DNA of 64,000 bases, taken from Hydrogenophaga flava NBRC 102514 (GTDB lineage: Bacteria; Pseudomonadota; Gammaproteobacteria; Burkholderiales; Burkholderiaceae_C). The notes under the pieces were generated by a model. The model was not told where the DNA came from. It searched no databases and saw only the letters and a program-made list of their open reading frames with translations. Positions 1 to 64,000 of this stretch are shown here, piece after piece (position 1 is the stretch's first letter; every line of letters begins with the position of its first letter). Where the stretch lies: contig NZ_BCTF01000024.1 in assembly GCF_001571145.1 (NCBI RefSeq), forward strand, positions 1 through 64,000, read 5' to 3'. The position numbers were made by a program, and so were the translations under genes.

Positions 1-213
1 AACTCCAACTCCAACTCCACGCTGAGTCTGGAGCGAGGGAGCGCACCCAGCGCATGGCCGCGCTACAATGGCACAGCGTCTGTCGGCGCTAGCTGCTCAC
101 CAAGGCAAACCCGGTTCGCTGGGACGACGGTATTTCTCTTTCTTCCATTGCATTTTCCCGAACTTCTCGGAGTGCGGCAGTGAGCACCGATGTCCTCCGG
201 TTCAGGAGCTGCA

Positions 214-1041
214 ATGCACCTTTTCCCTATCACGAAGACCCGCGCTCAGAAGGTTGAACGCGAAGCCAAGCGTCTTCGCAAGCTGAATCCTGCTTTGAAG
301 CACCCGCAGTCGCTAGACCAGGCTGCACAACAGCATGGCTTCCTTCACTGGAAGCACGTAACGCTTTGCCGCATCGAGGGCGAGAAAGCGTTGCAGAAAG
401 CCCCACTGACAAAGCGCATGCAGCGGATCTTGGTACAGGCTGCGAAGCGCTACCCTGTGTCTGATGACACGTCTAACGCCTTTGCCGGTGGCCTCGTGGT
501 AGCCGTCGACATCAAAGATGCTGAGCATCTGGTTTCATCGCCGATGTGCACCGAAATTGCCGATGGGTGGCCGATAGCTGCAGCCGACATTTGGCCTGTG
601 ATTCTGTTTGGTCGAAGGAGCGAACGTCCGAAGGAGGCAGAAGATCAGGCGGATTTAAAAGTACTCGACGACTTCACTTGCCTGCGCTTCTTTCGAGCCA
701 ACATGGTTTGCGATGAAAGTACATCGCTCGAATCCCTTGAGCAGCGGTTTGGAGTCGCGCTTCAGTGGTGCTGGATTCGCGGAAAGGCGGTGCATGCGAC
801 CAAGGTCGAGTGGGTCGGCCCCGAGCGCTCTCGCTTCGAGCGATTTCGCCATCTGATCGATGCGCCCTCAATGTCGTTCATCGAAAAGGAACCGCCTCAC
901 CTGGCGAACGACAGCGCGTTTCTGTATGAGAAGAAGACTCCACTTGGATCGCTGCGGTATCAGTCAGTGTCAAGCAGCGTGCAATTGAGGTGGAGCCGCG
1001 CTGTGCCCGTGGAGAAGAGCGTCGAGCAAAACGGGGCTTGA
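214..1041 (+). CDS. Hypothetical protein of the accessory patch
   Basis: I do not recognise this 275-residue protein. The start at 214 is chosen because an AGGAG motif lies about 5-7 bases upstream; an in-frame ATG at 190 has no such motif. The N-terminus is basic, and around residues 25-50 the motif SLDQAAQQHGFLHWKHV resembles the short helical segment seen at the start of some plasmid- and island-borne proteins (DUF5623-like), but that is an impression rather than an assignment. No signal peptide, membrane segment or catalytic motif stands out. It converges on hicB across a perfect palindrome. Base composition appears less G+C-rich than the housekeeping genes to the right, which fits horizontal origin. 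Confidence 0.6.
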   Translation: MHLFPITKTRAQKVEREAKRLRKLNPALKHPQSLDQAAQQHGFLHWKHVTLCRIEGEKALQKAPLTKRMQRILVQAAKRYPVSDDTSNAFAGGLVVAVDIKDAEHLVSSPMCTEIADGWPIAAADIWPVILFGRRSERPKEAEDQADLKVLDDFTCLRFFRANMVCDESTSLESLEQRFGVALQWCWIRGKAVHATKVEWVGPERSRFERFRHLIDAPSMSFIEKEPPHLANDSAFLYEKKTPLGSLRYQSVSSSVQLRWSRAVPVEKSVEQNGA

Positions 1042-1049
1042 ACCTCGAC

Positions 1050-1083
1050 GTACCGAATAGGTTTGCACGAACCTATTCGGTAC
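1050..1083. repeat. Perfect 14-bp inverted repeat between convergent genes
   Basis: GTACCGAATAGGTT (1050-1063) and its exact reverse complement (1070-1083) flank the six-base loop TGCACG. It lies between the stop of the hypothetical gene and the stop of hicB, so a bidirectional terminator is plausible. Neither strand has a T-run after the stem, however, so it is not a standard intrinsic terminator. A protein-binding or recombination site is the alternative. Confidence 0.8.
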
Positions 1084-1093
1084 TAGGTCCATC

Positions 1094-1456
1094 CTATGCA
1101 GCCACAGCGAACCCTTCGTCGTTCTCGATTGCATGGCGAAGAGCTTCCTCTGCAAGCTGATTGAGGCTCTTTCCACCAGCAGCAGCAGCAATGGACGCCG
1201 CAGCATGCAGCTTCGGGTCCACGCGAACCACGAACTTCCCAGAGTACGGCTTGACAGGCTCTATGCCTGCCTTCTGGCATTCATCAAGGAAGATGTCCAG
1301 CGACTTCTGCCCCTCATCGCGCAGACCATCCACGGTAGAAGCGTAAAAGTCCGCACCACCGTTCAGGTTGACAAACTCGCCCCGAAACATCTCGATCTCT
1401 GGGTCGTAGCTAATCACGGCCTGGTGATCACCGAACTTCATGAGATTTTTGATCAT
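1094..1456 (-). CDS. hicB: HicB-family antitoxin
   Basis: Antitoxin of a type II toxin-antitoxin pair; it should bind and inhibit HicA and repress the operon. The N-terminal part (about residues 1-75, ISYDPEIEMFRGEF followed by DGLRDEGQKSLDIFL) is the partly degraded RNase-H-like HicB fold. The C-terminal part (KFVVRVDPKLHAAA then SLNQLAEEALRHAI) is a ribbon-helix-helix DNA-binding domain. The start at 1456 gives an ATGA overlap with the hicA stop, implying translational coupling; an upstream in-frame ATG at 1483 would overlap more and is less likely. The gene order, toxin first, is usual for hicAB. The length of 120 residues fits the family. Confidence 0.88.
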   Translation of the reverse strand: MIKNLMKFGDHQAVISYDPEIEMFRGEFVNLNGGADFYASTVDGLRDEGQKSLDIFLDECQKAGIEPVKPYSGKFVVRVDPKLHAAASIAAAAGGKSLNQLAEEALRHAIENDEGFAVAA

Positions 1457-1707
1457 GGCGAGACTCCGTTCTCTTCCAGCCACTTGCGGACTGATGCGAC
1501 CGCGCCTTTATCAACGTCAGGTGATGGGTGCGGTCGGTGCATCACCTTGATCTGTCCAAAGAGATGGATCGCGACTCTTGATCCTTCCCTTTCAGTGAAC
1601 TGCGCCCCTAGCTCGGTAAGCATAGAGACCAGATCTGGCCATTTCAGGCCAGCAGGGGTAGGCCGAGAGAAGATCAGTTCTAGGGTCTTCTGATGCTTGG
1701 CCTTCAT
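1453..1707 (-). CDS. hicA: HicA-family mRNA interferase toxin
   Basis: Small (84-residue) double-stranded-RNA-binding-fold toxin that would cleave mRNA when freed from HicB. The pattern LIFSRPTP-(W)-L, then GSRVAIHLFG and HRPHPSPDVDKGAVASVRKWL, is typical of a proteobacterial HicA subgroup. In classical HicA proteins the catalytic histidine sits in a GSH motif; here that position reads GSR, and histidines appear instead in HRPHP. This is a subgroup feature as far as I recall, but it makes catalysis worth testing. It overlaps hicB by four bases. An inverted repeat just upstream is a likely operator. Confidence 0.88.
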   Translation of the reverse strand: MKAKHQKTLELIFSRPTPAGLKWPDLVSMLTELGAQFTEREGSRVAIHLFGQIKVMHRPHPSPDVDKGAVASVRKWLEENGVSP

Positions 1708-1712
1708 GCAGC

Positions 1713-1732
1713 CATAGTATCAAAAAATGATA
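1713..1732 (-). promoter_or_regulatory. Candidate hicAB promoter/operator
   Basis: TATCA (1718-1722), five A residues, then TGATA (1728-1732) form a small inverted repeat immediately upstream of hicA. Read leftward, TACTAT (1714-1719) could be the -10 element and overlaps the repeat. HicB ribbon-helix-helix domains bind such repeats to autoregulate, so an autorepression site is inferred. Confidence 0.4.
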
Positions 1733-1855
1733 TCAACGCGCAAGCGCATTGGTATCGAAGTGCTTCAAAAGGGAGTCGCCTGGACAAGCGTGAACGATCT
1801 TGGACGCGCATTTAAAGCAAAAGGCTACACCAAAGGCCTGAGCCTGGGCGTGTGA
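1727..1855 (+). CDS. Short unidentified open frame, possibly a gene remnant
   Basis: A 42-codon frame starting MISTRKRIGIEVL and ending GYTKGLSLGV overlaps the hicA upstream region on the other strand. I do not recognise it. The ATG has no good ribosome-binding site and the frame lies in a stretch whose composition differs from the core genome. It could be a decayed fragment of an element gene or chance. Confidence 0.2.
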   Translation: MISTRKRIGIEVLQKGVAWTSVNDLGRAFKAKGYTKGLSLGV

Positions 1856-1933
1856 ACGTGGTGGATGTGGCGGCGCGGAGTGGGTCTGCCCGCAGAACAT
1901 CCACCGGGCTTCGGGCATTCAACAAGGAGCCCC

Positions 1934-2134
1934 ATGAGCCAAACAATCATCAATCCTGAAACCTTGCTGCGCCTGCCCAAGGTGCTTCAGCGATTCCCCG
2001 TCTCGCGGTCTGACTGGTACGCCGGAGTGCGTGCAGGCAAGTACCCTGCCCCGCTCAAGCTGGGCGAGCGCTCGGTGGCCTGGCGAGCATCAGACATCGA
2101 TGCCCTGATTGACGCGCTGCCACTGGCGCGCTGA
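1934..2134 (+). CDS. AlpA-family phage/island regulator
   Basis: A 66-residue winged helix-turn-helix protein of the AlpA/Prophage CP4-57 regulator family, which typically activates excision functions of integrative elements. The core shows LLRLPKVLQRFPVSRSDWYAGVRAG (recognition-helix region, split here by convention), then KYPAPLKLGERSVAWRASDI, the conserved wing and tryptophan-arginine tail. The ATG at 1934 has AAGGAG five to ten bases upstream. It is the last protein gene before the tRNA-Lys pair, the usual neighbourhood of integrase and AlpA in tRNA-inserted islands, but no integrase is present in this window. Confidence 0.85.
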   Translation: MSQTIINPETLLRLPKVLQRFPVSRSDWYAGVRAGKYPAPLKLGERSVAWRASDIDALIDALPLAR

Positions 2135-2230
2135 GAAGGAGGACACACAACCAATGTGATGCGCCGATGCCACACGCAGGGGCACTCGTCGCGAAACTGG
2201 TAATGCTCTGGTAACGGAGCCACAAACAAA

Positions 2231-2261
2231 AAAGCCCGCTACCGTTTTAGTAGCGGGCTTT
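2231..2261 (-). terminator. Intrinsic terminator after tRNA-Lys genes
   Basis: A 12-bp stem (AAAGCCCGCTAC / GTAGCGGGCTTT) with a seven-base loop. Read leftward it ends in a run of six T, so it should stop the tRNA-Lys transcript; rightward it ends TTTCCTT and could weakly terminate the AlpA gene. Confidence 0.85.
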
Positions 2262-2282
2262 CCTTGTCCCACAAGGGGATTT

Positions 2283-2358
2283 TGGTAGGACGTGGCAGGC
2301 TCGAACTGCCGACCAACGGATTAAAAGTCCGCTGCTCTACCAACTGAGCTAACGTCCC
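2283..2358 (-). tRNA. tRNA-Lys (anticodon TTT)
   Basis: The 76-nt reverse complement folds as a complete cloverleaf: acceptor GGGACGT pairs with ACGTCCT, the anticodon loop is CTTTTAA, the T-loop TTCGAAC is present, and the 3' CCA is encoded. The 3' end faces the accessory patch, so this is a candidate integration site. Confidence 0.97.
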
Positions 2359-2413
2359 ATCAAACTCGAACGATCACCCTGGCTTGTGCAAGAGCTTCAA
2401 ATAACCAATGTAC

Positions 2414-2489
2414 TGGTGGGGCGTGAGTGACTCGAACACTCGACCTACGGATTAAGAGTCCGCTGCTCTACCAACTGAGCTAACGCCCC
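2414..2489 (-). tRNA. tRNA-Lys (anticodon CTT)
   Basis: 76 nt with acceptor GGGGCGT pairing to ACGCCCC, anticodon loop CTCTTAA, T-loop TTCGAGT and encoded CCA. It lies 55 nt upstream of the second tRNA-Lys in the same direction and 46 nt after the tcdA stop, so all three may share a transcript. Confidence 0.97.
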
Positions 2490-2535
2490 GCACACATGCC
2501 GTTGTTTTATCAATCGGATAGCGCGAAGCCTCAGA

Positions 2536-3351
2536 TTATAGCGTCATTTCAGGCCGTTTCGAAAGTGCGCTCAGTTTGTTTGATGTGCTTTCCGCGAGAG
2601 CATTGAGCACGCTCCCCGCCGCACACAGCCCAAAGCTTGCAGTCACGCTGACCACCGACCCATAACCATGGCAGTTGAGCGATCCGTCGGATGGCGAAAG
2701 GTCGCACGACGCATCGGGCGGCGCCACGGCCTCGCGGCTGAACACGCAGTTCACACCCATGCGACCAGTTCGCGATGCACCATGTTCCCTGCGCAGTCTG
2801 TACCGCAACTGGGCCAGCAGCGGGTCGTGGGTGACCTCGGCCAGGTCGCCAACCTCGATGGCCTGCGGCTTGCGCTTGCCTCCGGCAGCGCCCACGGTCA
2901 CAAACCTCTGCCGGTGCGACAAGGCCCACGCCGCCATGGCCGTTTTGGCGCGCACCTGGTCACAGGCATCGATGATCGCGACCGCGCCTGCATGCTCCAG
3001 CAGCTTGGCACCGAGCAACGGCCAGTTCGCCTCCGTCACGAAGTCATCGACCGACTCGACCACGCATGCGGGATTGATCAGCGCAATCCGCTCCCGCATG
3101 GCCTCGATCTTGGCCATGCCCAGGGTGTCGGTCATCGCATGGATCTGCCGGTTGACGTTGGACTCGGCCACGTGGTCCATGTCGACCAGCGTCAGGCGTC
3201 CCACACCACTGCGTGCGAGACCTTCCGCCGCCCAGGACCCCACCCCTCCAATGCCCACCACCACCACGTGCGCATCAAACACCGCTTGTGCGCCCTGAAC
3301 ACCGTAGAGACGGCGCATGCCACCGAAGCGCCGGTCGAAATCTGAGTTCAT
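2536..3351 (-). CDS. tcdA: tRNA threonylcarbamoyladenosine dehydratase TcdA
   Basis: E1-like (ThiF/MoeB/HesA superfamily) enzyme that uses ATP to cyclise t6A at position 37 of ANN-decoding tRNAs to ct6A. The 271-residue protein shows RRFGGMRRLYG at the N-terminus, the nucleotide-binding GIGGVGSW (33-40), DMDHVAESNVNRQ, and AIIDACDQVRAK. The family's later cysteine region is present as NCVFSRE. The start at 3351 gives an ATGA overlap with the transporter gene upstream, and matches the family length (about 268 in E. coli). A longer open frame runs further upstream but only as a shadow of the transporter. TcdA works with the CsdA/CsdE sulfur-transfer pair in E. coli, so sitting behind a probable thiosulfate importer is suggestive. 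Confidence 0.93.
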   Translation of the reverse strand: MNSDFDRRFGGMRRLYGVQGAQAVFDAHVVVVGIGGVGSWAAEGLARSGVGRLTLVDMDHVAESNVNRQIHAMTDTLGMAKIEAMRERIALINPACVVESVDDFVTEANWPLLGAKLLEHAGAVAIIDACDQVRAKTAMAAWALSHRQRFVTVGAAGGKRKPQAIEVGDLAEVTHDPLLAQLRYRLRREHGASRTGRMGVNCVFSREAVAPPDASCDLSPSDGSLNCHGYGSVVSVTASFGLCAAGSVLNALAESTSNKLSALSKRPEMTL

Positions 3352-4460
3352 TCGCGTTCCAGCAGCCAGATCTGGAAACGGAAGCCCAGCACGGCTCCGA
3401 TCATGATGCCGGTCACGGCAATGACACTGGTCAGGCTCAGCGTCGACAGACCCGACAGTCCCTGTCCGACGGTGCAACCCATGGCAGTCACACCGCCCAC
3501 GCCCATGCAGGCGGCCCCGGCCAGGTGCAACGCCGTGTCCTGGGTGTCGCGAAAGCCCTCCCAGCGAAAGCTGCGAGACAGCAGTGCCTGAACGAACGAG
3601 CCAACGACCACACCGACCACTGTCACCACACCCAATGTCAGCACCTTGGAGGTGTCGCTGTAGTGAATGAGCCAGTCCAGCAGGTAGGCCATCGGCGCCG
3701 TGAAAGTCAGTGATTCCATGCGGCCGCTGTTGGTCGCGATGTACACAGACTCCAGCGTTTCGGGGTGCTCGGGCACAAAACCAAGGTGGCCACTGATCCA
3801 CCACATCCCTGCGATCACCCCGCCCAGCCCGATCCCGGCCAGCAAACCATCCGCCGTACGGAAGTCCTTCCCCAGCAACGCCCAGACCATCAGCCCACCA
3901 CCCACCAGCAGCGCGGCAATCAGACCAGACAGGCCGGGCACCAGATTGAAAAACTGCGTCAACCACATGGGCAGGCTCCCACCAGCGGCGATGTCCACAG
4001 CAACCTGATCGACCGTGTTCACGCGCAGCACGGCAAAGACTCCGCGCAGGGTGGCGAACGCAAAAAAACCCATGACGAAGAACACGACCAGCGACTTCAG
4101 GCTGCCCGCCCCGATGCGCACCAGCGTCTTGCTGCCACAGCCGGACGCCAGCACCATGCCGAAGCCGAACAGCAAACCACCCACGAGTGCCGACAGCCAG
4201 ACGATGCGCCCGGAGCTGTAGATGGTCTTGCTGGTGTCGATCCAGCCCAGCCAGCCCATGCCGTAGAACCCGATCATGGCCACGCCCACCGCCATGCCCC
4301 ACATCCGCATGCGGGTCCAGGACCCCATGTTGACGATGTCGCTCACCGCCCCCATGGTGCAGAACTGGGTCCGCTGGGCGATGAAGCCGAAAAGACAAGA
4401 GGCCGCGAATGCGGCCCAGAGAACAGTGGCTTGAAGAGTTTGAATGCCGGCGAGATCCAT
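3348..4460 (-). CDS. YeeE/YedE-family (TsuA-like) sulfur-compound transporter
   Basis: Inner-membrane protein of about 370 residues with many hydrophobic segments and an internal two-fold repeat. Members of the family import thiosulfate (TsuA) or related sulfur compounds through cysteine relays. The expected cysteines are seen in QRTQFCTMGA (C34), ASGCGSK (C108) and, near the C-terminus, GAACMG and AMGCTVGQ. The start is placed at 4460; an ATG at 4487 is in frame, but TACAAT just before 4460 looks like a -10 element inside that extension, which would make a short-leader or leaderless message. It overlaps tcdA by four bases. Substrate is inferred from family only. Confidence 0.85.
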   Translation of the reverse strand: MDLAGIQTLQATVLWAAFAASCLFGFIAQRTQFCTMGAVSDIVNMGSWTRMRMWGMAVGVAMIGFYGMGWLGWIDTSKTIYSSGRIVWLSALVGGLLFGFGMVLASGCGSKTLVRIGAGSLKSLVVFFVMGFFAFATLRGVFAVLRVNTVDQVAVDIAAGGSLPMWLTQFFNLVPGLSGLIAALLVGGGLMVWALLGKDFRTADGLLAGIGLGGVIAGMWWISGHLGFVPEHPETLESVYIATNSGRMESLTFTAPMAYLLDWLIHYSDTSKVLTLGVVTVVGVVVGSFVQALLSRSFRWEGFRDTQDTALHLAGAACMGVGGVTAMGCTVGQGLSGLSTLSLTSVIAVTGIMIGAVLGFRFQIWLLERE

Positions 4461-4480
4461 CCGGCGATTGTAGAAGCGGC

Positions 4481-4504
4481 CCTCCACCCCGGGCAGGGTG
4501 GAGG
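4481..4504 (-). terminator. Stem-loop between cpoB and the transporter gene
   Basis: CCTCCACCC (4481-4489) and GGGTGGAGG (4496-4504) form a perfect 9-bp stem with a six-base loop just after cpoB. No T-run follows, so termination is likely partial; the TACAAT -10-like motif for the next gene follows directly. Confidence 0.5.
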
Positions 4505-4516
4505 CTTCTTGCGGAA

Positions 4517-5317
4517 TCAGCGCAGACGGGACAGCCGCTCGCGGCCTGCGGCAGCGGCCTCGGACTGGGGATAGGTCCGGACCAGGGTCTCCAGCGTGCG
4601 CTGGGCCGACTTGTTGCCCTTGAGTTCGACCTGGCTATTGGCCATGGCGAGCATGGCTTCAGGGGTGCGCATGTGGGTCGGGTACTGGCTCACCAGGCGC
4701 CGGTGGCTGTCAATCGACTCCTTGTAGGCACGGGTGGCGTACAAAGCATTGCCCTGCCAGTACAAGGCAGACGGGATGTAGCCACTGCCAGGAAAACGCC
4801 GCAGGAAAGCCGAGTAGGCAGAGGCGGCTCCGGCGAAATCCGACTTGCGCAGCAGTTCCATGGCCGCATCGTACTCGCGCTTTTCCTCTGGCGATGCGGA
4901 GAACTCCACGCCGTCGACCGACACCTTGCTGGGCTCGACCTGCTTCAGACGCTCGTCGACCCCTGCCTGGACATCCTTCTGCTGACGCTGCAACTCCGAC
5001 ACATCGCGAGCCAGCTGCTCGTTCTGGCCACGCAGACGGGCGATCTCAGCCCTGAGCTGTTCGTTCTGGTTGGACAGCTCAAGAAGGCTTCGCTGGCTGG
5101 CCGAGCCAGAATCGCGCGACTCCGCCGCCATGCGATTGAGCTTTGCATCGACTTCCAGCTTGTACGCGTCGAACTTCTGCCGAAGGTCCAGGATCGCCTT
5201 GCGCGCTTCGTCGTCATCAAACAGGGCGTGGGCCTGCAGCGGCCACAGGCAGGCGCCAACCAGCGCCATGGCCACCGCCACACGAACAGACAGGACAGCA
5301 GATGTGCGCACGGCCAT
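4517..5317 (-). CDS. cpoB: Tol-Pal system periplasmic protein CpoB/YbgF
   Basis: Coordinates outer-membrane constriction with septal peptidoglycan synthesis by contacting TolA and PBP1B. The 266-residue protein has a signal peptide (cleavage probably after AHA near residue 31), a coiled-coil region rich in Glu/Gln/Arg (about 40-125, NQNEQLRAEIARLRGQ), and C-terminal TPR repeats (about 145-262, YDAAMELLRKSDFAGA, YWQGNALYATRAYKES). This matches the family's usual layout and length. It follows pal by one base and is the last gene of the tolB-pal-cpoB unit; a hairpin follows. Confidence 0.93.
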   Translation of the reverse strand: MAVRTSAVLSVRVAVAMALVGACLWPLQAHALFDDDEARKAILDLRQKFDAYKLEVDAKLNRMAAESRDSGSASQRSLLELSNQNEQLRAEIARLRGQNEQLARDVSELQRQQKDVQAGVDERLKQVEPSKVSVDGVEFSASPEEKREYDAAMELLRKSDFAGAASAYSAFLRRFPGSGYIPSALYWQGNALYATRAYKESIDSHRRLVSQYPTHMRTPEAMLAMANSQVELKGNKSAQRTLETLVRTYPQSEAAAAGRERLSRLR

Positions 5318-5318
5318 G

Positions 5319-5891
5319 TCAGCGGTAGGTCATTTCCACACGGCGATTCTTGGCATAGGACGTCTCATCCATGCCCATCGCGGCAGGCTTTTCTTCCCCG
5401 AAGCTCACCGGCTCCATCTGGGACTCGCTCACACCCAGCAGTGCCAGCGAACGGCGAACGGCCTCTGCGCGCTTCTGACCGAGCGCCAGGTTGTACTCAC
5501 GGCCACCGCGCTCGTCGGTGTGTCCTTCCAGGGCGACCTTGCGGTTCGGGTTGGCCTTGAGATAGCGGGCGTTGGCTTCGAGCGCTGCGGTGTACTCGGC
5601 ACGAACCTCGAAGCTGTCGTAGTCGAAGTAGACGATGCGGGAGAGCGCAGCAGGCTGCTCCGTGTCCATGCCCGGAACCTGCACCCCGGTGACACCACGC
5701 GGATCGACGCCGGAACCTGAGCCATCCTGACCGGCCTGGCCAGTGGTGGTGTTGCGGTCTTCGACCGGCGCTTCATCCAGCTTCACGCTGGAGCCACAGG
5801 CCGCGAGCGACGCCACTAGGATCAGGGCGCCGAGCCGGGAAGCCCAATGGGAAGTTTTGCGTTGCGCAGCTGGGGTCGAGGAGTTATTCAT
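5319..5891 (-). CDS. pal: Peptidoglycan-associated lipoprotein Pal
   Basis: Outer-membrane lipoprotein that anchors the envelope to peptidoglycan and links to TolB. The 190-residue protein has a lipoprotein signal ending in the lipobox ASLAAC, followed by a polar linker and an OmpA-like domain with VYFDYDSFEV, EGHTDERGGREYN and KNRRVEM, which carry the residues that bind diaminopimelate. The ATG at 5891 is chosen because it places the signal peptide correctly; the frame continues upstream without coding character. It lies 68 bases after tolB, and cpoB follows immediately. Confidence 0.95.
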   Translation of the reverse strand: MNNSSTPAAQRKTSHWASRLGALILVASLAACGSSVKLDEAPVEDRNTTTGQAGQDGSGSGVDPRGVTGVQVPGMDTEQPAALSRIVYFDYDSFEVRAEYTAALEANARYLKANPNRKVALEGHTDERGGREYNLALGQKRAEAVRRSLALLGVSESQMEPVSFGEEKPAAMGMDETSYAKNRRVEMTYR

Positions 5892-5959
5892 TGACAGGTC
5901 CCTTTCTGAATCGGGTTGGTTGGTTTTAAAAAGAGGCAAGGCACCAAAGCGGCACGACG

Positions 5960-7270
5960 TCAGCGGGCGAACGGACCCCACTCGGGCTCTCGGATGTCGC
6001 CCTGGGCACCGGTCAGCCGCGTCTTGACGCGTCCGTCGACGGTCGACGTCATCAGTGCCTCTTGGCCTCGATCACGGGTGGCGTATACGATGAGTCGGCT
6101 ATTGGGTGCAAAACTGGGGCTTTCGTCTGCGCTCGCATCGCTCAGCGCGGTCACGTTGCCGCTGGACAGCTCCATCACATGCAAGCGGAACGCTCCGCCC
6201 ACGCGGGAGATGAAGGCCAGCCAGCGCCCGTCCGGGCTGGGCGCCGGAGAGATGTTGTAGTTGCCGGTGAAGGTCAGGCGTTGAGGGTTCTCGCCGCCGG
6301 CACCCATGCGGTAGATCTGGGGCGAGCCACCACGGTCGCTCACGAAGTAGATCGAGCGGCCATCAGCGCTGAACACCGGCTCGGTATCGATGCTGCCCGA
6401 CTGGGTCAGCCTGCGCGGCTGGCCACCGTTGGCATCCATGGCGTACACCTGCGCATTGCCGGAGAGCGACAGCGTAGCCACAACCTGCCGGCCATCAGGC
6501 GACCAGGAGGGTGCACTGTTGGAGCCGCGGAAGTTGGCCAGCAGGCGGCGTTTGCCGGTGGCGACATCGTGCGAGTAGATGACGGGCTTGCGCGACTCGA
6601 ACGACACATAGGCCAGTTGCCCACCACCGGGCGCCCAGCTCGGGGAAATGATCGGCTCAGGACTGCTCAGTGTGGCCTTCGCATTTTCGCCATCCGAGTC
6701 TGCCACCAGCAAGGTGTATCGCGGACCGTTCTTGGTCACGTACGCGATGCGAGTGGCAAACACCCCTTTTTCACCCGTGAGCTTCTCGTACACGTAATCG
6801 GCGATGCGGTGCGCCGCGTAGCGCAGATCGCCGGCGTTGACCGGGTAGCTGAGCCCTCCGAGGTCCTGTCCGCGAACCGAGTCCCAGAGCCGGAAGCGGA
6901 TGTCAAAGCGACCATCGGCCAGCCTGGACACGCTGCCGGTGAGCACAGCGTCTGTGCCCTTCTCGCGCCAGGCGGCCAGATCTGGGCGGGAAGTCTCGTC
7001 CAGACGAACCGGCAGCGGCTCGAGAAACCTGAACTGTCCGCTGCGCTCGAGGTCGGCCCGGACGATCGCGATCATGTCCTGGTTGGCCAGACCGTTGTCG
7101 CGGAAGGTCACACCAGAAATCGGAATCTGGGTAACGCCGGCGCCAGAGACTTCGACGCGAAACTGCGCCAGAGCGTTTTGGAGGGGGAGGACCGCCAGCG
7201 GGAGCACGGCGGCTTGGGACAACAGATGCCGCCGCGTGGGCAGCCATTCGGGTCGATTCAAATCCAGCAT
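5960..7270 (-). CDS. tolB: Tol-Pal system periplasmic protein TolB
   Basis: Periplasmic six-bladed beta-propeller that binds Pal and TolA. The 436-residue protein has an N-terminal domain (VEVSGAGVTQIPI through DYVYEKLTGEKGVF) and then repeated propeller strands with the SPSWAPGG, APSWSPDG, EPVFSADG and SPAPSPDG motifs. The N-terminus holds a twin arginine (TRRHLLSQAA) before the hydrophobic stretch and AQF cleavage region, so Tat export is possible although TolB is normally Sec-exported. The ATG at 7270 is the natural start. Unlike the textbook operon, tolQRA are not upstream; the divergent msbA is. Confidence 0.95.
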   Translation of the reverse strand: MLDLNRPEWLPTRRHLLSQAAVLPLAVLPLQNALAQFRVEVSGAGVTQIPISGVTFRDNGLANQDMIAIVRADLERSGQFRFLEPLPVRLDETSRPDLAAWREKGTDAVLTGSVSRLADGRFDIRFRLWDSVRGQDLGGLSYPVNAGDLRYAAHRIADYVYEKLTGEKGVFATRIAYVTKNGPRYTLLVADSDGENAKATLSSPEPIISPSWAPGGGQLAYVSFESRKPVIYSHDVATGKRRLLANFRGSNSAPSWSPDGRQVVATLSLSGNAQVYAMDANGGQPRRLTQSGSIDTEPVFSADGRSIYFVSDRGGSPQIYRMGAGGENPQRLTFTGNYNISPAPSPDGRWLAFISRVGGAFRLHVMELSSGNVTALSDASADESPSFAPNSRLIVYATRDRGQEALMTSTVDGRVKTRLTGAQGDIREPEWGPFAR

Positions 7271-7312
7271 GCGTCGGGTGTTGGTGTCAGCGACAGAAAG
7301 CGCAACCGTCGG

Positions 7313-7318
7313 ATAATA
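7313..7318 (-). promoter_or_regulatory. Candidate tolB -10 element
   Basis: Read leftward the hexamer is TATTAT, about 40 bases before the tolB ATG in the 79-bp space shared with msbA. No convincing -35 partner is visible. Confidence 0.3.
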
Positions 7319-7349
7319 CCGGAAGCGCATCACGGGGCCGTGACAAGAT

Positions 7350-9230
7350 GTGCCATATCCTTGCAGCGCGCGGGCTCTGGAGCCTGCTGTTGACCCACAC
7401 GAACCACTGATCGCCGTCTTGACCTCGCCCTCCACACCTGCCGCACCGCCCACCGCCACCATCCGCGAGCGCCTGGTGAGGTTCTGGCCGTACTTCCGAT
7501 CGGCGTCGGCGGGCATCGTGCTGGCGGTGATCTGCACCATCATCGGAGCACTCACCGAGCCGATGATTCCCGCACTGCTCAAGACGCTGCTGGACAGCGG
7601 CTTCTCTGAAGGAAACATCGACCTCTGGATGGTTCCGGTGGCCCTTTTGGGACTGTTCGGCATCCGCGGCCTGGCTGGCTTCCTGGCGCAGTATGCGTTG
7701 TCCTACACCGCCAGTCTGGGCCTGCTCAATCTGCGCCGCGCCATGTTTGCCAAGCTCAACGACGCGCAGCTGACGCTGTTCGCCCGTCAGAGTGCCAGCA
7801 AGCTCTCCAACACGCTGGTGTACGAGGTGCAGACGGGCTCCACCCTGCTGGTCAACGCCCTCTTGACCCTCGCCAAGGACAGCCTCACGCTGCTGGCACT
7901 GCTGGGTTATCTGATGTATCTGAACTGGAAACTCACCCTCATCGTGCTCTTCCTGTTCCCGGCGCTGGTGGTGGTGATGCGGGTGCTCTCGCGCCGCCTC
8001 TACAGCCTGACCAAGTCCAGCCAGCAGGCCACCGACGAACTGGCCTATGTGGTCGAGGAGAACGCCCTCGCCCACCGGATGGTCCGCCTGCACGGCGCAC
8101 AGGAGCGCCAGTCCGAACGCTTCGAGTCGCTGAGCGTGCGCCTGCGCCGGCTGGCGCTGAAGTCGACCATCGCGCAGGCGGCCATGACACCGCTCACGCA
8201 GATGCTGGCGGCAGTGGCCCTGTCGGCGGTGATCGCCGTGGCCTTGTGGCAGAGCAGCCGCAGCGGCGTCACCGTCGGCAACTTCGTGGCCTTCGTGACG
8301 GCCATGCTGATGCTGGTGGCGCCCATCCGGCACCTGGCCGAGATCGCGGGCCCCATCACCAGGGGCCTGGCGGCGCTGGAACGCGGTCTGGAGCTGATCG
8401 AGGACACACCCGAACAGTCCAGCGGCGCCCACCAGGCCGATCGCGTCCAGGGTGCCATCGAACTGAGGGAGGTCTGGGTGCGCTACCCGTCGCGAGACGA
8501 CGAGAACACCAGCGACGACGAGGTGAACCGCACCGCGCTGTGTGGCGTGTCCCTGCATGCCCAGCCGGGTGAAGTGCTGGCATTGGTGGGGCCTTCGGGC
8601 TCAGGCAAGACCACGCTCGCGAACCTGCTGCCCCGTTTTGTCGAGGTGCTGCATGGCGATGTGCTGCTCGACGGCGTGGCCCTGCCGGACTGGGACCTGC
8701 ACTGCCTTCGCCGACAGTTTGCGATGGTCAGCCAGGACGTGATCATGCTCAACGACACCCTCGCCGCAAACGTGGCGCTGGGCGCTGCGGAAGGCGCCAT
8801 CGACGAGGAGAAAGTGCTCGCGGCCCTCCACTCGGCCAACCTGGGCGAGCTGGTTTCGCGGCTGCCACGCGGCATCCACAGCAACGTCGGACACAACGCG
8901 GCCGAGCTGTCGGGCGGACAGCGCCAGCGGCTGGCGATTGCCAGGGCGATCTACAAGGATGCGCCGGTCCTGATCCTCGACGAAGCCACCTCCGCGCTGG
9001 ACAACGAGTCCGAGCGGCTGGTGCAGGAAGCGCTGGCACGCCTCATGAAAGGCCGCACGACGCTGGTGATCGCCCACCGACTCTCGACCATCGAACACGC
9101 CGACCGTGTGGTCGTGCTGGCCAACGGCCGCATCGCGGAGCAAGGCACCCACCAGGAGCTGCTGCGCGCGGGTGGCCTGTACGCACGGCTGCACGCCCAG
9201 GGCTTCTCACCGGAGCCGGAGGCGGTGTGA
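7350..9230 (+). CDS. msbA: Lipid A export ABC transporter MsbA
   Basis: Homodimeric half-transporter that flips lipid A-core across the inner membrane. The N-terminal part has the ABC transmembrane domain (roughly residues 45-340). The C-terminal nucleotide-binding domain shows Walker A GPSGSGKTT near residue 413, the signature LSGGQRQRLAIARAI near 520, Walker B VLILDEATSALD, and the H-loop IAHRLST. The 626-residue length is slightly longer than usual, because an acidic insertion (DDENTSDDEVN) precedes Walker A and because the only strong upstream start in frame is the GTG at 7350; a TTG at 7419 would shorten the N-terminus to the usual form. It is convergent with rng. Confidence 0.92.
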   Translation: MPYPCSARALEPAVDPHEPLIAVLTSPSTPAAPPTATIRERLVRFWPYFRSASAGIVLAVICTIIGALTEPMIPALLKTLLDSGFSEGNIDLWMVPVALLGLFGIRGLAGFLAQYALSYTASLGLLNLRRAMFAKLNDAQLTLFARQSASKLSNTLVYEVQTGSTLLVNALLTLAKDSLTLLALLGYLMYLNWKLTLIVLFLFPALVVVMRVLSRRLYSLTKSSQQATDELAYVVEENALAHRMVRLHGAQERQSERFESLSVRLRRLALKSTIAQAAMTPLTQMLAAVALSAVIAVALWQSSRSGVTVGNFVAFVTAMLMLVAPIRHLAEIAGPITRGLAALERGLELIEDTPEQSSGAHQADRVQGAIELREVWVRYPSRDDENTSDDEVNRTALCGVSLHAQPGEVLALVGPSGSGKTTLANLLPRFVEVLHGDVLLDGVALPDWDLHCLRRQFAMVSQDVIMLNDTLAANVALGAAEGAIDEEKVLAALHSANLGELVSRLPRGIHSNVGHNAAELSGGQRQRLAIARAIYKDAPVLILDEATSALDNESERLVQEALARLMKGRTTLVIAHRLSTIEHADRVVVLANGRIAEQGTHQELLRAGGLYARLHAQGFSPEPEAV

Positions 9231-9238
9231 ACCAGGAC

Positions 9239-10780
9239 TCAGAGCAGGACGATGTCGTACTGCTCCTGGGTCATCGAACTCTCGGCCTGCAGCGAGATGG
9301 GCTTGCCGATGAAGTCCGAAAGGCCTGCCAGGTGCTGCCCCTCTTCGTCCAGAAACAGCTCGATCACCCGGGGTGAAGCCACCACCCGGAACTCGCGCGG
9401 GCTGAAGGCCCGCGCCTCACGCAGGATTTCGCGCAGGATGTCGTAACAGACGCTGCGCGCTGTCTTCACCACACCTTTGCCATCGCAAGATGGGCACGGC
9501 TCGCTGAGCATGTGGGCCAGGGACTCGCGGGTGCGTTTGCGGGTCATCTCCACCAGGCCGAGCTGCGAGAAGCCGCCCGTCATGGTCTTCACACGATCCC
9601 TCGACAACTGTTTGCGGAACTCGGTCAGCACGGCGTCGCGGTGGTCTTCGCGCACCATGTCGATGAAGTCCACGATGACGATGCCACCCAGGTTGCGCAA
9701 GCGCAGCTGGCGGGCAATGGCCTGGGCCGCCTCCAGGTTGGTGCGGAAGACCGTGTCGTCGAAATTGCGTGCCCCGACGAACCCGCCCGTGTTCACGTCG
9801 ACCGTGGTCAGCGCCTCAGTCTGGTCGATCACCAGATAACCGCCGGACTTGAGATCGACCCGACGACTGAGCGCGCGAGCGATCTCCTCGTCGATGTTGA
9901 ACAGGTCAAAGATCGGCCGTTCGCCGGTGTAGAGCTGCAGCTTGCTGGCGGTGTCGGGCATGAACTCAGCCGCAAAGGCCTGCAGCAGCCCGAACTGCTC
10001 GCGGGAATCGATGCGGATCGAGTGCGTCTGCGCGCCCACCAGGTCGCGCAGCACCCGCTGCATCAGGTTGAGGTCCACATGCAGCACGGTGGCGGCGGGC
10101 TGGCGCGAAGCCGCGTCCTTGATGCGTTGCCAGGTCTTGCGCAGATAGGCGATGTCTTCGCCCAGTTCTTGGTCGCTGGCGTCCTCGGCGTTGGTGCGCA
10201 GGATGAAGCCGCCGGCCGCGCTGCCATCGGGCATGGCTGTCAGCGTCAGCAGGCGCTGGCGCAGCGACTCGCGCTGAGCCGAGGGGATCTTCTGCGACAC
10301 GCCGATGTGGTTGTCCTGCGGCAGAAACACCAGCAGCCGGCCCGCGATGCTGATCTGCGCGGTCAGGCGCGCGCCCTTGGTCCCGATGGGGTCCTTCAGG
10401 ACCTGAACCATCAGCGCCTGTCCCTCGAAGATCTGCCGCTCGATCGGCTGCACCGGGTCAGGGGCCAGCACGCGGTTGCCGCCGCCGTTGGGGGCATCGG
10501 AACCCGGCTGGGCGGCGGCCCGCTCGCGCGGCGCCGCGTGTTTGGCCGTGATGTTGGGCATCAGGTCGGCCACGTGCAGGAAGGCCGCACGGTCCAGGCC
10601 GATGTCGATGAAGGCCGACTGCATGCCCGGCAGCACGCGGGACACCTTTCCGAGGTAGATGTTGCCCACCAGGCCGCGCTCAAGGGTCCGTTCCAGGTGC
10701 ACTTCCTGCACCGCACCCTGCTCCACCACGGCCACACGGGTTTCCTGGGGTGCCCAGTTGATCAGGATGTCCTGGCTCAT
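9239..10780 (-). CDS. rng: Ribonuclease G
   Basis: Endoribonuclease of the RNase E/G family that matures the 5' end of 16S rRNA and degrades mRNAs. The 513-residue protein has an S1 domain near the N-terminus (GNIYLGKVSRVLPGMQSAF), the metal-binding catalytic motifs TVDVNTGGFVG and IVDFIDM, and the CPSCDGKG zinc-link motif. It lacks the long C-terminal scaffold of RNase E, so RNase G is the better name. A Gly/Ala-rich insert within the S1 region (about residues 83-105) is longer than in E. coli. Last gene of the yebC-to-rng operon, 26 bases after maf. Confidence 0.94.
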   Translation of the reverse strand: MSQDILINWAPQETRVAVVEQGAVQEVHLERTLERGLVGNIYLGKVSRVLPGMQSAFIDIGLDRAAFLHVADLMPNITAKHAAPRERAAAQPGSDAPNGGGNRVLAPDPVQPIERQIFEGQALMVQVLKDPIGTKGARLTAQISIAGRLLVFLPQDNHIGVSQKIPSAQRESLRQRLLTLTAMPDGSAAGGFILRTNAEDASDQELGEDIAYLRKTWQRIKDAASRQPAATVLHVDLNLMQRVLRDLVGAQTHSIRIDSREQFGLLQAFAAEFMPDTASKLQLYTGERPIFDLFNIDEEIARALSRRVDLKSGGYLVIDQTEALTTVDVNTGGFVGARNFDDTVFRTNLEAAQAIARQLRLRNLGGIVIVDFIDMVREDHRDAVLTEFRKQLSRDRVKTMTGGFSQLGLVEMTRKRTRESLAHMLSEPCPSCDGKGVVKTARSVCYDILREILREARAFSPREFRVVASPRVIELFLDEEGQHLAGLSDFIGKPISLQAESSMTQEQYDIVLL

Positions 10781-10806
10781 CGATGCCTCGTATTTGTGTT
10801 CAGGGT

Positions 10807-11430
10807 TCAGCAGGCCAGCCGCACACCTGCAGCCCGCAGGAGTTGCGCCGTTTCATGCGCTGGCAAGCCCATGATGCCCGAGTAACTGCCGCTGATGTGC
10901 CGGATGTGCAGGGCCGCCGCGCCCTGTATGGCATAGGCTCCAGCCTTGCCCATGGGCTCGCCGCTGTCGACGTAGCGTCGGATGTCCGCGCCACTCCATG
11001 GGTCGAACTCGACCTGCGAGATGGACAGCGCCGCCCACTGCCGGCCCGGCCCCCGGACCGCGGGTCGCGCCACCGCCACCGCCGTCAGCACGCGATGGCG
11101 CCGGCCGGACAGATCGGACAGCATGCGCCGGGCCTCGGTGGCGTCGGCGGGCTTGCCCAGAATGCGGCGCCCGAGCGCCACGGTGGTGTCTGCGCACAGC
11201 ACCGGCGCCAGCGGCCACCCCTTGCGCCGGAGCCTGTCCACGGACGCCTGCAGCTTGAGACCCGTCACCCGCTGCACGTAGGCGGCAGGCGCCTCCTCTG
11301 GTTTCACCGCCTCCAGAGCCTCGACATCCTCGTCGGCGTCGGGCAACAGCAGCTCGCAACGCACCCCCCATTGCTCCAGCAGTTGCTTGCGTCGGGGGCT
11401 CTGGGAGGCCAGGTAGATGAAGTCACTCAC
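10807..11430 (-). CDS. maf: Maf-family nucleoside triphosphate pyrophosphatase
   Basis: House-cleaning enzyme that hydrolyses dTTP/UTP or modified nucleotides to monophosphates. The 207-residue protein shows LASQSPRRKQLLEQWG, the catalytic CADTTVALG with its conserved Asp, ILGKPADATEARRML, and GKAGAYAIQG. The YhdE-type subgroup is favoured from the ADTTV and AYAIQG motifs, but substrate choice cannot be settled by eye. It follows rlmH by six bases; pairing with rng is a conserved arrangement in proteobacteria. Confidence 0.93.
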   Translation of the reverse strand: MSDFIYLASQSPRRKQLLEQWGVRCELLLPDADEDVEALEAVKPEEAPAAYVQRVTGLKLQASVDRLRRKGWPLAPVLCADTTVALGRRILGKPADATEARRMLSDLSGRRHRVLTAVAVARPAVRGPGRQWAALSISQVEFDPWSGADIRRYVDSGEPMGKAGAYAIQGAAALHIRHISGSYSGIMGLPAHETAQLLRAAGVRLAC

Positions 11431-11436
11431 GGCGGA

Positions 11437-11904
11437 TCATTCCCGGTGGTAGGGGTGGTTGGCGTTGATCGACCATGCGCGGTAGAGCTGCTCGATCAGC
11501 AGCACCCGGACCATGGCGTGGGGCAGTGTCATGTCCGACAGGCGGATGCGCTGGTGGGCCACCTCCCGAAACGCCGGTTCGAGGCCATCCGGGCCACCGA
11601 TCACCAGCGCCACATCGTCGCCACCGAGCTGCCAGGCCTTGAGCTGCTGGGCCAGTGCCTTGGTGGTCAGCTGCGCTCCACGCTCGTCGAGCACCACCAC
11701 GCGGCAGCCCTTGGGCAGGGCGGCCACGATGCGCTCGCGCTCGGCAGCCATGACGGTTTCCACCGTCTTGGCGCCACGCGGCTCGGTCTTCACAGTTTTG
11801 ATCTCCACCCGGAGCTCGGGCGGAAATCGCTTGGCGTAGTCGTCGTAGGCGGTCTGGGCCCAGTCGGGCATGCGCTGCCCAACCGCGACGATCACCAGCT
11901 TCAT
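11437..11904 (-). CDS. rlmH: 23S rRNA pseudouridine-1915 N3-methyltransferase RlmH
   Basis: SPOUT-class methyltransferase acting on assembled 70S ribosomes at helix 69. The 155-residue length equals the E. coli enzyme. The motifs [37 protein letters not shown]-like ([13 protein letters not shown]) and the C-terminal [16 protein letters not shown] are diagnostic. It overlaps rsfS by four bases (ATGA), as commonly seen. Confidence 0.97.
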
Positions 11905-12617
11905 GTCTTCTTCTTGGGCGCGGCTTTTTTCGCGGCGGCGGGTTTCTTTGCAGCCGGCTTGGGCTTGTTGACCACCAGCTTGGGCAGTGCGGCCTTGGGT
12001 TTGGTCGTCTTCGCTGCAGTGGTTGTCTTGCGCGGGGCCTTGGCCGCAGGGGTCTTGACGGCCGCCGTCTTGGCAGCAGCCTTCTTGGCGGGCGCCTTAG
12101 CCGGTGCGGCTGCCGCTGCCGCGGCGGCCGCCTTGGCCTGCTTGCGGGCCACGGACTTTGCGTCCACCGGCTTCACTTCCTTCTCGGCACCCTTGCGGGT
12201 GGTCTTGCTCGCCGGCTTGGCGGCCGCGCGCGCCTCGGCGGCCTTCTCCGCTGCGCTCTTGAGCCGCACCGGCTTCTGGCCCCAGATCTCTTCGAGGCGG
12301 TAGTACTGCCGGATCACCGGTTGCATCACATGGGCCACCGCCTGACCACAGTCGATGATGATCCACTCACCGTTGTCTTCGCCCTCGATGCGGGGCTTGT
12401 CGAAGCCGGCCTCCCGCACCGCGTCGCGAACGCTGGAGGCCAGCGCCTTGGTCTGCCGGTTGGAGGTGCCACTGGCGATGATCACGCGCTCGAACAGCGG
12501 CGACAGTGTTTCTGTGTTGAAGACCACGATGTCCTGGCCCTTGACGTCCTCCAGTCCGTCGACGATGGCACGCTGGAGTTTCTGAATGTCTTTTTTGGCG
12601 GTGGTTTCGCTGGTCAT
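11901..12617 (-). CDS. rsfS: Ribosomal silencing factor RsfS with a long basic tail
   Basis: Binds ribosomal protein uL14 and blocks subunit joining during starvation. Residues about 1-114 are a complete RsfS domain ([54 protein letters not shown]-like [13 protein letters not shown]). The remaining ~120 residues are a low-complexity Lys/Ala/Pro tail with [11 protein letters not shown]-type repeats, like the C-terminal tails of histone H1-like proteins; E. coli RsfS ends near residue 105. The tail would be strongly basic and disordered, and may bind rRNA. ATGA overlaps join it to nadD upstream and rlmH downstream. Confidence 0.93.
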
Positions 12618-13264
12618 GAAGGCTGTCGGTAAAGGGAATGGGTGGAAATATAGCCGGCGACGGCCTCGGGCACCAGCGCGGCCAGTTCCTGGGGCGCCGC
12701 ACCGGACGAAGCCATCGAGCGGAGAGTGGTGGAGCTGATGGGCGAAAGCGGCACCGGCAGCCGGAGGTGCGGCACGGGCGAGTCGTCGCTGGTATCACCA
12801 GACAACGGGGTCGCAGCAGATGGGAAACCGGGACGACCCGCCACCACCAGCTGCGCCGAATCGAGCACATCCGGCCAGCGCTTCCATGTCCTGAAGGCGG
12901 CCAGCTGGTCTTCGCCGATCACCAGGAACAACTCGGCACCCGGGTACTGGCGCGCCAGTTCATCCAGGGTGTCGATGGTGTAGGAGTCGCCCGGGCGATC
13001 AATTTCGCGGCGGTCCACGCACACGCGCCCCAGGTCGCCAAAGGCCAGCGCACACATGGCGAGCCGGTGCTCCGCCGAGCTGAGCGCGCGCGCCTTGTGC
13101 CAGGCGCGCCCGGTGGGCAGGATGTGTAGGCGGTCGAGCTGCAACACGTCCAGCGCAGACTCCACCAGCAGGCGGTGCGCACGGTGCGGCGGATCGAATG
13201 CGCCACCGAACAGGCCGACTCTCTGTACGGGCGCCGTCCGGTCATTCGACCGCGCAGAAGGCAT
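12614..13264 (-). CDS. nadD: Nicotinate-nucleotide adenylyltransferase NadD
   Basis: Makes deamido-NAD from nicotinate mononucleotide and ATP in NAD synthesis. The 216-residue protein has the nucleotidyltransferase motif VGLFGGAFDPPHRAH near the N-terminus, LFLVIGEDQLAAF, and the C-terminal ISSTTLRS signature. The ATG at 13264 overlaps the hemF stop (TGATG); a TTG one codon upstream is not needed. A short Pro/Ser/Asp-rich insert (around SGDTSDDSPVP) precedes the ISSTTLR motif. The nadD-rsfS-rlmH order is widely conserved. Confidence 0.95.
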   Translation of the reverse strand: MPSARSNDRTAPVQRVGLFGGAFDPPHRAHRLLVESALDVLQLDRLHILPTGRAWHKARALSSAEHRLAMCALAFGDLGRVCVDRREIDRPGDSYTIDTLDELARQYPGAELFLVIGEDQLAAFRTWKRWPDVLDSAQLVVAGRPGFPSAATPLSGDTSDDSPVPHLRLPVPLSPISSTTLRSMASSGAAPQELAALVPEAVAGYISTHSLYRQPS

Positions 13265-14178
13265 CAAACCCAGTCCTTGCGCACCAAAAAGTCGCTGTAG
13301 AGCCGTGCCTCGTGGGAGTCGGGCGCTTCCTGTCGCTGGTAGGACCAGCTCACCAGGGGAGGCATGGACAGCAGGATGGACTCGCTGCGCCCGCCCGACT
13401 GCAAACCGAAGTGGGTGCCGCGGTCCCAGACCAGGTTGAACTCCACATAGCGGCCACGACGGTACAGCTGAAACTCCCGCTCACGTTCGCCGCAGGGAAG
13501 CGACTTGCGGCGGTCCACGATAGGCAGGTAGGCGTCCAGGAACGCATCGCCCACCGAGCGCATCATGGCGAAGCTGCCCTCGAAGCCCAGCTCCGAGAAG
13601 TCGTCGAAGAACACACCACCGATGCCACGCTGCTCGTCGCGGTGCTTCAGGTAGAAATACTCGTCGCACCACTTCTTGAAGCGGGGGTACTTGTCGACAC
13701 CAAACGGGTCCAGCGCGGCCTTGCAGGTGCGGTGGAAGTGTTCGGCGTCTTCTTCAAAACCGTAGTACGGCGTCAGGTCCATGCCCCCGCCGAACCAGCA
13801 CACCGGCTGTCCGCCCTTCGGCGTGGCAGCGATCATGCGAACGTTCATGTGGACGGTCGGCGCCATGGGGTTGCGCGGGTGAAACACCAGCGAGACGCCC
13901 ATCGCCTCGAAGGGTGCCCCCGAGAGCTCCGGCCGGTGCTGGGTGGCCGAAGGCGGCAGGGCGGGCCCCGTCACATGCGAAAAACCGCACCCTGCCCGCT
14001 CGAACACGGCGCCGTCTTCGAGGATCTGGGTGATGCCACTGCCTTGCAGGCGCTCGCCCGCCGGCTTTTTCCAGTGGTCCACGACGAAGCTCCCGCCGTC
14101 CACCACAGCAATGGTGGACGTGATACGGTCCTGAAGATTGACGAGGTAGTCGCGGACAAGCCGTGCGGGATTGTTCAT
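13264..14178 (-). CDS. hemF: Oxygen-dependent coproporphyrinogen-III oxidase HemF
   Basis: Aerobic heme-synthesis enzyme that oxidatively decarboxylates coproporphyrinogen III. The 304-residue protein matches E. coli HemF in length and shows SVVFHPRNP-like [52 protein letters not shown], and [16 protein letters not shown]. The ATG at 14178 lies two bases after the purD stop; an upstream TTG/ATG extension would run into purD. It is translationally coupled to nadD. Confidence 0.96.
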
Positions 14179-14180
14179 GG

Positions 14181-15455
14181 TCAGAGCGCCCGGTAACCGA
14201 TGTCGCGGCGGCACTGCATGCCGTCAAAGCGGATGCCATCGACCACGCCGTAGGCCTTGTGCTGCGCGGCGGCCACCGTGTCGGCCAGCGCCGTCACGCA
14301 CAGCACGCGGCCGCCCGACACCACCACCTCACCGTTGGCGTCGGCCGTTCCGGCGTGGAACACCATGCGGTCGGCCTCGTCGGCCGGTAGGCCACTGATG
14401 GCGTCGCCCTTGCGCGGGTTCATGGGGTAACCGGCGGCGGCCAGCACCACGCCCAGCGCCACGCGCGGATCCCATTCCAGCGTCACCTGGTCCAGTTCGG
14501 CGCGGGTGGCCGAGAGCAGCACCTGGGCCAAGTTGGAGCGCAGGCGCATCATGATCGGCTGCGTTTCCGGGTCGCCCATGCGGCAGTTGAATTCGAGCGT
14601 CTTCACACGGCCATCGGGCGTGATCATCAGGCCGGCATATAGGAAACCGGTGTAGGGAATGCCGTCGGCGGCCATGCCACGCAGCGTGGGCAGGATCACC
14701 TCGTCCGTGGCGCGCTGGTGCACCGCAGGCGTCACCACCGGCGCGGGCGAATAGGCGCCCATGCCGCCGGTGTTCGGACCCTGGTCGGCGTCCAGCAGGC
14801 GCTTGTGGTCCTGGCTGGTGGCCAGCGACAGCGCGTTGACACCATCGCACAGCACGATGAAACTGGCCTCCTCGCCTTCGAGGAACTCCTCGATGACCAC
14901 GCGGGCGCCGCCTTCGTTGTGCGCCACGCCCAGCTTGTTGTCCAGCAGCATGAAGTCGATGGCCTCGTGAGCCTCGGCCAGCGACATCGCCACGACCACG
15001 CCTTTGCCTGCCGCCAGGCCGTCGGCCTTGATCACGATGGGCGCGCCCTTGGCGTCCACATAGGCGTGGGCCTGCACCGCGTCGGTGAAGGTCTGGTACT
15101 CGGCCGTGGGAATGCCATGGCGCTGCATGAAGGCCTTGCTGAAGGCCTTGGAGCTTTCCAGTTGCGCGGCCTTCTGCGTCGGACCGAAGATGGCCAGACC
15201 ATGGGCACGGAACTCGTCCACCACACCGGCCGCCAGCGGCGCCTCGGGGCCGACCACCGTCAGACCAATGCCATTGGCCTGCACCCACTCGCGCAGCGCC
15301 ACCTTGTCGGTAATCGGCAGATTGGTCAGTTGCGCGTCGCGCGCGGTGCCCGCATTGCCCGGTGCGACAAACACCTGCTCAACGCCCTCGGACTGCTTGA
15401 GCTTCCACGCCAGCGCGTGCTCGCGGCCACCGCCGCCAATCACCAGGACTTTCAT
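14181..15455 (-). CDS. purD: Phosphoribosylamine--glycine ligase PurD
   Basis: GAR synthetase, the second step of purine synthesis. The 424-residue ATP-grasp protein has [17 protein letters not shown] at the N-terminus, [31 protein letters not shown] (ATP-binding), [20 protein letters not shown] and [10 protein letters not shown]. It overlaps yebC by four bases (ATGA) and precedes hemF by two bases. Confidence 0.97.
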
Positions 15456-16177
15456 TCGTTGATCTCGGCGTTGTGAAAGACTTCCTGCACGTCGTCCAGG
15501 TCTTCGATGATGTCCAGCAGCTTCTGCATGCGAGCGGCGTCCTCGCCGGTGAGCTCGATGGTGTTCTCGGGCCGCATGGTCACTTCGGCCACCTCGGGCT
15601 TGAGGCCTGCGGCCTCCAGCGCATTTTTCACGGCCTCGAAATCGGTGTAGGCCGTCAGCACCTCGATCGCGCCATCGTCGTCGGTGATCACGTCTTCGGC
15701 GCCGGCTTCCAGCGCCACTTCCATGACCTTGTCTTCGCTCGTGCCGGGCGCAAAGATGATCTGGCCGCAGTGCTTGAACTGGAAGGCCACCGAACCTTCG
15801 GTGCCCAGGTTGCCGCCGTGCTTGCTGAAGGCGTGGCGGATCTCAGCCACCGTGCGCACCTTGTTGTCGGTCATGGTGTCGACGATGATCGCCGCGCCAC
15901 CAATGCCGTAGCCCTCGTAGCGGATTTCTTCCAGCGCCTGGCCTTCAAGGTTGCCCGAGGCCTTGTCCACGTTGTACTTGATGCGGTCGGCCGGCATGTT
16001 GGCCGCCTTAGCCTTGTCAATCGCCAGCCGCAGACGCGGATTCATGGCCGGGTCGCCGCCACCGGTGCGGGCCGCGACGGTGATCTCGCGGATCACGCGC
16101 GTCCAGATCTTTCCCCGCTTCTCATCCTGCCGGCCCTTGCGGTGTTGAATGTTGGCCCATTTGCTGTGTCCAGCCAC
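15452..16177 (-). CDS. yebC: YebC/PmpR-family protein (TACO1-type)
   Basis: The family has been described both as DNA-binding regulators and as ribosome-associated translation factors that relieve stalling. The 241-residue protein begins [18 protein letters not shown], a diagnostic N-terminus, followed by [24 protein letters not shown] and [21 protein letters not shown]. It is the first gene of the overlapped leftward operon yebC-purD-hemF-nadD-rsfS-rlmH-maf-rng; its promoter must lie in the 88 bases shared with the divergent ATPase gene. Confidence 0.95.
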
Positions 16178-16265
16178 GAGAGAGTCCTTTTTTCTGACCA
16201 GAATTTGGTGTAATAACCTTCGATTTTACGACCCACCCTCTTCTCTCTCTGCAAGGATGCCCGAC

Positions 16266-17807
16266 ATGGCCGAACCGATGCTGATCGCCCAGAACGCCAG
16301 TACACAGTGCCACCTGCTGCCCGGTCTGGCCAACCGCCACGGGCTGATCACAGGCGCCACCGGTACGGGCAAGACGGTGACGCTGCAGACCATGGCCGAG
16401 CAGTTCTCCAACATCGGCGTGCCGGTGTTCATGGCCGACGTCAAGGGCGACCTCACCGGCATCAGCCAAACCGGCAACCTGCCCGACAAGGTCCGCAAGA
16501 TCCTGGCCGACCGGGGCCTCACCCCCACTCCGCCCCAGGCGTGCCCCACCACGCTGTGGGACGTGTTCGGCGAGCAGGGCCATCCGGTGCGGGCCACCGT
16601 GTCCGACATGGGGCCGCTGCTGCTCTCGCGCATGCTCGACCTCAACGAGACCCAGGCCGGCGTGCTCAACCTGGTCTTCAAGATCGCCGACGACAACGGA
16701 CTGCTGCTGCTGGACATGAAGGACCTGCGTGCCATGCTGCAGCACGTGGGCGACAACGCCAAGCAGTTCACCACCGAGTACGGCAACATCAGTGCCGCCA
16801 GCATCGGCGCCATCCAGCGCGGCCTGTTGCAGATCGAACAGCAAGGCGGCGACAAGTTCTTCGGCGAGCCCATGCTCGACATCAGCGACTTCATGCAGAC
16901 CGTTGGCGGCAAGGGCGTGATCAACGTGCTGACGGCCGACAAGCTGCTGAACGCGCCGCGCCTGTACGCGACCTTCCTGCTGTGGATGCTGTCCGAGTTG
17001 TTCGAGACCCTGCCCGAGATCGGTGACCCCGAAAAGCCCAAACTGGTGTTCTTCTTCGACGAGGCCCACCTGCTGTTCGACGAGGCGCCCAAGATCCTGG
17101 TCGAGCGCATTGAGCTGGTGGTGCGCCTGGTGCGCTCCAAGGGCGTGGGCGTGTACTTCGTAACGCAGAACCCGCTGGACATCCCTGATTCGGTGCTCGG
17201 GCAGCTGGGCAACCGCGTTCAGCACGCGCTGCGCGCCTTCACCCCGCGCGACCAGAAGGCCGTCAAGGCGACGGCCGAAACCATGCGCCCCAAGGCCGGG
17301 CTGGACATCGAGGCCGCCATCACCGAGTTGGCCGTTGGCGAGGCGCTGGTCAGCCTGCTCGACAGCAAAGGACGCCCGAGCGAGACCGAGCGCGTGTTCG
17401 TGCTGCCTCCGGGCAGCCAGCTTGGGCCCATCGCTCCCGAACAGCACAAGGCGCTGCTCCAGGGTTCGCTGGTCGCCGGTGTGTACGAAAAGGTGGTGGA
17501 CCGCGAAAGCGCCTACGAGATGTTCCGCAAGCATGCGGGTGCTGCAGACGATGCCGACACACAACCGGCAGACGCACCCAAGACCCCGCGCATCCCCGGT
17601 GCTGCAGGCAAGAAGACCGAAGCAGAAGGCGGTGGTATCGGCGGCATGCTGAACGAAGCGCTGTTTGGCCGGACCGGCCCGCGCGGAGGCCAATACGACG
17701 GCATCGTCCAGACCATGGCCAAGACAGCCGCCCGGAGTGTGGCCAGCGGTATCGGTCGCCAGATCGTGCGCGGCGTGCTGGGCAGCCTGCTCGGCGGCAA
17801 GCGCTGA
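16266..17807 (+). CDS. HerA-like ATPase (DUF853/YjgR family)
   Basis: Cytoplasmic FtsK/HerA-superfamily ATPase of unclear role; E. coli YjgR is the reference relative. The 513-residue protein has Walker [12 protein letters not shown] (30-40), [12 protein letters not shown], Walker [13 protein letters not shown], and an arginine-rich sensor region ([12 protein letters not shown]). The C-terminus is Gly-rich and ends in [17 protein letters not shown]. The ATG at 16266 is preferred because AAGGA lies eight bases upstream; the ATG at 16257 overlaps that motif. It stands alone, without the NurA nuclease partner that classical HerA has. Confidence 0.88.
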
Positions 17808-17833
17808 ACCGGCCCCGAACACCAAGGACCTGT

Positions 17834-18610
17834 ATGTCCCAGCGCTTTTTCGCTCATGCCTGCGTGGTGGTCGGCCTCAGTACCCTGTTGAGCGCCTGCG
17901 GAGGCGGCGATAGCGGCGACGACGCAGGGGGTGGTGGCAGCTCGGCCGAGAAGGTGGCCAGCTGTGGCCTCAACGGCGGCCCGCTGCGCATCATGCCTCT
18001 GGGCGACTCGATCACCGAGGGCGAAGCCGGCCACAACAGCTACCGCAGGGTGCTGTGGCAGCGCCTGAACGGCGCGGGGTGCTCGGTCAATCTGGTCGGC
18101 AGCAAGTCGGGCGTGTCCAAAGGCTCACGCGACAGCGGGTCGGTCAACCCACCCAACGCCGACTTTGATCTGGACCATGAAGGCTACTGGGACTATTCGG
18201 TCAACGAGCTCATTCCCCGGGTCGGCGGACTGGTGGCCCAGGCACAGCCCGATGTGGTTCTGGTTCACCTGGGCACCAACGACGTGCTCGGAGGTCAGTC
18301 GGCCGGCGGCGTTGCCCAGGAACTGGGTGGGCTGATCGACGCCATCCGCGCCGGCAAACCGGATGCACACATCCTGCTGGCCAAGATCATCCCGGCCGCC
18401 CCAGATCCCTCCGGTACCGCCGCCCTCAATCGCCAGATCGACGGCGTTGCGTCGAGCCGGTCCAGCGCCACCTCGCCGGTGGCGGTGGTCAACCAGGCCA
18501 GCGGGTACTCAACAGGTGACAACTACGATGGCGTGCATCCGAACCTCGGCGGCGAGGCCAAGCTGGGCAATCGCTGGGCTGATGCGGTGCTGGCCTGGCG
18601 CACCCAGTGA
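17834..18610 (+). CDS. SGNH/GDSL-family hydrolase lipoprotein
   Basis: Secreted esterase/lipase-like enzyme or carbohydrate esterase. The 258-residue protein has a lipoprotein signal with lipobox LLSAC (C22), then an acidic Gly/Ser/Asp-rich linker. The SGNH blocks are LGDSITEG (nucleophile S59), HLGTNDVLGG and, near the C-terminus, DGVHPN with the catalytic Asp and His. Family members include acyl-CoA thioesterases, polysaccharide deacetylases and cellulose-binding esterases; the substrate is unknown. It follows the ATPase gene by 26 bases and ends in a strong terminator. Confidence 0.85.
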   Translation: MSQRFFAHACVVVGLSTLLSACGGGDSGDDAGGGGSSAEKVASCGLNGGPLRIMPLGDSITEGEAGHNSYRRVLWQRLNGAGCSVNLVGSKSGVSKGSRDSGSVNPPNADFDLDHEGYWDYSVNELIPRVGGLVAQAQPDVVLVHLGTNDVLGGQSAGGVAQELGGLIDAIRAGKPDAHILLAKIIPAAPDPSGTAALNRQIDGVASSRSSATSPVAVVNQASGYSTGDNYDGVHPNLGGEAKLGNRWADAVLAWRTQ

Positions 18611-18637
18611 CCGACTGACTCCAGCCATCAGACAAAA

Positions 18638-18667
18638 AGAAACCCGGCAGCGCCGGGTTTCTTTTTT
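18638..18667. terminator. Bidirectional intrinsic terminator
   Basis: AGAAACCCGGC (18638-18648) and GCCGGGTTTCT (18652-18662) form an 11-bp stem around a three-base loop, with T-runs on both strands. It serves the convergent hydrolase and clpA genes. Confidence 0.92.
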
Positions 18668-18685
18668 CGTGACCTGGGCGACGGC

Positions 18686-21025
18686 TTAACCGGCGGTGGC
18701 TTCCTCGGGCTTGGCTTTGCCCTCTTTCTTGGGCAGCGGCTGGATGTCGAGCTTGACCTCCTGCGTTTCCTTGCCGTCCTCACCGACCTTGGACTCCAGG
18801 TCCACCGTCAGACGCCCACCCTCGGTCAGACGCCCGAACAGCAGTTCGTCGGCCAGTGCGCGGCGAATGGTGTCCTGGATCAGACGCTGCATCGGACGGG
18901 CACCCATCAGAGGGTCGAAACCCTTCTTGGCCAGGTGCTTGCGCAGCGTGTCGGTGAAGGTAACCTCCACTTTCTTCTCGGCCAGCTGGCCTTCCAGCTG
19001 CAGCAGGAACTTGTCCACCACGCGCATGATGATCTGCTCATCCAGCGCCTTGAAGCCGACGATGGCGTCCAGCCGGTTGCGGAACTCCGGCGTGAACAGG
19101 CGTTTGATATCGCCCATTTCGTCGCCGGCCACACGCGGGTTCGTGAAGCCGATGGTCGCCTTGTTCATGGTCTCGGCGCCCGCATTGGTCGTCATGATGA
19201 TGATGACGTTGCGGAAGTCGGCCTTGCGACCGTTGTTGTCCGTCAGCGTACCGTGGTCCATCACCTGCAGCAGCACGTTGAAGATGTCTGGATGGGCTTT
19301 CTCGATCTCGTCCAACAGCAGCACGCAATGCGGCTTCTTGGTGATGGCCTCGGTCAGCAGACCGCCCTGGTCGAAACCGACATAGCCCGGAGGCGCGCCA
19401 ATCAGGCGGCTGACCGCATGGCGCTCCATGTACTCCGACATGTCGAAGCGGATCAGGTCGATGCCCATGATGTAGGCCAGCTGCTTGGCGGCTTCGGTCT
19501 TGCCGACGCCGGTGGGGCCGCTGAACAGGAAAGCGCCGATCGGCTTGTCAGCCTTGCCCAGACCCGAACGCGCCATCTTGACGCTGGCGGCCAGCACTTC
19601 CAGCGCCTTGTCCTGGCCGAACACCACGCTCTTGAGGTCGCGCTCCAAGGTCTGCAGCTTGCCGCGGTCGTCGTTGGAAACGTTCGCGGGCGGAATGCGC
19701 GCGATCTTCGCCACGATTTCCTCGATCTCGGCCTTGCCGATGGTCTTCTTCCGCTTGGAAGGCGTGAGGATGCGCTGCGCCGCACCGGCCTCGTCGATCA
19801 CGTCGATGGCCTTGTCCGGCAGATGGCGGTCGTTGATGTACTTGGCCGAGAGCTCTGCGGCAGCCTGAAGGGCGGCCACCGCGTACTTGACGCTGTGGTG
19901 CTCCTCGAAACGACTCTTGAGCCCCTTGAGGATGTCCACCGTCTGCTCCACCGTCGGTTCGACCACGTCCACCTTCTGGAAGCGGCGGGAGAGCGCAGCA
20001 TCCTTCTCGAAGATACCGCGGTACTCGGTGAAGGTGGTCGCGCCGATGCACTTGAGCTGGCCGCTGGACAGCGCCGGCTTGAGCAGGTTCGATGCGTCCA
20101 GCGTTCCACCCGAAGCCGCACCGGCTCCGATGAGCGTGTGGATCTCGTCGATGAACAGGATGGCGTTGGGCTTGTCCTTCAGTGATTTGAGGACCGCCTT
20201 GAGGCGCTGCTCGAAATCGCCCCGGTACTTGGTGCCCGCCAGCAGTGCGCCCATATCGAGCGAGTACACCATGGCCTCGGCCAGGATGTCGGGCACATCG
20301 TTCTGGGTGATGCGCCAGGCCAGGCCTTCGGCGATCGCGGTCTTGCCCACGCCAGCCTCGCCAACCAGCAGCGGGTTGTTCTTGCGGCGGCGGCACAGGA
20401 TCTGGATCGTGCGCTCGACCTCGTACTCGCGACCGATCAGCGGGTCGATCTTTCCTTCCTTGGCCGCCTGGTTGAGGTTTTGGGTGAACTGCTCCAGTGG
20501 CGACTGCTTTTCATTGCTCTTGGCCTCGGCGCCCTGCTCTTCATTGTCCGCAGCACTTTCGCCGGGCTTGGACGACTCGGGCGGATCACTCTTGCGGATG
20601 CCGTGGGCAATGAAGTTCACCACGTCCAGGCGCGTCACGCCCTGCTGGTGCAAGTAGTAGACAGCGTGCGAGTCCTTCTCGCCGAAGATGGCCACCAGCA
20701 CGTTGGCGCCGGTCACCTCTTTCTTGCCATTGCCGGTGGATTGCACGTGCATGATCGCGCGCTGGATCACCCGCTGGAACCCCAGCGTGGGCTGCGTGTC
20801 CACCTCGTCGGTGCCAGCGACCTGGGGGGTGTTGTCCTTGATGAAGTTCGTCAGGGACTTGCGCAGGTCGTCGATATTGGCCGAGCAGGCACGCAATACC
20901 TCGGTTGCACTGGGGTTGTCCAGCAGCGCCAAGAGCAGGTGCTCAACCGTGATGAATTCGTGCCGTTGCTGGCGGGCCTCAACGAAGGCCATATGCAAGC
21001 TGACTTCAAGTTCCTGGGCGATCAT
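18686..21025 (-). CDS. clpA: ATP-dependent Clp protease ATP-binding subunit ClpA
   Basis: AAA+ unfoldase that feeds proteins to ClpP. The 779-residue protein has the double Clp N-domain (1-145), Walker A GEAGVGKT (222-229) with Walker B FIDEIH (291-296), and a second module with GPTGVGKT (503-510) and [12 protein letters not shown]. The ClpP-binding loop IGF follows NKAT near residue 620. An acidic linker (about 150-175) joins the N-domain to D1. clpS lies 92 bases upstream on the same strand, the usual operon. The C-terminal tail is Lys/Glu-rich. Confidence 0.97.
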
Positions 21026-21117
21026 GGACGCTTCCTTTGGGCTGGTGAGAATCTGAAACGCAAGCGTTCGGGTAGAGGTTTACAGGGAAGAGACCATCAG
21101 TTGGGGTAGACCCATCT

Positions 21118-21474
21118 TTATTCAACCGGTTCACTCAGGCATTGCAACGGATGACCTGCGGCACGGGACGCTGCCAGCACCTGATCGACCTTGGTGCTGG
21201 CCACGTCCCGGGTGTAGATGCCGCAGATGCCTTTGCCCTCCAAGTGGATCTTGAGCATGATCTGGGTGGCGGTTTCCCGGTCCTTGCTGAAAAATTCCTG
21301 AATCACATGCACGACGAACTCCATGGGTGTGAAGTCGTCGTTGAGCAACACGACCTGAAACATCTGAGGTGGCTTGGTGCGCTGCGTGCGCCGCTCAAGC
21401 ACCACCGAGTCGTCGCTGCCGACGCCTGTCGGAGCTGCTGGAACTGGGGGTTTCTTCGGGATCTGAGTGGCCAT
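21118..21474 (-). CDS. clpS: ClpA adaptor protein ClpS
   Basis: Recruits N-degron substrates to ClpAP. The 118-residue protein has a flexible N-terminus, then [21 protein letters not shown], the substrate-pocket region, and [20 protein letters not shown]. The ATG at 21474 is chosen since the family starts just before such a basic-proline tail; the frame continues upstream without coding signal. It precedes clpA. Confidence 0.95.
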
Positions 21475-21524
21475 GAAAATGATTCTAGCGGCCAGCCGCC
21501 CCGAAGATCCGGCTGTGGACATGT

Positions 21525-21568
21525 CCAGACAAGCCCCGGCCGGTGCGTTGCGCCCGCCGGGTGTCTGG
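21525..21568. repeat. Stem-loop in the clpS leader
   Basis: CCAGACA (21525-21531) and CCCGGC (21535-21540) pair with GCCGGG (21556-21561) and TGTCTGG (21562-21568), giving a 13-bp stem with a three-base bulge, about 50 bases upstream of clpS. No T-run follows. A leader structure or chance are the options. Confidence 0.4.
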
Positions 21569-21622
21569 TACATCTGCTGCTGACCCTTTCCATGGATCCA
21601 TTGTCGGCCTTGCCGCCAAGAA

Positions 21623-21658
21623 AAAACCGCCAAGGAACGGCAATTCCTGGCGGCTTTT
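21623..21658 (-). terminator. Intrinsic terminator after icd
   Basis: CCGCCAAGGAA and TTCCTGGCGG form an imperfect stem with one bulged base and loop CGGCAA; read leftward it ends in a run of T. It separates icd from clpS. Confidence 0.85.
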
Positions 21659-21690
21659 GTGCCCTTTCGTCGAAGGGAGAAAGACCAGAC

Positions 21691-22944
21691 CTACATGTGG
21701 TCAATCATGACCTGTCCGAAACCGGAGCACGACACTTGGGTTGCACCGTCCATCAGCCGGGCGAAGTCGTAGGTCACCCTCTTGGACAGGATGGCCTGCT
21801 CCATGGCCGAAATGATCAGGTCGGCCGCCTCCGTCCAGCCCATGTGGCGCAACATCATTTCAGCCGACAGAATCTCGGACCCGGGGTTCACGTAGTCCTT
21901 GCCAGCGTACTTCGGCGCGGTGCCGTGGGCGGCCTCGAAGCAGGCCACCGAGTCGGACAGGTTGGCACCCGGGGCGATGCCAATGCCCCCCACCTGCGCC
22001 GCCAGGGCATCGGAGATGTAGTCGCCATTGAGGTTGAGCGTGGCGATCACCGAGTATTCGGCCGGCCGCAGCAGGATCTGCTGCAGGAAGGCGTCGGCGA
22101 TCGAGTCCTTGATCACGATGTTGCGACCAGTCCTGGGATTCTTGAACTGGCACCACGGACCGCCGTCAATGGGCTGGGCACCGAACTCCTTCTGGGCCAA
22201 GGCGTAACCCCAGTCACGGAACCCCCCCTCGGTGAACTTCATGATGTTGCCCTTGTGAACCAGGGTCACGCTGGGCTTGTCGTTGTCGATGGCGTACTGG
22301 ATCGCCTTGCGCACCAGCCGTTCGGTGCCTTCGATCGACACCGGCTTGATGCCGATGCCAGAGGTCTCCGGGAAGCGGATCTTGGTCACGCCCATCTCGT
22401 CCTGTAGGAACTTGATCAGCTTTTTCGCCTTGTCGCTCTGGGCGGCGTATTCGATGCCGGCGTAGATGTCTTCCGAGTTCTCGCGGAAGATCACCATGTT
22501 GGTCTTCTCGGGCTCCTTCAGCGGCGACGGCACGCCCTTGAAGTACTGCACAGGCCGCAGGCATACGTACAGGTCCAACTCCTGGCGCAGCGCCACGTTG
22601 AGCGAACGGATCCCGCCGCCCACCGGCGTGGTCAGAGGTCCTTTGATAGAGACCACATACTCTTTGAGCGCGGCCAGCGTCTCTTCCGGTAGCCAGACGT
22701 CGGGGCCATACACCTTGGTCGATTTCTCGCCTGCGAAGACCTCCATCCAGTGGATCCTGCGCTTGCCGCCGTAGGCCTTCTCCACCGCAGCATCGACCAC
22801 TTTGAGCATCACCGGCGTGATGTCCAGACCGGTACCATCGCCTTCGATGTAGGGCACGATGGGCTCGTCCGGCACGTTCAGCGACATGTCCTGATTGACA
22901 GTGATCTTCTGGCCCTGGGCTGGCACCTTGATGTGCTGATACAT
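21691..22944 (-). CDS. icd: NADP-dependent isocitrate dehydrogenase, dimeric type
   Basis: TCA-cycle enzyme converting isocitrate to 2-oxoglutarate. The 417-residue protein matches E. coli Icd (416) and shows [29 protein letters not shown] (S114 corresponds to the serine phosphorylated by AceK in E. coli), [10 protein letters not shown], and [17 protein letters not shown]. The ATG at 22944 fits the family N-terminus. A second, unrelated NADP isocitrate dehydrogenase lies 650 bases away on the same strand. Confidence 0.97.
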
Positions 22945-23079
22945 GGAAAACGATCTCCGGTGGGATGATGGATGCGGACAACTCTGGGGCCAGGATCGGC
23001 CCAGACAGCCAGAAATTCTATTCCGCCTGACAAGACTGATCGCGCACAATGCGCGCTTGCACGACACGAGAACCTCCCC

Positions 23080-23532
23080 ATGATTCGCCGGACCACCCTC
23101 ATCGGCCTGCTGGCCCTGTTTGCTTCTTCCGCATGGTCTCAGACCGCGCCACAACTCGACCTACCCAAGGTCACACTGAAGGCCGGCATGCACCTGATCC
23201 ACGCCCAGGTGGCCTCCACGCCTGAGCAGCGGGCGACGGGCCTCATGTTCCGCGCCGAGATGCCCGCCAACGAGGGCATGCTTTTCGTGTTCGAGGAGCC
23301 TGCCGGGCAGTGCTTCTGGATGAAGAACACCCTCCTGCCTCTCACCGCTGCCTTCGTGGCAGACGATGGCACCATCGTGAACCTGGCCGACATGATGCCC
23401 AAGACGCTCGACTCGCATTGCTCGGCCAAGCCGGTGCGGTACGTGCTCGAAATGCACCAGGGCTGGTTCGCCAAACGCGGCATACAGGCAGGGTCTCGGC
23501 TTGGGGGCCCTCCGTTCGACGGACGGCGTTGA
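23080..23532 (+). CDS. Exported DUF192-domain protein
   Basis: Small (150-residue) protein with a Sec signal (hydrophobic [15 protein letters not shown], cleavage probably after WSQ) and one DUF192 domain: [39 protein letters not shown] and [21 protein letters not shown]. The biochemical role is unknown; family members are usually exported single-domain proteins. The ATG at 23080 is picked because it begins the signal peptide. It is divergent from icd and convergent with the second isocitrate dehydrogenase gene. Confidence 0.85.
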
Positions 23533-23545
23533 GCCACAACGTGAC

Positions 23546-23575
23546 AAAAAAGCCCGCTGGATGGCGGGCTTTTTT
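23546..23575. terminator. Bidirectional intrinsic terminator
   Basis: AAAAAAGCCCGC and GCGGGCTTTTTT form a perfect 12-bp stem around a six-base loop, with T-runs on both strands, between the DUF192 gene and the monomeric isocitrate dehydrogenase gene. Confidence 0.93.
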
Positions 23576-23595
23576 CATGGCGAGTGGCGTAGACC

Positions 23596-25830
23596 TCAGG
23601 CCACGGACTCCAGCGCAGCGTTGAGCGTCTTGCTCGGCCGCATCACGGTGGAGAGCTTGTCGAAGTCGGGCTTGTAGTAACCGCCGATGTCCACCGGCTT
23701 GCCCTGCACTTCGGTCAGCTCAGCGACGATGGCCTGCTCGTTGTCCGCCAGCTGCTTGGCCAGCGGCGCAAACTTGGCCGCCAGTTCGGCGTCCTCGGTC
23801 TGTGCAGCGAGTTCCTGCGCCCAGAACAGCGCCAGGTAGAACTGGCTGCCCCGGTTGTCGAGCTGACCCGTCTTGGGCGACGGATTCTTGTTGTTGTCCA
23901 GCAGCTTGCCGGTGGCGCTGTCCAGGGTCTTGGCCAGCAGCTTGGCCTTGCTGTTCCCCGTCTTCAGGCCCAGATCTTCCAGCGAAACAGCCAGTGCCAG
24001 GAACTCACCCAGCGAATCCCAGCGGAGGTGGTTTTCCTCCACCAGCTGCTGCACGTGCTTGGGTGCCGATCCGCCGGCACCCGTTTCGTACATGCCGCCG
24101 CCGGCCATCAGGGGCACGATGGACAGCATCTTGGCCGAGGTACCCAGTTCCATGATGGGGAACAGGTCGGTCAGGTAGTCGCGCAGGATGTTGCCCGTGG
24201 CACTGATGGTGTCCAGGCCACGGATCACGCGCTCAAGCGTATAGCGCATGGCACGAACCTGGCTCATGATCTGGATGTCCAGACCGTTGGTGTCGTGCTC
24301 GTGCAGGTACATCTTGACCTTGCGGATCAGCTGGGCCTCGTGCGGGCGGTAGGCGTCCAGCCAGAACACCACTGGCATGCCGGAGTTGCGCGCGCGGTTG
24401 ACGGCCAGCTTGACCCAGTCGCGAATGGCCGCGTCCTTGACCTGGCACATGCGCCAGATGTCACCGGCTTCCACGTTCTGGCTCAGCAGCACCTCACCGG
24501 TTTCCAGGTCGGTGATGTTGGCAATACCGTCTTCGGTGATCTCGAAGGTCTTGTCGTGAGAGCCGTACTCCTCAGCCTGCTGCGCCATCAGGCCGACGTT
24601 GGGCACCGTGCCCATGGTCTTGGGGTCGAAGGCGCCGTGCCACTTGCAGAAGTTGATCATCTCCTGGTAGATGCGGGCGAAGGTCGACTCGGGCATCACG
24701 GCCTTGACGTCCTTGAGGCGGCCGTTGGCATCCCACATCTTGCCGCCATTGCGGATCATGGCCGGCATCGACGCGTCCACGATCACGTCGTTGGGCGAGT
24801 GGAAGTTGGTGATGCCCTTGGCCGAGTCCACCATGGCCAGTTCGGGGCGGTGCTCGTGGCAAGCGTGCAGGTCGCGCTTGATCTCGTCCTGCTTGGACTG
24901 CGGCAGCGTGGCGATCTTGTTGTACAGATCAACCATGCCGTTGTTGACGTTGACGCCCAGCTCTTTGAACAGCTCGCCGTGCTTTTCGAAGGCTTCCTTG
25001 TAGAAGATCTTCACGCAGTGACCGAACACGATGGGGTGCGAGACCTTCATCATCGTGGCCTTGACGTGCAGCGAGAACATCACGCCTGTCTTGCGGGCGT
25101 CTTCAATTTCTTTCTCGTAGAAAGCCAGCAGGGCCTTCTTGCTCATGAACATGCTGTCGATCACTTCGCGGTCGAGCAGGGAAACCTTCGGCTTGAGCAC
25201 GATGGTCTTGCCGCTCTTGGTGATCAGCTCCATCTTCACGTCGCGCGCCTTGTCCAGCGTGATCGACTTTTCACCGTGGTAGAAGTCGCCGGCGTGCATG
25301 TGAGACACGTGCGATTGCGAGGCCTGGCTCCATTCGGCCATGCTGTGCGGGTTCTTGCGGGCGAACTCTTTGACCGCGCGCGGGGCGCGGCGGTCCGAGT
25401 TGCCCTCGCGCAGCACCGGGTTTACGGCCGAACCAGTGCACTTGGAATAGCGGGCCTTGATGGCCTGCTCTTCTTCGTTCTTCGGGTTTTCGGGGTAGTC
25501 CGGAATCGCATAGCCCTTGCCTTGCAACTCCTTGATCGCGGCCTTGAGCTGGGCGATCGAGGCGCTGATGTTGGGGAGCTTGATGATGTTGGCTTCGGGG
25601 CGCAGCGTCAGCTTGCCCAGCTCGCCCAGGTAATCCGGGACGCGCTGTTCTTCGGTCAGGTGTTCCGGGAACTGAGCCAGGATGCGGGCGACGACGGAGA
25701 TGTCGCTGGTGGTCACGTTGACGCCCGCAGGGGCGGCAAAGGTGCGGATGATGGGCAGGAACGACGCCGTCGCCAGCAGGGGCGCTTCGTCGGTGAGGGT
25801 GTAAACGATGGTCGAGGACGGTTGGCTCAT
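23596..25830 (-). CDS. icd2: NADP-dependent isocitrate dehydrogenase, monomeric type
   Basis: Second isocitrate dehydrogenase, of the ~740-residue monomeric class (IDH-II). The 744-residue length is diagnostic, as are [20 protein letters not shown] at the N-terminus, [49 protein letters not shown] and [15 protein letters not shown]. It shares no visible sequence likeness with icd nearby. The ATG at 25830 is preceded by a purine-rich stretch. Having both isozymes adjacent is noteworthy. Confidence 0.97.
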
Positions 25831-26031
25831 GGCATGGCTCCTGATGTCGTTGTTGGAAATCCGCCGCTCCCGACAAGCTCGGGGCAAGCGATCGATGGTG
25901 TGGGATTTTGCTTTCAGTCCTCTGACCTCGGCTTCAAAATTCGAAGCGTTATCTCACATAACAAAATTGAACATCAAAAATCCCAACTTTTTTCGCTGTT
26001 GCCGCGACTGCATGGGCCCGAGGCCATGAAA

Positions 26032-26062
26032 AAAGCCCGGAGGCACGACACCTTCGGGCTTT
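26032..26062 (-). terminator. Intrinsic terminator after sodB
   Basis: AAAGCCCGGAGG and CCTTCGGGCTTT make a 12-bp stem (one G-U pair) with a seven-base loop; leftward it continues into a run of six T. The AT-rich stretch from here to 25830 should hold the promoter of icd2; I see no clear -35/-10 pair in it. Confidence 0.9.
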
Positions 26063-26087
26063 GTAGAACCGGATCGGTTCGTCGCCG

Positions 26088-26669
26088 TCAGGCGAAGTTG
26101 CTTTCAGCAAACGACCAGTTGACCAGCTTGTCCAGGAAGGTTTCAACGAACTTCGGGCGCAGGTTGCGGTAGTCGATGTAGTAGGCGTGCTCCCACACGT
26201 CAACGGTCAGCAGGGCCTTGTCGCCGGTCGTCAGGGGCGTGCCGGCGGCACCCATGTTGACGATGTCCACGGTGCCGTCGGCCTTCTTGACCAGCCAGGT
26301 CCAGCCGGAACCGAAGTTGCCCACGGCGGACTTGACGAAGGCTTCCTTGAAGGCGGCATAGCTGCCCCACTTGGCATTGATAGCAGCGGCCAGCGCACCG
26401 GAAGGCTCACCACCACCGTTGGGCTTCATGCAGTTCCAGAAGAAGGTGTGGTTCCAGATCTGGGCGGCGTTGTTGTAGATGCCACCGCTGGACTTCTTGA
26501 CGATCGATTCGAGGTCCATGGACTCGAACTCGGTGCCTTTCTGCAGGTTGTTGAGGTTCACCACGTAGGCGTTGTGGTGCTTGCCGTGGTGGAACTCCAG
26601 CGTTTCCTTGGAGTAGTGCGGCGCCAAGGCGTCGATGGCGTACGGCAGTGCGGGCAGGGTGTGTTCCAT
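26088..26669 (-). CDS. sodB: Iron superoxide dismutase
   Basis: Cytoplasmic superoxide dismutase of 193 residues, the same size as E. coli SodB. Metal ligands are H27, H74, D157 and H161 ([24 protein letters not shown]). Gln70 in NNAAQIWNH together with the FWNCM sequence points to the iron-type enzyme. It begins about 90 bases after xseA ends and could be read with it or from its own promoter there. Confidence 0.95.
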
Positions 26670-26762
26670 GTGGGGTCCTCGTCTGTTGAGTGGGAAAAGT
26701 CCGGCGCATTGTAGGCAACACGTTGAACCGCTGCTGCCCTCAGGGGAAAAGAGGTCCGCCCA

Positions 26763-28112
26763 TCAACGGTCTGCTGTCAGATCCACCGAACCGTCTGCCA
26801 GGGTCGCAGTGACGGATTGGCCGGGCTGCACCAGAGCGGCTTTGGTGATCGCTCGCCCATCACGGTCGGATAGAAACGCATAGCCGCGTTCAAGCACAAG
26901 CATCGGATCCAGCAGACCGAGTGCAGTCTCACAGCGTTCCAGCCGCTGCGCGTGCGCCGACAGAGCGCGCGCGACCGCCTGGGGCAACGTGGAAGACAAC
27001 CGCTCCAGATGGAGCGCGTGGCGCTGCTGGCGCAACTGCACCGCCGACGTGAGCCGGTGCTGCAGGGCCGACAGCCGCTGGCTGCTGTCGTGCAGGCGAC
27101 CAGAGGGGCGCCCCAGCCGCTGAGCCAGCCGGTCCAGCCGCTGCGCCCGCAGGTCCAGACCCCGCCACACCAAATCCCTGAGATCGGTTTCGAGCTGCTC
27201 CAGTTCGTCGAGCCGTTGTTGACGGGTTGGTGCGCACAGCTCTGCTGCCGCGGTAGGCGTGGGGGCCCGCAGGTCGGCCGCAAAGTCGGACAAGGTGAAA
27301 TCGGTCTCGTGCCCTACGCCGCAGACCACCGGCATAGGCGCGCGCACGACCGCGCGCACCACCGATTCGTCGTTGAACGCCCAGAGGTCTTCCAGCGATC
27401 CGCCTCCACGAACCAGCAGAAGCACATCGCCTTCACCGGAGTCCCTGAAGCGATGGTAGGCCTGCTCCAGCGCCCGGCAGATCTCCTGCGGCGCCTGCGC
27501 GCCCTGCACCGACGCAGGATGCACCAGCACCGGTATGTGGGGCACCCGCCGCCGCAAGGCAGTCACCACGTCGCGCAGCGCAGCCGCTCCCATCGAGGTG
27601 ACGACAGCGATGCTCCGGGGCTGCGAGGGCAGAGCCCGTTTGCGCTGGGGATCAAACAGCCCCTCAGCCTCCAGCCTCGCCTTGAGCCGGATGAACTGTT
27701 CGAACAATGCGCCCTGCCCCGCCGGCTTGAGCGATTCAACGATCAGTTGCAGGTCACCGCGCGGACCATAAACATCCAGCCGGCCCTGAGCCTGCACCAG
27801 CACCCCATCCCGGGGAGCAAACTGCAGCTGATCAGCCGCACGGCGGAACATGGCACAACGCAACTGACCCGATTCGTCCTTCAGCGAAAAGTAGCAGTGC
27901 CCGCTGGCGGCACGGGAGAAGCCCGAGATCTCGCCACGCACCGCCACCGGGTTGAAACGAACAGACAAAGCGTCCGCAATCGCTTGCATCAGCGGCCCAA
28001 CCGCCCACACGCGCCGCGCAGAGCTGTCGTCCGGCGTGAAAAACGGCTCAGACACAGGCATCTCCGGGTTGAACCTGTCCACAAGGCGCGCCGTTGCTGG
28101 AATCCGAGCCAT
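26763..28112 (-). CDS. xseA: Exodeoxyribonuclease VII large subunit
   Basis: Single-strand-specific exonuclease subunit that acts with XseB. The 449-residue protein has an N-terminal OB-fold (VRGEISGFSRAASGHCYFSLKDE, CAMFRRAA), the catalytic-domain stretches VVTSMGAAALRDV, VRGGGSLEDLWAFN and CGVGHETDFTLSDFAADLRAPTP (the last two motifs contiguous in family), followed by a long helical Arg/Leu/Gln-rich region. The ATG at 28112 has GGGGGTG just upstream; the in-frame ATG at 28061 is an alternative. xseB is not in the window. Confidence 0.95.
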   Translation of the reverse strand: MARIPATARLVDRFNPEMPVSEPFFTPDDSSARRVWAVGPLMQAIADALSVRFNPVAVRGEISGFSRAASGHCYFSLKDESGQLRCAMFRRAADQLQFAPRDGVLVQAQGRLDVYGPRGDLQLIVESLKPAGQGALFEQFIRLKARLEAEGLFDPQRKRALPSQPRSIAVVTSMGAAALRDVVTALRRRVPHIPVLVHPASVQGAQAPQEICRALEQAYHRFRDSGEGDVLLLVRGGGSLEDLWAFNDESVVRAVVRAPMPVVCGVGHETDFTLSDFAADLRAPTPTAAAELCAPTRQQRLDELEQLETDLRDLVWRGLDLRAQRLDRLAQRLGRPSGRLHDSSQRLSALQHRLTSAVQLRQQRHALHLERLSSTLPQAVARALSAHAQRLERCETALGLLDPMLVLERGYAFLSDRDGRAITKAALVQPGQSVTATLADGSVDLTADR

Positions 28113-28249
28113 CCACCCCCGTGTCGTCTGCGATCCGCAGGAAGTGGCTTGATTTCAAAGCACTTTGGGCTGCCTGTTTTGTCATCGAACTGTTGAAATG
28201 CAGACGTTTGGCGGGATCCACCGGTGTCGGGGCGCTGTTTTGCACAAAG

Positions 28250-28258
28250 TTATCCACA
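28250..28258 (+). promoter_or_regulatory. Consensus DnaA box
   Basis: TTATCCACA is an exact match to the DnaA box consensus. It lies in the 267-bp space between the divergent xseA and exbB genes. A single box could regulate one of these genes or be a chance match; no cluster of boxes suggests an origin. Confidence 0.55.
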
Positions 28259-28379
28259 GAATCTGTGCATGGCCCCAGGGTTGGCTGCCGATGGCCGACC
28301 CCGGTCGTTGGAGCGAAAGGCCACGCCGGGCGGGCGCAAGGCCTGAGACATAATCAAAAGATTGCACCGGAGCCCTGAT

Positions 28380-29024
28380 TTGTTTTCCATCATACAAGCC
28401 GCTGGCTGGCCGATCTGGCCCCTCATCTTCTGTTCAGTGATCGCTCTCGCCCTCGTGATCGAGCGTTTTGTCAGCCTCAAGGCGGCCAAGGTTCTGCCCC
28501 CGAAGCTGCTCGACGAAGCCATCATGGTCTCCCGCAATGGCGTGCCCAACCCGGATGTGGTCACCCAGCTGGAGCAGAACTCGGTGTTCGGCGAGGTGCT
28601 CGCCAGCGGCTTTCGCACCCTGAACAGCAACCCCAGGGCCACCGAAGACGACCTGAGATCTTCGCTGGAGGGGGCGGGCCGTCTGGCCGGTTCGCGCCTG
28701 CAACGCTACCTGGGGGCTCTGGCCACAATCGCCTCCGCAGCCCCTCTGCTGGGTCTGCTGGGCACGGTGATCGGCATGATCGAGATTTTCGGTTCCCAGG
28801 GCGGCGACGCCGGCATGGGCACCATGCCTGGCGGCGGCAATCCCACCCAGCTGGCGCACGGCATCTCGATCGCGCTTTACAACACGGCCTTCGGCCTGAT
28901 GGTCGCCATTCCAGCGCTGATTTTCTGGCGCTACTTCCGCGCCAGGGTCGACGATTACCTGCTGACCATGGAGGTCGCCACGGAGCGGTTCGTCCGCCAC
29001 CTGGTGACACTGCGCAACAAGTAA
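28380..29024 (+). CDS. exbB: ExbB/TolQ-family proton channel protein
   Basis: Inner-membrane motor subunit that energises TonB- or Tol-type systems. The 214-residue protein has three predicted membrane segments (residues about 12-30, 113-135 and 160-180), with LGTVIGMIEIF and ALYNTAFGLMVAIPAL motifs. The start is a TTG at 28380, chosen because CGGAG is seven bases upstream; a TTG at 28362 is also in frame. Paired with exbD and followed by lpxK, an arrangement frequent in betaproteobacteria. Whether it serves TonB or Tol cannot be told by eye, and tolQRA are absent beside tolB. Confidence 0.9.
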   Translation: MFSIIQAAGWPIWPLIFCSVIALALVIERFVSLKAAKVLPPKLLDEAIMVSRNGVPNPDVVTQLEQNSVFGEVLASGFRTLNSNPRATEDDLRSSLEGAGRLAGSRLQRYLGALATIASAAPLLGLLGTVIGMIEIFGSQGGDAGMGTMPGGGNPTQLAHGISIALYNTAFGLMVAIPALIFWRYFRARVDDYLLTMEVATERFVRHLVTLRNK

Positions 29025-29045
29025 GCAGCGCCCGGGAACCACCGC

Positions 29046-29483
29046 ATGAACTTTCGTCCTGGCACCCGCGATGAGCCGGAGATCAACCTGATCCCCTTCA
29101 TCGACATCCTGCTGGTCGTGCTGATCTTCCTGATGCTGACCACGACCTACAGCAAGTACACACAGTTGCAGGTCAATCTGCCTGTGGCCGATGCCGAGGC
29201 CCAGCGCAGCGCTCCGAAGGAAGTCATCGTCTCGGTCAGCAGCGATGGCCGCTATGCGATCAACCAGGCGTTGCTGGACAGCTCGTCCGTCGAGTCGCTG
29301 ACCCGTGCGCTCGAAGAAGCAACGCAGGACACCCGCGACATGGTGATCATCATCAGCGCAGATGCCGCGGCCACCCACCAGTCGGTGATCAACGTGATGG
29401 ACGCAGCCCGCCGCGCGGGGCTGGTGCAGATCACCTTCGCCACCCAACAGTCCGGCTCGGCCCCGTCGCGCGGCAAGTCCTGA
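29046..29483 (+). CDS. exbD: ExbD/TolR-family protein
   Basis: Partner of ExbB with one membrane helix and a periplasmic domain. The 145-residue protein shows EINLIPFIDILLVVLIFLM, where D20 is the family's proton-path aspartate, then a periplasmic part ending VMDAARRAGLVQITFAT. It lies 21 bases after exbB and 10 before lpxK, so the three are probably one operon. Confidence 0.93.
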   Translation: MNFRPGTRDEPEINLIPFIDILLVVLIFLMLTTTYSKYTQLQVNLPVADAEAQRSAPKEVIVSVSSDGRYAINQALLDSSSVESLTRALEEATQDTRDMVIIISADAAATHQSVINVMDAARRAGLVQITFATQQSGSAPSRGKS

Positions 29484-29493
29484 CACCCGCCAC

Positions 29494-30600
29494 ATGACAC
29501 GCCCGGACACCGAGGCCCGGTGGCAAGCGATCTGGGCGCAGCGGGGTTGGAAAGCCCGCCTGTTGTGGCCGCTGTCCCAGATCTACCGGGCGCTGATCGC
29601 CTGGCGGCGGCGGCGCTATGCACAGGGTCGGCAACCGGTGGAACGCCTGCCCGTGCCGGTGATCGTGATCGGGAATGTGGTCGTCGGTGGCGCGGGCAAA
29701 ACGCCGACGGTGATGGCGCTGATCGCCCATCTGCGCGTGCGGGGCTGGTCGCCGGGCGTGGTGTCCCGGGGGCACGGAAGGCTGGGCGATGGACTGCTGG
29801 AGCTCACACCGGGGACAACGGCCGCGGAGGCCGGGGACGAACCCACCTTAATTCACCGGAGCACAGGCGTGCCGGTCGTGGTCGCAAAGCGTCGCGCAGA
29901 CGCCGCCCGCGCCCTGCTGGCGGCGCACCCCGAGGTGAACCTACTGTTGTGCGACGATGGGTTGCAGCATCTGGCGCTGGGACGGGACATCGCCATCGCG
30001 GTGTTCGATGACCGGGGCACCGGCAATGGATGGTTGTTGCCAGCAGGCCTGCTCAGGGAGCCCTGGCCTCCTGCCGCCAAAGATCCGTTCTCGCCGCAGT
30101 TTGTCCTGCTTCAGCGGCGAGCCGGTTCGGCACCGGTTTTGCCACCTGCCTTGCCCGCGGGCGCGACCTCGTTTGCAGCCACCCGACGTCTCGCCGGTGT
30201 CGCCCGCGGCCCCGGTGGCGATGAACGGCCTTTGTCCGGGCTGACGGGCCAAGACCTGGTGGCCGTGACTGGCATCGCTAGGCCAGAGGTCTTCTTCGAA
30301 ATGCTGCGTGACCAGGGGCTGACCTTGTCCAGGTGCGTGGCCCTGCCGGACCACGCGCCACCGGACGCCTACCAGGCGGTCCTGGATTCACCCTCATCCA
30401 CCGTGGTGTGCACAGAAAAGGATGCGGTCAAGCTGTTCGCCTTGGCGCAAGCATTGCCCGCCGACAAACGTCCCTCGCTGTGGACTGTGCCATTGGAGCT
30501 TCAGCTCGACCCGGCCTTTCTGGCTGCGCTGGATCAGCGGCTGGAGGGTCTGCATGCAAGCGCGCGACTATCATCGCCGCATGGACACCAAACTGCTTGA
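29494..30600 (+). CDS. lpxK: Tetraacyldisaccharide 4'-kinase LpxK
   Basis: Phosphorylates the lipid A precursor at the 4' position in the inner membrane. The 368-residue protein has a membrane-associated N-terminus, P-loop [12 protein letters not shown] (62-73), [34 protein letters not shown] and TEKDAVKL. Slightly longer than the E. coli enzyme (328). It overlaps the downstream ycaR gene by 20 bases. Confidence 0.95.
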
Positions 30601-30781
30601 TCTGCTGGTCTGCCCGGTCACCAAAGGCCCTCTAATCTTCGACCGCGAGGCCCAGGAGCTGATTTCCCGCAGCGCCCGCCTGGCTTATCCGGTGCGCGAT
30701 GGCATTCCCATTCTCCTGGAGCACGAAGCCAGAACACTGAGCGACGAAGAAGCCGCCCGGCCACCGGCACCCACCACCTGA
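30581..30781 (+). CDS. ycaR: Trm112/YcaR-family small protein
   Basis: A 66-residue protein with [18 protein letters not shown] and [17 protein letters not shown], the YcaR/Trm112 fold; relatives bind and stabilise methyltransferases. Only one cysteine is kept, so the zinc-binding form is not expected. The ATG at 30581 is inside lpxK's last codons, and kdsB follows after two bases; the lpxK-ycaR-kdsB order is typical. Confidence 0.92.
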
Positions 30782-30783
30782 CC

Positions 30784-31560
30784 ATGGCGGCTCAGACATC
30801 GGTTTTCAGCGTGCTGATTCCAGCGCGCATGGCCTCCAGCCGCCTTCCGGACAAACCGCTGGCCGACATCGAAGGCCTGCCCATGGTCGTTCGTGTGGCC
30901 CGGCAGGCGCAGCTCAGCGGTGCCCGTCAGGTGCTGGTGGCGGCCGACGATCCTCGCATCCTGAGCGCCTGTGCGGCGCATGGCGTGACGGCGTTGCTCA
31001 CACGGGCCGACCATCCCTCCGGCAGCGACCGGCTGGCCGAAGCCTGTGAACAGCTGGGGCTGGCCGACGACGAACTCGTGGTGAATGTGCAGGGGGATGA
31101 ACCGCTGGTGGACCCAGCGCTCATCGCCGCGGTGGCCACGCAGCTGGCGCAACGGCCAGACTGCGTGATGAGCACTGCTGCCCACGCCATCGAGCAGGTG
31201 GAAGACTTTCTCAATCCGAACGTGGTCAAGGTGGTGCTCGACCGGAGGCAGGTGGCGCTGTATTTCAGCCGAGCGCCCATCGCCTGGTGGCGCGACGGTA
31301 TGGCGGCAGGCCAGCCGTCGTGCCTGCCTTCTCCGCTCCCTTTGCGCCACATCGGCGTCTACGGATACCGGGCAGGCTTCCTGCGCCGGTTTCCGTTGCT
31401 GGAGCCGGCACCGCTGGAGTTGACGGAGTCGCTGGAGCAGCTGCGCACCCTCTGGCACGGCGAGCGCATTGCGGTGCATCTGGCGACCCACGCAGCCGCA
31501 CCCGGCGTCGACACCCCCGCGGACCTGGAAAGAGTCCGGACGCTGCTCCGGAAGTCTTGA
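30784..31560 (+). CDS. kdsB: 3-deoxy-manno-octulosonate cytidylyltransferase KdsB
   Basis: Activates Kdo as CMP-Kdo for lipopolysaccharide core synthesis. The 258-residue protein shows [44 protein letters not shown] and HIGVYGYR. It closes the lipid A/Kdo gene group (lpxK-ycaR-kdsB), and a hairpin follows before adk. Confidence 0.96.
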
Positions 31561-31564
31561 ACTG

Positions 31565-31589
31565 CGACACTGTCTGTAAGGCAGTGTCG
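31565..31589. terminator. Stem-loop between kdsB and adk
   Basis: CGACACTG and CAGTGTCG make an 8-bp perfect stem around a nine-base loop, five bases after the kdsB stop. No T-run follows, so it may be an attenuator or partial terminator. TATCCT in GCTATCCTC (near 31603) could be the adk -10. Confidence 0.4.
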
Positions 31590-31665
31590 GGGTGGGCCAT
31601 GCTATCCTCGTTCGACCCTCGATTCCGGGGCTGGCTCTGCCGCGGAGACAGGCGAGCACGAATGA

Positions 31666-32343
<678 letters not shown>

Positions 32344-32364
32344 CCCAGCGCCCACTCCTCCTGC

Positions 32365-32395
32365 AAACCCGGCAACTTGCCGGGTTTCTTTTTTT
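32365..32395 (+). terminator. Intrinsic terminator after adk
   Basis: AAACCCGGC and GCCGGGTTT make a 9-bp stem with loop AACTT, followed by CTTTTTTT. It probably also serves the convergent asparaginase gene. Confidence 0.92.
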
Positions 32396-32415
32396 CGTGG
32401 CACCTGTCTGGCGCG

Positions 32416-33354
32416 TCAGGGTTCCAGCAGTGAGAGCGCCAGTGCCAGCCGTGCCTTCACCGGGGACAGCCCGGCGGAGTCTGGCATGGGATTGACCGTG
32501 TCCGGAATCACACGACCTCGGGCGCAGCGAGTGGCCCTGACCACCCGCACACCACAGGCCATGGCCTCCGACAAGGCCGAGGCCAGCGACTGGTGAACCG
32601 TGCCGTTGCCAGTGGCCGCCACCACAATGCCCTGCGGACGCAGGGCCGGTTCCGCCTGCAGCAGCGCGCGAACAATGGAGCCGTCGGCATCGGCATGGCT
32701 GGTCACCAGCTGGACGCGTGGCAGCGCATCGGCCCGCAGCACCCGCGCCAGAAGCGCCTCCGAACGCTTGGCAGTCGGGCGGCTTGCCAGAGGATGGAAC
32801 CACCGGACCTCGCCTTCTTCCACACACGCCACAGGGCCGGCGTCCCCCGAATCGAACGCATCCACCCGGTAGCTGTGAACCTTGGTCAAGTGCTCGGGCG
32901 CGTGCACCTCTCCCGCACAGACCACCACGCATCCATCGATCTCGGGATGACCCGCCACAGTCACCGCATCCAGCAGGTTCTGAGGTCCGTCGGGCACCAG
33001 GGCGGTGGCAGGGCGCATCGCGCAGGTGAACACCACCGGCTTGCGGGGCTGCAGCACCTTCTGGATGAAAAAGGCTGTTTCTTCCAGTGTGTCGGTGCCG
33101 TGTGTGACCACCACGCCGGCCACCTCCTCGCGTGCAAGGTGGTGAGAGAGCCGAAGCAACAGCCGCTTCCACAGACCGAAGTGCATGTCCTTGCTGTCCA
33201 CCTGGTCCACCTGCTCCACCTCCAGTGGGCTGCCTTGCAGCGCTGGAACGCCCTCCAGAAGATCTTCCACACGAACCTGCCCCGCGACGTAGCCCACGTT
33301 ATCACCAGACCGGGCCGCCCGCCCGGCGATCGTTCCGCCGGTCCCCAGAATCAC
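32416..33354 (-). CDS. Asparaginase-family amidohydrolase
   Basis: Hydrolyses L-asparagine (possibly also glutamine) to aspartate and ammonia. The 312-residue protein has the two asparaginase motifs, [14 protein letters not shown] near the N-terminus with the first catalytic threonine, and [17 protein letters not shown] with the second threonine-aspartate pair. No signal peptide is seen, so it should be cytoplasmic. The start is set at a GTG (33354) because AGGAG lies seven bases upstream; a TTG at 33396 would place the message start on an SOS box. Divergent from lexA. Confidence 0.87.
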
Positions 33355-33398
33355 GCAAAGGCTCCTGTTGTTGTCGTTCACTTGCCAAGTCTCCAAAA

Positions 33399-33414
33399 CT
33401 GTTTAAAAATACAG
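33399..33414 (+). promoter_or_regulatory. LexA-binding SOS box 1
   Basis: CTGTTTAAAAATACAG matches the CTG-N10-CAG core, with an AT-rich centre, of the SOS box (CTGTATATATATACAG-like). It lies 57 bases before the lexA ATG and should allow autoregulation. Confidence 0.85.
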
Positions 33415-33417
33415 ATA

Positions 33418-33433
33418 CTGGATATGCAAACAG
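33418..33433 (+). promoter_or_regulatory. LexA-binding SOS box 2
   Basis: CTGGATATGCAAACAG is a second CTG-N10-CAG site three bases after the first. Paired boxes before lexA resemble the E. coli lexA promoter and imply cooperative autorepression; the divergent asparaginase could also be affected. Confidence 0.75.
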
Positions 33434-33470
33434 CTCATCCAGCATTACCCCGCCAAACCACGAGGTTGAC

Positions 33471-34151
33471 ATGATCGAGTCGTTCCCGCCCAAGCTCACG
33501 GCCCGCCAGCAGCAAATCCTGGAGCTGATCCAGAACGCCATTGCCCGCACGGGCGCTCCGCCCACCCGCGCAGAAATTGCGACCGAGCTTGGCTTCAAGT
33601 CGGCCAATGCAGCCGAGGAGCACCTTCAGGCGCTCGCTCGCAAAGGCATGATCGAACTGGTCAGCGGTACATCCCGCGGAATCCGCCTTCGCAGCCGGGA
33701 CTTGCAGGCCATCAACGATCAAAGGGCTCAGCAGCTTACACTGCCGCTGCCCGGCCTTGCGCAGCTCATGCTGCCCTTGATCGGACGGGTGGCAGCCGGC
33801 TCCCCGATCCTCGCGCAGGAGCATGTCGACCAGACCTACCACGTCGAACGCAGCCTGTTCCAGCGCACCCCCGACTACTTGCTGCGCGTGCGCGGCATGT
33901 CCATGCGCGACGTCGGCATCCTCGACGGCGACCTGCTGGCGGTCCAGTCTGGCAAGGAAGCAAAAAATGGACAGATCGTGGTGGCCAGACTCGGTGACGA
34001 CGTGACTGTCAAGCGCTTCATGCGCCGCGACCACCAAATCGAGCTGCACGCGGAAAACCCCGACTACAAAACCATCGTGGTGCAACCGGGTGAACCCTTC
34101 GAAATCGAAGGCCTCGCCGTGGGCCTGATTCGCAACAGCTTCCAGATCTGA
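33471..34151 (+). CDS. lexA: SOS repressor LexA
   Basis: Represses DNA-damage genes and self-cleaves when RecA is activated. The 226-residue protein has a winged helix-turn-helix (about 1-75; [23 protein letters not shown]) and a C-terminal S24 protease domain with cleavage site Ala109-Gly110 (VAAGSP), catalytic Ser144 (RGMSMRD) and Lys181 (DVTVKRF). The ATG at 33471 has GAGG about eight bases upstream. Two SOS boxes precede it. A nested hairpin follows. Confidence 0.97.
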
Positions 34152-34165
34152 CCCGCTGGGTCGGT

Positions 34166-34235
34166 GCCGCCCTCGCAGGTGGCGGGCGTTTTGCCAGGAC
34201 AGCGCACTGTCCTTGGCAAACCCTGCGAAGGCGGC
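34166..34235. repeat. Large nested inverted repeat after lexA
   Basis: Outer arms of 14 bases (34166-34179 and 34222-34235; 13 of 14 pair) enclose inner arms TTTGCCAGGACAG and CTGTCCTTGGCAAA (34190-34202 and 34207-34220; one bulge) around the four-base loop CGCA. A ten-base internal loop lies on the left side only. The full structure spans 70 bases. No T-run follows. It could be a strong RNA structure, a mobile repeat or a regulatory element between lexA and the next gene. Confidence 0.75.
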
Positions 34236-34283
34236 TCTTCCGAACCAATCCTGCCTGTGTCCAACCCCTTTCCGGAGTTTCAC

Positions 34284-34634
34284 ATGGGAATCCGCATCAC
34301 ATCCAAGACCTGGCGCGCACCGCTGCAGCTGATCGACAGCTGGCTGCCGTCCCCTCCTTGTCCGTACAAGACCCGCAAGCCGCTGCCAACGCTCATGCAG
34401 CGGTTTGTCAGGGCCGGATGGTTGGCCAACAAGCAACCAAAGCAGTCGCCGCCGGTCTCTCCCAGCGCTTCCATGGCCGAGGTGTCTCGCCCCTCAAGGC
34501 CTGCAACCATTCGCCTGAAGCACGCCAGCCAACCGGATCAAAACGCTTGCCTGGTGATTTCAGGGCGCATGGCCGATGTCTGTGCCGAACTGGACCGTCT
34601 GGCTGCGCTCGAGCACTGCACCGAACCCGCCTGA
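34284..34634 (+). CDS. Small protein of unknown function downstream of lexA
   Basis: A 116-residue protein I do not recognise by family. The ATG at 34284 has CCGGAG eight bases upstream, supporting translation. The N-terminal half is basic and Pro-rich (WRAPLQLIDSWLPSPPCPYK); the C-terminal stretch CLVISGRMADVCAELDRLAALE has amphipathic helix character and looks like the conserved core. It lies 132 bases after lexA and behind the nested hairpin. Gene order recalls Pseudomonas, where lexA is followed by the cell-division inhibitor sulA, but I see no clear SulA motif. Confidence 0.65.
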   Translation: MGIRITSKTWRAPLQLIDSWLPSPPCPYKTRKPLPTLMQRFVRAGWLANKQPKQSPPVSPSASMAEVSRPSRPATIRLKHASQPDQNACLVISGRMADVCAELDRLAALEHCTEPA

Positions 34635-34681
34635 CAGCGCAAAGGCTGAACAGAATGCTCATGGCGGCACAATAGTGCCCC

Positions 34682-35689
34682 ATGAACATCGTGATATTGG
34701 ACGACTATCAAGACGCCGTCCGAAAGCTGGATTGCGCAGCACGCCTTGACCCCTATCCCGCCAAAGTCTTCACCAACACGGTCAAGGGGGTCGGGCAGCT
34801 GTCCATACGGTTGCGGGATGCCGACATCGTGGTCCTGATCCGGGAAAGAACACCAATATCCCGCCAACTGGTTGACAAGCTGCCTCGCCTGAAACTCATT
34901 GCGCAGACCGGGCGTATCGGCAGCCACATTGACGTCAATGCCTGCACCGAGCGTGGCATTGCTGTGGCCGAAGGCAAAAGTTCCCCGGTGTCCACAGCTG
35001 AGCTCACATGGGCGCTGGTCATGGCGTCGATGCGGCGCATCCCCCAGTATGTGGCAAGCCTCAAGCACGGCGCCTGGCAACAGTCGGGGCTGAAGTCATC
35101 GTCCATGCCTGCCAACTTCGGCCTGGGCATGGTTCTTCACGGCAAGACACTCGGCTTGTGGAGCTATGGCCGTATCGGCAAGCTGGTTGCGGCCTATGGC
35201 AAAGCTTTTGGCATGCAGGTGCTGGTCTGGGGTGGCGAAGAGTCCTGCCAGCAGGCAGTTGCCGATGGCTTTGAGGTCGCAACCAGCCGCGAAGATCTCT
35301 TTGAACGCTCGGATGTGCTGAGCCTCCACCTTCGACTCAGTGACCGCAGCGCGGGCTGTGTCACGCTGGAGGATCTTTCTCGCATGAAGCCAACCGCATT
35401 GCTGGTCAATACTTCGAGAGCCGAACTGATCGAGGCCGAGGCCTTGCTGACCGCCTTGAACCGGGGCCGCCCTGGCATGGCGGCCATTGATGTGTTCGAA
35501 TCCGAGCCGATTCTTCAGGGCCACGCACTGCTCAGGCTGGAGAACTGCATCTGCACGCCTCACATCGGCTACGTCGAACTCAGCAACTACGAGACGCTGT
35601 TCTCGGCTGCCTTTGACAACGTGGTCAATTTCATCAAGGGTACGCCCACCAACATCGTCAACCCCGGCGCCCTACAGGTGAGGCGCTGA
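34682..35689 (+). CDS. D-isomer-specific 2-hydroxyacid dehydrogenase
   Basis: NAD(P)-dependent oxidoreductase of the D-2-hydroxyacid dehydrogenase family, role unassigned. The 335-residue protein has substrate- and cofactor-domain motifs LGLWSYGRIGKLVAAYGKAFG, LVNTSRAELIEAEAL (catalytic Arg), AIDVFESEP (Glu) and CTPHIGYVE (His). In the dinucleotide-binding turn the first glycine of GxGxxG reads Ser (SYGRIG), a departure seen in some relatives. It is 47 bases after the small gene and may be cotranscribed; a terminator follows. Confidence 0.82.
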   Translation: MNIVILDDYQDAVRKLDCAARLDPYPAKVFTNTVKGVGQLSIRLRDADIVVLIRERTPISRQLVDKLPRLKLIAQTGRIGSHIDVNACTERGIAVAEGKSSPVSTAELTWALVMASMRRIPQYVASLKHGAWQQSGLKSSSMPANFGLGMVLHGKTLGLWSYGRIGKLVAAYGKAFGMQVLVWGGEESCQQAVADGFEVATSREDLFERSDVLSLHLRLSDRSAGCVTLEDLSRMKPTALLVNTSRAELIEAEALLTALNRGRPGMAAIDVFESEPILQGHALLRLENCICTPHIGYVELSNYETLFSAAFDNVVNFIKGTPTNIVNPGALQVRR

Positions 35690-35718
35690 CCCAAAAGCTC
35701 TGGAGCACTTCCCCATAA

Positions 35719-35749
35719 AAAAAAGCCAGAGAACGTGTCTGGCTTTTTT
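35719..35749. terminator. Bidirectional intrinsic terminator
   Basis: AAAAAAGCCAGA and TCTGGCTTTTTT form a 12-bp stem around GAACGTG; T-runs on both strands serve the convergent dehydrogenase and FimV-like genes. Confidence 0.93.
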
Positions 35750-35766
35750 GTTGAGCACCCTGCTCT

Positions 35767-37812
35767 TCACTTGGATTGTGTGTCCCTGCCGGGCGGGACG
35801 TCCTCATCATCGGGCGGCATGAAGTCCAGGACTTCAAAGTCGATCAGGTTGCCCATGTCTGCGGATTCTGAAGCAGGCATACCCGTCGATCGCGCAGGCT
35901 TGGCCGTGGGCTCCACCGGCACCACCACGTCGGGCAGGGACGCCTCGAACGCCGACGCGTCGTGCAACGCATCCAGGTCAATGTCCAGACCAAGGCGGGG
36001 AGAGGCGTGCGGTACTTCATCCATCGGTTCGGTCAACCGTTCGGATGCAGCCGCAGCAGCCGCAGTCATCTTTGGTCCCGCAGCCTTGAGCGGACGGATC
36101 GCCGTGTGCTGGAAGTCCGAAGAAGGGGTACTCGAATCGCGCTGGATCACATCCTTCGCGATGGCGTGAAGAAGCAGGAGCTCTCGGTACGCTTCGAGAT
36201 CAAAAACCTCCGACTCGGGATCAGCCGCATCCTTGAAGATGGACTTCTCGATGACGTCCAGCACCTTGGGCTGAGGCCACAGGGCCTGAATCCGCCCGAA
36301 CGCAGTTTCGTAAGCTTCGAGCCCCCGGTTGGAGTCGCTGTACTGGTCAAACGGCGGTGCACTCGCATTGAACTGGTGGTTGAACTCTTCGCGCAGCTTT
36401 TCGTACTCGTCGCGCCGCCCCAGCCGGTGGTAGAGCTTGAAGAGATCGAGATAGGCGAGCGCGCTGGGCTCCTGGCTTTCGTGCAAATGCGTCTTGAGGA
36501 TACCGATCGCCTGGTCAAACTCGCCCAGCGACACGAAGAAATCCGACTGCTGCTGGACGTCGAACAGTTCTTCCGTGGCAACGGACCGGGACACGCCGAT
36601 GTGGCTGGTTCGGAAATCGCGGCGCTCGGAAGTGGACAAGGGCATCGCTCCGCTGTCACCAGAACCTCTGCGCATCGGACCCAGTTCGTCCAGCCCCGAA
36701 TCGGCATCCAGATCAAGGTCAAGATCCAATCCTTTGACCGCCACATTCCTTGCAGGCTTCTCGGCAGACACCTTGGCCGCCTTCGCAGTACCAGACGTCC
36801 ACCAGTCCTTCTGAGCGGTACCCGCAACGCCGACGGGCACCTTGCGTTTCCACAGCCAGGCGAGTGCCGCCAAAGCGAGAAGCAGCAACGCCCCCAGCGC
36901 GTATGCTGCCCATGACATAAAGCGGGACTGTTCGAGTCTGGCTTCCATGTCCTGCATGGCGGCCTTGTTGCGCGCCTCCTGCTCACGCAAGCCTTTGGAC
37001 TCGGCTTCAAGGACTGTCAGCTTCTGGGCGTCGCGAAGAATGTCCTCGGGGGATGCGTTCAACGCCTTCCAGAGCTGGGCAGCGGCGGCCCGCTCCTGGG
37101 GGTTCGAGACAGGCTCGCTGAGCAAAGACAGAGACAGTTTGAGAACCGGATCACGCTCGATCGCGAGACTCACATCCACAGGGTCCAACTGGAGCCGCGG
37201 GACCGTGTCCCTTGCGGGTTCCGCCGGTTTGCGCACCACGCTGGCGGGCCTGGGCCTGGAAGAAGATGAAGCGGAAGCGGCAGGCGCCGTACTGCGCGTC
37301 GGGGCCGCCGCAGCACCACTGCTGCGGGCGCCAGAACCGGCCGCAGTCCTCGGGTTCGCTGTCGAACCTGCCACAGCGTTGGGCAGCGGCCTCACCGCCT
37401 CTTGTGCACCGGAGAACGCAGGGGCTGTTTGCGGCGCCGCGGGCTCGGACACGAAGTCCGCCAGCAGCACGTACCGGCGGGAGAACGGAGAAGCGCAGCC
37501 CGCCTTCACCACCACCGAGACAACGGGTTCGTTCACTGGCACCGTGGTCTGAATCCGCACCGAAGCCTCGGCATCGGGCGCGTTGTGCTGCGTCGTGGTG
37601 CGCACGGACGAAGGACCCAGCTGGTTGTCGCCGAAGAACACATCCGCCTGCAGGCACAGCGCCGACAGATCTTCACCGGGAGCAGCGACGGCCTGCACCC
37701 GGATATCAAGAGGCCTGCCAATGACAACAGCGCCGCTGTGTCGCCCCAAAGTAGCCGCCGAACCGCCCAACGCCGTTGATAGCAAAATAGAGCCAACCAA
37801 GATCTGGCGCAC
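35767..37812 (-). CDS. FimV-like inner-membrane protein
   Basis: A 681-residue protein with layout like FimV of type IV pilus and twitching systems: signal peptide (VGSILLSTALGGSAA), N-terminal domain (GRPLDIRVQAVAAPGEDLSA), a Pro/Ala/Ser-rich linker, a membrane helix (about 299-321, MSWAAYALGALLLLALAALAW), an acidic cytoplasmic part with DLDLDLDADSGLDELG, and a helical repeat section (VSLGEFDQAIGILKTHLHE, FKLYHRLGRRDEYEKL) resembling TPR. No LysM motif is obvious. The start is set at a GTG (37812) with GGAAGG eight bases upstream; an ATG at 37851 adds a cysteine-rich extension lacking signal character. Function is inferred from architecture. Confidence 0.7.
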   Translation of the reverse strand: MRQILVGSILLSTALGGSAATLGRHSGAVVIGRPLDIRVQAVAAPGEDLSALCLQADVFFGDNQLGPSSVRTTTQHNAPDAEASVRIQTTVPVNEPVVSVVVKAGCASPFSRRYVLLADFVSEPAAPQTAPAFSGAQEAVRPLPNAVAGSTANPRTAAGSGARSSGAAAAPTRSTAPAASASSSSRPRPASVVRKPAEPARDTVPRLQLDPVDVSLAIERDPVLKLSLSLLSEPVSNPQERAAAAQLWKALNASPEDILRDAQKLTVLEAESKGLREQEARNKAAMQDMEARLEQSRFMSWAAYALGALLLLALAALAWLWKRKVPVGVAGTAQKDWWTSGTAKAAKVSAEKPARNVAVKGLDLDLDLDADSGLDELGPMRRGSGDSGAMPLSTSERRDFRTSHIGVSRSVATEELFDVQQQSDFFVSLGEFDQAIGILKTHLHESQEPSALAYLDLFKLYHRLGRRDEYEKLREEFNHQFNASAPPFDQYSDSNRGLEAYETAFGRIQALWPQPKVLDVIEKSIFKDAADPESEVFDLEAYRELLLLHAIAKDVIQRDSSTPSSDFQHTAIRPLKAAGPKMTAAAAAASERLTEPMDEVPHASPRLGLDIDLDALHDASAFEASLPDVVVPVEPTAKPARSTGMPASESADMGNLIDFEVLDFMPPDDEDVPPGRDTQSK

Positions 37813-37887
37813 GTCACAGCCCTTCCGTTCTTCGTGGCAACATTTTGTCATAGGTCGTTGCCCTCCCCTCTCAAATAATACTTTCAT

Positions 37888-39408
37888 ATGACCCCAACTT
37901 TTCAAACGGTCGGCATCGTGGGTGCCGGCGCCATGGGCCGCGGCATCGCGCAGATGGCGGCCCAGGCCGGCAGCGCAGTCATCTTGTTCGATCTGCAGCC
38001 CAATGCAGCCGAAGCTGCCCGACAGGCGCTGGCGGACACCTGGCAAAAACTGGTGGAAAAGAACAAGCTTGATGCCGCGCAGCGCACCGCCATGCTGGAT
38101 CGGCTCCGCTGTGCCGAAGCCCTCGCTTCGCTGGCCCCCTGCGACCTGGTCGTGGAAGCCGTCGTCGAGCGGCTGGAAGTCAAACAGAAGCTGTTTTCCG
38201 AACTGGAGTCCATCGTTTCCGAACAATCGGTGCTGGCAACCAACACCTCCTCGTTGTCAGTGACGGCCATCGGCGCGGCGCTTCAGCGCCCTCGACAGCT
38301 TGCCGGGTTCCACTTCTTCAACCCCGTGCCGCTGATGCGCGTGGTCGAAGTGATCGCCGGTCTCAAGACCGACCCGGAGGTGTGCGAGCGGCTGACCGCC
38401 TTTGCCCGCGAATTCGGGCATACCCCCGTATCGGCGCAAGACACCCCCGGCTTTATCGTCAACCACGCAGGCCGCGGCTACAGCACGGAAGCGCTGCGGG
38501 TGGCGAGCGAGCGGGTGGCCGAGTTCGCGACCATCGACCGCATCCTCAAAGACCAGATGGGCTTCCGGCTCGGTCCTTTCGAGCTGATGGATCTGACCGC
38601 CCTGGACGTCTCGCACCCGGTCATGGAGTCGATCCACCGCCAGTACTACGACGAACCGCGCTACCGCCCCAGCGTAATCACGGCACAACGACTCGCCGGC
38701 GGCGTGGTCGGCAAGAAGGTCGGTGACGGCTTCTATGCATACAAAGACGGCATAGCGCAGGTTCCTGCCGAGCCGCCGGTGCCCGAGGTCGGTGCCCTGC
38801 CGCCGGTCTGGGTTTCGCCCAAGGCCGCGCGTCGGGCCGAGATCTACCAGTTGCTCAAGAACCTGGGCGCGAACATCGAAACAGCCCAGGCACCATCGGC
38901 CAGCGCGCTGATCGTGGTGGCACCGCTCGGACTGGACGTGACCACCCTGGCCGCGGTCGAGCGGCTCGACCCCACCCGCACCGTTGGCATCGACATGATG
39001 CTGGAGGACGCCGCCACCAAGCGCCGCGTGCTGGCCACCAACCCGGCGACGCGACCCGACATGCGCGATGCAGCGTACGCCCTGTTCGCAAAGGACGGCA
39101 AGGCGGTGAGCGTGGTCAGGGACAGTGGCGGCTTCGTGACGCAGCGCGTCGTCGCCACCATCGTCAACATCGCGGCCGACATGTGCCAGCAGGGCATCTG
39201 CACACCCAAGGACCTGGAAGTGGCGGTGACACTGGGTCTGGGATACCCCATGGGTCCGCTGGCCATGGGCGACAAGGTCGGCCCCACCAATGTGCTGGAG
39301 ATCCTGTTCAACATGGGCACGGTCTACGGCGACCCGCGCTACCGCCCCTCGCCCTGGCTGCGCCGCCGCGGCGCCCTGGGCCTGAGCCTGATGCACGAAG
39401 AGGTCTGA
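37888..39408 (+). CDS. 3-hydroxyacyl-CoA dehydrogenase (PaaH-like)
   Basis: Oxidises 3-hydroxyacyl-CoA to 3-ketoacyl-CoA in fatty-acid or phenylacetate-type catabolism. The 506-residue protein has an NAD-binding motif VGIVGAGAMGRG (8-19), LVVEAVVERLEVK, FHFFNPVPLMRVVEV with the catalytic histidine, and a duplicated C-terminal domain ending VTLGLGYPMGPLAMGDKVG. Length and two C-terminal domains match the PaaH/PaaC type. It is the first gene of the cluster, two bases before the hydratase gene. Confidence 0.92.
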   Translation: MTPTFQTVGIVGAGAMGRGIAQMAAQAGSAVILFDLQPNAAEAARQALADTWQKLVEKNKLDAAQRTAMLDRLRCAEALASLAPCDLVVEAVVERLEVKQKLFSELESIVSEQSVLATNTSSLSVTAIGAALQRPRQLAGFHFFNPVPLMRVVEVIAGLKTDPEVCERLTAFAREFGHTPVSAQDTPGFIVNHAGRGYSTEALRVASERVAEFATIDRILKDQMGFRLGPFELMDLTALDVSHPVMESIHRQYYDEPRYRPSVITAQRLAGGVVGKKVGDGFYAYKDGIAQVPAEPPVPEVGALPPVWVSPKAARRAEIYQLLKNLGANIETAQAPSASALIVVAPLGLDVTTLAAVERLDPTRTVGIDMMLEDAATKRRVLATNPATRPDMRDAAYALFAKDGKAVSVVRDSGGFVTQRVVATIVNIAADMCQQGICTPKDLEVAVTLGLGYPMGPLAMGDKVGPTNVLEILFNMGTVYGDPRYRPSPWLRRRGALGLSLMHEEV

Positions 39409-39410
39409 GG

Positions 39411-40190
39411 ATGAGCGCCAGCCTCAAAAGCCACAGCCATGGCCAGACCATGGTGCTGACCATCAGCAACCCGGAACACCGCAATGCCCTGGGGCCGGAG
39501 ATCTATGCCGCGGGGGTCGAGGCGCTGAACGTGGCCGAGTCAAGCCCGGAGGTGCGTTCGGTGGTGATCACCGGCGAGGGGAGCCATTTCTGCGCGGGTG
39601 GCAACCTGCAGCGCCTGCTGTCCAACCGCCAGCAGCCGCCCGAGGTGCAGGCCCAGAGCATCGAAAGCCTGCACAACTGGATCGAAACCATCCGCGCGTT
39701 CCCCAAGCCGGTGATCGCCGCCGTGGAAGGCGCCTGTGCCGGTGCGGGCTTCTCGCTCGCGCTGGCCTGCGATTTGCTGGTGGCCGCACAGGACAGCGTC
39801 TTCGTAATGGCCTACAGCAATGTGGGCCTGTCCTCCGACGGCGGTGCCACCTGGAGTCTGGCGCGCGCCCTGCCCCGCGCCACGGCGATGCAGTTGCTGA
39901 TGTGCGGCGACCGCATCGACGCCGCCCGCCTGCAGATCCTGGGCGTGGTCAACCAGGTGTGTGCCAGCGGCGAGGCGATGGCCACCGCGCTGGCGCTGGC
40001 CGAGAAGCTCAACACCCGGGCACCCAATGCCATGGCCAGCATCAAGGAGCTGGTGAACGAGGCACAGACCGCGCCGCTGCACACCCAGCTGGCCGCCGAA
40101 CGCGACCACTTCGTGCGCAACCTCCATCACGCCAACGGCGGTGAAGGCATCTCGGCCTTTCTTGAGAAGCGCCGCCCCGGCTACCGCTAA
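39411..40190 (+). CDS. Enoyl-CoA hydratase/isomerase family protein
   Basis: Crotonase-fold enzyme of 259 residues. Oxyanion-hole segments are SHFCAGGNLQRL and EGACAGAGFSLALACDLLVAA; the catalytic region reads VGLSSDGGATWSLA. It resembles proteins annotated as the alternative-type oxepin-CoA hydrolase of phenylacetate catabolism, and pairs directly with the 3-hydroxyacyl-CoA dehydrogenase, which supports a beta-oxidation-like or phenylacetate-type step. Substrate is not settled. GAGG lies directly before the ATG. Confidence 0.85.
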   Translation: MSASLKSHSHGQTMVLTISNPEHRNALGPEIYAAGVEALNVAESSPEVRSVVITGEGSHFCAGGNLQRLLSNRQQPPEVQAQSIESLHNWIETIRAFPKPVIAAVEGACAGAGFSLALACDLLVAAQDSVFVMAYSNVGLSSDGGATWSLARALPRATAMQLLMCGDRIDAARLQILGVVNQVCASGEAMATALALAEKLNTRAPNAMASIKELVNEAQTAPLHTQLAAERDHFVRNLHHANGGEGISAFLEKRRPGYR

Positions 40191-40201
40191 TTAACAAGCC
40201 T

Positions 40202-40231
40202 GCCGTGCTGCGGTTTTGAAAGCGGCACGGC
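40202..40231. terminator. Stem-loop after the hydratase gene
   Basis: GCCGTGCTGC and GCGGCACGGC pair over ten bases (one G-U) around a ten-base loop, 12 bases after the stop. No T-run, so a partial terminator or RNA-stability hairpin is inferred. A second short stem (GCGGG/CCCGC) lies around 40239-40255. Confidence 0.45.
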
Positions 40232-40327
40232 GACACCTGCGGGACAGTCCCCCGCGCTATCCCTGATGCTTCCGGCGCGTCCCAGTGGTGACAATGGGAG
40301 CGCTCTCAGTCACTCAAAAGACATCCG

Positions 40328-41047
40328 ATGGACGAACCCATTCTGACAATGGAAGAACGCGAGGCGATCAACAACGGTCGCTGGTTCCAGAGTCTTTCCC
40401 CCTCCCTGCGTCACGACATTCTCCGATGCGCCTACGTCAAGCGATTCAAGGACGGCGACCTGATCGTCGCCCGCGGCGAACCGCCCACCGAGTGGACGGG
40501 GGTTGCCAAGGGCGCGGTGCGTGTCAGCTCGACCTCGCTTTCGGGCAAGCTGATCACGCTGACCTATGTGGAGCCCGGTGTGTGGTTCGGGGACGTGGCA
40601 TTTTTCGACGGGGACCGCCGCACGCACGACGCCTATGCGCATGGCCCGACCACGCTGTTGTGCGTGGCGCGCAACGATTTCCAGAAGATCCTCAGTGCCC
40701 ATGTCGAGCTTTACGAAGCGCTGATGCGCCTCCAGGCGCGGCGCATCCGCACGTTGTTCGGCCTGGTGGAAGACCTCAACACCCTGCCGCTGCGTGCGCG
40801 CCTTGCCAAGCAGCTGCTGCACCTGGTGCGCTCCTACGGCGTGCCCTGCCTGTCGGATGGCAACGAGATGCGCATCGGCCTGCAGCTGGCACAGGAAGAA
40901 CTGGCGCAACTGCTCGGCGCCTCGCGCCAGCGCGTCAACCAGGAACTCAAATCCATGGAGCGCGAAGAAGCGATCCGCATCGAGCAGGGAGGGCTGGTGG
41001 TGCGCAACCGCGACATGCTGATGCGCATCGCCGAAGCCGAGCACTGA
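40328..41047 (+). CDS. Crp/Fnr-family transcriptional regulator
   Basis: A 239-residue regulator with an N-terminal cyclic-nucleotide-binding-like domain (KDGDLIVARGEPPTEWTG, VEPGVWFGDVAFFDG) and a C-terminal Crp helix-turn-helix (EELAQLLGASRQRVNQELKSM). It lacks the N-terminal cysteine set of oxygen-sensing FNR, so it is not a canonical FNR. It lies between the hydratase/dehydrogenase pair and the kinase/acyl-CoA dehydrogenase pair, all on one strand, so it probably controls them; the effector is unknown. Confidence 0.88.
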   Translation: MDEPILTMEEREAINNGRWFQSLSPSLRHDILRCAYVKRFKDGDLIVARGEPPTEWTGVAKGAVRVSSTSLSGKLITLTYVEPGVWFGDVAFFDGDRRTHDAYAHGPTTLLCVARNDFQKILSAHVELYEALMRLQARRIRTLFGLVEDLNTLPLRARLAKQLLHLVRSYGVPCLSDGNEMRIGLQLAQEELAQLLGASRQRVNQELKSMEREEAIRIEQGGLVVRNRDMLMRIAEAEH

Positions 41048-41078
41048 CCGTTTTCCTGCCCTCACCGACCGTGACCGA

Positions 41079-42164
41079 ATGAACGACCTACAGAACTTCA
41101 CCGGCACACGGCCGGTGGCGGCCCAGCACGCTGTCGACACCGCCGCCCTCCAGGCCTGGCTCGAACGTCATGTCGAAGGCTTCAGCGGCCCCCTGAGCAT
41201 CGAGATGTTCAAGGGTGGCCAGTCCAACCCCACCTACAAACTCATCACGCCGGCGCGCGCCTACGTCATGCGCGCCAAGCCCGGTCCGGTGGCCAAGCTG
41301 CTGCCCTCTGCCCACGCCATCGAGCGCGAGTTCCGCGTGATGGGCGCGCTGCACGGCACCGGTGTGCCGGTGGCCCGCATGCACGCTCTGTGCGAGGACG
41401 AGTCGGTGATCGGCCGCGCTTTCTATGTAATGGAGTGCGTCGACGGCCGTGTGATGTGGGACCAGTCGCTGCCCGAGCTGACCAATGACCGGCGCGACGC
41501 CATCTACGACGAGATGAACCGCGTGATGGCCGCGCTGCACTCAGTGCGCCCAGCAGACATCGGTCTGGCCGACTACGGCAAGCCCGGCAACTACTTCGAA
41601 CGCCAGATCGGCCGCTGGAGCAAGCAGTATGTGGCGTCGATCACGCAGCCCATCCCCGAGATGGACCAGCTCATGGAATGGCTGCCCCGGAACATTCCGG
41701 CCATGGCGCGCGACGAATCGCTGGTGTCCATCGTGCACGGCGACTACCGGCTGGACAACCTGATGTTCCACCCCACCGAGCCGCGCGTGCTCGCGATCCT
41801 CGACTGGGAGCTGTCCACGCTGGGCCACCCGCTGGCCGACTTCAGCTACCACTGCATGGCCTGGCACATCCCGCCCGGCGCCTTCCGCGGCATCGGCGGC
41901 CTGGACGTGCAGGCGCTGGGCATTCCGACCGAGGCCGAGTACATCCGCCGTTACTGCGAGCGCACCGGCTTTGTCACACCCGAACAGCTCAAGGCCGACT
42001 GGAACTTCTACCTGGCCTACAACCTGTTCCGCCTCGCCGCCATCCTGCAAGGCATCGCAAAGCGCGTCGAGATGGGCACCGCCTCCAGCGCGCAGGCGGT
42101 GTCGTCCGCCGCCGGCGCGCGCCCGCTCGCCGAAATGGCCTGGCGCTTCGCGCAGCAGGCCTGA
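41079..42164 (+). CDS. APH-type phosphotransferase (ACAD10/11 kinase-domain-like)
   Basis: A 361-residue aminoglycoside-phosphotransferase-fold kinase. Catalytic [11 protein letters not shown] (H220, D222, N227) and metal-binding [12 protein letters not shown] (D242) are intact, and the early [12 protein letters not shown] loop matches the kinase domain fused to acyl-CoA dehydrogenase in ACAD10/ACAD11 and LvaA. In those systems the kinase phosphorylates the 4-hydroxyl of 4-hydroxyacyl-CoA. Here it is followed by a separate acyl-CoA dehydrogenase after 44 bases, which strongly suggests the same two-step chemistry. Antibiotic resistance is unlikely. Confidence 0.85.
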
Positions 42165-42208
42165 GCACCCCTTCCCCCAACGTCCAGACCACACACAAGG
42201 ACCACCCC

Positions 42209-43468
<1,260 letters not shown>

Positions 43469-43508
43469 TGCGCACCAACAAACCGCGCAGAGCCCCCTGG
43501 CGACAGGG

Positions 43509-43514
43509 TATACT
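43509..43514 (+). promoter_or_regulatory. Candidate -10 element for tRNA-Pro
   Basis: TATACT in GGGTATACTC lies 11 bases before the tRNA-Pro 5' end, a usual spacing for a -10 hexamer. The -35 match is weak. Confidence 0.45.
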
Positions 43515-43525
43515 CGCCGGCTTGT

Positions 43526-43602
43526 CGGAGCGTAGCGCAGCCTGGTAGCGCATCTGCTTTGGGAGCAGAGGGTCGCGAGTTCGAATCCCGCCGCTCCGAC
43601 CA
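43526..43602 (+). tRNA. tRNA-Pro (anticodon TGG)
   Basis: 77 nt; acceptor CGGAGCG pairs with CGCTCCG, anticodon loop TTTGGGA, T-loop TTCGAAT, and encoded CCA. The C1-G72 pair is the known bacterial tRNA-Pro identity feature. Confidence 0.97.
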
Positions 43603-43613
43603 TTCTTCAGGAC

Positions 43614-43642
43614 AAAAAAGGCCCACTGCGTGGGCCTTTTTT
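43614..43642 (+). terminator. Intrinsic terminator between the two tRNA genes
   Basis: AAAAAAGGCCCAC and GTGGGCCTTTTTT make a 13-bp stem with loop TGC and T-run. It ends just 18 bases before the next tRNA gene, which therefore needs its own promoter or readthrough. Confidence 0.93.
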
Positions 43643-43660
43643 GTATCCTGTCCGCACCGG

Positions 43661-43737
43661 CTGCCCGTAGCTCAACCGGATAGAGCAGCTGCCTTCTAAG
43701 CAGCAGGTCGGGGGTTCGAGTCCCTCCGGGCAGGCCA
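43661..43737 (+). tRNA. tRNA-Arg (anticodon TCT)
   Basis: 77 nt; acceptor CTGCCCG pairs with CGGGCAG, anticodon loop CTTCTAA, T-loop TTCGAGT, discriminator G and encoded CCA. It lies 18 bases after a strong terminator and 41 bases before selD. Confidence 0.96.
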
Positions 43738-43778
43738 GCGATTTCTCCCCAAGCCCCCTTCTGCGCGGCCACCGTCGC

Positions 43779-46064
43779 ATGCAATCACACGAACAACCTG
43801 TCCTGCGCGATCTGGTCCTCGTCGGTGGCGGCCACAGCCATGTGGTTGCGCTGCGCATGCTGGCCATGCGGCCCGAACCGGGCCTGCGCATCACCATGGT
43901 CTGCACCGACATCGACACGCCCTACTCCGGCATGTTGCCCGGCTACATCGCGGGCCACTACAGCTTCGACGAGGTCCACATCGACCTAGGCCGCCTGGCG
44001 GTGTTCGCCGGCGCGCGCTTCATCCACGGCGAGGTGACCGGGCTGGACCGCGCGAACCAGCGTGTGCTGCTCAAGGGACGGCCCTCCATTCCTTACGACC
44101 TGCTGTCCATCAACACCGGCTCCACGCCGAATGTGCGTCAGGTCGACGGCGCCCAGGCCCACGCGGTGCCGGTCAAGCCCATCGCCCACTTCAACCAGCG
44201 CTGGCTCGCCCTCCTGGAGCGCGTGCGCAGCCTGCGCGACCGCTTCACCGTGGCGGTGGTGGGCGGCGGCGCGGGCGGCGTGGAACTGGTGCTGTCCATG
44301 CAATACCGGCTGCGCCAGGAGCTGCAGGCCCTGGGCAAGAGCCCGGACCTGTTGCAGTTCGTGCTGCTCACCGCGGGCGACAGCCTCCTGCCCACCCACA
44401 ACCCCAGGGTCCGGGCGCGCTTTGCCCACGTGCTGAAGGAGCGGCGCGTGGCCGTGCACACGCGTGCCGAGGTGACGCAGGTTTCGCCCGGCTGCCTGAC
44501 CACGCAGGACGGACGCACCTTCGACGCCGACGAGACCATGTGGGTGACGCAGGCAGGCGGCCCGGCCTGGTTGCAGGGCACGGGTCTGGCGCTGGATGAA
44601 CACGGCTTCGTCTGCGTCAACGAATACCTGCAGACGCCGGACGACCCGAAGATCTTTGCGGCCGGCGACGTGGCGTCTTTCCTGCCACGCCCGCTGGAGA
44701 AGGCCGGCGTGTTCGCGGTGCGCATGGGCCCTGCACTGGCGCGCAACCTGCGCAACGCCCTGCGCGGTCAACCCCTGCAGCCCTACCGCCCGCAGAAACA
44801 CTGGCTGGCGCTGATCTCCACCGGCGCCCGCCACGCCGTAGCCTCGCGCGGCCCCATCGGCTTCGCGGGCGACTGGGTCTGGCGCTGGAAGGACCACATC
44901 GACCAGCGCTTCATGCGCAAGTTCACCGAGCTGCCCGCCATGGCGCCGGCCGCACTATCGCAGGCCGCGCGCGCCAGCGGCCTGGTGCTGAGTGCCGAAG
45001 AGTCGCGCCAGGCGATCTCGGCGATCGCCATGCGCTGCGGCGGCTGCGGCGCTAAGGTGGGGGCCAGCATCCTCAGCCGCGCTCTCGGCAACTTGCAGCC
45101 GGTGCAGCGCGACGACGTGCTGATCGGCCTGCACGCGCCGGACGACGCCGCCGTGGTGCGCGTGCCGCCGGGCATGGCGATGGTGCACACGGTGGACTTC
45201 TTCCGCAGCTTCATCGACGACCCCTACCTGTTCGGCCAGGTCGCGGCCAACCACGCGCTGGGCGACATCTTCGCCATGGGCGCCGAACCGCAGTCGGCCA
45301 CGGCCATCGCCACCGTGCCGCCCGGCCTGGAGGCCAAGGTCGAAGACCTGCTGTTGCAGATGATGACCGGCGCGGTCGAGGTGCTCAACGCGGCGGGCTG
45401 CTGCCTGGTCGGCGGGCACACCGGCGAAGGGCGCGAACTGGCGCTGGGCTTCGCCGTCAACGGCCTGATCGACGAGCGCATGACCGGCGTGATGCGCAAG
45501 GGCGGCATGCGGCCCGGCGACGTGCTGCTGCTGACCAAACCCATCGGCACCGGCACCCTGTTTGCGGCGCACGCACAGCACGCGGCCAAAGGCCGCTGGG
45601 TCGATGCGACGCTGCAGTCGATGGTGGTCTCCAACCAGGCCGGTGCCCGCATCCTGCGCGAACACGGCGCCACCGCCTGCACCGACCTCACCGGCTTCGG
45701 CCTGCTCGGCCACCTGGTCGAAATGACCCGCCCCTCGGGCATGGACGCCGAGCTGCAGCTGGGCGCCCTGCCCCTGCTCGACGGCGCGGTGGAGTGCGTC
45801 CAGGCCGGCATCGTCAGTTCGCTGCAGCCGGCCAACGTGCGCCTGCGCCGCGCACTGCGCAACGCCGAGGCCTTCGTGGACGACCCGCGCTACCCGCTAC
45901 TGTTCGACCCTCAGACGGCGGGCGGCCTGCTGGCCAGCGTACCGGCCGACCGTGCAGCCGACTGCGTCCGCGCGCTCCAGGCGGCGGGCTACCCGCACAC
46001 CGCAGCCATCGGCCGCGTCAGCGCTGCGAGCGACGCGCTCGAACCAGTGGTGCTGAGCGCCTGA
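43779..46064 (+). CDS. selD: Selenide, water dikinase fused to an NDH-2-like flavoprotein
   Basis: Makes selenophosphate from selenide and ATP, the selenium donor for selenocysteine or 2-selenouridine. The 761-residue protein is a fusion: residues about 1-400 resemble a type II NADH dehydrogenase-like FAD/NAD oxidoreductase (VLVGGGHSHVV, 13-23; VVGGGAGGVE, 160-169; IFAAGDVAS, 292-300), and residues about 405-761 are SelD, with GGCGAKVG where C423 and K426 match the catalytic Cys17 and Lys20 of E. coli SelD. The codon at 423 is an ordinary cysteine codon. The flavoprotein partner may supply reduced selenium; that is inference. No selA, selB or tRNA-Sec is in the window. Confidence 0.92.
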   Translation: MQSHEQPVLRDLVLVGGGHSHVVALRMLAMRPEPGLRITMVCTDIDTPYSGMLPGYIAGHYSFDEVHIDLGRLAVFAGARFIHGEVTGLDRANQRVLLKGRPSIPYDLLSINTGSTPNVRQVDGAQAHAVPVKPIAHFNQRWLALLERVRSLRDRFTVAVVGGGAGGVELVLSMQYRLRQELQALGKSPDLLQFVLLTAGDSLLPTHNPRVRARFAHVLKERRVAVHTRAEVTQVSPGCLTTQDGRTFDADETMWVTQAGGPAWLQGTGLALDEHGFVCVNEYLQTPDDPKIFAAGDVASFLPRPLEKAGVFAVRMGPALARNLRNALRGQPLQPYRPQKHWLALISTGARHAVASRGPIGFAGDWVWRWKDHIDQRFMRKFTELPAMAPAALSQAARASGLVLSAEESRQAISAIAMRCGGCGAKVGASILSRALGNLQPVQRDDVLIGLHAPDDAAVVRVPPGMAMVHTVDFFRSFIDDPYLFGQVAANHALGDIFAMGAEPQSATAIATVPPGLEAKVEDLLLQMMTGAVEVLNAAGCCLVGGHTGEGRELALGFAVNGLIDERMTGVMRKGGMRPGDVLLLTKPIGTGTLFAAHAQHAAKGRWVDATLQSMVVSNQAGARILREHGATACTDLTGFGLLGHLVEMTRPSGMDAELQLGALPLLDGAVECVQAGIVSSLQPANVRLRRALRNAEAFVDDPRYPLLFDPQTAGGLLASVPADRAADCVRALQAAGYPHTAAIGRVSAASDALEPVVLSA

Positions 46065-46088
46065 GTCCGCCTGGGCGTCGCGGTCCGC

Positions 46089-46736
46089 TCAGTCCGGCGG
46101 CACCTGCCACTGCTGAATATCGAACACCTGCCCGCCCGGCGGCACGTCGTCCGGATCATGCGTGACCAGCACGGTCGGGATGCGCTGGCGCTGGATCTGT
46201 TTGAACACGAAACCGCGGAACTGCGCGCGCAGCGCCGCGTCCAGCCGCGAGAAGGGCTCGTCCAGCAGCAGCGCGCGGGGTTCGGCCAGCAGCGCCCGCA
46301 TCAGGCTCACGCGCGCGCGCTGCCCGCCCGAGAGGGTGGCGGGGTCGCGGTCGTGAAAGCCCTCCAGACCGATGTCGCGCAGTGTCTGCGCCACCCGCTC
46401 GCGCCGGGCCGTGGCGCCGCGCACCGTGGCCGGCAATGCGAACGCGAGGTTCTGCCCCACGCTCAGGTGGGGAAACAGCAGGTCGTCCTGGAACAGGATG
46501 CCGATGCCGCGCGCCTCCACCGGCAGACCGTCGCGCCGCTGGCCGTCCAGCCACAGCTCGCCCTGCGCCTGGAACGCCGGGTCCAGATCGCCCACCAGCC
46601 AGTTGAGCAGGGTCGACTTGCCCGAGCCCGACGCTCCGGTGAGCGTGACGATGGCGCCCTGCCCGACCTGCAGGTCCAGACCCGCGATGAGCTGATGGCC
46701 GTCCTTGGCGATGGTCAGATGTCGAATCTCAAGCAT
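46089..46736 (-). CDS. YnjD-like ABC transporter ATP-binding protein
   Basis: A 215-residue ATPase subunit with Walker A GASGSGKST, Q-loop region ILFQDDLLFPHLS, signature LSGGQRARVSLMRAL, Walker B ALLLDEPFSRLD and H-loop VTHDP. It lies one base after the permease gene and belongs to a YnjBCD-type system, sometimes linked to thiamine-type ligands only by distant similarity; substrate unknown. Confidence 0.88.
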   Translation of the reverse strand: MLEIRHLTIAKDGHQLIAGLDLQVGQGAIVTLTGASGSGKSTLLNWLVGDLDPAFQAQGELWLDGQRRDGLPVEARGIGILFQDDLLFPHLSVGQNLAFALPATVRGATARRERVAQTLRDIGLEGFHDRDPATLSGGQRARVSLMRALLAEPRALLLDEPFSRLDAALRAQFRGFVFKQIQRQRIPTVLVTHDPDDVPPGGQVFDIQQWQVPPD

Positions 46737-46737
46737 T

Positions 46738-48405
46738 TCAGCGCAACCCTCGACGGTGTCGACCCGCCCATTGAGACAGCAGCGCCGCCAGCCCGAAGCC
46801 CAGCAGCGGCAGCACGATCTGCAGCAGCGCCTGCGCCGCCAGCGCGCGGCGGTTGCCGCCGGCGCTCAGCGCCACCGCTTCGGTGGTCACAGTAGCAAAG
46901 CGCCCGCCGCCGGCAAACAGCGTCGGCAGGTACTGCGCCACGCTGACCGAAAAACCGACCGCCAGCGCGGCCAGGATGGGTTTGAGCAGCATCGGCCACT
47001 TCACCCGCAGGCAGGCGCCGAGTGGGGAGTGGCCCAGCGCCTGCGCGGTGGACATCAGCCGCCGGTCGAATGCGCGGTAGGGCCCGATCAGGGTGAGCAC
47101 GATGTAGGGCAGCACCCACAGCAGGTGGCTCCACAGCAGGCCGCCCGTGGTGCCATCGGCCGGCACCCGCAGCAGCGCTGCGTACTGCGCCGCCACCAGG
47201 GGCAGCGAGGGAATGATCAGCGGCAGATACAGCACAGCGTTGTAGCGCTGCGGCCCCCACTCCAGCCAGACCAGCGCGGCCGGCAGGCACAGCAGGGTCG
47301 CCGCGGTCGCCAGCCACAGGGTGGTGCCGAACGGTGCCCAGTTGGCCTGCATCCAGGTCTGCAGCGACAACGCATCGGGCCACAGCGCCGGGAAAAACCA
47401 TGTGTCCGCCAGCGACCACAGCAGCAGCACCGCCACCACCGCATAGCCCACCAGAAACAGCGGCTGGTGCAGCCCCCAGCGGGACGGGTTGCTTGCGGGC
47501 TGGCGCACACCCGCAGGATAGGCCGCGCGCCGGACCATCCCATGCCATGTCCAGCGGGCGCCCGCTGTGATCAGCAGGAACACGCCCAGCAGCACCAGCG
47601 ATCCTGCCGCCCCCTGCGCCTGCAGGGCGGGGTCGGGATCGGTCAGCCACTGCCAGATCAGCACGGCCAGCGTGGGCGGCGTGCTCGGCCCCAGCACCAC
47701 GGCCATGTCCACCACCGACAGGCCGTAGGCCAGCACCGCGGCCAGCGGCCAGCCCAGGCGCGGCAGCAACTGGGGCCACAGCACGTGCCACCACACCTGG
47801 GCGCGGTTGTATCCCAGCGACCGCGCCACCACCATGTGGCGGTGCACCGCCTGCTCACCCAGCACCGCCGCCAGCACCCAGAGCAGGAACCAGCTCTCCT
47901 TAAGTCCCAGCGCCAGGGCCAGGCCCAGGCCGAAGGGGTCCTGCACGGTGGTCCAGGCCGGGGGGTCGATCCAGCCTGCCAGCGGTGCCACCGCACGCGC
48001 GAGCCAACCCGAGGGCGCGATCAGGAACAACAGGCCGACGGCAAAGGCTGCGTGCGGCACCGACAGCATCAGCGGCAGCCGGCGCTGCATCGTCAGCCAG
48101 CGCGGCCCCGGGTACAGCGCGGTCGCCAGCGTGGCCGCCAGGGCCATGCCCAGCACGCTGCCCAGCCCGGCCGACACCAGGGTGGTGCGCAGGGCTTGAG
48201 GCCATTGGACGTCGGACCACAGTGCCCGCCAGACCGACAGTTCCAGCGAGGGTGCCAGCGCCCAGTACAGGCCGGGCAGCACCGGCCCGAGGATCGCCAG
48301 CACCGGCAGGGCCGCCAGCCAGGTCCGCGCCTGGCGCCAGCGGTCTCCCAATGGCGCGGAAGGTGGGCTGCGCCGGCTCAGCGGGTCCCGTAGCGCTTGA
48401 GCCAC
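46738..48405 (-). CDS. YnjC-like ABC transporter permease (duplicated)
   Basis: A 555-residue membrane permease with about 12 hydrophobic segments in two halves, each with an EAA-like loop (ARSLGYNRAQVWWHVLWPQL; AQALGHSPLGACLRVKWPML). The start is a GTG at 48405, selected because GGAGAG is five bases upstream and because the binding-protein gene overlaps by 28 bases, an arrangement for coupling. A longer upstream frame lies inside the binding-protein gene in another phase and lacks coding sense. It is fed by the binding protein and the ATPase. Confidence 0.85.
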   Translation of the reverse strand: MAQALRDPLSRRSPPSAPLGDRWRQARTWLAALPVLAILGPVLPGLYWALAPSLELSVWRALWSDVQWPQALRTTLVSAGLGSVLGMALAATLATALYPGPRWLTMQRRLPLMLSVPHAAFAVGLLFLIAPSGWLARAVAPLAGWIDPPAWTTVQDPFGLGLALALGLKESWFLLWVLAAVLGEQAVHRHMVVARSLGYNRAQVWWHVLWPQLLPRLGWPLAAVLAYGLSVVDMAVVLGPSTPPTLAVLIWQWLTDPDPALQAQGAAGSLVLLGVFLLITAGARWTWHGMVRRAAYPAGVRQPASNPSRWGLHQPLFLVGYAVVAVLLLWSLADTWFFPALWPDALSLQTWMQANWAPFGTTLWLATAATLLCLPAALVWLEWGPQRYNAVLYLPLIIPSLPLVAAQYAALLRVPADGTTGGLLWSHLLWVLPYIVLTLIGPYRAFDRRLMSTAQALGHSPLGACLRVKWPMLLKPILAALAVGFSVSVAQYLPTLFAGGGRFATVTTEAVALSAGGNRRALAAQALLQIVLPLLGFGLAALLSQWAGRHRRGLR

Positions 48406-49553
48406 TCGCTCTCCAGCGCATCCACCCAGCTGGCGTGGGGCTCGGCCAGCGTGGGCACGGCCTCGGCCAGCGCGCCCGGCGCCGTCTTGCGCATGGCGGT
48501 CTGGATCGCAGCCGGCAGCTTGCCCACATCCAGCACGCTGCCGTCGCCCCAGACCGTAATATCGGCCTTGCGCGCCTGGGCCTCGGGCGACAGCAGGAAG
48601 TTGGCCACCACCTGGGCCCCGGCGCGGGCCTTGGCGTTGACGGGAATGGCCACGAAGTGCACGTTGCCGATGGTGCCGCCCGTGAAGCCGAAACTGTAGG
48701 CGGTGGCGGGCAGCTGGCGCGAGCTGATCAGATTCGCGGCCTCGTTCGGGTTGAAGGTCAGCGAGAGCCGCAGCTCGCCATCGGCCAGCATGCGGTGCAT
48801 CTCGGCGGCGCTGGCCGGGAAGGTCTTGCCACTGCGCCAGAGCGCCGGGTGCAGCTGGTCCAGGTAGGCCCACAGCGGCGCGGTGGCGGCGCCGAAGCTG
48901 GCGGGACTCACCGGCGACTGCAGCACCTTGCGGTCAGGCGCCAGCTCGATCAGCACCTGTTTGAGGAAGGTGGTGCCGTGGAAATCCGGCGGCTTCGGGT
49001 AGCTCACACGCCCAGGGTTGGCCTTGGCAAAGGACAGCAGTTCGGCCGCCGAGCGCGGCGGAATGGGGGTGCGGGCCTTGTCGGCGATGAAGGTCAGCTG
49101 GGCCGTGCCCCACGGCGCCTCGTAGCCCTCCGTGGGCACCGAAAAATCGCTGCGCACCGGCTTGTTCAGGTCCACCGCGCCCCAGTTGGGAAGTGACTCG
49201 GCCCAGGGACCAAACAGCAGGCCGCCCTGCTTGAGATTGCGGAAGTTCTCACCGTTGATCCACACCAGGTCGACCGAGCCGTCGGTGCGTCTGCCGGCCG
49301 CCACCTCGGTCTGCACCCGCTTGACCACCTCGGCCGCATCCGTCACCTTGACGTGCCGCAGTTCCACCCCATAGCGGCCCTTGACCTGCTGTGCCACCCA
49401 GGCGATGTAGGCATTGATGGCCTCGCCGCCGCCCCAGGCGTTGAAGTACACCGTCTGGCCCTTGGCCTCGGCTTCGGTCTTGGCCCAGTCGGCGTGGGCA
49501 GCGAACGGAACGCTCAGGCCCAGGGTCAGTGCGGTCAGCGAAAACAATTTCAT
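48378..49553 (-). CDS. YnjB-like ABC transporter substrate-binding protein
   Basis: Periplasmic binding protein of 391 residues with a Sec signal (LTLGLSVPFAAHADW, cleavage after AHA) and YnjB-like motifs VYFNAWGGGEAINAYI, GSVDLVWINGENFRN and NFLLSPEAQARKAD. The family binds unidentified small ligands; an iron- or thiamine-type role is speculative. First gene of the three-gene transporter; selD lies downstream but converges with it. Confidence 0.85.
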   Translation of the reverse strand: MKLFSLTALTLGLSVPFAAHADWAKTEAEAKGQTVYFNAWGGGEAINAYIAWVAQQVKGRYGVELRHVKVTDAAEVVKRVQTEVAAGRRTDGSVDLVWINGENFRNLKQGGLLFGPWAESLPNWGAVDLNKPVRSDFSVPTEGYEAPWGTAQLTFIADKARTPIPPRSAAELLSFAKANPGRVSYPKPPDFHGTTFLKQVLIELAPDRKVLQSPVSPASFGAATAPLWAYLDQLHPALWRSGKTFPASAAEMHRMLADGELRLSLTFNPNEAANLISSRQLPATAYSFGFTGGTIGNVHFVAIPVNAKARAGAQVVANFLLSPEAQARKADITVWGDGSVLDVGKLPAAIQTAMRKTAPGALAEAVPTLAEPHASWVDALESEWLKRYGTR

Positions 49554-49703
49554 GCGCGAACTCTCGATAGAACAGGGAAAGGGAGCCCAACAGTCGGGCG
49601 AGACGCCAGGAACTTACAGACGACGCCGACTGTACGGCCTGACGAGGCCGCCCGAGCGCCACGTGCCATGAAGGCGTGCACTGATCGACCAAGAGACGCC
49701 CAC

Positions 49704-49726
49704 AAAAAAGCCGCCCTGAAGGCGGC
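49704..49726 (-). terminator. Intrinsic terminator after livK
   Basis: GCCGCC and GGCGGC with loop CTGAA; leftward it continues into TTTTTT. It isolates livK from the upstream ynjB-like gene. Confidence 0.85.
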
Positions 49727-49748
49727 TCTTTTGAGGCTGGTCCGCAGA

Positions 49749-50957
49749 TCAGCGGATCACGGCCAGTTCCGAACGCTTGCCACCCTTGTAGGTGTACAGC
49801 GTCAGGGCACCGTTCTTGATGTCGCCCTTTTCGTCGAAGGCGATGGTGCCGGTCACACCCTTGTAGTTGGTTTCCTTCAGCTTCGGCAGGTACTTGGCCG
49901 GGTCGGAGGAGTCGGCGGCCTTCATGGCCTCGACCATCACCTTGACGGAGTCGTACACGTACGGTGCGTACACCTGGACGTCGGCATTGAACTTGGCCTT
50001 GAAGTCGGTCTTGAATTTCTCCATGCCGGCCTTGGCTTCGCCTTCCACGCCACCGGCTTCCGCGCAGTAGACCTGCTCGTCGGACATGCCGTCGCCAGCC
50101 AGATCGACCAGACCGGACGAGCAGATGCCGTCGCCGCCCATGAACTTGGCCTTGATGCCCAGCTGCTTCATCTGCTTGAGCATCGGGCCAGCCACGGCGT
50201 CCATGCCGCCGAAGAACACGATGTCCGGCTTCTTGGCCTTCAGCGTGGTCAGGATGGCGTTGAAGTCGGTGGCCTTGTCGTTGGTGAATTCACGACCCAC
50301 GACCTTGCCGCCAGCGGCTGTCACACCCTTCTCGAACTCGTCGGCCACACCCTGGCCGTAGGCGGTGCGGTCGTCGATGACGGCAATGCTCTTGCCCTTG
50401 AGGGATTCCACAGCGTACTTGCCCAGCGTGCCACCCAGGTGCACGTCGTCGGCCACCACGCGGAACGCACCGGCGTAGCCCTGGCGGGTGTACTTGGGGT
50501 TCGTGGCGGAGGGAGAGATCTGGGGAATGCCAGCGTCGTTGTAGATCTGGGACGCGGGGATGGTGGTGCCCGAGTTCAGGTGACCGATCACGCCGTTGAC
50601 CTTGGCGTCCACCAGCTTCTGAGCGGCGGCCGTGCCCTGCTTCGGATCACCAGCATCGTCTTCAGCCAGCAGCTCGAACTTGGCAGGCTTGCCACCGATG
50701 GTCAGACCAGCGGCGTTCAGCTCTTCGATGGCCATGCGTGCGCCATTTTCGTTGTCCTTGCCGAGGTGGGCGATGGCACCGCTGGTGGGACCGACGTGAC
50801 CGATCTTGATGACGCCGTCATCTGCTGCGGGTGCAGGAGCGGCAGCAGGTGCCGGGGCAGCAGCAGGAGCGGCGGCCGGAGCTGCCTCTTCTTTTTTGCC
50901 GCAGGCGGCCAGAACGACGGCTGCGGAAATGACGGCCAGTTTCAGGTTCAGTTGCAT
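49749..50957 (-). CDS. Branched-chain amino acid-type substrate-binding lipoprotein (LivK-like)
   Basis: Periplasmic type-1 binding protein of an HAAT-family ABC importer. The 402-residue protein has a lipoprotein signal with lipobox VLAAC, an Ala/Pro-rich low-complexity linker, then IKIGHVGPTSGAIAHLGKDNENG, GVIGHLNSGTTIPAS, VIDDRTAYGQG and APYVYDSVKVMVEAM. The ATG at 50957 has GAGGA about eight bases upstream. The importer's permeases and ATPases are not adjacent; the ligand may be a branched-chain amino acid or an analogue. Confidence 0.9.
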   Translation of the reverse strand: MQLNLKLAVISAAVVLAACGKKEEAAPAAAPAAAPAPAAAPAPAADDGVIKIGHVGPTSGAIAHLGKDNENGARMAIEELNAAGLTIGGKPAKFELLAEDDAGDPKQGTAAAQKLVDAKVNGVIGHLNSGTTIPASQIYNDAGIPQISPSATNPKYTRQGYAGAFRVVADDVHLGGTLGKYAVESLKGKSIAVIDDRTAYGQGVADEFEKGVTAAGGKVVGREFTNDKATDFNAILTTLKAKKPDIVFFGGMDAVAGPMLKQMKQLGIKAKFMGGDGICSSGLVDLAGDGMSDEQVYCAEAGGVEGEAKAGMEKFKTDFKAKFNADVQVYAPYVYDSVKVMVEAMKAADSSDPAKYLPKLKETNYKGVTGTIAFDEKGDIKNGALTLYTYKGGKRSELAVIR

Positions 50958-51124
50958 AGGTATCCTCGGAAAGGAATGAATTTTGGAATGCGGAGGGAAC
51001 TTTTCTCCACATCCATAAAGATACTCCAAATCGTTGCGCAGAGGACGCTGCATCAGGACTTGCGCAAATCGCTTCAAGGGTTTGCCCCAGTGAGCATCAT
51101 TCCAACGCATGCACCATAAGCACA

Positions 51125-51143
51125 CCGCATGCAAGGCATGCGG
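51125..51143. terminator. Short hairpin after holC
   Basis: CCGCATGC and GCATGCGG form an 8-bp perfect stem around AAG just after the holC stop (leftward). No T-run. The 193 bases between livK and holC otherwise show no clear features. Confidence 0.4.
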
Positions 51144-51150
51144 CCATCCA

Positions 51151-51582
51151 TCACGCCACCGACCCGGACAGGTCGTGGGCCGTGGGCTCAACGCCCGCCT
51201 GGCGGTAGAGCCGCCACCGATCCCGGCCTTTCTCCCTGCCCCCAGGTTCCGAGCCCACCACCTCGATGATCCGCGGCACCACCCCGACACCGCACAGGGC
51301 CTGATCCGACAGATTGATCAGCACATCCACCTGTGCCCATTCGGGCTCATGCTCACCCAGCACGATGGGCGAACGGCGGCGGACGTGCTCTGCAGATCCG
51401 CTCCTGGCATGAGGCACAAACTCACCCTGCGCCATGAGCCAGAGAGCCCTGTCGAGCGGGTCGATGGACGACGCGCCGCCGAGCACGTACACGCGGGAGC
51501 CTTTGAGGTAGGCCTTGCGCAGCAGCCGGCAGAGGTAGGCTGTCCGGTCTCCGACGTTCAGGTGGAACGCGACCTCGGTCAT
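51151..51582 (-). CDS. holC: DNA polymerase III chi subunit HolC
   Basis: Clamp-loader accessory subunit that contacts SSB and psi. The 143-residue protein shows VAFHLNVGDRTAYLCRLLRKA, VYVLGGASSIDPLDRALW, LGEHEPEWAQVDVLINLSDQ and a C-terminal WRLYRQAGVEPTAHDL. It overlaps pepA by four bases (ATGA), a common pepA-holC arrangement. Confidence 0.93.
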   Translation of the reverse strand: MTEVAFHLNVGDRTAYLCRLLRKAYLKGSRVYVLGGASSIDPLDRALWLMAQGEFVPHARSGSAEHVRRRSPIVLGEHEPEWAQVDVLINLSDQALCGVGVVPRIIEVVGSEPGGREKGRDRWRLYRQAGVEPTAHDLSGSVA

Positions 51583-53078
51583 GCCTTGCGGGATGTCCTG
51601 CCACCCGCACGCGCCTTTTTGGGCGTGGTCTCACCCTGAAGATCGCTGAGGTACTGCAGCAGCAGCGGAACCGGTCGCCCGGTCGCGCCTTTGCTGGCGC
51701 CGCTCTTCCAGGCCGTCCCTGCGATGTCTAGGTGCGCCCAGGGCATTTCTGCCACGAATTTCTGCAGGAACTTGGCTGCGGTGATCGCACCACCGGCGCG
51801 TCCGGCCACATTGCCCATGTCCGCGAAATTCGACTTGAGGCCTTCGGCGTAATCGTCGTCCAGCGGGAGCCGCCAGCAGAGATCCATCGACCGATCTCCC
51901 GCAGCGAGCAAGGCGTCGGCCAGGTCGCTCCGGTTCGCGAACATACCGGACCGGACCGCCCCAAGGGCGATCACGCAAGCACCGGTGAGTGTTGCAATGT
52001 CGATCACGCAACGCGGCTTGAACCGGGCTGCGTAGGTCAATGCGTCGCAAAGAATCAGGCGGCCTTCGGCATCGGTGTTGAGAATCTCGATGGTCTGTCC
52101 GCTCATGCTGGTGACCACGTCCCCCGGTTTGACGGCGCTGCCGTCCGGCATGTTCTCGCAGCTCGGAATGATGCCCACCACGTTGACCTCGGGCTGCAGC
52201 TCGGCCAGCCCTGCGAAGGTGCCCAGCACGCTCGCAGCCCCTCCCATGTCGAACTTCATCTCGTCCATCTCGGCCGCAGGCTTGATCGAGATGCCACCGG
52301 TGTCGAAGGTGATGCCCTTGCCCACCAGCACCACCGGCGCACTGCCTTTGGGCCCGCCCTGGTAGTGCATGACGATGAACCGCAGCGGCTGGGACGAGCC
52401 CTGCGCGACCGCCATGAAGGCGCCCATACCCAACGCCGCCACTTCCTTGGGGCCCAGTACTTCGGTCTTGATGCGCGGTTTGCGCCCGAGCTTGCGCGCG
52501 GCCTCGGCCAGGTGGCTGGGTGTGGCATGGTTGGCGGGCCGGTTGGCCCACTCCTTGGCCAGCTCGATCCCGGCGACCTGGGCCTGTCCGAACCGGAACG
52601 CAGGACGTGCGGCGGCCACATCGCTCACACCAACGATCACCTGGCGGATCGCGCGGGCGGTGGCCGAAGGTTTGGTGGTCACATAGGCATAGGTGCTGTC
52701 CGCCACCGCCACCATCGCGCTGTGAACCGTGGGCTGGTCGCTCGCCATGCCGCTGAGCAGCACAGCCACCTTCTTCACACTGGACGACTTCAGGCCCGAC
52801 ATTGCCACCATGACCGCCTTGCGGACCGCTGCAGGTGTTCCGTCGCCAGCGCGTGCCAGCACCACCCGCACCGGCTTGAGCCCCTGGGGCCGGTAGACCG
52901 ACAGACATTTGCCCACGCCGGTTTCAAGATCTCCCCGGCGGGAGGCGTCCCGCACCAGCTCGCTCAGGGCGTCGGCGCCTTCCAGGCCCTGGGTGTCGTC
53001 GGGCACCAGCACCACCAGTGCATCCACCGCGAGCTGGCTTGCCTGAACCAGGGAAAGGGCTTTGAGTTCGAAGTCCAT
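51579..53078 (-). CDS. pepA: Leucyl aminopeptidase PepA
   Basis: Metal-dependent M17 aminopeptidase; in E. coli also a DNA-binding protein for recombination and regulation. The 499-residue protein contains VGKGITFDTGGISIKP, CENMPDGSAVKPGDVV, the NTDAEGRLILCDAL signature with metal ligands, and a C-terminal HLDIAGTAWKSG. The tail is basic (TPKKARAGGRTSRKA), unlike E. coli PepA. The ATG at 53078 lies 25 bases from the divergent lptF start, so promoters must overlap coding DNA. Confidence 0.95.
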   Translation of the reverse strand: MDFELKALSLVQASQLAVDALVVLVPDDTQGLEGADALSELVRDASRRGDLETGVGKCLSVYRPQGLKPVRVVLARAGDGTPAAVRKAVMVAMSGLKSSSVKKVAVLLSGMASDQPTVHSAMVAVADSTYAYVTTKPSATARAIRQVIVGVSDVAAARPAFRFGQAQVAGIELAKEWANRPANHATPSHLAEAARKLGRKPRIKTEVLGPKEVAALGMGAFMAVAQGSSQPLRFIVMHYQGGPKGSAPVVLVGKGITFDTGGISIKPAAEMDEMKFDMGGAASVLGTFAGLAELQPEVNVVGIIPSCENMPDGSAVKPGDVVTSMSGQTIEILNTDAEGRLILCDALTYAARFKPRCVIDIATLTGACVIALGAVRSGMFANRSDLADALLAAGDRSMDLCWRLPLDDDYAEGLKSNFADMGNVAGRAGGAITAAKFLQKFVAEMPWAHLDIAGTAWKSGASKGATGRPVPLLLQYLSDLQGETTPKKARAGGRTSRKA

Positions 53079-53103
53079 AATCGTGTCTTTCCTGTTTGAT
53101 TCG

Positions 53104-54222
53104 ATGTTATTCCATTCATCCATCCGCACCGAGCTGGCACGCAGCTTCGGCGCCACCCTGGTGGTTCTCTTCACCATCGTGCTGACGGTGCTGCTGATCC
53201 GCACGCTTGGGCTGGCCTCGCGCGGCAGCGTGAACCCGGAAGAGGTCATGCTGGTGCTGGGCTACACGGTACTGGGTTACACCCAGACCATCCTGACACT
53301 GGCCCTCTTCATCGCCATTGTCTCCACCCTCTCGCGCATGTACCGCGAGAGCGAAATGATCATCTGGTTCTCCAGCGGCCGCTCGCTGGGGGGCTTTCTC
53401 AGCCCTGTGCTGCGGTTTGCATGGCCGGTGCTGCTCGTGATCGTGCTGATGGTCCTGTTCGTCTGGCCCTGGGCCAACCAGCAGACCGCCGAACTGCGCA
53501 ACCGCTTCGAAAACCGCGGCGACCTCCAGCGCATTGCCCCCGGGCAGTTCCAGGAGTCGTCCAGCGGCCGTCGGGTGTTTTTCATCGACAAGGACACGGC
53601 CGACGGCACCGAGGGCCGCAACGTGTTCATCTCCAGCATCGAGAAAAACGGCAACGAAACCGTGACCTCGGCGGTGTCCGGCCGCATCGAGTGGCAGGGT
53701 GACCGCCAGTTCCTAATGCTCAACAACGGCCAGCGCCTTGAAAGCGACCCCAAAACCGGCCGCATCAAGGTCAGCCAGTTCGAGCAGTACGGCGCACAGA
53801 TCGGTGCCGCGTCCGCCTACATCCGCGGCGGTCAGGCGCTCAAGGCGCGCAGCACCCTGGCGCTCATCCAGGACCCGACGCCGGCGAACATGGGTGAACT
53901 GGGCTGGCGCATCGGCGTGGCCCTGACCGCCTTCAACCTGGTCCTGCTGGGTGTCGCGACCACGGTCAGCAACCCCCGCGCCGGCCGCAGCGGCAACCTG
54001 CTGTTCACACTCTTCGCTTTCATCGTGTACTTCAACCTGCTCAACGTCGGACAGCGCTGGGTGACAGCCGGACAAATCAGCTGGCTGACGCTGACCATCC
54101 TGCTGCACGGATCGGTGTTCCTGTTCAGCGCCCTGTGGCTGGCCAAGCGCCACCACAACATCCACTGGCGCACCTGGTTCAGCCGGCTCGCAGGCGGCGG
54201 TGCCGCAGGGGCATCCGCATGA
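53104..54222 (+). CDS. lptF: LPS export permease LptF
   Basis: Inner-membrane part of the LptB2FG extractor. The 372-residue protein begins MLFHSSIRTELARSF, has membrane helices near 15-40, 60-85 and 100-120, a periplasmic beta-domain, and C-terminal helices (VALTAFNLVLLGVATTV, LLFTLFAFIVYFNLL). The ATG at 53104 is the family start. It overlaps lptG by four bases. Confidence 0.95.
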   Translation: MLFHSSIRTELARSFGATLVVLFTIVLTVLLIRTLGLASRGSVNPEEVMLVLGYTVLGYTQTILTLALFIAIVSTLSRMYRESEMIIWFSSGRSLGGFLSPVLRFAWPVLLVIVLMVLFVWPWANQQTAELRNRFENRGDLQRIAPGQFQESSSGRRVFFIDKDTADGTEGRNVFISSIEKNGNETVTSAVSGRIEWQGDRQFLMLNNGQRLESDPKTGRIKVSQFEQYGAQIGAASAYIRGGQALKARSTLALIQDPTPANMGELGWRIGVALTAFNLVLLGVATTVSNPRAGRSGNLLFTLFAFIVYFNLLNVGQRWVTAGQISWLTLTILLHGSVFLFSALWLAKRHHNIHWRTWFSRLAGGGAAGASA

Positions 54223-55337
54223 AGACGATCCGCCGACTGATTTACGGCGAGGTCCTGATCGCCACCGGCTACGTGCTGCTGGCTTTCCTGTCGCTGTTCT
54301 TCTTCTTCGATTTCGTCGAAGAGTTGGCCGCGATCGGCCAGCCGTCCCGCCTCGACCCCAAGGTCACCTACGAGTTGACGCACGCCATGCTGTATGTGGC
54401 GCTGCTGATGCCCAGCCGCATCTACGAGCTGTTGCCGATCTCGGTGCTCATCGGATCGGTGGCCGTGCTCGCGCGCCTGGCCCAGAGTTCCGAATACACC
54501 ATCCTGCGCACCAGTGGCCTGGGACCCTGGAAAGCGCTGCGCACGCTGCTGGGCCTGGGCCTGCTGTTTGTGGCGCTCACCTTCGCGGTCGGAGACTACG
54601 TCGCCCCCATTGCAGACAAGACCGCACAACTGCTCAAGGCCCGATACCAGGGCAAGCTGAGCCTCGGCCAGACCGGCGCCTGGCTCAAGGAGCGGCAGGC
54701 GCACAGCAACTTCTCGGTCAATGTTGGGTCGCTCTCGCCTTCTGGCGAGCTGGGAGAGGTCCGCATCTTCGAATTCGACAACCAGGGGCTGCTGGTGTCC
54801 ACGGTGCAGGCCGAGCAGGGCCGGATCGAAGGCCATGGTTCCTGGACGCTCAACAAGGTGGTGCGCAGGGAGTTCGACGTGGCAGGCCAGCAGTCGGCCC
54901 GGATCGTCAGCAGCAAGCATGAATCGCTCTCCTGGCCCAGCACGATTTCTGCGGAAATGGTGTCGGTGGCGCTGCTCAAGCCAGACCGCATGCGAACGAC
55001 CGATCTCTACGCCTATGTGCAGCACCTGGAGGCCAACGGCCAGACCGCGCAGCGCTATGAAATCGAGTTCTGGCGCAAGGTGTTCTACCCCCTTTCCTGT
55101 CTGGTGATGGTGGTGCTGTCCCTGCCGTTTGCCTACCTGCATTTCCGCAGTGGCGGCATCACCGGCTATGTGTTCGGTGGCGTGATGATCGGCATCAGCT
55201 TCTTCCTGCTGAACAACGTTTTCGGCTACATCGGCAACCTCAACCACTGGCGCCCCTGGCTGGCGGCGGCGTCTCCGGCCATCATCTATTCGTTCCTCTC
55301 GCTGGGCGCGTTTGGCTGGCTGGTGCTCAGGAGGTAG
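54219..55337 (+). CDS. lptG: LPS export permease LptG
   Basis: Partner of LptF. The 372-residue protein shows IRRLIYGEVLIATGYVLLAF, ELLPISVLIGSVAVLARLAQ, a periplasmic jelly-roll domain, and C-terminal helices with VFGGVMIGISFFLLNNVFGY. ATGA coupling to lptF and three bases to cbiX. Confidence 0.96.
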   Translation: MKTIRRLIYGEVLIATGYVLLAFLSLFFFFDFVEELAAIGQPSRLDPKVTYELTHAMLYVALLMPSRIYELLPISVLIGSVAVLARLAQSSEYTILRTSGLGPWKALRTLLGLGLLFVALTFAVGDYVAPIADKTAQLLKARYQGKLSLGQTGAWLKERQAHSNFSVNVGSLSPSGELGEVRIFEFDNQGLLVSTVQAEQGRIEGHGSWTLNKVVRREFDVAGQQSARIVSSKHESLSWPSTISAEMVSVALLKPDRMRTTDLYAYVQHLEANGQTAQRYEIEFWRKVFYPLSCLVMVVLSLPFAYLHFRSGGITGYVFGGVMIGISFFLLNNVFGYIGNLNHWRPWLAAASPAIIYSFLSLGAFGWLVLRR

Positions 55338-55339
55338 CC

Positions 55340-55705
55340 ATGCTGGGCGTCATCGTTTTTGCGCATGGGTCGCGCGACCCGCTGTGGCGGGCGCCGGTCG
55401 AGTCTGTGGCGCGGCAGATCCGTGACGCCGATCCGGCGGTCCGGGTGGCCTGCGCCTATCTGGAGCTGAGCGAACCCGACCTCCCCACCGCTGCCGCGGA
55501 GCTGGTGGATCAGGGGGTGTCCCACATCCGGGTGCTGCCCCTGTTCTTCGGTATGGGCAAACACGCCCGAGAAGATCTGCCGGTGCTGGTGGAGCAGCTC
55601 GCACTCGCCCATCCCGACGTTCGCTTCGAACGCCTGGCCACCGCTGGCGAAGACCCCCGCCTGACCGCCCTGCTCGCGCAGATTGCGCTGGAACCTGCCC
55701 GATGA
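55340..55705 (+). CDS. Sirohydrochlorin chelatase (CbiX/SirB type)
   Basis: Inserts iron (or cobalt) into sirohydrochlorin. The 121-residue single-domain (short CbiX) protein has metal-site histidines H9 (FAHGSRDP) and H75 (GMGKHARED). It overlaps cysB by four bases, which supports a role in siroheme supply for sulfite reductase rather than cobalamin, since no cobalamin genes are nearby. Confidence 0.88.
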   Translation: MLGVIVFAHGSRDPLWRAPVESVARQIRDADPAVRVACAYLELSEPDLPTAAAELVDQGVSHIRVLPLFFGMGKHAREDLPVLVEQLALAHPDVRFERLATAGEDPRLTALLAQIALEPAR

Positions 55706-56646
55706 ACCTGCACCAGTTCCGCTTCGTCCAAGAGGCGGTGCGCCGCAACCTGAACTTGACCGAAGCCGCCAAGGCGCTGCACACCTCGCAGCCCGGCGTG
55801 TCCAAGGCCATCATCGAGCTCGAAGAGGAACTGGGCATCGAGATCTTCGCCCGGCATGGCAAGCGCATCAAGCGCATCACCGAACCCGGCGTGCAGGTGC
55901 TCAAGAGCATCGAAGTGATCCTGCGCGAGGTCAACAACCTCAAGCGCATCGGTGAGCAGTACGCGGCGCAGGACAGCGGCACGCTGTCCATCGCCACCAC
56001 CCACACCCAGGCGCGCTATGTGCTGCCAGGTCCAGTCGCCAAGCTGCGCCAGGCCTACCCCAAGGTGGCCGTCAGCCTGCACCAGGGCTCGCCCGACCAG
56101 GTTGCGAAGATGCTGATCGAGGAAGTGGCTGAAATCGGCGTCGCCACCGAGTCGCTCACCAACTACCCCGATCTGGTCACCCTGCCCTGCTACGAATGGC
56201 AGCACGTGCTGGTCTTTCCCTACGACCACCCGCTGGTGGCGCAGGAGCGCATCACGCTGGAAGACCTGGCCCATGTGCCGCTGATCACCTACCACCCGAG
56301 CTTCACCGGCCGTACCCGCATCGACCAGGCCTTCGCGCTGCGGCACCTGCGGCCCAACATCGTGCTCGAAGCCATCGATTCGGACGTGATCAAGACCTAC
56401 GTGAAGCTGGGCATGGGCGTGGGCATCGTGGCCGAGATGGCGATGCAGGGCGAGAACGCCACACCCGACCTCGTGGCCCGCCCGGGCGCCCAGCTGTTCG
56501 GTCACAACCTGGCCCGCGTGGCCTTCAAACGCGGCAGCTACCTGCGCCAGTTCGTGCTGCGCTTCGCGGAGCTGCTCAGCGACCGGCTCTCGCGCGACCT
56601 GATCCTGCGCGCCATGGCAGGCAACTCCGACGAATACGACATCTGA
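55702..56646 (+). CDS. cysB: CysB-family LysR-type regulator
   Basis: Regulator of sulfate assimilation, responding in relatives to N-acetylserine. The 314-residue protein has an N-terminal winged helix-turn-helix (LTEAAKALHTSQPGVSKAIIELEEELG) and the CysB-type effector domain (TLSIATTHTQARYVLPG, TYVKLGMGVGIVAEMAM). Length and the TTHTQARY motif are typical for CysB. It shares an operon with the chelatase and follows lptFG. Confidence 0.92.
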   Translation: MNLHQFRFVQEAVRRNLNLTEAAKALHTSQPGVSKAIIELEEELGIEIFARHGKRIKRITEPGVQVLKSIEVILREVNNLKRIGEQYAAQDSGTLSIATTHTQARYVLPGPVAKLRQAYPKVAVSLHQGSPDQVAKMLIEEVAEIGVATESLTNYPDLVTLPCYEWQHVLVFPYDHPLVAQERITLEDLAHVPLITYHPSFTGRTRIDQAFALRHLRPNIVLEAIDSDVIKTYVKLGMGVGIVAEMAMQGENATPDLVARPGAQLFGHNLARVAFKRGSYLRQFVLRFAELLSDRLSRDLILRAMAGNSDEYDI

Positions 56647-56650
56647 AGCC

Positions 56651-57826
56651 ATGGACACCGCCGCCCGCACGCCACTGCTGACCTCCCGCCTGCCCACTGT
56701 TGGCACCACCATCTTCACCGTCATGTCGGCACTCGCCGCCGAGGTGGGGGCCGTCAACCTGGGCCAGGGCTTCCCTGACTTCGACTGCGACCCGGAACTG
56801 GTCAACGCCGTCACCCGGGCCATGCAGGCCGGTCACAACCAGTACCCACCCATGCCCGGCGTGCCCGCACTGCGCCAGGCCATGGCCGCGAAGATGGAAT
56901 CGCTGTACGGCCTGCGCTGCGACCCGAACACCGAAATCACCGTCACCGCCGGCGCGACGCAGGCGATCCTGACGGCCATCCTCGCGGTGGTGCACCCGGG
57001 CGACGAAGTGATCGTGCTGGAGCCCTGCTACGACAGCTACGTGCCCAACATCGAACTGGCCGGTGGCAAGGTGGTTCGCGTGCCGCTGGTGCCGGGCAGC
57101 TTCCGGCCCGATTTCGACGCCATCGCTGCCGCCATCACGCCGCGCACCCGTGCGCTCATGATCAACAGCCCGCACAACCCCAGCGGTCAGGTCTGGAGCG
57201 CCGAGGACATGCGCCGGCTGGACGAACTGCTGGCCCCCACCGATGTGCTGCTGATCAGCGACGAGGTCTACGAGCACATGGTCTACGACGGCCAGCAGCA
57301 CCAGAGCGCCGCACGCTTCCCCGGCCTGGCGGCGCGCGCCTTCATCATCAGCAGCTTCGGCAAGACCTACCACGTCACCGGCTGGAAGGTGGGCACCGTG
57401 GTCGCACCTGCGCCGCTGACGGCAGAGTTCCGCAAGGTGCACCAGTTCAACGTGTTCACGGTGAACACGCCGATGCAGCACGCATTGGCCGCCTACATCG
57501 CCGACCCGGCGCCCTACCTGCAGCTGAGCGATTTCTACCAGCGCAAGCGCGACCTGTTCCGGGACGGTCTTGCGCAAACCCGCTTTCGCCTGCTTCCCGG
57601 GCAGGGCACCTACTTCCAGTGCGTGGGCATCGAGAACCTGGCGGTCGCGGAACGCGACCTGCCCGAAGGCGAGTTCTGCCAGTGGCTCACGCGCGAGATC
57701 GGCGTGGCGGCGATTCCTCTTTCGGCGTTCTACGGCAATGGCTTCGACCAGAAGGTGGTGCGCTTCTGCTTCGCAAAAAAGGACGACACCTTGAAGGCTG
57801 CACTGGAGCGGCTGGCCCGCCTCTGA
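56651..57826 (+). CDS. PLP-dependent aminotransferase (methionine aminotransferase/YbdL type)
   Basis: Class I aminotransferase of 391 residues. Motifs: VNLGQGFPDFDCDP, NQYPPMPGVPALRQAM, INSPHNPSGQVW, DEVYEHMVYDG, and PLP lysine K238 in SSFGKTYHVTGWK. YbdL/MtnE-type enzymes use methionine or 2-oxo-4-methylthiobutyrate, which would fit a sulfur-amino-acid link with cysB four bases upstream. Kynurenine or glutamine specificity is an alternative. Confidence 0.87.
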   Translation: MDTAARTPLLTSRLPTVGTTIFTVMSALAAEVGAVNLGQGFPDFDCDPELVNAVTRAMQAGHNQYPPMPGVPALRQAMAAKMESLYGLRCDPNTEITVTAGATQAILTAILAVVHPGDEVIVLEPCYDSYVPNIELAGGKVVRVPLVPGSFRPDFDAIAAAITPRTRALMINSPHNPSGQVWSAEDMRRLDELLAPTDVLLISDEVYEHMVYDGQQHQSAARFPGLAARAFIISSFGKTYHVTGWKVGTVVAPAPLTAEFRKVHQFNVFTVNTPMQHALAAYIADPAPYLQLSDFYQRKRDLFRDGLAQTRFRLLPGQGTYFQCVGIENLAVAERDLPEGEFCQWLTREIGVAAIPLSAFYGNGFDQKVVRFCFAKKDDTLKAALERLARL

Positions 57827-57835
57827 CGCAGCGCG

Positions 57836-58552
57836 TCAGCAGCGGATCGGGTTGCGGCAGAAGCGCTCCAACTCCTTCACCGTGCTGCGCCCGGCCACCG
57901 GCTGGCGCGCCTTGGGCCCGACGTCCAGGCTCAGCTTCATTTCGTACTTGCGAAAGAACTCGTCAAAGAGTTCACCACCCAGCGTGCCGGTCGCGGTCAG
58001 GGTGTCTGTGCGCGCGTCGTGCTCCAGCAGCACGGCGCACAGCGGTTGCTCCGCCGGCCCGCCCAGCACCTGGGCGCCGCGTGCCGGGTCGTACTGGCTG
58101 TGGTCGGCGCAGCAGTGGATCAGGTCGTTGCCATGGCTGGGCGTCTTCGGGTTGAGCACCGGCCCCTTGCGGAAGCTGATGAAACTCAGGTCCTTGGTGG
58201 GATAAACCAGCTGGTGGGCACAGATGGCGCTGAACGCCACCAGGCTGCGGCTCGGTCCGACGCCACCGGGCCACTGGTAGTCCTGCCGGCCCTTGGTCTT
58301 GAGGGCCAGCGGCATGGCGGCCTTGCCCAGGTCCAGCAGGAACACAGGCGTGGCCTCGAACGGGTAGTGGAACACGTAGTTCGTCTGCAGCTTCAGCTGC
58401 GAGGCTTTCACCGGATCACCCAGTTCGTCGACGAGCAACGCCGGGGCGTAGCGGCGCGGCGTGGCCTGTGCCGCCCAGCTGCCCGTCCCGAGTGCAGTGG
58501 CAAGAACACCTGCGCCCAGCGCACAAGCTTCCGCGAAGTCACGCCGATCCAT
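57836..58552 (-). CDS. Tat-exported Rieske-like [2Fe-2S] protein
   Basis: Periplasmic iron-sulfur protein of 238 residues. A twin-arginine signal (MDRRDFAEACALGAGVLATAL) leads to a Rieske-like domain with ligand pairs C111-x-H113 (ICAHQ) and C148-xx-H151 (CCADH). The spacing between the pairs is about 34 residues, double that of cytochrome bc1 Rieske proteins, so the cluster may be held in an atypical loop. The ATG at 58552 is chosen since GGAGGT lies about four bases upstream. Function is unknown; it is flanked by the aminotransferase and hrpA. Confidence 0.72.
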   Translation of the reverse strand: MDRRDFAEACALGAGVLATALGTGSWAAQATPRRYAPALLVDELGDPVKASQLKLQTNYVFHYPFEATPVFLLDLGKAAMPLALKTKGRQDYQWPGGVGPSRSLVAFSAICAHQLVYPTKDLSFISFRKGPVLNPKTPSHGNDLIHCCADHSQYDPARGAQVLGGPAEQPLCAVLLEHDARTDTLTATGTLGGELFDEFFRKYEMKLSLDVGPKARQPVAGRSTVKELERFCRNPIRC

Positions 58553-58623
58553 GGACACCTCCATGCAAAGAAGGCGTCAGTGAAGCGCAGGCCAGACGCT
58601 GCTGTCAACAGGGGCTCACCGGA

Positions 58624-61600
58624 TCAGGTGTTGAGCTGGGCCCAGGCCTTGTCGATGCGCTTGATGCTCACAGGCTGCGGCGTGCGCAACTCCTGTGCGA
58701 AGAAGCTCACGCGCAGCTCTTCCAGCAGCCAGCGCACCTCCTGCAACCGGGCGTCCTGCACCCCCTTGCGCTCGGCCACCAGGCGCCAGAAGCGCTGGTC
58801 CTGCGGGCGCAGTTCGGCGAACTTGGCCGCGTCGCGCGCCGGGTCACCGCGCAGCTTGTCCAGCCGCAGCTGCACCGCCTTGAGGTAGCGCGGGAAGTGC
58901 TGAAGCTGCGCGTAGGGCGTGGCGCTCAGGAAGGTCTTGGGCACCAGGCGCTGCAGCTGCAGCTGCACGTCGATGGCCACATCGGCCGGCGGCTTGCTGT
59001 CCTTGAGCTTGCGCGCCGCGGCGGCGTATTCGGTCAGGATCACGCCGGCCTGGCGGGCAATCTCGTTGGCGATCAGGGTCAGGCGCCCTCTTCCCTCGTC
59101 CACCCTCGCCTTGAAAGCGGAGGCATCGGTGGGCAGCGGGTCGGTCAGAAAGGCGCGGTCCAGCGCCAGGTCGAGGATCTGGTTCTTCAGCTCGTCCAGC
59201 GAGCCACCACCGCCGCCGCTATCGGTCTTGCCGACGGCCATGTAGGCCACGCCCATGGCCTGCAGGCCGGGCAGGTTCTTTTCCAGGTACTTCAGCGCGT
59301 CCTTGATCTGCAGCGCGAACAGGCGGCGCAGGCCGGCGCGGTGGCGCGCCTGCGCCACCTCGGGCTCGTCGAAGACCTCTATGCGCACCGCTTCGCCATC
59401 GTCGATCAGCGCCGGGAAGCCGATCAGCGTCTGACCGCCCTTGCGGATTTCCATGAGTTCGGGCAGTTCGCCGAAGTCCCAGGTGATGTGACGCTGTTCG
59501 GCGCTCGACGTCTTCGCGGCCGGTGCAGCTGGCGCCTTGGCCTTGTCGGACGTAGGCACACGGCGGACGCCATCGGCGGCCGGTGACGGCGTTGCCACGG
59601 ACACTGGCGCAGGTGCCGCGATGTCCTTGAGCTTGAGCTGGGCCAGTGCCTGGAAGGCACCGCGCGCCTGGCTGCCCAGCTCGGCTTTCAGCGCACCCAG
59701 GTTGCGGCCCTGGCCGAGCTGGCGGCCGTGTTCGTCCACCACGCGCAGGTGCATGAAGTGGTGGGCCGGCAGCATGTCGACCTTGATGTCGTTGCGCTGC
59801 ACCGGCAGCTGCGTGGCCTCGCGCACCAGCTTGAGCAGCGCGTCCATCAGGTTGCCGGCACCGAACACCTCGGGCTGGCACAGGGCCTCGGTCATCTTCT
59901 CGGCAGTGGCCGGCAGCGGCACCAGCCGCGAACGCGGGCGCTGGTGAAGCGTCTTGAGCAGGGCCTGCACCTTGTCCTTGAGCATGCCGGGCACCAGCCA
60001 GTCGCAGCGGTCTTCGCTGACCTGGTTGAGCGCGAAGATCGGCACGGTCACGCTCACGCCGTCGCGCGGGTCGCCGGGTTCGTGCAAATAGGCCACGGCG
60101 CAGTCCACGCCGCCCAGGCGCAGGGTCTTGGGGAAGGCCTGCGTGGTGATGCCCGCGGCCTCGTGGCGCATCAGTTCTTCGCGGGTGAGGAACAGCAGTT
60201 TCGGATTCTCACCGCTGTGGTCCCTGTACCAGCGCTCGAAGGCCGCGCCGTTGCTCACATCGGCCGGCAGTTGCTGGTCGTAAAAGGCGTAAATCAGCTC
60301 GTCGTCCACCAGCACGTCCTGCCGGCGGGCCTTGTGTTCCAGCTCCTGCACCTCGCGCACGGTGCGGCGGTTGGCGGCCAGGAAGGGCAACTTGCTGTCC
60401 CAAGTGTCGTCGTGCAGGTGTCCGACCAGGGCTTCGCGGATGAAGATCTCGCGCGCGCCGGCCGGGTCCACCTTGCTGTAGTCCACGCGCCGCTGGTGGT
60501 AGACCACCAGGCCGTACAGCGTGGCGCGCTCCAGCGCCGAAACGCGCGCCGCCTTCTTCTCCCAGTGCGGGTCCAGCATCTGCTTCTTGAGCAGATGCTG
60601 GCCGACCTGTTCCAGCCACTGCGGCTCGATGTTGGCGATGCCACGGCCGAACAGGCGCGCGGTCTCCACCAGCTCGGCGCAGACGATCCAGCGGCCCGGC
60701 TTCTTGCTCAGGTTGGCGCCCGGGTGGCGGTGGAACTTGATGCCACGCGCGCCCAGGTACCAGTCCTCGGTGTCGTTCTTCTGCCCGATGTTGCCCAGCA
60801 GACCGGCCAGCATGGACAGGTGCAACTGCTCGTAGCTGGCAGGCTGGGTGTTGATGACCCACTTGTGCTCGGCCACCACGGTGTGCAGCTGCGAATGGAT
60901 GTCGCGCCACTCGCGCACCCGCCGCACATTGATGTAGTTCTCGCGCAGCAGGTTCTCGTACTGGCGGTGGCTGAGCTTGTGGTCGGTGCCGTGGCCGCCC
61001 TTGCTGTCTTCCAGCCATTTCCAGAGCTTGAGCGTGCCGGTGAACTCGCTCTTCTCGTCGTCGAACTTCTTGTGCGCCTGGTCGGCCTGGGTCTGTTTCT
61101 CCAGCGGGCGGTCGCGCACGTCCTGCAGGCTCAGGGCGGACGCGATGACCAGCACCTCGTCCAGCGCGCCGCGCTGCTGCGCCTCCAGCAGGATGCGGCC
61201 CACCCGCGGGTCCAGCGGCAGGCGGCTGAGCGTCTGGCCGATGCGGGTCAGCTCGTTGGACTCGTCCACCGCGCCCAGCTCGGACAGCAGCTGATAGCCA
61301 TCGGTGATGGCGCGGCGCTGCGGCGCTTCCAGAAACGCGAAGTCTTCCACCGCACCCAGGTGCAGCGCCTTCATGCGCAGGATCACGCCCGCCAGCGAAC
61401 TGCGCAGGATCTCGGGGTCGGTGAACTTGGGCCGGCCGTTGAAACCCGCCTCGTCGTAGAGGCGGATGCAGATGCCATCGGCCACCCGGCCGCAACGGCC
61501 GGCGCGCTGGTTGGCCGCTGCCTGGCTGATCGGCTCGATGAGCAACTGCTCCACCTTCTGACGGAAGCTGTAACGCTTGACGCGGGCCGTGCCGGCGTCG

Positions 61601-62568
61601 ATGACAAAGCGGATGCCGGGCACCGTCAGCGAGGTCTCGGCCACGTTGGTCGAGAGCACGATGCGGCGCTGGCCGTGCGGCTGGAAGATGCGGTCCTGCT
61701 CGGCCTGCGACAGGCGCGCGAACAGCGGCAGCACCTCGGCGTTGCGCAGCGCGGGCTGGTGCGACAGGTGTTTGCGCAGGTGGTCGGCGGCTTCGCGGAT
61801 TTCTCGTTCGCCAGGCAGAAACACCAGAATGTCGCCGCCCTGGCCGGCGCCACCGCGCCACAACTCGTCCACGCTGTCGGCAATCGCGTTGTTCAGGTCG
61901 TATTCGCGGCTTTCTTCAAACGGCCGGTAGCGCACCTCCACCGGGTAGGTGCGGCCCGAGACCATCAAGACGGGGGCTTTGCCTTTGCTGGACGCGAAGT
62001 AGTCCGCAAAGCGATCCGCGTCGATCGTGGCCGAGGTGACGATCACCTTCAGGTCCGGCCTGCGCGGCAGCAACTGGCGCAGGTAGCCCAGCAGGAAGTC
62101 GATGTTCAGCGAGCGCTCGTGCGCCTCGTCGATGATGATCGTGTCGTAGGCGCGCAGGTCGGGATCGGTCTGCGTCTCGGCCAGCAAGATGCCGTCGGTC
62201 ATCAGCTTGACCGAAGCGTCCTTGCTGAGCCGGTCCTGAAAGCGCACCTTGTAGCCCACCACCTCGCCCAGCGGGGTCTTGAGTTCCTCCGCGATGCGCT
62301 TGGCCACGCTCGACGCCGCGATCCGCCGCGGCTGCGTGTGGCCGATCAGCTGGCCACGCTGGCCCGGCTTGGCATTGAGCCGGCCGCGCCCCATGGCCAG
62401 CGCGATCTTGGGCAGCTGCGTGGTCTTGCCCGAACCGGTCTCGCCGCAGACGATCACCACCTGGTGGTCGCGGATGGCATCCTCGATCTCCTGCCGGCGG
62501 GCGGAGACGGGCAAGGCTTCTGGGAACTCGATGTGCAGCGCAGAGGACAAGGGGATAACTTCAGTCAA
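58624..62568 (-). CDS. hrpA: ATP-dependent RNA helicase HrpA
   Basis: DEAH-box helicase of about 1314 residues, the E. coli size (1300); it rescues stalled or collided ribosomes in E. coli. Visible are GETGSGKTTQLPK (42-54), TQPRRIAA, DEAHERS, SATID, the helicase C-domain VLSTNVAETSLTVPG and QRAGRCGR, and the DUF3418 C-terminal half. The start is uncertain: TTG at 62568 or 62550, no ATG fits, and the frame runs upstream into the argA shadow. Residues near 960-1010 hold a Pro/Ala-rich linker. Confidence 0.9.
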   Translation of the reverse strand: MTEVIPLSSALHIEFPEALPVSARRQEIEDAIRDHQVVIVCGETGSGKTTQLPKIALAMGRGRLNAKPGQRGQLIGHTQPRRIAASSVAKRIAEELKTPLGEVVGYKVRFQDRLSKDASVKLMTDGILLAETQTDPDLRAYDTIIIDEAHERSLNIDFLLGYLRQLLPRRPDLKVIVTSATIDADRFADYFASSKGKAPVLMVSGRTYPVEVRYRPFEESREYDLNNAIADSVDELWRGGAGQGGDILVFLPGEREIREAADHLRKHLSHQPALRNAEVLPLFARLSQAEQDRIFQPHGQRRIVLSTNVAETSLTVPGIRFVIDAGTARVKRYSFRQKVEQLLIEPISQAAANQRAGRCGRVADGICIRLYDEAGFNGRPKFTDPEILRSSLAGVILRMKALHLGAVEDFAFLEAPQRRAITDGYQLLSELGAVDESNELTRIGQTLSRLPLDPRVGRILLEAQQRGALDEVLVIASALSLQDVRDRPLEKQTQADQAHKKFDDEKSEFTGTLKLWKWLEDSKGGHGTDHKLSHRQYENLLRENYINVRRVREWRDIHSQLHTVVAEHKWVINTQPASYEQLHLSMLAGLLGNIGQKNDTEDWYLGARGIKFHRHPGANLSKKPGRWIVCAELVETARLFGRGIANIEPQWLEQVGQHLLKKQMLDPHWEKKAARVSALERATLYGLVVYHQRRVDYSKVDPAGAREIFIREALVGHLHDDTWDSKLPFLAANRRTVREVQELEHKARRQDVLVDDELIYAFYDQQLPADVSNGAAFERWYRDHSGENPKLLFLTREELMRHEAAGITTQAFPKTLRLGGVDCAVAYLHEPGDPRDGVSVTVPIFALNQVSEDRCDWLVPGMLKDKVQALLKTLHQRPRSRLVPLPATAEKMTEALCQPEVFGAGNLMDALLKLVREATQLPVQRNDIKVDMLPAHHFMHLRVVDEHGRQLGQGRNLGALKAELGSQARGAFQALAQLKLKDIAAPAPVSVATPSPAADGVRRVPTSDKAKAPAAPAAKTSSAEQRHITWDFGELPELMEIRKGGQTLIGFPALIDDGEAVRIEVFDEPEVAQARHRAGLRRLFALQIKDALKYLEKNLPGLQAMGVAYMAVGKTDSGGGGGSLDELKNQILDLALDRAFLTDPLPTDASAFKARVDEGRGRLTLIANEIARQAGVILTEYAAAARKLKDSKPPADVAIDVQLQLQRLVPKTFLSATPYAQLQHFPRYLKAVQLRLDKLRGDPARDAAKFAELRPQDQRFWRLVAERKGVQDARLQEVRWLLEELRVSFFAQELRTPQPVSIKRIDKAWAQLNT

Positions 62569-62625
62569 AATCGGGCAACCCGCGATTATCCTGCGCGCCC
62601 CGCCCGCCGGCCCCACCCGCCCGAC

Positions 62626-63966
62626 ATGTCCACCGTCTTCAACTTCACCTTCGTGCCCTGGTTCCGTTCGGTGGCGCCCTACATCCACAAGTTCCGGAAC
62701 CAGACCTTCGTGATCGGCCTGACCGGCGAGGCGATTGCCGCGGGCAAGCTGGCCTCCATCGCCCAGGACCTGGCGATGATCCAGGCCATGGGCGTGAAGA
62801 TCGTGCTGGTGCATGGCTTTCGTCCGCAGGTCAACGAACAGCTGCGCCTCAAGGGCCAGGAGGCGAAGTACTCGCACGGCATGCGCATCACCGACCCGGT
62901 GGCATTGGACTGCGCGCAGGAAGCTGCGGGCCAGCTGCGTTACGAAATCGAAGCCGCCTTCAGCCAGGGTCTGCCCAATACGCCCATGGCCGGCGCCCGG
63001 GTGCGCGTGATCTCGGGCAACTTCATCACGGCCCGCCCGGTGGGCCTGATCGACGGTGTCGATTTCCAGCATTCAGGCCTGGTGCGCAAGGTGGACACCG
63101 AAGGCATCCAGCGCACGCTGGACATGGGCGCCCTGGTGCTGATCTCGCCGTTCGGCTTTTCACCCACCGGCGAGGCGTTCAATCTCGGGATGGAAGACGT
63201 GGCGACCTCAGTGGCTGTGGCCTTGCAGAGCGACAAACTCATCTTCCTGACCGAGATCCCGGGCATCCGCGTGGACGCCAACGATCCGGAAAGCGACATC
63301 GACACCGAGCTGCCGCTGGCCGATGCCAAGCGCCTGATCGCCGGCCTGCCCGTCGCCACCCTGCCCACCGATCCGGGCTTCTACCTGCAGCACTGCGTGC
63401 GCGCCTGCGAAGGCGGTGTGGAACGCAGCCACATCATTCCGTTCAAGCTGGATGGTTCGCTGCTGCTGGAAATCTATGTGCACGACGGCATCGGCACCAT
63501 GGTGGTGGACGAGAAGCTGGAGAGCGTGCGCGAGGCCACCATTGACGATGTCAGCGGCATCGTGGCCCTGATCGAGCCCTTCGAGAAGGACGGCACCCTG
63601 GTCAAGCGCGACCGCACCGAGATCGAGCGCGATGCGGGCAACTACACCATCATCGAACACGACGGCGTGATCTTCGGCTGCGCCGCGCTCTACCCCTACC
63701 CCGAAGAACGCACCGCCGAAATGGCCGCGCTCACCGTCTCACCACAAAGCCAGAGCCAGGGCGACGGCGAGCGCCTGCTCAAGCGCATCGAGACCCGCGC
63801 CCGGGCCCAGGGCCTGCAGAGCATCTTCGTGCTCACCACCCGCACCATGCACTGGTTCATCAAGCGCGGCTTCGTGCAGGTCAATCCCGACTGGCTGCCC
63901 GAAGCGCGCAAGCGCAAGTACAACTGGGACCGCCGCAGCCAGGTGCTGGTCAAGAAGCTCGGCTGA
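62626..63966 (+). CDS. argA: Amino-acid N-acetyltransferase ArgA
   Basis: Makes N-acetylglutamate, first step of arginine synthesis. The 446-residue protein has an N-terminal amino-acid-kinase domain (VLVHGFRPQVNEQL, MGALVLISPFGFSPTGEAFN, KLIFLTEIPG) and a C-terminal GNAT domain (AALYPYPEERTAEMAALTVSPQSQSQG, then MHWFIKRGF). The arrangement matches E. coli ArgA. The ATG at 62626 is divergent from hrpA. A palindrome follows at the window edge. Confidence 0.95.
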   Translation: MSTVFNFTFVPWFRSVAPYIHKFRNQTFVIGLTGEAIAAGKLASIAQDLAMIQAMGVKIVLVHGFRPQVNEQLRLKGQEAKYSHGMRITDPVALDCAQEAAGQLRYEIEAAFSQGLPNTPMAGARVRVISGNFITARPVGLIDGVDFQHSGLVRKVDTEGIQRTLDMGALVLISPFGFSPTGEAFNLGMEDVATSVAVALQSDKLIFLTEIPGIRVDANDPESDIDTELPLADAKRLIAGLPVATLPTDPGFYLQHCVRACEGGVERSHIIPFKLDGSLLLEIYVHDGIGTMVVDEKLESVREATIDDVSGIVALIEPFEKDGTLVKRDRTEIERDAGNYTIIEHDGVIFGCAALYPYPEERTAEMAALTVSPQSQSQGDGERLLKRIETRARAQGLQSIFVLTTRTMHWFIKRGFVQVNPDWLPEARKRKYNWDRRSQVLVKKLG

Positions 63967-63980
63967 CACCCGCCCGACGC

Positions 63981-64000
63981 TGCTTGACAAACGTCAAGCA
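63981..64000. promoter_or_regulatory. Palindrome resembling an FNR/ANR site
   Basis: TGCTTGAC-AAAC-GTCAAGCA is a perfect 8-bp palindrome with a four-base centre. The TTGAC-N4-GTCAA core (63984-63997) resembles FNR/ANR boxes (TTGAT-N4-ATCAA). It lies just after argA and may control the next gene outside the window; it could also be a terminator stem cut off by the window edge. Confidence 0.5.

Follow-up and report, generated by a model that had tools for sequence, protein, structure and literature searches.

In the window analyzed here (i.e., the whole 64,000-nucleotide stretch of DNA from Hydrogenophaga flava NBRC 102514), the interval between lexA and a small downstream gene carries an element (34161..34268, + strand; matched by covariance models R1 and R2) that, judged by covariation across relatives, is a conserved structured RNA including a pseudoknot. 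We propose with moderate confidence, from comparative sequence analysis, that it is a cis-acting leader RNA of SOS transcripts that would control the downstream gene at translation initiation. Upstream of the element lies lexA (33471..34151, + strand; TIGR00498, 229.5 bits, cut-off 110.95; Pfam LexA_DNA_bind and Peptidase_S24). Downstream lies a small conserved gene (34284..34634, + strand; 116 aa), preceded by a Shine-Dalgarno-like GGAG read from the sequence (34274..34277, + strand).

The sequence-only reading had described two concentric inverted repeats at 34166-34235. The hairpin exists, with arms, tetraloop, mismatch, and bulge as described: the outer arms (34166-34179 and 34222-34235, + strand) match at 14 positions with one C.A mismatch at 34172/34229, the inner arms (34190-34202 and 34207-34220, + strand) form 13 bp with T34213 bulged, and the loop is CGCA (34203-34206, + strand). 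RNA folding of 34150-34250 gave -53.0 kcal/mol; a set of 200 dinucleotide shuffles gave -39.4 ± 3.5 kcal/mol, and none of them folded to so low an energy (z = -3.9). The repeats are not simply concentric, however, because approximately 10 bases of the 5' side (34180-34189) are unpaired within the hairpin, and these bases are the best-conserved part of the element. The coordinates were thus right for the hairpin core but left out the 3' partner of the bulge (34250-34255). The apical hairpin is the least conserved part among relatives, so the 13-bp inner stem is a local feature.

The revised structure consists of a P1/P2 stem, a bulge, a variable cap, and a 3' tail, all on the + strand. Folding and covariation support both the P1 5' arm (34166..34171, pairing with 34230-34235) and the P2 5' arm (34173..34179, pairing with 34222-34228); the two 3' arms together occupy 34222..34235. 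The conserved 8-nt bulge UGGCGGGC (34180..34187) is followed by the apical hairpin P3 (34188..34221; consensus closing pair, G34188-C34221), which is very variable in sequence and length. Within the bulge, GGCGGG (34181-34186) pairs with CCUGCC (34250-34255) in the conserved tail CAAUCCUGCCUGUGUCCAAC (34246..34265), forming the two strands of the pseudoknot. An alignment of 20 relatives gave the same division: the outer stem varied in sequence with pairing mostly kept, the inner hairpin was highly variable, and the near-fixed parts were the 5' bulge GGUGGCGGGCG and a downstream stretch CAAUCCUGCCUGUGUUCAAC, which begins approximately 10 nt 3' of the stem in the window. Several bases beside the pseudoknot are near-invariant and have no partner (U27, C34, A173, A174, and U175; alignment positions).

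Pairing in this structure is preserved through sequence change. For the whole structure (25 pairs), 90.2% of the cells were paired in alignment A4, whose P1-P3 columns were fitted to the model, which favors those pairs. Changes on both sides of a pair occurred in 382 cells, compared with 116 ± 8 after shuffling; the observed values were not reached in any of 500 shuffles, and slid controls had 34 to 54% of cells paired. A MAFFT alignment of 24 diverse sequences, which was not fitted to the structure, agreed with this picture for the stem. In a scan of all column pairs, ranks 1 to 8 were model pairs, as were 10 of the 12 top ranks; ranks 9 and 10 were new pairs, namely, a P1 extension (columns 7-149) and a pair just inside the bulge (columns 36-127). 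Lower ranks were mixed and often matched one variable column with fixed G columns. Columns 35-128 were GC in 98 rows and AU in 1; with this pair added, the structure becomes one long helix with the 8-nt bulge, the middle six bases of which are paired to the 3' tail. The suggestion that the repeat could be a structured RNA was therefore borne out by covariation across relatives, and the RNA is probably cis-acting.

The pseudoknot was proposed from the first relatives and then checked on more distant ones. In an alignment of 102 matches (100 loci) built with a model lacking the pseudoknot pairs, all six pairs were kept in 97 rows, and 99.7% of the cells were paired; the remaining 5 rows had gaps or a single broken pair. 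Every cell of the six pairs was also a standard pair in the MAFFT alignment of 24 sequences. Compensated double changes affected two different pairs (GACGGG/CCUGUC in L104 and AGCGGG/CCUGCU in L201). One-sided changes that left the pairing intact were GGCAGG/CCUGCC (L113, L173, and L202), GGUAGG/CCUGCC (L207), and GGCGGG/CUCGCC (L015, L019, L179, and L184). The rows with changed pairs span seven genera; they are few because most pseudoknot columns hardly vary. One pseudoknot pair is G.U in 89 rows and would be an A.C mismatch on the opposite strand, which assigns the structure to the + strand RNA.

When 40 relatives were searched at the DNA level, the region turned up in 22, every one within the genus; this amounts to 22 of the 24 genomes of the genus, the window's own included, so that the absence from close relatives that the sequence-only reading had named as one half of its refutation was not borne out. 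Of 299 family genomes searched with covariance model R1, 92 contained the element, distributed over 47 of 141 genera (93 matches, of which two are neighboring pieces in G263), with one locus per genome at an E value of ≤0.001. In 90 of the 92 genomes, the element follows lexA immediately and in the same orientation; a recognizable small gene comes next in 89 of these 90 (the exception is L159). The two genomes that depart from the lexA position are G053, where the element precedes a helicase gene, and G146, whose match (L217; E = 1.6e-4) covered the model partially, lay apart from both lexA and the helicase gene, and was treated as due to chance. Named carriers include Hydrogenophaga, Variovorax, Ramlibacter, Xenophilus, and some Limnohabitans; the element is absent from other Limnohabitans and from six loci titled Rhodoferax. 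One further locus (L224 in G166) has lexA and the small gene and no model match; a stem there, with GGUAGG, resembles that of the element, and CCUGCC follows downstream. This is possibly a diverged form of the element.

Broader searches returned no convincing copy outside the family among 399 genomes of the order and 274 of the class. The order-wide search matched 9 genomes, all in the window's own family. The class-wide search gave 4 matches, two of them in the genus, and no convincing further member; L285 lies inside a 386-codon reading frame, and L286 is a weak match (E = 0.0066). The genome counts are lower bounds because the stricter filters used in large searches can lose weak matches. 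When 24 relatives were searched at E values up to 1, further matches appeared solely at 0.03 or worse. A sequence pattern was also sought in 200 family genomes, with hits in 47; most of the extra hits, beyond those behind lexA or in helicase leaders, lacked AATCC before TGCC and looked like chance, and the hit in G197 adjoins its small gene. Six matches on viral contigs, four of them with the same sequence, were also taken as chance; neither lexA nor the small gene was found on these contigs. Plasmids and phages yielded no match to one Variovorax element.

The element is well supported, at the level of sequence, as part of an SOS-regulated transcript, which upholds the earlier reading to that extent. 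Two AT-rich CTG-N10-CAG boxes, which we take to be LexA sites by the E. coli-type consensus, lie upstream of lexA: CTGTTTAAAAATACAG (33399..33414, + strand) and, 19 bp after it, CTGGATATGCAAACAG (33418..33433, + strand). Among 151 distinct lexA loci, this 19-bp box pair was present in 128, a 20-bp pair in 1, a single box in 17, and no box in 5. No terminator-like site was found in 33300-34800, i.e., between lexA and the small gene or around them, and the copies of the element before helicase genes stand behind a like box pair.

These helicase copies provide a second setting. In G053, a genome of another genus than the window's, the element occupies the leader of a helicase gene (L206, 1040-1186), directly after the boxes CTGATTAAAAATACAG and CTGGATACTTTACCAG, which are 19 bp apart; lexA and the small gene of the same genome are 24 nt apart and without the element (L220). 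The gene product resembles PcrA/UvrD/Rep helicases (371-aa piece; best hit, TIGR01073 with 250 bits, below the full-length cut-off). The helicase is present in 2 of 26 genomes of that genus, and the second, G725 (L261), has the same arrangement of box pair, element, and helicase gene, with the pseudoknot variant GGCAGG/CCUGCC; this locus entered no model and scored an E value of 3.2e-5 in 25.6 kb. Three other matches in the helicase genus (L257-L259; E = 0.018 to 0.036) had no matching core and were rejected. With start codons assigned by us, the pseudoknot ends 26 nt (G053) and 24 nt (G725) before the helicase ATG. There is no evident Shine-Dalgarno sequence before the assigned ATG in G053, and GAAGAAG is the sole Shine-Dalgarno-like stretch in the G725 leader. 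A search for related helicases matched 6 of 60 family genomes, G053 included; the five related helicases from other genera had no convincing element, and three of the five had a single AT-rich box upstream.

The protein family of the small gene is more widely spread than the element, occurring in 99 of 200 family genomes and 73 of 141 genera. Its closest named relative is from H. pseudoflava (88% identity). The protein received no assignment in Pfam, NCBIfam, PHROGs, or PDB and has no recognized RNA-binding domain; its predicted structure was poor (mean pLDDT, 60.4; pTM, 0.25), and alignments revealed a near-invariant C-terminal stretch, VISGRMADVCAELDRLAA, and a loosely conserved N terminus. 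It is possibly an SOS protein. Of 110 loci fetched via the small gene (L021-L130), lexA adjoins in 109; in the other, L049, the sequence starts only 151 bases ahead of the match. Separately, six loci whose protein had no match to the C-terminal motif pattern were dropped. We scored 96 distinct loci for the element after leaving out 12 of 108; L055 and L053, which carry the variant CUCGCC missed by the scoring pattern, were counted as having the element. It was present in 70 loci and absent from 26, in which the small gene still stands behind lexA, so the element is dispensable in some lineages. The distance from lexA to the start of the small gene had a median of approximately 130 nt with the element and was 8 to 82 nt without it. 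Two loci (L164 and L165) have a complete element behind lexA and no Shine-Dalgarno-backed start codon at the usual distance; a recognizable part of the small gene lies approximately 480 to 760 nt away.

Our preferred mechanism would begin with DNA damage, which would induce the transcript through LexA. The RNA would then fold into the P1/P2 stem with its 8-nt bulge, capped by the variable P3, and the bulge would form the GGCGGG-CCUGCC pseudoknot. An initiating 30S subunit has a footprint such that a pseudoknot approximately 30 nt before the start codon falls just upstream of it. Placed there, the pseudoknot might help ribosome loading (by standby or S1 binding) or might block the ribosome until a signal arrives; either way, the RNA would set the amount of downstream protein made. 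Action on the downstream gene, at translation initiation, is the step that we infer, as the best mechanism that the sequences suggest. We favor action in cis because the element is the last conserved feature before the start codon in both of its settings, after lexA and in the leaders of the helicase genes. We favor translation initiation because the pseudoknot ends 24 to 40 nt before the ATG in 122 of 137 members (28 nt in the window), these members being those with an assignable ATG; six loci without one were left out.

Some observations count against translation control. One comes from secondary-structure predictions made without the pseudoknot, a method that does not cover pseudoknot-dependent effects; these gave no sign that the ribosome binding site is masked in a conserved way (openness, 0.423, compared with 0.413 for shuffled linkers and 0.424 with the pseudoknot strand free). 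Others are the absence of the element from part of the family and the T-runs that follow the stem in a minority of members. We also considered an upstream reading frame or an N-terminal extension of the small protein, since AGGUGG followed by NUG resembled a leader start. This candidate was rejected: a start codon is missing from this place, or replaced by CTG, in 32 of 137 members, the frames range from 1 to 220 codons, and no one frame relative to the small gene predominates (49, 45, and 43).

Among other explanations, a metabolite-sensing riboswitch is unlikely, although less so than the rest. The bulge and the AAU before CCUGCC would form a ligand pocket, and the ligand would stabilize the pseudoknot and thereby alter downstream expression; the near-invariant unpaired bases beside the pseudoknot, the variable apical hairpin, and the place just before a gene all fit. 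However, folding (again without the pseudoknot) revealed no conserved expression platform, no Rfam riboswitch matched, and the element is tied to one uncharacterized gene family and, in two genomes, a helicase rather than to metabolic or transport genes. We consider it quite unlikely that the element is a processing or stability element that splits the lexA and small-gene messages and so permits unequal protein amounts. A stable stem between co-oriented genes and the longer gap where the element is present would suit such a role, but the helicase leaders have no known upstream gene in the same message, and the sequence conservation of the bulge and tail exceeds the needs of a barrier. It is decidedly unlikely that the RNA is an operator bound by a protein, either the small protein in autoregulation or a general RNA-binding protein. 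The element does almost always immediately precede the small gene; strict autoregulation is nevertheless hard to reconcile with the 26 of 96 loci that have the small gene without the element and with the copies before a helicase gene, and the small protein lacks a recognized RNA-binding domain.

A trans-acting small RNA from the lexA 3' region, which the conserved, single-stranded-looking tail UGUGUUCAACCUC would suit, is very improbable: the window has no terminator-like site at the end of the element, which always lies right before a start codon, including in the helicase leader. Equally improbable is the transcription attenuator that the sequence-only reading had offered as one option. At least 5 T's in 8 bases follow the stem in 23 of 100 rows, with a run of 5 or 6 T's in 11, and one helicase leader has TTTTTT; the other 77 rows lack such a stretch, the window has no terminator-like site, and the conserved pseudoknot strand would be transcribed only past such a terminator, so that most members give attenuation no support. 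Loci with 5 or 6 T's right after the stem include L156, L170, L023, L014, and L206. Given the 11 rows with such runs, the stem might also end transcription in some species. A mobile repeat of the REP or MITE kind, the remaining earlier option, was suggested by a long intergenic inverted repeat and is refuted by copy number and fixed position (a single locus per genome, behind lexA in 90 of 92), and plasmids and phages had no match to the Variovorax element searched. Control of the downstream gene by a cis-acting leader at translation initiation remains our preferred reading.

Comparison with known RNAs placed the element near several systems. No Rfam 15 family reached its gathering score in the element region (four tRNAs only in the whole window; 10 relatives' loci were also searched), and lax Rfam searches of 34100-34320 and of L070 2360-2500 gave sub-threshold, chance-like families only. 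Translational pseudoknot riboswitches (e.g., preQ1 and SAM-II) have a compact pseudoknot near the ribosome binding site and fixed unpaired bases. The element shares these traits; in contrast to those riboswitches, its Shine-Dalgarno sequence lies outside the pseudoknot and it has no Rfam match. The sbcD RNA (RF01757), named for a DNA-repair gene, is likewise a structured RNA motif of Burkholderiales, but it did not match the window or the relatives tested. A report on the SOS-induced tisB mRNA of Escherichia coli describes a leader pseudoknot needed for translation, a ribosome binding site sequestered by structure, and, approximately 100 nt 5' of that site, a single-stranded standby region (PMC7708055). 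The two cases share a message that is, or in ours would be, SOS induced and a pseudoknot upstream of the coding start, the translation role being a proposal for our element; the gene and the bacteria differ, the pseudoknot here ends approximately 30 nt before the ATG, and conserved sequestration was not found. The timP mRNA likewise has a leader pseudoknot, which is essential for translation initiation, but timP is an enterobacterial type I toxin with an antitoxin RNA (PMC11228461).

A 2010 catalogue of 104 candidate RNAs has a table entry for a Burkholderiales-1 motif, whose status is given as uncertain and to which no Rfam number is attached (PMC2864571). This motif is from the same bacterial order and, compared by its table entry and not by alignment, could be the same as the lexA-linked element (PMC2864571). 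Within the literature covered, in which Burkholderiales-1 was represented by that table entry only, we found no description of a lexA-linked element. The element is therefore likely uncatalogued, which stays short of proven because of the way in which Burkholderiales-1 was compared. Structured leader RNAs as such are already known; the lexA-tied family appears to be new.

SOS control is usually described as transcriptional, via LexA cleavage. The conserved RNA between lexA and its neighbor, carried by numerous members of a single environmental family, suggests that at least one SOS-linked gene has a further layer of control at the RNA level (carriers: Hydrogenophaga, Variovorax, some Limnohabitans, Ramlibacter, and Xenophilus). 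More tentatively, and with considerable doubt, we suggest that an uncatalogued pseudoknot class has been wired into the SOS response, in the lexA transcript and before an SOS-box-preceded helicase gene, where it would sense a metabolite, a protein, or the state of the ribosome and act as a post-transcriptional checkpoint on LexA control. The element is a defined target for such ideas, testable by a few compensatory mutations.

On the other side of the LexA-type boxes, a reading frame divergent from lexA (32416-33396, - strand) starts beside them and may share the operator region with lexA. Its product starts with TGGTIAG, which we take to be an asparaginase-like motif.
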